From: Legionella genomosp. 1
Lineage (GTDB): Bacteria; Pseudomonadota; Gammaproteobacteria; Legionellales; Legionellaceae
NCBI GenBank assembly: GCA_945867185.1
Contig: CAMBHM010000017.1
Span: forward strand, 1-13,313
Direction of reading: 5' to 3'
DNA length: 13,313 bases
Part shown: in pieces, positions 1-13,313 of the stretch
Position numbering within the stretch: the first letter of the stretch is position 1
Layout: each line of letters begins with the position of its first letter
Notes under the pieces: model-generated
Seen by the model: the letters and a program-made list of their open reading frames with translations, nothing else
Told to the model about the DNA's origin: nothing
The model's database searches: none
Made by a program: the position numbers and the translations under genes

Positions 1-1
1 G

Positions 2-73
2 AAGTGGAAACTCAATTTAATTGAAGGGTTGAATCCAACATGGTGCGATTTATACGAAGAAATATGTTCTTAA
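2..73 (+). CDS. GIY-YIG nuclease family protein, C-terminal fragment (cut by window edge)
   Basis: Reading from base 2 gives about 23 codons ending at TAA (71-73). The peptide contains WKLNLIE, then NPTW and DLYEEI. This matches the usual C-terminal tail of the small (about 80-100 residue) GIY-YIG endonuclease-like proteins, which end in a pattern like W-K-x-x-L-I-E-x-x-N-P-x-W-x-D-L-Y. The catalytic GIY-YIG part would lie to the left of the window and is not seen, so activity cannot be judged. It is followed at once by a GC-rich palindrome and is convergent with the ATPase gene. The call rests on a short tail only, but the pattern is distinctive. Confidence 0.65.
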   Translation, partial: KWKLNLIEGLNPTWCDLYEEICS

Positions 74-83
74 CATGAGCATC

Positions 84-128
84 TCCTGGATGCCGCGGAC
101 AAGCCGCGGCACGTCGGCGTCGGGGGGG
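84..128. repeat. GC-rich palindromic (REP-like) intergenic element
   Basis: TGCCGCGG (91-98) and CCGCGGCA (104-111) form a perfect 8-bp stem with a 5-nt loop, ACAAG. The stem is framed by CCTGGA on the left and a GTCGG-rich stretch ending in seven G (122-128) on the right. The layout resembles the CCTGGAT...CCGCGG-ACAAG-CCGCGG...GACG palindromes scattered between genes in several intracellular or host-associated proteobacteria; that comparison is from memory. Its GC content stands out sharply from the AT-rich flanks. It lies between two convergent genes and could end transcription or block RNA decay, but no T-run follows the stem on either strand, so it is not a classic intrinsic terminator. 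Confidence 0.6.
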
Positions 129-156
129 ATCAAATGTCAACAGCCCCTAATAGTTT

Positions 157-1287
157 TCAAAAATCTAATCGCTCACGTAGTAAGTGCTTTATGATAGGAT
201 TAATAATTTGATAGCCTGCTTCATTTTTTTCAACAATGTCTTTTTCAACCAACCCAGTCATGGCGCTTGAGACTGAGCTTAGTGCCATGCCCATGGTGCT
301 GATTGAGGATGCTGACATTAGATTTCCACCAGAGTTGTTAGCAACAAATTTCAATACTTTTCTCTGCCCCATTGAAAGATGTGTTATCTCAGCATTGGCA
401 TCACTGTACTCTTCTTCTACAACTTGAATCCAGGCATTTGTTACATCCATCATTTTCGGCATACATTTGCTATTAGCCCATAGCACGTCACACAAATAAT
501 TCACGTAATAAGGATGCCGCTCTGACAAGAGCATGATGCGCATGAAAACATCTTCCTCCAGCAAACGTCCCCAAGCCAGCCTGGCTGATTTATTTAAATG
601 TGCTTCATAATGTTCGGCAGATATGCGTTCGAGGTGAAGTTTTCTACAGATCTTGTAAAGTGGCCTACGTTGATCATCAAACATAGACCGTAATAAACTT
701 CTATTACTCCCGGAAAATACAATCGCTAAATGCCGCATATCTTGTGCCATATTTCTGATGGCGGCCTCTACCCCGCTGCTTTTAGAAATCAATCCCACCG
801 TTTGAAATTCGTCCATCAATACTATCGCGCGTCGATTTTTAGTTTCAAGTAATTTTTCAATTAATCCAAGGGTTTCTTGCACGTTAGCCGCGGGATTATT
901 TTGTGTGCCGACAGCTAGCTCTAAATGAGCATATTCTGTCCCAATATTTATTTTAGGGATTAAATGACGTGCAAAATTTTTGATAGTCTCTATGCTTTTT
1001 TCAATTGGCCCAATGGCTTTGCCAATCAAATGACAAATGCCCTGCCTAATCAAAAAGTCCACATCATGCTCATCAGAGCACGTATTAAAGTTTAAACTTA
1101 CTACCGGAACATGACATATCTCAATAGCCTTTTCTGCCAAACTTGATTTTCCAAATCGTCTCGGTGCAATTAAAAGCGAGTGCTTACAAACTGTAATATT
1201 ATCAACCAGCCACTCTGTTTCTATGGTTCTATTACAAAAAGCCTCTCCATGCGCTTTTCCCAGTGGAAAGTAGTCTCTTGCTTTCAA
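157..1287 (-). CDS. Archaeal-type AAA+ ATPase (COG1672-like ATP-binding protein)
   Basis: 376 residues. The N-terminus has the family-typical YFPLGKAHGEAFCNR block (residues 6-20). Next come a Walker A/P-loop variant, APRRFGKSS (41-49, Lys47), a Walker B with hydrophobic strand and acidic pair, IVLMDEF (155-161), and a sensor-like segment, FSGSNRSLL (191-199). Residues from about 303 to the end are likely a winged-helix domain. This matches the predicted ATPases of the archaeal AAA+ superfamily, about 370-390 residues long, found sporadically in bacteria; their cellular role is not established. The start is TTG (1285-1287): an in-frame TGA lies five codons upstream, no ATG intervenes, and the conserved N-terminal block begins directly after it. 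Base composition is more AT-rich than in the envelope genes, and the gene stands alone beside a repeat, both consistent with horizontal gain. Confidence 0.8.
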   Translation of the reverse strand: MKARDYFPLGKAHGEAFCNRTIETEWLVDNITVCKHSLLIAPRRFGKSSLAEKAIEICHVPVVSLNFNTCSDEHDVDFLIRQGICHLIGKAIGPIEKSIETIKNFARHLIPKINIGTEYAHLELAVGTQNNPAANVQETLGLIEKLLETKNRRAIVLMDEFQTVGLISKSSGVEAAIRNMAQDMRHLAIVFSGSNRSLLRSMFDDQRRPLYKICRKLHLERISAEHYEAHLNKSARLAWGRLLEEDVFMRIMLLSERHPYYVNYLCDVLWANSKCMPKMMDVTNAWIQVVEEEYSDANAEITHLSMGQRKVLKFVANNSGGNLMSASSISTMGMALSSVSSAMTGLVEKDIVEKNEAGYQIINPIIKHLLRERLDF

Positions 1288-1316
1288 TATAAGCTCTCAG
1301 TGATAACCGTAGTGCT

Positions 1317-1346
1317 AGTATACTATGTCATTTTACGCTGCGTAAA
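1317..1346 (-). promoter_or_regulatory. Promoter of the ATPase gene with overlapping palindrome
   Basis: On the minus strand, TTTACG (1346-1341) as -35 is followed by 18 bp and TATACT (1322-1317) as -10. This places the start of transcription near 1310 and leaves a leader of about 23 nt before the TTG codon at 1287. The -35 lies inside a perfect palindrome, TTTACGC-T-GCGTAAA (1332-1346), and the -10 lies inside another, TAGTATACTA (1316-1325). Such placement fits repression by a dimeric regulator, possibly autoregulation by the ATPase's own helix-turn-helix end, but no regulator is identified. Confidence 0.45.
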
Positions 1347-1365
1347 TATTCGCTGCGTAAATATT
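1336..1365. repeat. 15-bp tandem duplication upstream of the ATPase gene
   Basis: CGCTGCGTAAATATT occurs twice head to tail (1336-1350 and 1351-1365), and the two bases CG follow the second copy. Only the first copy completes the TTTACGC-T-GCGTAAA palindrome, because the left arm TTTA precedes it alone. It is either a chance slippage duplication or a second binding half-site upstream of the -35. Confidence 0.8.
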
Positions 1366-1479
1366 CGAGTCTATGTTTCGGGCGCGATCCTAAATAAAAT
1401 CGAGGCGTTACACATGAGATGATTCGGTGATATTGACCCGAATTTTTTCTCTTCACGGGCTGTCTATTTTACCAATTAT

Positions 1480-1488
1480 TGTTATACT
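1480..1488 (+). promoter_or_regulatory. Possible extended -10 promoter for the 1687-6691 operon
   Basis: TG-T-TATACT (TG at 1480-1481, hexamer 1483-1488) fits an extended -10 element. No good -35 is found at 16-18 bp, which extended -10 promoters can tolerate. It would give a leader of about 190 nt containing the hairpins described separately. No better hexamer pair was found closer to the gene. Confidence 0.3.
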
Positions 1489-1502
1489 GCGCGTGATCTC
1501 TC

Positions 1503-1546
1503 CTGCACGATTGCAGCCCTGTTAAACCATGAACAATGGTTCGGCT
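1503..1546 (+). other. Possible structured leader: competing hairpins
   Basis: CTGCA-CGAT-TGCAG (1503-1516) is one perfect 5-bp hairpin. AACCAT-GAACA-ATGGTT (1525-1541) is a 6-bp hairpin that can be extended below an internal loop by AGCC (1515-1518) with GGCT (1543-1546). That extension would compete with the first hairpin for bases 1515-1516. No known riboswitch or attenuator is recognised and no leader peptide is evident. Confidence 0.25.
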
Positions 1547-1686
1547 CAATAGATAAATTTTTAGTCTTTATGGCGCGGATTTTTGATCATGTACAGTATT
1601 AATTCGATTATCATACAGCAACTCTCTCTTGTACTTGAAAAATCCCTTATATTGTACTAAACCGATAGGTACTGTTGATCTTTTAG

Positions 1687-3939
1687 ATGGGGAAAGTAAT
1701 GCCTGGAACAATAACAGCTTTGGTCTTACGCGCTCAACATTTACTTGATTCCACCAGCGTTATTACTGAAGAAAAAATAAGAAGCCTAAGTGCTCTGTGT
1801 GAGGCATTGGGGACTCTGGTAAGCAGTCCGCAACTACCGAGATCCATCTTGGATCTTGCTGTTATTTTTACTCATGAATCGAAAGGAAACAGGGATGTCC
1901 TAACGTTTCCACACGTACCCTGCGTAGCGGATCTATGGCACAAACATCATGAAATAGCTTGCAGACAGACGACCGTTGGAAACATTTTAGAAGCGTTAGC
2001 AAGACTACCCGATGCACAATCCGGCTCTCTCACGTTCTCCAAACTAATTTTAGGATATGTCGCAGAAGTATCCTTGGCTATTGCGAACATGCACAACACA
2101 CGCGATGCTACAATGCAATACCAAGCTTTTGAATATTTAGATCGGGTATTAAGACTAGTCCTCACCCCCACACACTCAGGCTACTTAACCGATGAAACCA
2201 GGCAAGCCCTTCAACATATTCAAAATCATGCAATCAGAAACTATCTAAACAGCTCGGAGCCACTTTCTGATGAAATCACGCACGCACTAGCAGCCTGTAC
2301 TCAAACCACCCAAGAACTCAGTCGATGTTTAATCAGACTGACCTTTGTACTGTCTGCCGCAGGCAATACTCATAAAGACGTTTTGCCTAAAGCCGCAGAA
2401 AGCACCAAAACATTTCTTGCTGCCCTGTCCGATAATCCATTCACACCGTTCTTAACCAATGCACTGGATTTTCTATCACAAATTGAAAGTCAAGATGAAC
2501 GATATTTTAACTCGGAACCCCTAGCATTACCTGACTCCAGCGACATACAGATCTTCATTAGGAGCTGTATCGATAGATTCGTAGAAAGTTCTTTTCCTCA
2601 AATAAACTACTTGTTGTTACAAGCAAGAGATGAAAGCAAAGGAGTCGTCTGGGTTACAAGTAAACATACGGCAGAAATTGATCACGCTAGTCAAGTACTG
2701 TGCAAGCTGACGCAGTGGGTCCAGTTATTCTTATTCGTGGCTCATAAAGCACGCTTCTTAGATTTGATCGTCAGGATTCAAGGCCAACAGATCTTTCTCA
2801 ATCAAGCAGAAGCCCACATGTTAAAACAATTTTTATCTGCCTTAACTGGCAGTACATTAGAACTAGGTAGATGGGCTACTCAATTAGATAGATCATTTCA
2901 CGATCTCAGACGCTCCCCCAGAAAATTCGTCGACCATGAACATGATGTGTTACACCAGCTCGAGCAGATCTGTAGGCATATAAACACGATACACCAACAA
3001 GCCATCGTCCCCTTACAAGGCATTGATCAGCTATTGCCTAAGCTGATGGCCGTGCATGACCGAATGATGCAGAGCCATTTTGAAGAAATGAAAACAATAA
3101 AAAGATTGGCCTCAAGAGGGAATCAGGCCCTTGATCAATTTGTTTGTTTTCTAGATAGCGGACTGCTCTCTGATACGACGAGAGTCACACAAGGCACGGC
3201 ACTGGCTCTTGAGGACGCTTCCCCTGCACTGACAGTTGCCACCCGCCGCAAGCAGCCCCCTTCTTTTACTAGAAAAGAACCCCTAAAAAACACAAGCTTG
3301 TGGACATGGTTCCTCGGTATAACCATCCTATCTATTCTCACTTTAGGCATTCTCTTTGCAGCTGAAACCATCGCCTTACCTGCCACTTTTTTAGCATTTG
3401 GTCTAGTCGGCGGTGGGTTTCTACTCGCAACCATCATCACAGGCTGCTTATGGATTGCAGGATTCGCCTTCAATCACTATTTCTCAAAAAGTACCCCTGC
3501 ACTGCCGAGATCTCCGTCTTCCCATTCGGTCATGGTCCAACAATTAAGCCTATCTCCCCGCCCCCCGCCGGCTCCTCAACCGGTATCTATTGCAGCCCCA
3601 AGCCCCCCCCCTATGGCACAACAACCAACAGAGCCTCTTACTGCTACTGGTGTTGCAGGCTGCACGACAGCACCAACACCCGTTGAATCGTCTCTAGCAG
3701 TAAAATTACGAGCATGTTTTCTAGATGCACAAAGAAAACGCACCTTCTCGACGACTGAGAAAATACAACTTCATTTAGAAACTTGGGCCGCTTTTTACAC
3801 ACAACCCCTCGCTGAAATAGCACTCACCCTCCTCACACTCCACGACGAGAAGCAGATTCAACTCAGCCCCGAGGCTGAACGCTATCTTTTAAATGATGCA
3901 TTAAACACGACGCGCCGACGGCGCATTACACTTGCTTAG
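1687..3939 (+). CDS. Unrecognised 750-residue membrane protein with proline-rich linker
   Basis: No family is recognised. Residues 1-530 are predicted mostly alpha-helical, without a signal peptide or clear catalytic motif. Two hydrophobic segments follow (about 539-561 and 567-595), separated by a short turn and suggesting a membrane hairpin. A linker of about 605-665 is rich in proline, serine and alanine (PRPPPAP and SPPP are examples). A helical C-terminal domain (about 667-740) ends in a TTRRRR cluster. This layout puts the large N-domain and the small C-domain on the same side of the membrane, most simply the cytoplasm. The start is uncertain: ATG 1687 has no Shine-Dalgarno, while ATG 1699 (residue 5) has purine-rich GGGGAAAG just upstream. 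It lies 13 nt before the PEPC-like gene, so the two are probably cotranscribed. The long helical build resembles secreted effectors of Legionellales, but no secretion signal is demonstrated. Confidence 0.8.
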   Translation: MGKVMPGTITALVLRAQHLLDSTSVITEEKIRSLSALCEALGTLVSSPQLPRSILDLAVIFTHESKGNRDVLTFPHVPCVADLWHKHHEIACRQTTVGNILEALARLPDAQSGSLTFSKLILGYVAEVSLAIANMHNTRDATMQYQAFEYLDRVLRLVLTPTHSGYLTDETRQALQHIQNHAIRNYLNSSEPLSDEITHALAACTQTTQELSRCLIRLTFVLSAAGNTHKDVLPKAAESTKTFLAALSDNPFTPFLTNALDFLSQIESQDERYFNSEPLALPDSSDIQIFIRSCIDRFVESSFPQINYLLLQARDESKGVVWVTSKHTAEIDHASQVLCKLTQWVQLFLFVAHKARFLDLIVRIQGQQIFLNQAEAHMLKQFLSALTGSTLELGRWATQLDRSFHDLRRSPRKFVDHEHDVLHQLEQICRHINTIHQQAIVPLQGIDQLLPKLMAVHDRMMQSHFEEMKTIKRLASRGNQALDQFVCFLDSGLLSDTTRVTQGTALALEDASPALTVATRRKQPPSFTRKEPLKNTSLWTWFLGITILSILTLGILFAAETIALPATFLAFGLVGGGFLLATIITGCLWIAGFAFNHYFSKSTPALPRSPSSHSVMVQQLSLSPRPPPAPQPVSIAAPSPPPMAQQPTEPLTATGVAGCTTAPTPVESSLAVKLRACFLDAQRKRTFSTTEKIQLHLETWAAFYTQPLAEIALTLLTLHDEKQIQLSPEAERYLLNDALNTTRRRRITLA
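3603..3611 (+). repeat. C9 homopolymer within the proline-rich linker
   Basis: Nine consecutive C encode part of Ser-Pro-Pro-Pro in the linker. Gain of one C would shift reading into a frame that stops at 3684-3686 and would remove the C-terminal domain. Tracts of this length can slip during replication, and can also be sequencing errors. Confidence 0.8.
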
Positions 3940-3942
3940 AAA

Positions 3943-3948
3943 TAAGGA
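3943..3948 (+). promoter_or_regulatory. Ribosome binding site setting the start of the PEPC-like gene
   Basis: TAAGGA lies 4 nt before ATG 3953. This supports ATG 3953 over an in-frame TTG at 3932, which would overlap the previous gene by 8 nt and has no comparable site. Confidence 0.7.
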
Positions 3949-3952
3949 TTTC

Positions 3953-6691
3953 ATGACGCACCTCATCACCAGACTATTTACAACAGCCACGCGTGCCCTT
4001 GCAACATCAACCCAACCACTGCCCTTGACACGATTATCACATTTTCCAACCAAGGTACAACATGAGGCAGCGCATCTCTTGACTATAGCTTCCAAGGCGG
4101 CCGCTACCCAGGGAATACAAGCTCCCTTTGCCACAGCACAAGCATGGCTATTAGATTCGGAGTTTTTTAAAAATCCTCCTCAAAAAATAGCTTCCAAAGC
4201 GACTTATCGGGCCTATGCCTCTTTAAGTTACCTGATGAATCTCGTCATACAGCGTTATTACGAAGGGATCATCAATACAAAAGCCGCCTCACTCACAAAG
4301 ATCACTCAAACTGTCATCGCGCCCGTTCTAACCCGTCACCCTTGTTGTCCTACACCAGAAGTATATCCCTTGTTAGGTCAACTGATGGGTTGTATCGAAC
4401 AAAAGCGCTGGGAGGATGCAGAGCCCCTCATTCATGCGCTACTAAAATTTGACTCAAGCATTCCAAACATGACTTTGCAACGCGAGATTCAACTCAATCT
4501 ACCTTTAATTGAACACCTGCTTGGTGCAGGCGTGCAATATGAAATCACCCATAACCTGCTGCCCCGTTCTGTGATTCGTCCACAAAATTGGGGAGGGTAT
4601 GATGGTGATCGCACCCCCGTTACAGCGGAAGTAGTATTGGCTACAAAAATAATAGAAACGCAATACGCGTTACAGCTCTATCAAAAACACTGCACCCAGA
4701 TGCTCTCGGAAGAGCGCTTGCCGAGCAGCTTTAAACACTATCTCGTGTCTTTACAAAAAATACTATCAGAAACAGAAACCACTTTTAAACCCGTTTGGCG
4801 ATTGGTGAAAACCAAAGCCATCATTTATGCCCAAGCTTTTGCCCCCGGGGAGCCCCTGCTGCGTCATACTGTCCATCAATTTTTTATTGATGGATCCGCC
4901 TCCATCCCCACCTTTATAGAAGGGACTGACGAACTATTTCGCAGTTGGGGTAGAACATTGTCAACCGATCCAACACTGGCCTGTCATCAACTGGATCAAG
5001 AGATTAAAACCATCTTTCAACTTGTTTTCTCAAAGAAAAAAGCCTGTTTACAAGGGATTCAAATTCTACAAAGAGAAGCGGCAAAATCAGATGTCCCGCT
5101 CACTACAAAAAGATCCACCCAAACCCTCTATCATCTCTTTCAAAATGCGGGGTTCCATCTCACAGAAGGCCAAGGCCGATTAGGTAGCGAAGCCATCCTC
5201 CCGGCTTGTCATGAACTGATGGAGCAGGATGGATTCTCAGCCATTGATGATTTCGAAGACTCATTCTTCCATGCTATTGATGTCTATGCAGAAAGACCCC
5301 TTTGCACTCTAGAAGAGTTGTCCAAATGTTCTGGTGATACGCAAACAGTCATTAAATATTTTCAAAGTATGACCTTTCTAAACAGCATCGATTCACGCAA
5401 TATGCCCTATCTTATTCTTGCAAATTTCACCGGCCCGAGCTGTTTTTTAAGTGCTTTTTACTTGGCCGTCCGAATGGGATTGATCACCGTACGGAAAAAC
5501 AAAGTGGTTGACAGTCACATCGTTTTAGTTCCGCTTGCTGAAAGGCCCGAGGATCATTTCCAGATGGCTACCTGGTTTGACACCTTATGTAGCCACCCCC
5601 TCATTAAATCTTACTATGCTTGTACCATGGAATGGGTATGGATGACGGCTTTTAGTGATACACCGCGAGAGCGAGGAATGATGGAGGCCTTAGTTAGTAT
5701 TGAAGTGGCCACCCATGAAGTCCATGACGTATTCAAACGACAATTCCCCGATCTCTTCCGAATGATGTTATATCGTCATCAATTAGGACGTGGATCAAGT
5801 GGGCTTCGTTCCGGAGAATTAGGCATCGACTTGATCACAAGACGACATCCTGTCGCTCATACTGTGCTCTCAAGAACATTGCAGTCCGGTGAATCCGATG
5901 ATGCTTTCTCAACTCCAGAACGGGCAAGCATTTGGCTAGAGCAAGAACTAAAGCTCCCAAAAACCTATGCACCCTATGATAAAAAATGGATGTGTTTTTT
6001 ACGTCAGTTTACAAAACCAGGCGCCGACGCCTTTGAAAAAATAATGACCGATCCAACAGGTCGAATGAATCAATTTTTAATCAAGTTAAATGAAACCGAT
6101 TATGTCATCAATCACTCACCCATGGGATCACGTAAGAACCCCCCGATGAGTCTATTTCAATTGCCCACAGCACTCATTGTGGGCCAACGCATGATAAGCA
6201 TTGTAAGATTGCTTGCAAATGAACTCCATCTATATGTGCATGCCTTTATTCCTCTTGTTCATTCCATGCAAGTCTATTTACAAAACGGCGGGCAACTGTC
6301 TGAGCTACAACGTTGTTATCATGAACATGTGTTTTTTCAACGACTGGTGAGCAAACTGGAAGAACTACTCTACTTCTCCAATGAAACGGCTCTACAGCAC
6401 TATCGCGAGCTGGATCCCGAGTTGGTAGATGAATTGATTCAACAGACTCACCTGGCAAAAGAGTATGTTTTAACCATTTCAGGACAAACTCGGTTATTGG
6501 AAAAACGTCCCGAACTGGAGCTCATCTGGACTTGGCGAAACGAACAGGCTGCCCGTGCGGCTATTTTAAAAAGAACATTATATCCTAAGGCAGGACTCTT
6601 TAATCTGCACGCACCCAGTGCTGAAGAGCGCCGCATTAGAACAGACATTCAACACGTCGACGGACCCTCCCTGTTTGGACGGTATGCATAA
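3953..6691 (+). CDS. Strongly diverged phosphoenolpyruvate carboxylase-like protein, possible pseudoenzyme
   Basis: 912 residues (bacterial PEPC about 880). True PEPC joins bicarbonate to phosphoenolpyruvate to give oxaloacetate. Landmarks occur in PEPC order. VLTRHPCC (His129) stands where VLTAHPTE is expected. GGYDGDRTPVTAEV (214-227) replaces GGDRDGNPxVTxEV. GFHL with Arg409 and Ser412 fits the GFHLAxLDxRQxS block. YLILANF...RMGLI (486-511) fits YIISMA...KEAGL. PLAE (Glu530) fits PLFET. FSDTPRERG (Asp569, Arg572) fits YSDSxKDxG. HQLGRGSSGLRSG (609-621; Arg613, Arg619) fits HGRGGTVGRGG. GSR (Arg727), SL..LP and GQ fit the GSRPAKR...SLRAIP...TQ block. FFQRL..KLEELL and VLTIxG...WRN (Arg862) fit the C-terminal helices. 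By this reading the metal ligands (Glu506, Asp543 in E. coli) are kept, while Lys546 is Arg, Arg713 is Phe, and the Asp-inhibitor contacts Lys773 and Asn881 are lost. Homology is likely; carboxylase activity is doubtful. It shares an operon with the preceding membrane protein gene. Confidence 0.72.
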   Translation: MTHLITRLFTTATRALATSTQPLPLTRLSHFPTKVQHEAAHLLTIASKAAATQGIQAPFATAQAWLLDSEFFKNPPQKIASKATYRAYASLSYLMNLVIQRYYEGIINTKAASLTKITQTVIAPVLTRHPCCPTPEVYPLLGQLMGCIEQKRWEDAEPLIHALLKFDSSIPNMTLQREIQLNLPLIEHLLGAGVQYEITHNLLPRSVIRPQNWGGYDGDRTPVTAEVVLATKIIETQYALQLYQKHCTQMLSEERLPSSFKHYLVSLQKILSETETTFKPVWRLVKTKAIIYAQAFAPGEPLLRHTVHQFFIDGSASIPTFIEGTDELFRSWGRTLSTDPTLACHQLDQEIKTIFQLVFSKKKACLQGIQILQREAAKSDVPLTTKRSTQTLYHLFQNAGFHLTEGQGRLGSEAILPACHELMEQDGFSAIDDFEDSFFHAIDVYAERPLCTLEELSKCSGDTQTVIKYFQSMTFLNSIDSRNMPYLILANFTGPSCFLSAFYLAVRMGLITVRKNKVVDSHIVLVPLAERPEDHFQMATWFDTLCSHPLIKSYYACTMEWVWMTAFSDTPRERGMMEALVSIEVATHEVHDVFKRQFPDLFRMMLYRHQLGRGSSGLRSGELGIDLITRRHPVAHTVLSRTLQSGESDDAFSTPERASIWLEQELKLPKTYAPYDKKWMCFLRQFTKPGADAFEKIMTDPTGRMNQFLIKLNETDYVINHSPMGSRKNPPMSLFQLPTALIVGQRMISIVRLLANELHLYVHAFIPLVHSMQVYLQNGGQLSELQRCYHEHVFFQRLVSKLEELLYFSNETALQHYRELDPELVDELIQQTHLAKEYVLTISGQTRLLEKRPELELIWTWRNEQAARAAILKRTLYPKAGLFNLHAPSAEERRIRTDIQHVDGPSLFGRYA

Positions 6692-6719
6692 CGGTTCCAA
6701 TAAGAATCGCGTCTGTCGA
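6692..6719. other. 28-nt convergent gap between the PEPC-like gene and bamA
   Basis: The two genes meet tail to tail. Only a weak 5-bp inverted repeat, AATCG (6705-6709) with CGATT (6717-6721), is present, and it runs into the bamA stop codon. No GC-rich stem with a T-run is visible on either strand, so no intrinsic terminator is called. Confidence 0.4.
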
Positions 6720-9038
6720 TTAAAAGCTAGATGATAACGTGAATTGGAAGAATTGATCTTTGTCTGTTGGTTGTTTATTCAATGCCTTGGCCAAACTGAA
6801 GGCCAGGGGACCGAACGGAGAGCGCCACTCGACAGATACCCCTGTGGCATAGCGGATAGGGCCGGCATCACTACCACTGAGGGAGATCGGAACCCCTTCT
6901 GAGAACACGTTACCAGCATCCACAAACAGGGATGTCCGAACGTTTTCTCGGCTAAGTGGATAAGGTAAAATAAGCGCAGTACTACCATTCACCAATAAGT
7001 TCGCACCCAACGAATTGCCATTGCTGTCTTGGGGACCGAGCGAGTAACTATCATACCCACGAACCTGACCAGGCTGCGCAATACCCCCCGCAAAATAGTT
7101 TTCATAAAACGGCAGGCCCTCTGTTTTAAAGGTATTTCCATACCCCACGTTGCCAAGCACACTGAAAATAAACCCTTTTACCAAAGGATAATATAATCGC
7201 GTTTGATAGCCTGTTTTATAATAAGTAAATGATCCTGATGTGGCGGGTAATGCCACCAACACATTCGCTTGTTGATTGATGCCACGATTGGGATAAGGCA
7301 TTTGATCATAACTATTCCGATTCCAACCCGCCGTCAAACGTGCTTGATTAAAATCACGCCCATAAAGATTCACAAAATTCTGAATCTGTTGCACAGCACC
7401 AATAGATTGCACCCGTAATCCCTGGTATCCATATCCAAATTGTACGCTGCTGTTTTCAGACAGTAAGACATTATAGGTCACATCTCCACCAAATCTATTG
7501 GAGCTGTACATGCTCACATCCAGCCCTTTTGGAGCGACTCTCATGAAATACAAATTAAACCCACGGCCAACACCTGTATTGGTGTAGAATGGATTGTAAT
7601 AATTAAACGAATAATCTTGTCCCCACGCGCTTGCATTAAACGCAAGCCCCATGGTTCGCCCTGAGCCCATAAAGTTGTGCTGATTGAATGCCGCATTAAA
7701 CTGCAATTTTGTGGTACCGTAACCCAATGACGCACTGGCTTCTGCCGAGGGCGCTTCTTCCACCTGAACGTCTAAATCCACCTGGTTGTTAGCCCCCGCA
7801 ACCGGCGTGGTTTTCACATCAATATTTTTCAAATAGGTCAGCATCCGTAACTGGCGTTCAGACTCTTTGATATTGTGCAACGACAACAATCCCCCTTCAT
7901 CTTGGCGAATCACATTGCGCAACACATAATCGCCCGTTTTGGTATTACCATGAAAATTAATCCGGCGCACATACACATGTCGGCCTGGATCAACGATAAA
8001 CGTAATGAACACGGTTTTGTTAACTTCATCAATACGCGGCTCCGCATTGATAGCAGGAAACCCAAATCCCACATCTCCTAGAGCCAATCCAATCGCAGAA
8101 ATACTCTCCGTCACTTTCTTTCTAGAAAAAACATCCCCTTGTTTGACTTGGATCTGAGCGTTTATTTTGTCTGTCGGCAGTACCGTTTTTCCAACCACTG
8201 TATAACCTGAGAATCGGTACTGAGGGCCTTCCTCGATATGAATATTGATAAAGACATCTTTCTTATCAGGGGCTAACAACACTTGAGAAGACACGATGTT
8301 GAATTTTAAATAACCTCTATCGAGATAATAGGATCGCAATGCTTCCAAAGAAGCATCCATCGCTGCCTTGGAATACTGATCTTTCTTAGTGAAATACGTA
8401 AAAATGCCACTCGGCGCCAAGGTCAACTCAGGCAATAACTCATTGTCTGAAAAATCATGATTCCCAATGATCTGAATGTCTTTGATCCGCGAAACACGAC
8501 CTTCAGATATTGTCACACTCACTGCCACTCGGTTCTCTGTTAAAGAGGAAGTCTTGCTTTCAATACGTGCATTATAATTGCCACGAGCATTATACGCTTG
8601 CTTCAACTCTTTCTCTAAACGCTCAAGGGAGGCCCGTTGAAACACTCGCCCTTTGACCAGATCGAGCTCTTTCATAATCTCTTTCATTTTGTCACTGGGG
8701 ATTTCTTTATTGCCCACAACAGACACCGAGCCAATGGTCGCACGTTCAACCACTTGCACAATCAAAGTGTTGCCTTCTCGCTCTAACACCACCGATTGAA
8801 AAAACCCAGTATCATATAATGAACGAATGATTTTAGGAGTGTCAGTGGGCCCAATCTCTTCCCCAACCTGCACGGGCAAATAGTTCAAGACTGTCCCGAG
8901 GCTTACTCGTGTCAATCCTGTCACTTTGATGTCCCGCACCACAAAGTCACTCGCAGCACGAAGATGCGTAGACCAAACCAAGGCCGACGAACAACACGCG
9001 ATGAGCACAACTCGCCTACTGCGACTGATTTTTTTCAT
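6720..9038 (-). CDS. bamA: Outer membrane protein assembly factor BamA
   Basis: 772 residues, normal for BamA (Omp85 family), the central channel of the BAM complex that folds beta-barrel proteins into the outer membrane. A signal peptide (basic MKKISRSRR, hydrophobic core, cleavage near Ala28/Ala29) is followed by five POTRA domains (roughly 32-99, 100-178, 181-270, 273-351 and 354-428) and a 16-strand barrel from about 430. The loop-6 motif is VRGY (659-662), an accepted form of VRGF whose Arg is conserved. The C-terminus FQFTLSSSF ends in the aromatic residue expected of a beta-signal. ATG 9038 is preceded by AAGGTG about 11 nt upstream. It starts 32 nt after rseP and is the last gene of the operon here; skp and lpxD do not follow it. 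Confidence 0.97.
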   Translation of the reverse strand: MKKISRSRRVVLIACCSSALVWSTHLRAASDFVVRDIKVTGLTRVSLGTVLNYLPVQVGEEIGPTDTPKIIRSLYDTGFFQSVVLEREGNTLIVQVVERATIGSVSVVGNKEIPSDKMKEIMKELDLVKGRVFQRASLERLEKELKQAYNARGNYNARIESKTSSLTENRVAVSVTISEGRVSRIKDIQIIGNHDFSDNELLPELTLAPSGIFTYFTKKDQYSKAAMDASLEALRSYYLDRGYLKFNIVSSQVLLAPDKKDVFINIHIEEGPQYRFSGYTVVGKTVLPTDKINAQIQVKQGDVFSRKKVTESISAIGLALGDVGFGFPAINAEPRIDEVNKTVFITFIVDPGRHVYVRRINFHGNTKTGDYVLRNVIRQDEGGLLSLHNIKESERQLRMLTYLKNIDVKTTPVAGANNQVDLDVQVEEAPSAEASASLGYGTTKLQFNAAFNQHNFMGSGRTMGLAFNASAWGQDYSFNYYNPFYTNTGVGRGFNLYFMRVAPKGLDVSMYSSNRFGGDVTYNVLLSENSSVQFGYGYQGLRVQSIGAVQQIQNFVNLYGRDFNQARLTAGWNRNSYDQMPYPNRGINQQANVLVALPATSGSFTYYKTGYQTRLYYPLVKGFIFSVLGNVGYGNTFKTEGLPFYENYFAGGIAQPGQVRGYDSYSLGPQDSNGNSLGANLLVNGSTALILPYPLSRENVRTSLFVDAGNVFSEGVPISLSGSDAGPIRYATGVSVEWRSPFGPLAFSLAKALNKQPTDKDQFFQFTLSSSF

Positions 9039-9070
9039 GATGATAGTTACACCTTAATTCTGGCACGATT

Positions 9071-10420
9071 TTAGGCCAATCTTGCAAGATCATTACAGAA
9101 AGCAACGATCATCAAAGCAATGAGTAACATAAATCCCAAATAAGTACCGGTTGTTTTCAGTACCGCCGACAACGGCCGACGGCCTACAAATTCTGCGAGA
9201 TAATACAACAAATAGCCGCCATCTAACATCGGAATAGGCAACATATTCAATACACCCAAACTGATACTAACGAGTGCTAAAAAAGTCAAGTAATGCGTAA
9301 GCCCCTGACGAGCAGACTCACCAGCCCCTTCTGCAATCCCCACAGGCCCACTGAGCGTCCTTAAAGATAGTTTTCCAGAACACAACCGCCCAATAAATGC
9401 AAAGGTTGCGCCCGTCAAATCCACGGTTTCCCTGAAAGCAAGTTGCATCGCACGCCAAGGCGTCTCACGCTGCCATCGCCACCAGTGAGTGGGCCAATCC
9501 ATCGGCTGTGACCGTACCCCTAATACACCCACGTGTTGTCCCGTATGCGTATCACGCGCTATCCGTACTATTACGGTTTTACTGATACCCTGCCTCATAA
9601 CGGACAATGTCATGGTTTCATCCGGATGTTCCCTCACTAAGGCTACCAACTGCATCCAATCTTTTAATGGCCGACCATTGACCACCGTTATCAAATCCCC
9701 TGTCCGCAACCCTGCAAGAGCCGCTGGTGAATCTGGCAGCACGTCCCCCACCACCGCAGGAATCTTCGGCACAAATGGCACAATCCCAAAACTACCCAAC
9801 AAATCTGGCTTTTTAGGATTCAATGTCCAATGCGCCAACGACAACTGTACTGTTTTGTCTTTACCCCCACCAAACGGCTGAACCCTCATCGACAGGGTTC
9901 CCGTCGACCCCAAGCGGTTCATCAACACAAATTGCACCTCTCTCCAACTGCCAACGGGTTTATCGTCTAAAGCCAACATTTCTTGTTTGGCGGTCAACCC
10001 TGCGTTATCGGCAATACTTCCAGGTATCACTGTATCAATCAACGGCGCTAATGTCTGAATGCCAATCACCAACACCAACCACAAAGCAAAAAAGGCAAAC
10101 AAAAAATTAAAAAGCGGCCCGGCCAGCACTATAGCAACACGCTTCAGTAGGGGCTGACGATTAAACGCAAGATGGCGCTCATGAGCAGGCACTTCTGCTA
10201 CTGTTTCGTCTAGCATGCTGACATACCCACCGAGTGGAATGGCTGAAAATGCATACTCTGTACCCCGTCGATCTCGTTTTGAAAACAGTACTTTTCCAAA
10301 TCCAAAGGAAAACCGAAGCACTTTTACCCCACACCATCTGGCTACGATAAAATGTCCAAATTCGTGCACGATGACCAACAGCAACAACGCCAACATAAAA
10401 TAAAATAATGTCTCAAACAT
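9071..10420 (-). CDS. rseP: Site-2 zinc metalloprotease RseP
   Basis: 449 residues of an inner-membrane intramembrane protease. In E. coli, RseP cuts the anti-sigma factor RseA after DegS and clears signal-peptide remnants. The zinc site HEFGH (His19, Glu20, His23) sits in the first membrane helix, and LNMLPIPMLDGG (390-401, with Asp400 as third ligand) sits near the C-terminus. Two PDZ domains lie between them (about 119-187 and 217-287); the second has the clear core AGLRTGDLITVVNG. The start is taken as ATG 10420, 5 nt after the cdsA stop, because it places the hydrophobic helix and HEFGH at the usual distance from the N-terminus. A TTG at 10444 would add eight residues and overlap cdsA. 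It is followed by bamA. Confidence 0.96.
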   Translation of the reverse strand: MFETLFYFMLALLLLVIVHEFGHFIVARWCGVKVLRFSFGFGKVLFSKRDRRGTEYAFSAIPLGGYVSMLDETVAEVPAHERHLAFNRQPLLKRVAIVLAGPLFNFLFAFFALWLVLVIGIQTLAPLIDTVIPGSIADNAGLTAKQEMLALDDKPVGSWREVQFVLMNRLGSTGTLSMRVQPFGGGKDKTVQLSLAHWTLNPKKPDLLGSFGIVPFVPKIPAVVGDVLPDSPAALAGLRTGDLITVVNGRPLKDWMQLVALVREHPDETMTLSVMRQGISKTVIVRIARDTHTGQHVGVLGVRSQPMDWPTHWWRWQRETPWRAMQLAFRETVDLTGATFAFIGRLCSGKLSLRTLSGPVGIAEGAGESARQGLTHYLTFLALVSISLGVLNMLPIPMLDGGYLLYYLAEFVGRRPLSAVLKTTGTYLGFMLLIALMIVAFCNDLARLA

Positions 10421-10425
10421 GATGT

Positions 10426-11220
10426 TTACACACGCCCCAAGCAAAGAAGTCCAACATAAAAAAAGGGCAACGCTGCCAATAAACTATCGACTCGATCCAA
10501 AAGGCCTCCATGCCCAGGAAAGAGTTGCCCCGTGTCTTTCAACTGACTCCGACGCTTCAACATACTAATAAATAAGTCACCCAACATAGCAATCAATGAG
10601 GTGCCGGCAGCAAGAAGCATCCAATACATCCAAGAGGCTGGGTGAACATAAAGCCCCCCTATCCAAGCCACCCCTTCTGCCAATAAAAATCCAGCACAGG
10701 CCCCCTCCAGCGTTTTTCCAGGACTCACGCGTGGAATCAATTTATGACGACCAAACCTTTTTCCAGCCAAATAAGCACCGATATCTGTTGCCCAAACCAA
10801 ACAAAGCACATAAACAATCCAATTGGGGCCGTCCTCCGTAATGTATAGAGCCCAACAGGTACTAACCAACACTGGCAATAAAATAAAGCAAGAGCCTGCT
10901 ACCACCCATCGCCTGCCCCAGACTGGTTGTGAAGCAGGAAATGTCAACACTGCAACCAAGATGGTGAGCCACAACATAAGATCCAATATCAATGCATAAG
11001 AAAACCAATCACTCAAAAGGCCTACACTCAGCAACACAAGTCCTATAAACCCTATCTTATTTCTCAATAACCCAATAGGAATAAGCGCAGACCATTCCCA
11101 GGCCCCCAATAAGACCAACAACGCCAGCAACACACCACCCATCCAAATCGGGGCCTTATAAATAACCAACAAGACCAATGGGACTAAGACCAAGGCCGTG
11201 AGAAGCCGTTGTTTAAACAT
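10426..11220 (-). CDS. cdsA: Phosphatidate cytidylyltransferase CdsA
   Basis: 264 residues of a multi-span inner-membrane enzyme that makes CDP-diacylglycerol from phosphatidic acid and CTP, the branch point of phospholipid synthesis. The family signature is complete at 219-245 (SMLKRR, then [12 protein letters not shown], then LDRVD). Upstream conserved pieces are [16 protein letters not shown] (145-160) and SPGKTLEG (166-173). Hydrophobic helices fill the N-terminal half. The ATG overlaps the uppS stop by 8 nt, so translation is probably coupled. Length is a little short compared with E. coli (285) but usual for the family. Confidence 0.96.
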
Positions 11221-11947
11221 GATCTGTCTCTTTTACAACCCCCCCAATTTGCCCATAACGACGATGTCGTGAAGCAAAACAGGCCAATGCCTTCTCAAAC
11301 TCAAGCGCTGAAAAACTCGGCCAGTATTCTTCAGAAAAATAAAGCTCGGTATAAGCCAATTGCCAAAGAAAAAAATTACTAATCCGTTGCTCACCGCTCG
11401 TTCGAATGAACAGATCAGGGTTAGGCAGACCGTGTGTATCGAGCAATTGTGAAAAAACATCTTCATTGATTGCATCAATCGACAACACACCCGTTTGAAC
11501 TTGCTGTGCGAGTGCTTTTGCAGCTTGCAGGATATCCCATTTCCCCCCATAATTCAGCGCAAAATTAAGGGTCAGTTGATGATTGTCTGCAGTCAAAGCT
11601 TCTGCATCATGCATCTCCGTGCGCAAAGCCTTTGATAAGACGCTCCTGTCACCCGTAAACCGCACCGACACGCCTTGTTGATGTAACACAGTGATTTCTT
11701 GTTTTAATGCGCTCAGAAACAATTGCATGAGAAAATCCACTTCAGCAGCGGGTCTTGCCCAATTTTCACTGCTAAACGCAAACAAACTCAAAACGGCAAT
11801 TTTTTTATGTAAACAACATTGAATCACAGTCCTCACAGCCTCAACACCAGCACGATGCCCTTCAATGCGATTGAGATCCCGATGCTCAGCCCAGCGCCCG
11901 TTGCCATCCATCACAATCGCCACGTGTTGCGGTAGTTTTTGATTCAA
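11213..11947 (-). CDS. uppS: Undecaprenyl diphosphate synthase (cis-prenyltransferase)
   Basis: 244 residues. The cytosolic enzyme condenses eight isopentenyl units onto farnesyl diphosphate to make the C55 carrier lipid precursor used for peptidoglycan and O-antigen. Diagnostic motifs are [12 protein letters not shown] (9-20, Asp14 catalytic), GHRAG (30-34), [11 protein letters not shown] (53-63), [15 protein letters not shown] (182-196, with the diphosphate-binding arginines), and Glu201 in AYTELYF. The start is TTG 11947: the in-frame TAG upstream leaves no ATG, and a purine-rich GGAAGAAG precedes it. It is the first gene of the envelope operon, and its 3' end overlaps cdsA. No frr or dxr is upstream; instead gpmI diverges from it. 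Confidence 0.96.
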
Positions 11948-12015
11948 CCTACTTCTTCCATCAACAAAAATGTCCTATAGTCTAACCTCTTTATGACAAA
12001 AGATTAAGAGAAAAT
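11948..12015. promoter_or_regulatory. Divergent promoter region between uppS and gpmI
   Basis: This 68-bp gap must drive both genes unless the promoters lie inside coding sequence. Towards uppS, TTGTCA (minus strand, 11999-11994) is a 5-of-6 match to a -35, but the best -10 candidate, TATAGG (11979-11974), is only 14 bp away. Towards gpmI, TATAGT (11976-11981) could be a -10, but it lacks a good -35. The same TATA core may serve both directions. TAAGAG (12005-12010), 5 nt before the gpmI ATG, is its likely ribosome binding site. Confidence 0.4.
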
Positions 12016-13313
12016 ATGACCCCCCATGCTCCCCTCGTCCTCGTGATTCTAGATGGCTTTGGTTATCGCGAAGAAAAACAACACAATGCCATTGCAACTG
12101 CGCACACGCCACACTGGGACCACTGGTGGAAAACAGCCCCCCATATGCTCCTTCAAGCCTCAGGGGAAGCCGTTGGATTGCCCGCCGGACAAATGGGGAA
12201 CTCAGAAGTAGGCCACATGCACATTGGAGCAGGCCGAGTAGTGTTGCAAGATTTTACTCGTATCAATGCAGCCATCGAAAACAGGGGCTTCGAAGCCAAT
12301 CCATTGTTTATAAAAACAATCGAGGATCTTAAGCGCTCTCGCCGTACGCTACATGTATTGGGTCTTTTGTCTAAAGGTGGTGTACACAGCCACGAACAAC
12401 ATCTTTTTTCCTTCTTGGCTCTATGCAAAGAGCAGGCCTTCTCAAACGTGTGCCTGCATCTATTTTTAGACGGGCGAGATACGGCTCCTCAAAGTGCTTT
12501 GTCCAGCCTTCAAGCTCTAAACGATATCCTCAAGCGTTATCCTGTGGCCACTATCTGTTCGCTCACTGGACGTTATTATGCCATGGATAGAGATCAACGG
12601 TGGCCTCGTACCGAATCGGTGTATCGTCTCCTCACTGAACCAGACAACGCGGTGCACTTCGAAACAGCCATCGATGCCGTAGAGTCTTATTATACGCAAC
12701 ACATCACGGATGAGTTTATTCCCCCGACCCGTATCGGCAAAGGCGTCCTCATTCAAGAAGGGGATGCTGTCTTCTTTTTCAATTTTCGCTCTGATCGGTC
12801 AAGACAGCTCACCGACTCATTGATTTCAGAGCATTTTCTTGGGTTTCATCGCCCTAACAAACCCACTTTATCGCATTGTATCACCATGACGTCTTATGGC
12901 GATCAGCTCCATACCGACATCGCCTTCCCCCCGCTCACACTCACCCATACCTTGGGCGAAATAATAGCTCGTCATGGACTAACGCAGCTTCGTATCGGAG
13001 AAACTGAAAAATACGCACACATCACCTTCTTTCTGAATGGCGGACAAGAACCTCCTTTTCAGAACGAGCATCGTATCCTCATCCCATCCCCCAAAGTCGC
13101 AACCTATGATCTCGCCCCTGAAATGAGCGCTGTCGAACTAACCGTGGCCCTGGTGGAAGCCATTCGATCCAACCAATACGACCTCATCATTTGTAATTAC
13201 GCCAATGCAGACATGGTCGGGCACACGGGGCACTTTGATGCAACGATCCGAGCCATTGAGTGCCTGGATAACGCCCTGTATGACGTTGCAGAGGCGCTTC
13301 GCCCTTTTCAGGG
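12016..13313 (+). CDS. gpmI: 2,3-bisphosphoglycerate-independent phosphoglycerate mutase (3' end outside window)
   Basis: The first 432 of roughly 515 codons are present and open to the window edge. The enzyme interconverts 3- and 2-phosphoglycerate in glycolysis and gluconeogenesis, using a phosphoserine intermediate and manganese. The N-terminal metal residue is in VILDGFG (Asp13), and the catalytic serine is Ser63 in MGNSEVGH. Substrate-binding blocks GGVHSHEQH, DGRDT and GRYYAMDRDQRW follow. Late metal-binding blocks are NFRSDR, ETEKYAH and NYANADMVGHTG. All key positions appear intact. ATG 12016 is chosen from the ribosome site upstream and the immediate match to the family N-terminus. 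It diverges from uppS, which is not the arrangement in E. coli. Confidence 0.96.
   Translation, partial: MTPHAPLVLVILDGFGYREEKQHNAIATAHTPHWDHWWKTAPHMLLQASGEAVGLPAGQMGNSEVGHMHIGAGRVVLQDFTRINAAIENRGFEANPLFIKTIEDLKRSRRTLHVLGLLSKGGVHSHEQHLFSFLALCKEQAFSNVCLHLFLDGRDTAPQSALSSLQALNDILKRYPVATICSLTGRYYAMDRDQRWPRTESVYRLLTEPDNAVHFETAIDAVESYYTQHITDEFIPPTRIGKGVLIQEGDAVFFFNFRSDRSRQLTDSLISEHFLGFHRPNKPTLSHCITMTSYGDQLHTDIAFPPLTLTHTLGEIIARHGLTQLRIGETEKYAHITFFLNGGQEPPFQNEHRILIPSPKVATYDLAPEMSAVELTVALVEAIRSNQYDLIICNYANADMVGHTGHFDATIRAIECLDNALYDVAEALRPFQ

What the first reader, a model, noticed from the sequence alone, without database searches (positions are those of the whole stretch)
3953..6691. A PEPC-fold protein with rewritten active-site signatures
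About ten blocks match phosphoenolpyruvate carboxylase in order and at similar spacing. From the E. coli Glu506/Asp543/Arg581/Arg587/Arg699 series, the counterparts here would be Glu530/Asp569/Arg613/Arg619/Arg727. Yet nearly every textbook signature is altered: AHPTE to RHPCC, GGDRDGNP to GGYDGDRTP, YSDSxKD to FSDTPRE, FHGRGG to HQLGRG, and SLRAIP to SLFQLP. The C-terminal NTG end and the Lys773 equivalent, used for aspartate inhibition, are missing. Retained metal ligands with changed bicarbonate/PEP contacts suggest either a new substrate or a regulatory pseudoenzyme, and not simple decay, since the 912-codon frame is intact.
Basis: partly seen in the sequence, partly recalled or inferred. 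Interest (0 to 1): 0.8.

Follow-up and report, generated by a model that had tools for sequence, protein, structure and literature searches.

The report
Divergent PEPC-family protein in a Legionellaceae
A bacterium related to Legionella carries a very divergent relative of the enzyme PEP carboxylase that still seems to have most of the catalytic residues, and a family of similar odd relatives in its kin often starts with a stretch resembling a mitochondrial import signal.

Summary

The protein is an orphan. Kin genera hold a separate PEPC-like clade, labelled Legionellaceae or Legionella wherever a family or genus is named. None of 10 genomes with a divergent form has a canonical PEPC match. 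Presequence-like N-termini: 12 of 25 clade proteins and the window's, against 2 of 112 control ORFs and 0 of 24 canonical Legionella PEPCs, by a rule set after looking.

Best reading: a still competent PEPC-type enzyme, possibly host-directed; the latter is inference.

The parts
3953..6691 (+). Divergent PEPC-family protein, 912 aa, ATG start
3943..3948 (+). Shine-Dalgarno-like TAAGGA before the ATG
3953..4063 (+). Residues 1-37: no Asp or Glu, 3 Arg in the first 30; resembles a mitochondrial presequence; low confidence in the model
   Evidence: chance of such an acid-free run from the protein's own composition 0.015
4337..4339 (+). H129 = E. coli His138
   Evidence: 5 of 5 alignments
4586..4618 (+). 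NWGGYDGDRTP = SWMGGDRDGNP region; W213, D217 and D219 kept
5177..5179 (+). R409 = E. coli Arg396
   Evidence: 2 of 5 alignments and the canonical-only profile alignment
5540..5542 (+). E530 = Glu506, metal ligand
   Evidence: 5 of 5 alignments
5657..5668 (+). D569 = Asp543, metal ligand; R572 in place of Lys546
   Evidence: 5 of 5 alignments
5783..5809 (+). L611 (His579), R613 (Arg581), R619 (Arg587) in LGRGSSGLR
   Evidence: ungapped; R613 in 4 of 5, R619 in 1 of 5 alignments
6131..6133 (+). R727 = Arg699
   Evidence: 3 of 5 alignments; model weak here
6188..6190 (+). R746 = Arg713, in GQRMIS, not in SLFQLP
   Evidence: 5 of 5 alignments; model weak here
1687..3939 (+). 750-aa ORF of unknown function ending 13 nt before the PEPC-like ATG; likely same operon; hydrophobic stretch at residues 538-599
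   Evidence: operon and membrane reading inferred by eye

Best explanation
A deep-branching member of the PEPC superfamily that most likely still does PEPC-type chemistry. Inferred mechanism: metal held by E530 and D569, PEP phosphate held by arginines (R409, R613, R746 as paired here), carboxylation of the enolate helped by H129; K546R and H579L suggest weaker substrate binding; without Lys773 and the NTG end, feedback control has probably gone. I think it somewhat more likely than not that it is not the ordinary housekeeping PEPC but one of several divergent forms that Legionellaceae evolved, some possibly sent into the protist host, with the host mitochondrion as a possible target. Shown: homology, fold, kept His138/Glu506/Asp543/Arg713, orphan status. 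Inferred: the other arginines, activity, export, target.
For: Homology. Fold. Kept residues. His138, His579 and Arg587 matter for E. coli PEPC (PMC11832675, passages); Flaveria Arg450 and Arg767 (by recalled offset E. coli 396 and 713) are called essential in a title cited in PMC6363079. A separate clade of 22 database proteins and 8 of 143 genomes keeps His138, Arg396, Glu506, Asp543, Arg587, Arg699 and Arg713 in all 24 rows aligned and Lys546 in 22 of 24. Presequence-like N-termini: clade 12 of 25, window yes, controls 2 of 112, canonical Legionella PEPC 0 of 24. Acidic share 3.8% in the first 30 residues against 11.8% after residue 60 over 26 proteins with the window; no fall in 7 canonical ones. 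In the P0010 model (pLDDT 88.7) only residues 1-23 and 912-923 form stretches below 50, so both tails lie outside the fold. Dot/Icm DotI in 9 of 10 genomes tested, 8 of them with divergent forms; DotC in the own genome in two pieces on two contigs.
Against: His579 is lost. R409, R619 and R727 pair differently in other alignments. R727, R746 and most of the first 117 residues are poorly modelled. DotH and DotI were not found in the own assembly (the DotH search rang in no control). No PmrA- or CpxR-like box beyond chance (consensus recalled). The presequence rule was chosen after seeing the sequences, the rows are related, and 13 of 25 fail it; on the plainer measure 'first acidic residue at 30 or later' it is 6 of 12 divergent proteins against 13 of 111 control ORFs. 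An R-x-[FYLW]-[SA] cleavage motif is not enriched (6 of 26 against 11 of 112, p 0.09). Hydrophobic moment does not separate them from canonical PEPC. The window's C-terminal tail shows no clear acidic block. No pyruvate carboxylase in 11 of 11 genomes, so a housekeeping role is possible.
Confidence: 0.47

Rival explanations
1. Fast-evolving housekeeping PEPC: the anaplerotic enzyme of a reduced, host-associated genome, drifting under relaxed regulation.
For: No other PF00311 and no PYC_OADA found in the own genome; 0 of 10 genomes with a divergent form has a canonical PEPC match while 25 others do; some clade copies share neighbours between genomes (by eye, adenylate kinase and thioredoxin beside the gene in G065 and G067), as for inherited chromosomal genes; canonical Legionella PEPC itself scores only 309 bits against a cut-off of 815.
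Against: 108 of 143 genomes have no PF00311 match, so the order seems able to live without it; two copies each in G004 and G065; presequence-like N-termini; branch length 4.83.
Confidence: 0.31
2. Regulatory pseudoenzyme or enzyme with a new substrate.
For: H579L, K546R, changed HPTE and DRDGN flanks, lost Lys773 and NTG end; several arginine pairings are aligner-dependent.
Against: 8 of 10 catalytic residues kept, above the rate of other invariant positions.
Confidence: 0.17
3. Decaying relic of a once functional PEPC.
For: Very long branch.
Against: Intact 912-codon frame, Shine-Dalgarno-like site, catalytic residues preferentially kept, G+C 45.0% like bamA at 45.1%.
Confidence: 0.05

Closest known systems
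Bacterial/plant-type PEP carboxylase (PF00311; E. coli Ppc, 1jqn/1fiy)
   Different: 15-18% identity; K546R, H579L; Lys773 and the NTG end lost; far below the NCBIfam equivalog cut-off
Legionellaceae PEPC-like clade (P0005-P0026; sources name them 'phosphoenolpyruvate carboxylase', 'hypothetical protein' or nothing)
   Same: Same family of bacteria, about 880-960 aa when full length, low-acid N-terminus in about half, Lys773 lost
   Different: Clade has SGPSDLGK, HGFGGDMKRR and RAIG-type motifs and lacks Arg581 (0 of 24); the window protein has FSDTPRE and keeps Arg581, and is not recovered by the clade profile
Canonical Legionella PEPC (about 771 aa)
   Same: PF00311, same order of motifs
   Different: Ends LTTG, LRAIP intact, Arg581 is Ser in the two rows aligned; not matched in the genomes with divergent forms
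Archaeal-type PEPC (3odm)
   Different: 526-residue chain; weaker match than bacterial-type

Membership tests
PEPC superfamily (PF00311) | Profile match above the curated cut-off | tested here: met
   53.5 against 22.4 bits
PEPC superfamily (PF00311) | PEPC fold | tested here: met
Canonical PEPC orthologue | NCBIfam NF000584 equivalog cut-off | tested here: not met
   54.7 against 815 bits; note that canonical Legionella PEPC scores 309
Canonical PEPC orthologue | Catalytic His138, Arg396, Lys546, His579, Arg581, Arg587, Arg699, Arg713 and metal ligands Glu506, Asp543 (list partly recalled) | tested here: inconclusive
   8 of 10 identical, K546R, H579L; His138, Glu506, Asp543, Arg713 firm in 5 of 5 alignments, four arginines aligner-dependent
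Canonical PEPC orthologue | Aspartate site Lys773, Arg832, Asn881 and NTG end | tested here: not met
   Arg832 aligned, Lys773 and Asn881 lost
Canonical PEPC orthologue | PEP carboxylase activity | not testable with these tools
   needs an enzyme measurement
Legionellaceae PEPC-like clade | Match to the clade profile; placement within the clade | tested here: not met
   own genome not recovered with A4; tree places it outside the 17 clade rows, on a long branch
Dot/Icm effector | Dot/Icm system in the genome | tested here: inconclusive
   DotC in two pieces, DotH and DotI not found in the 76% assembly
Dot/Icm effector | Translocation | not testable with these tools
   last 30 residues hold 4 acidic residues, no clear block
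Mitochondrially imported protein | Basic, acid-free, cleavable presequence | tested here: inconclusive
   first acidic residue at 38, 3 Arg in the first 30, RALA at 14; no trained predictor available

The most novel reading that the evidence does not exclude
Legionellaceae have repeatedly turned PEP carboxylase into a host-directed enzyme that carries an N-terminal mitochondrial presequence and would make oxaloacetate from PEP inside the protist's mitochondrion, free of feedback inhibition; the window protein is one independent, extreme case.
Probability: 0.25. Interest if true: 0.8.

Novelty: new variant of a known kind. Interest (0 to 1): 0.5.

Why it matters
If the N-termini work as presequences, this would be an enzyme family of central metabolism sent to mitochondria by bacteria. 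An eLife 2022 paper (PMC8820735, passages) says of the mitochondria-targeted Legionella effectors it discusses that none has a discernible canonical targeting sequence. Even without that, the window protein shows which PEPC letters can change (HPTE tail, DRDGN, His579, Lys546, NTG end) while metal ligands, His138 and Arg713 stay. It also warns that 'phosphoenolpyruvate carboxylase' labels in Legionellaceae cover very different forms.

Tried and rejected
phmmer of the window protein against PDB sequences: no match at E up to 1. Viral contigs: none. PmrA- and CpxR-like boxes: not above chance. Presequence cleavage motif: not enriched. Hydrophobic moment: not discriminating. Pyruvate carboxylase: none in 11 of 11. 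Sister relation of the window protein to the 1227-aa protein of G005: weak support (81/69) between two long branches, not claimed. Literature, open-licence PMC only: searches (1 of 1 listed; 2 of 2; 0; 12 of 29; 8 of 32; 5 of 9; 8 of 1,888, the terms too loose; 10 of 369; 1 of 1) listed no paper on a PEPC-like Legionella effector. I read only passages of four papers. The L. pneumophila effector atlas PMC11696984 has no 'phosphoenolpyruvate' or 'carboxylase' in its main text. This does not show absence from print elsewhere.

Rows dropped: P0024-P0026 (fragments) from the N-terminal counts and from the alignment; P0022 (C-truncated) and P0002 (N-truncated) from the alignment; L042 from the 24 canonical N-termini. 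The tree used 28 of the 35 rows. Several N-termini rest on database or first-ATG start codons (P0006, P0007, P0011 may differ). Control ORFs were first-ATG frames of 150 aa or more in fetched loci (200); some may not be genes.

Full report
WHAT IS THERE. The window is contig 17 of a 1.446-Mb, 207-contig assembly estimated 76% complete. The gene at 3953-6691 is an intact 912-codon frame with TAAGGA before the ATG. It follows a 750-aa ORF by 13 nt and faces bamA, rseP, cdsA and uppS on the other strand. G+C is 45.0%, like bamA.

ACTIVE SITE. In an L-INS-i alignment of 35 proteins the ten catalytic positions of E. coli PEPC read: His138=H129, Arg396=R409, Glu506=E530, Asp543=D569, Lys546=R572, His579=L611, Arg581=R613, Arg587=R619, Arg699=R727, Arg713=R746. 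Eight of ten are identical; of 103 other positions invariant in the 7 canonical sequences 37 are kept (one-sided p 0.009). Five alignments compared agree on H129, E530, D569, R572 and R746; four on R613; three on R727; two, plus the canonical-only profile alignment, on R409; only one search gives R619, though LGRGSSGLR pairs ungapped with HGRGGSIGR there. The offset to E. coli numbering is recalled. R727 and R746 lie in a stretch with pLDDT under 50.

TERMINI. Many clade N-termini look like mitochondrial presequences. With a rule (first acidic residue at 25 or later, at least 3 basic residues in 30, no strong hydrophobic segment) 12 of 25 clade proteins and the window protein pass, 2 of 112 neighbouring ORFs and 0 of 24 canonical Legionella PEPCs pass. 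The rule was made after I had seen the sequences and the rows are related, so the p-value of 7e-9 is only descriptive. On the plainer measure of a first acidic residue at 30 or later it is 6 of 12 divergent proteins against 13 of 111 controls, many of which look like membrane or secreted proteins. Acidic residues fall from 11.8% to 3.8% in the first 30 residues over 26 proteins; 7 canonical PEPCs show no fall. In the P0010 model the first 23 and last 12 residues are outside the fold. Against this: no enrichment of a cleavage motif, 13 of 25 fail, and hydrophobic moment does not discriminate.

EXPORT. DotI is present in 9 of 10 genomes tested (8 with divergent forms, G014 with the canonical; G067 not tested) and not found in the own assembly. 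DotH was not found there either (a search without any positive control), but DotC was, in two pieces on two contigs. So a Dot/Icm system is likely but not shown complete. No regulatory box was found.

VERDICT. A real, extreme member of a known enzyme superfamily. The 'rewritten signature' is largely rewriting around a kept core, which leans towards an active PEPC-type enzyme rather than a pseudoenzyme. The more interesting pattern is family-wide: some Legionellaceae hold divergent PEPCs and no canonical one, about half with presequence-like N-termini. Whether they serve the bacterium's own carbon metabolism (no pyruvate carboxylase in 11 of 11 genomes) or act in the host is open.

Noticed in passing
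window 1687-3939 (+): 750-aa ORF in apparent operon with the PEPC-like gene; no Pfam family over its cut-off; relatives at 23-30% identity in 3 of 56 other Legionellaceae genomes searched, in G007 on two contigs, none with a PF00311 match.
   Followed up: partly
window 157-1287 (-): 376-aa protein with an AAA_14 match (28.1 against 27 bits), divergently oriented to the operon.
   Followed up: no
L051 1649-5329 (+): A third divergent PEPC form of 1227 aa in G005, with FSDTERVSG and HGPGGDRNRGG and an acidic N-terminus.
   Followed up: partly
L003 493-2811 (+): Canonical Legionella PEPC has Ser in place of Arg581 in the two rows aligned, and L003's scores 309 bits against an NCBIfam cut-off of 815.
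   Followed up: no
L052 (G065) and L055/L056 (G004): Two copies of the PEPC-like gene per genome, side by side in G065.
   Followed up: no
143 Legionellales genomes: 108 of 143 have no PF00311 match and 11 of 11 tested have no PYC_OADA match, so how they refill oxaloacetate is unclear.
   Followed up: no
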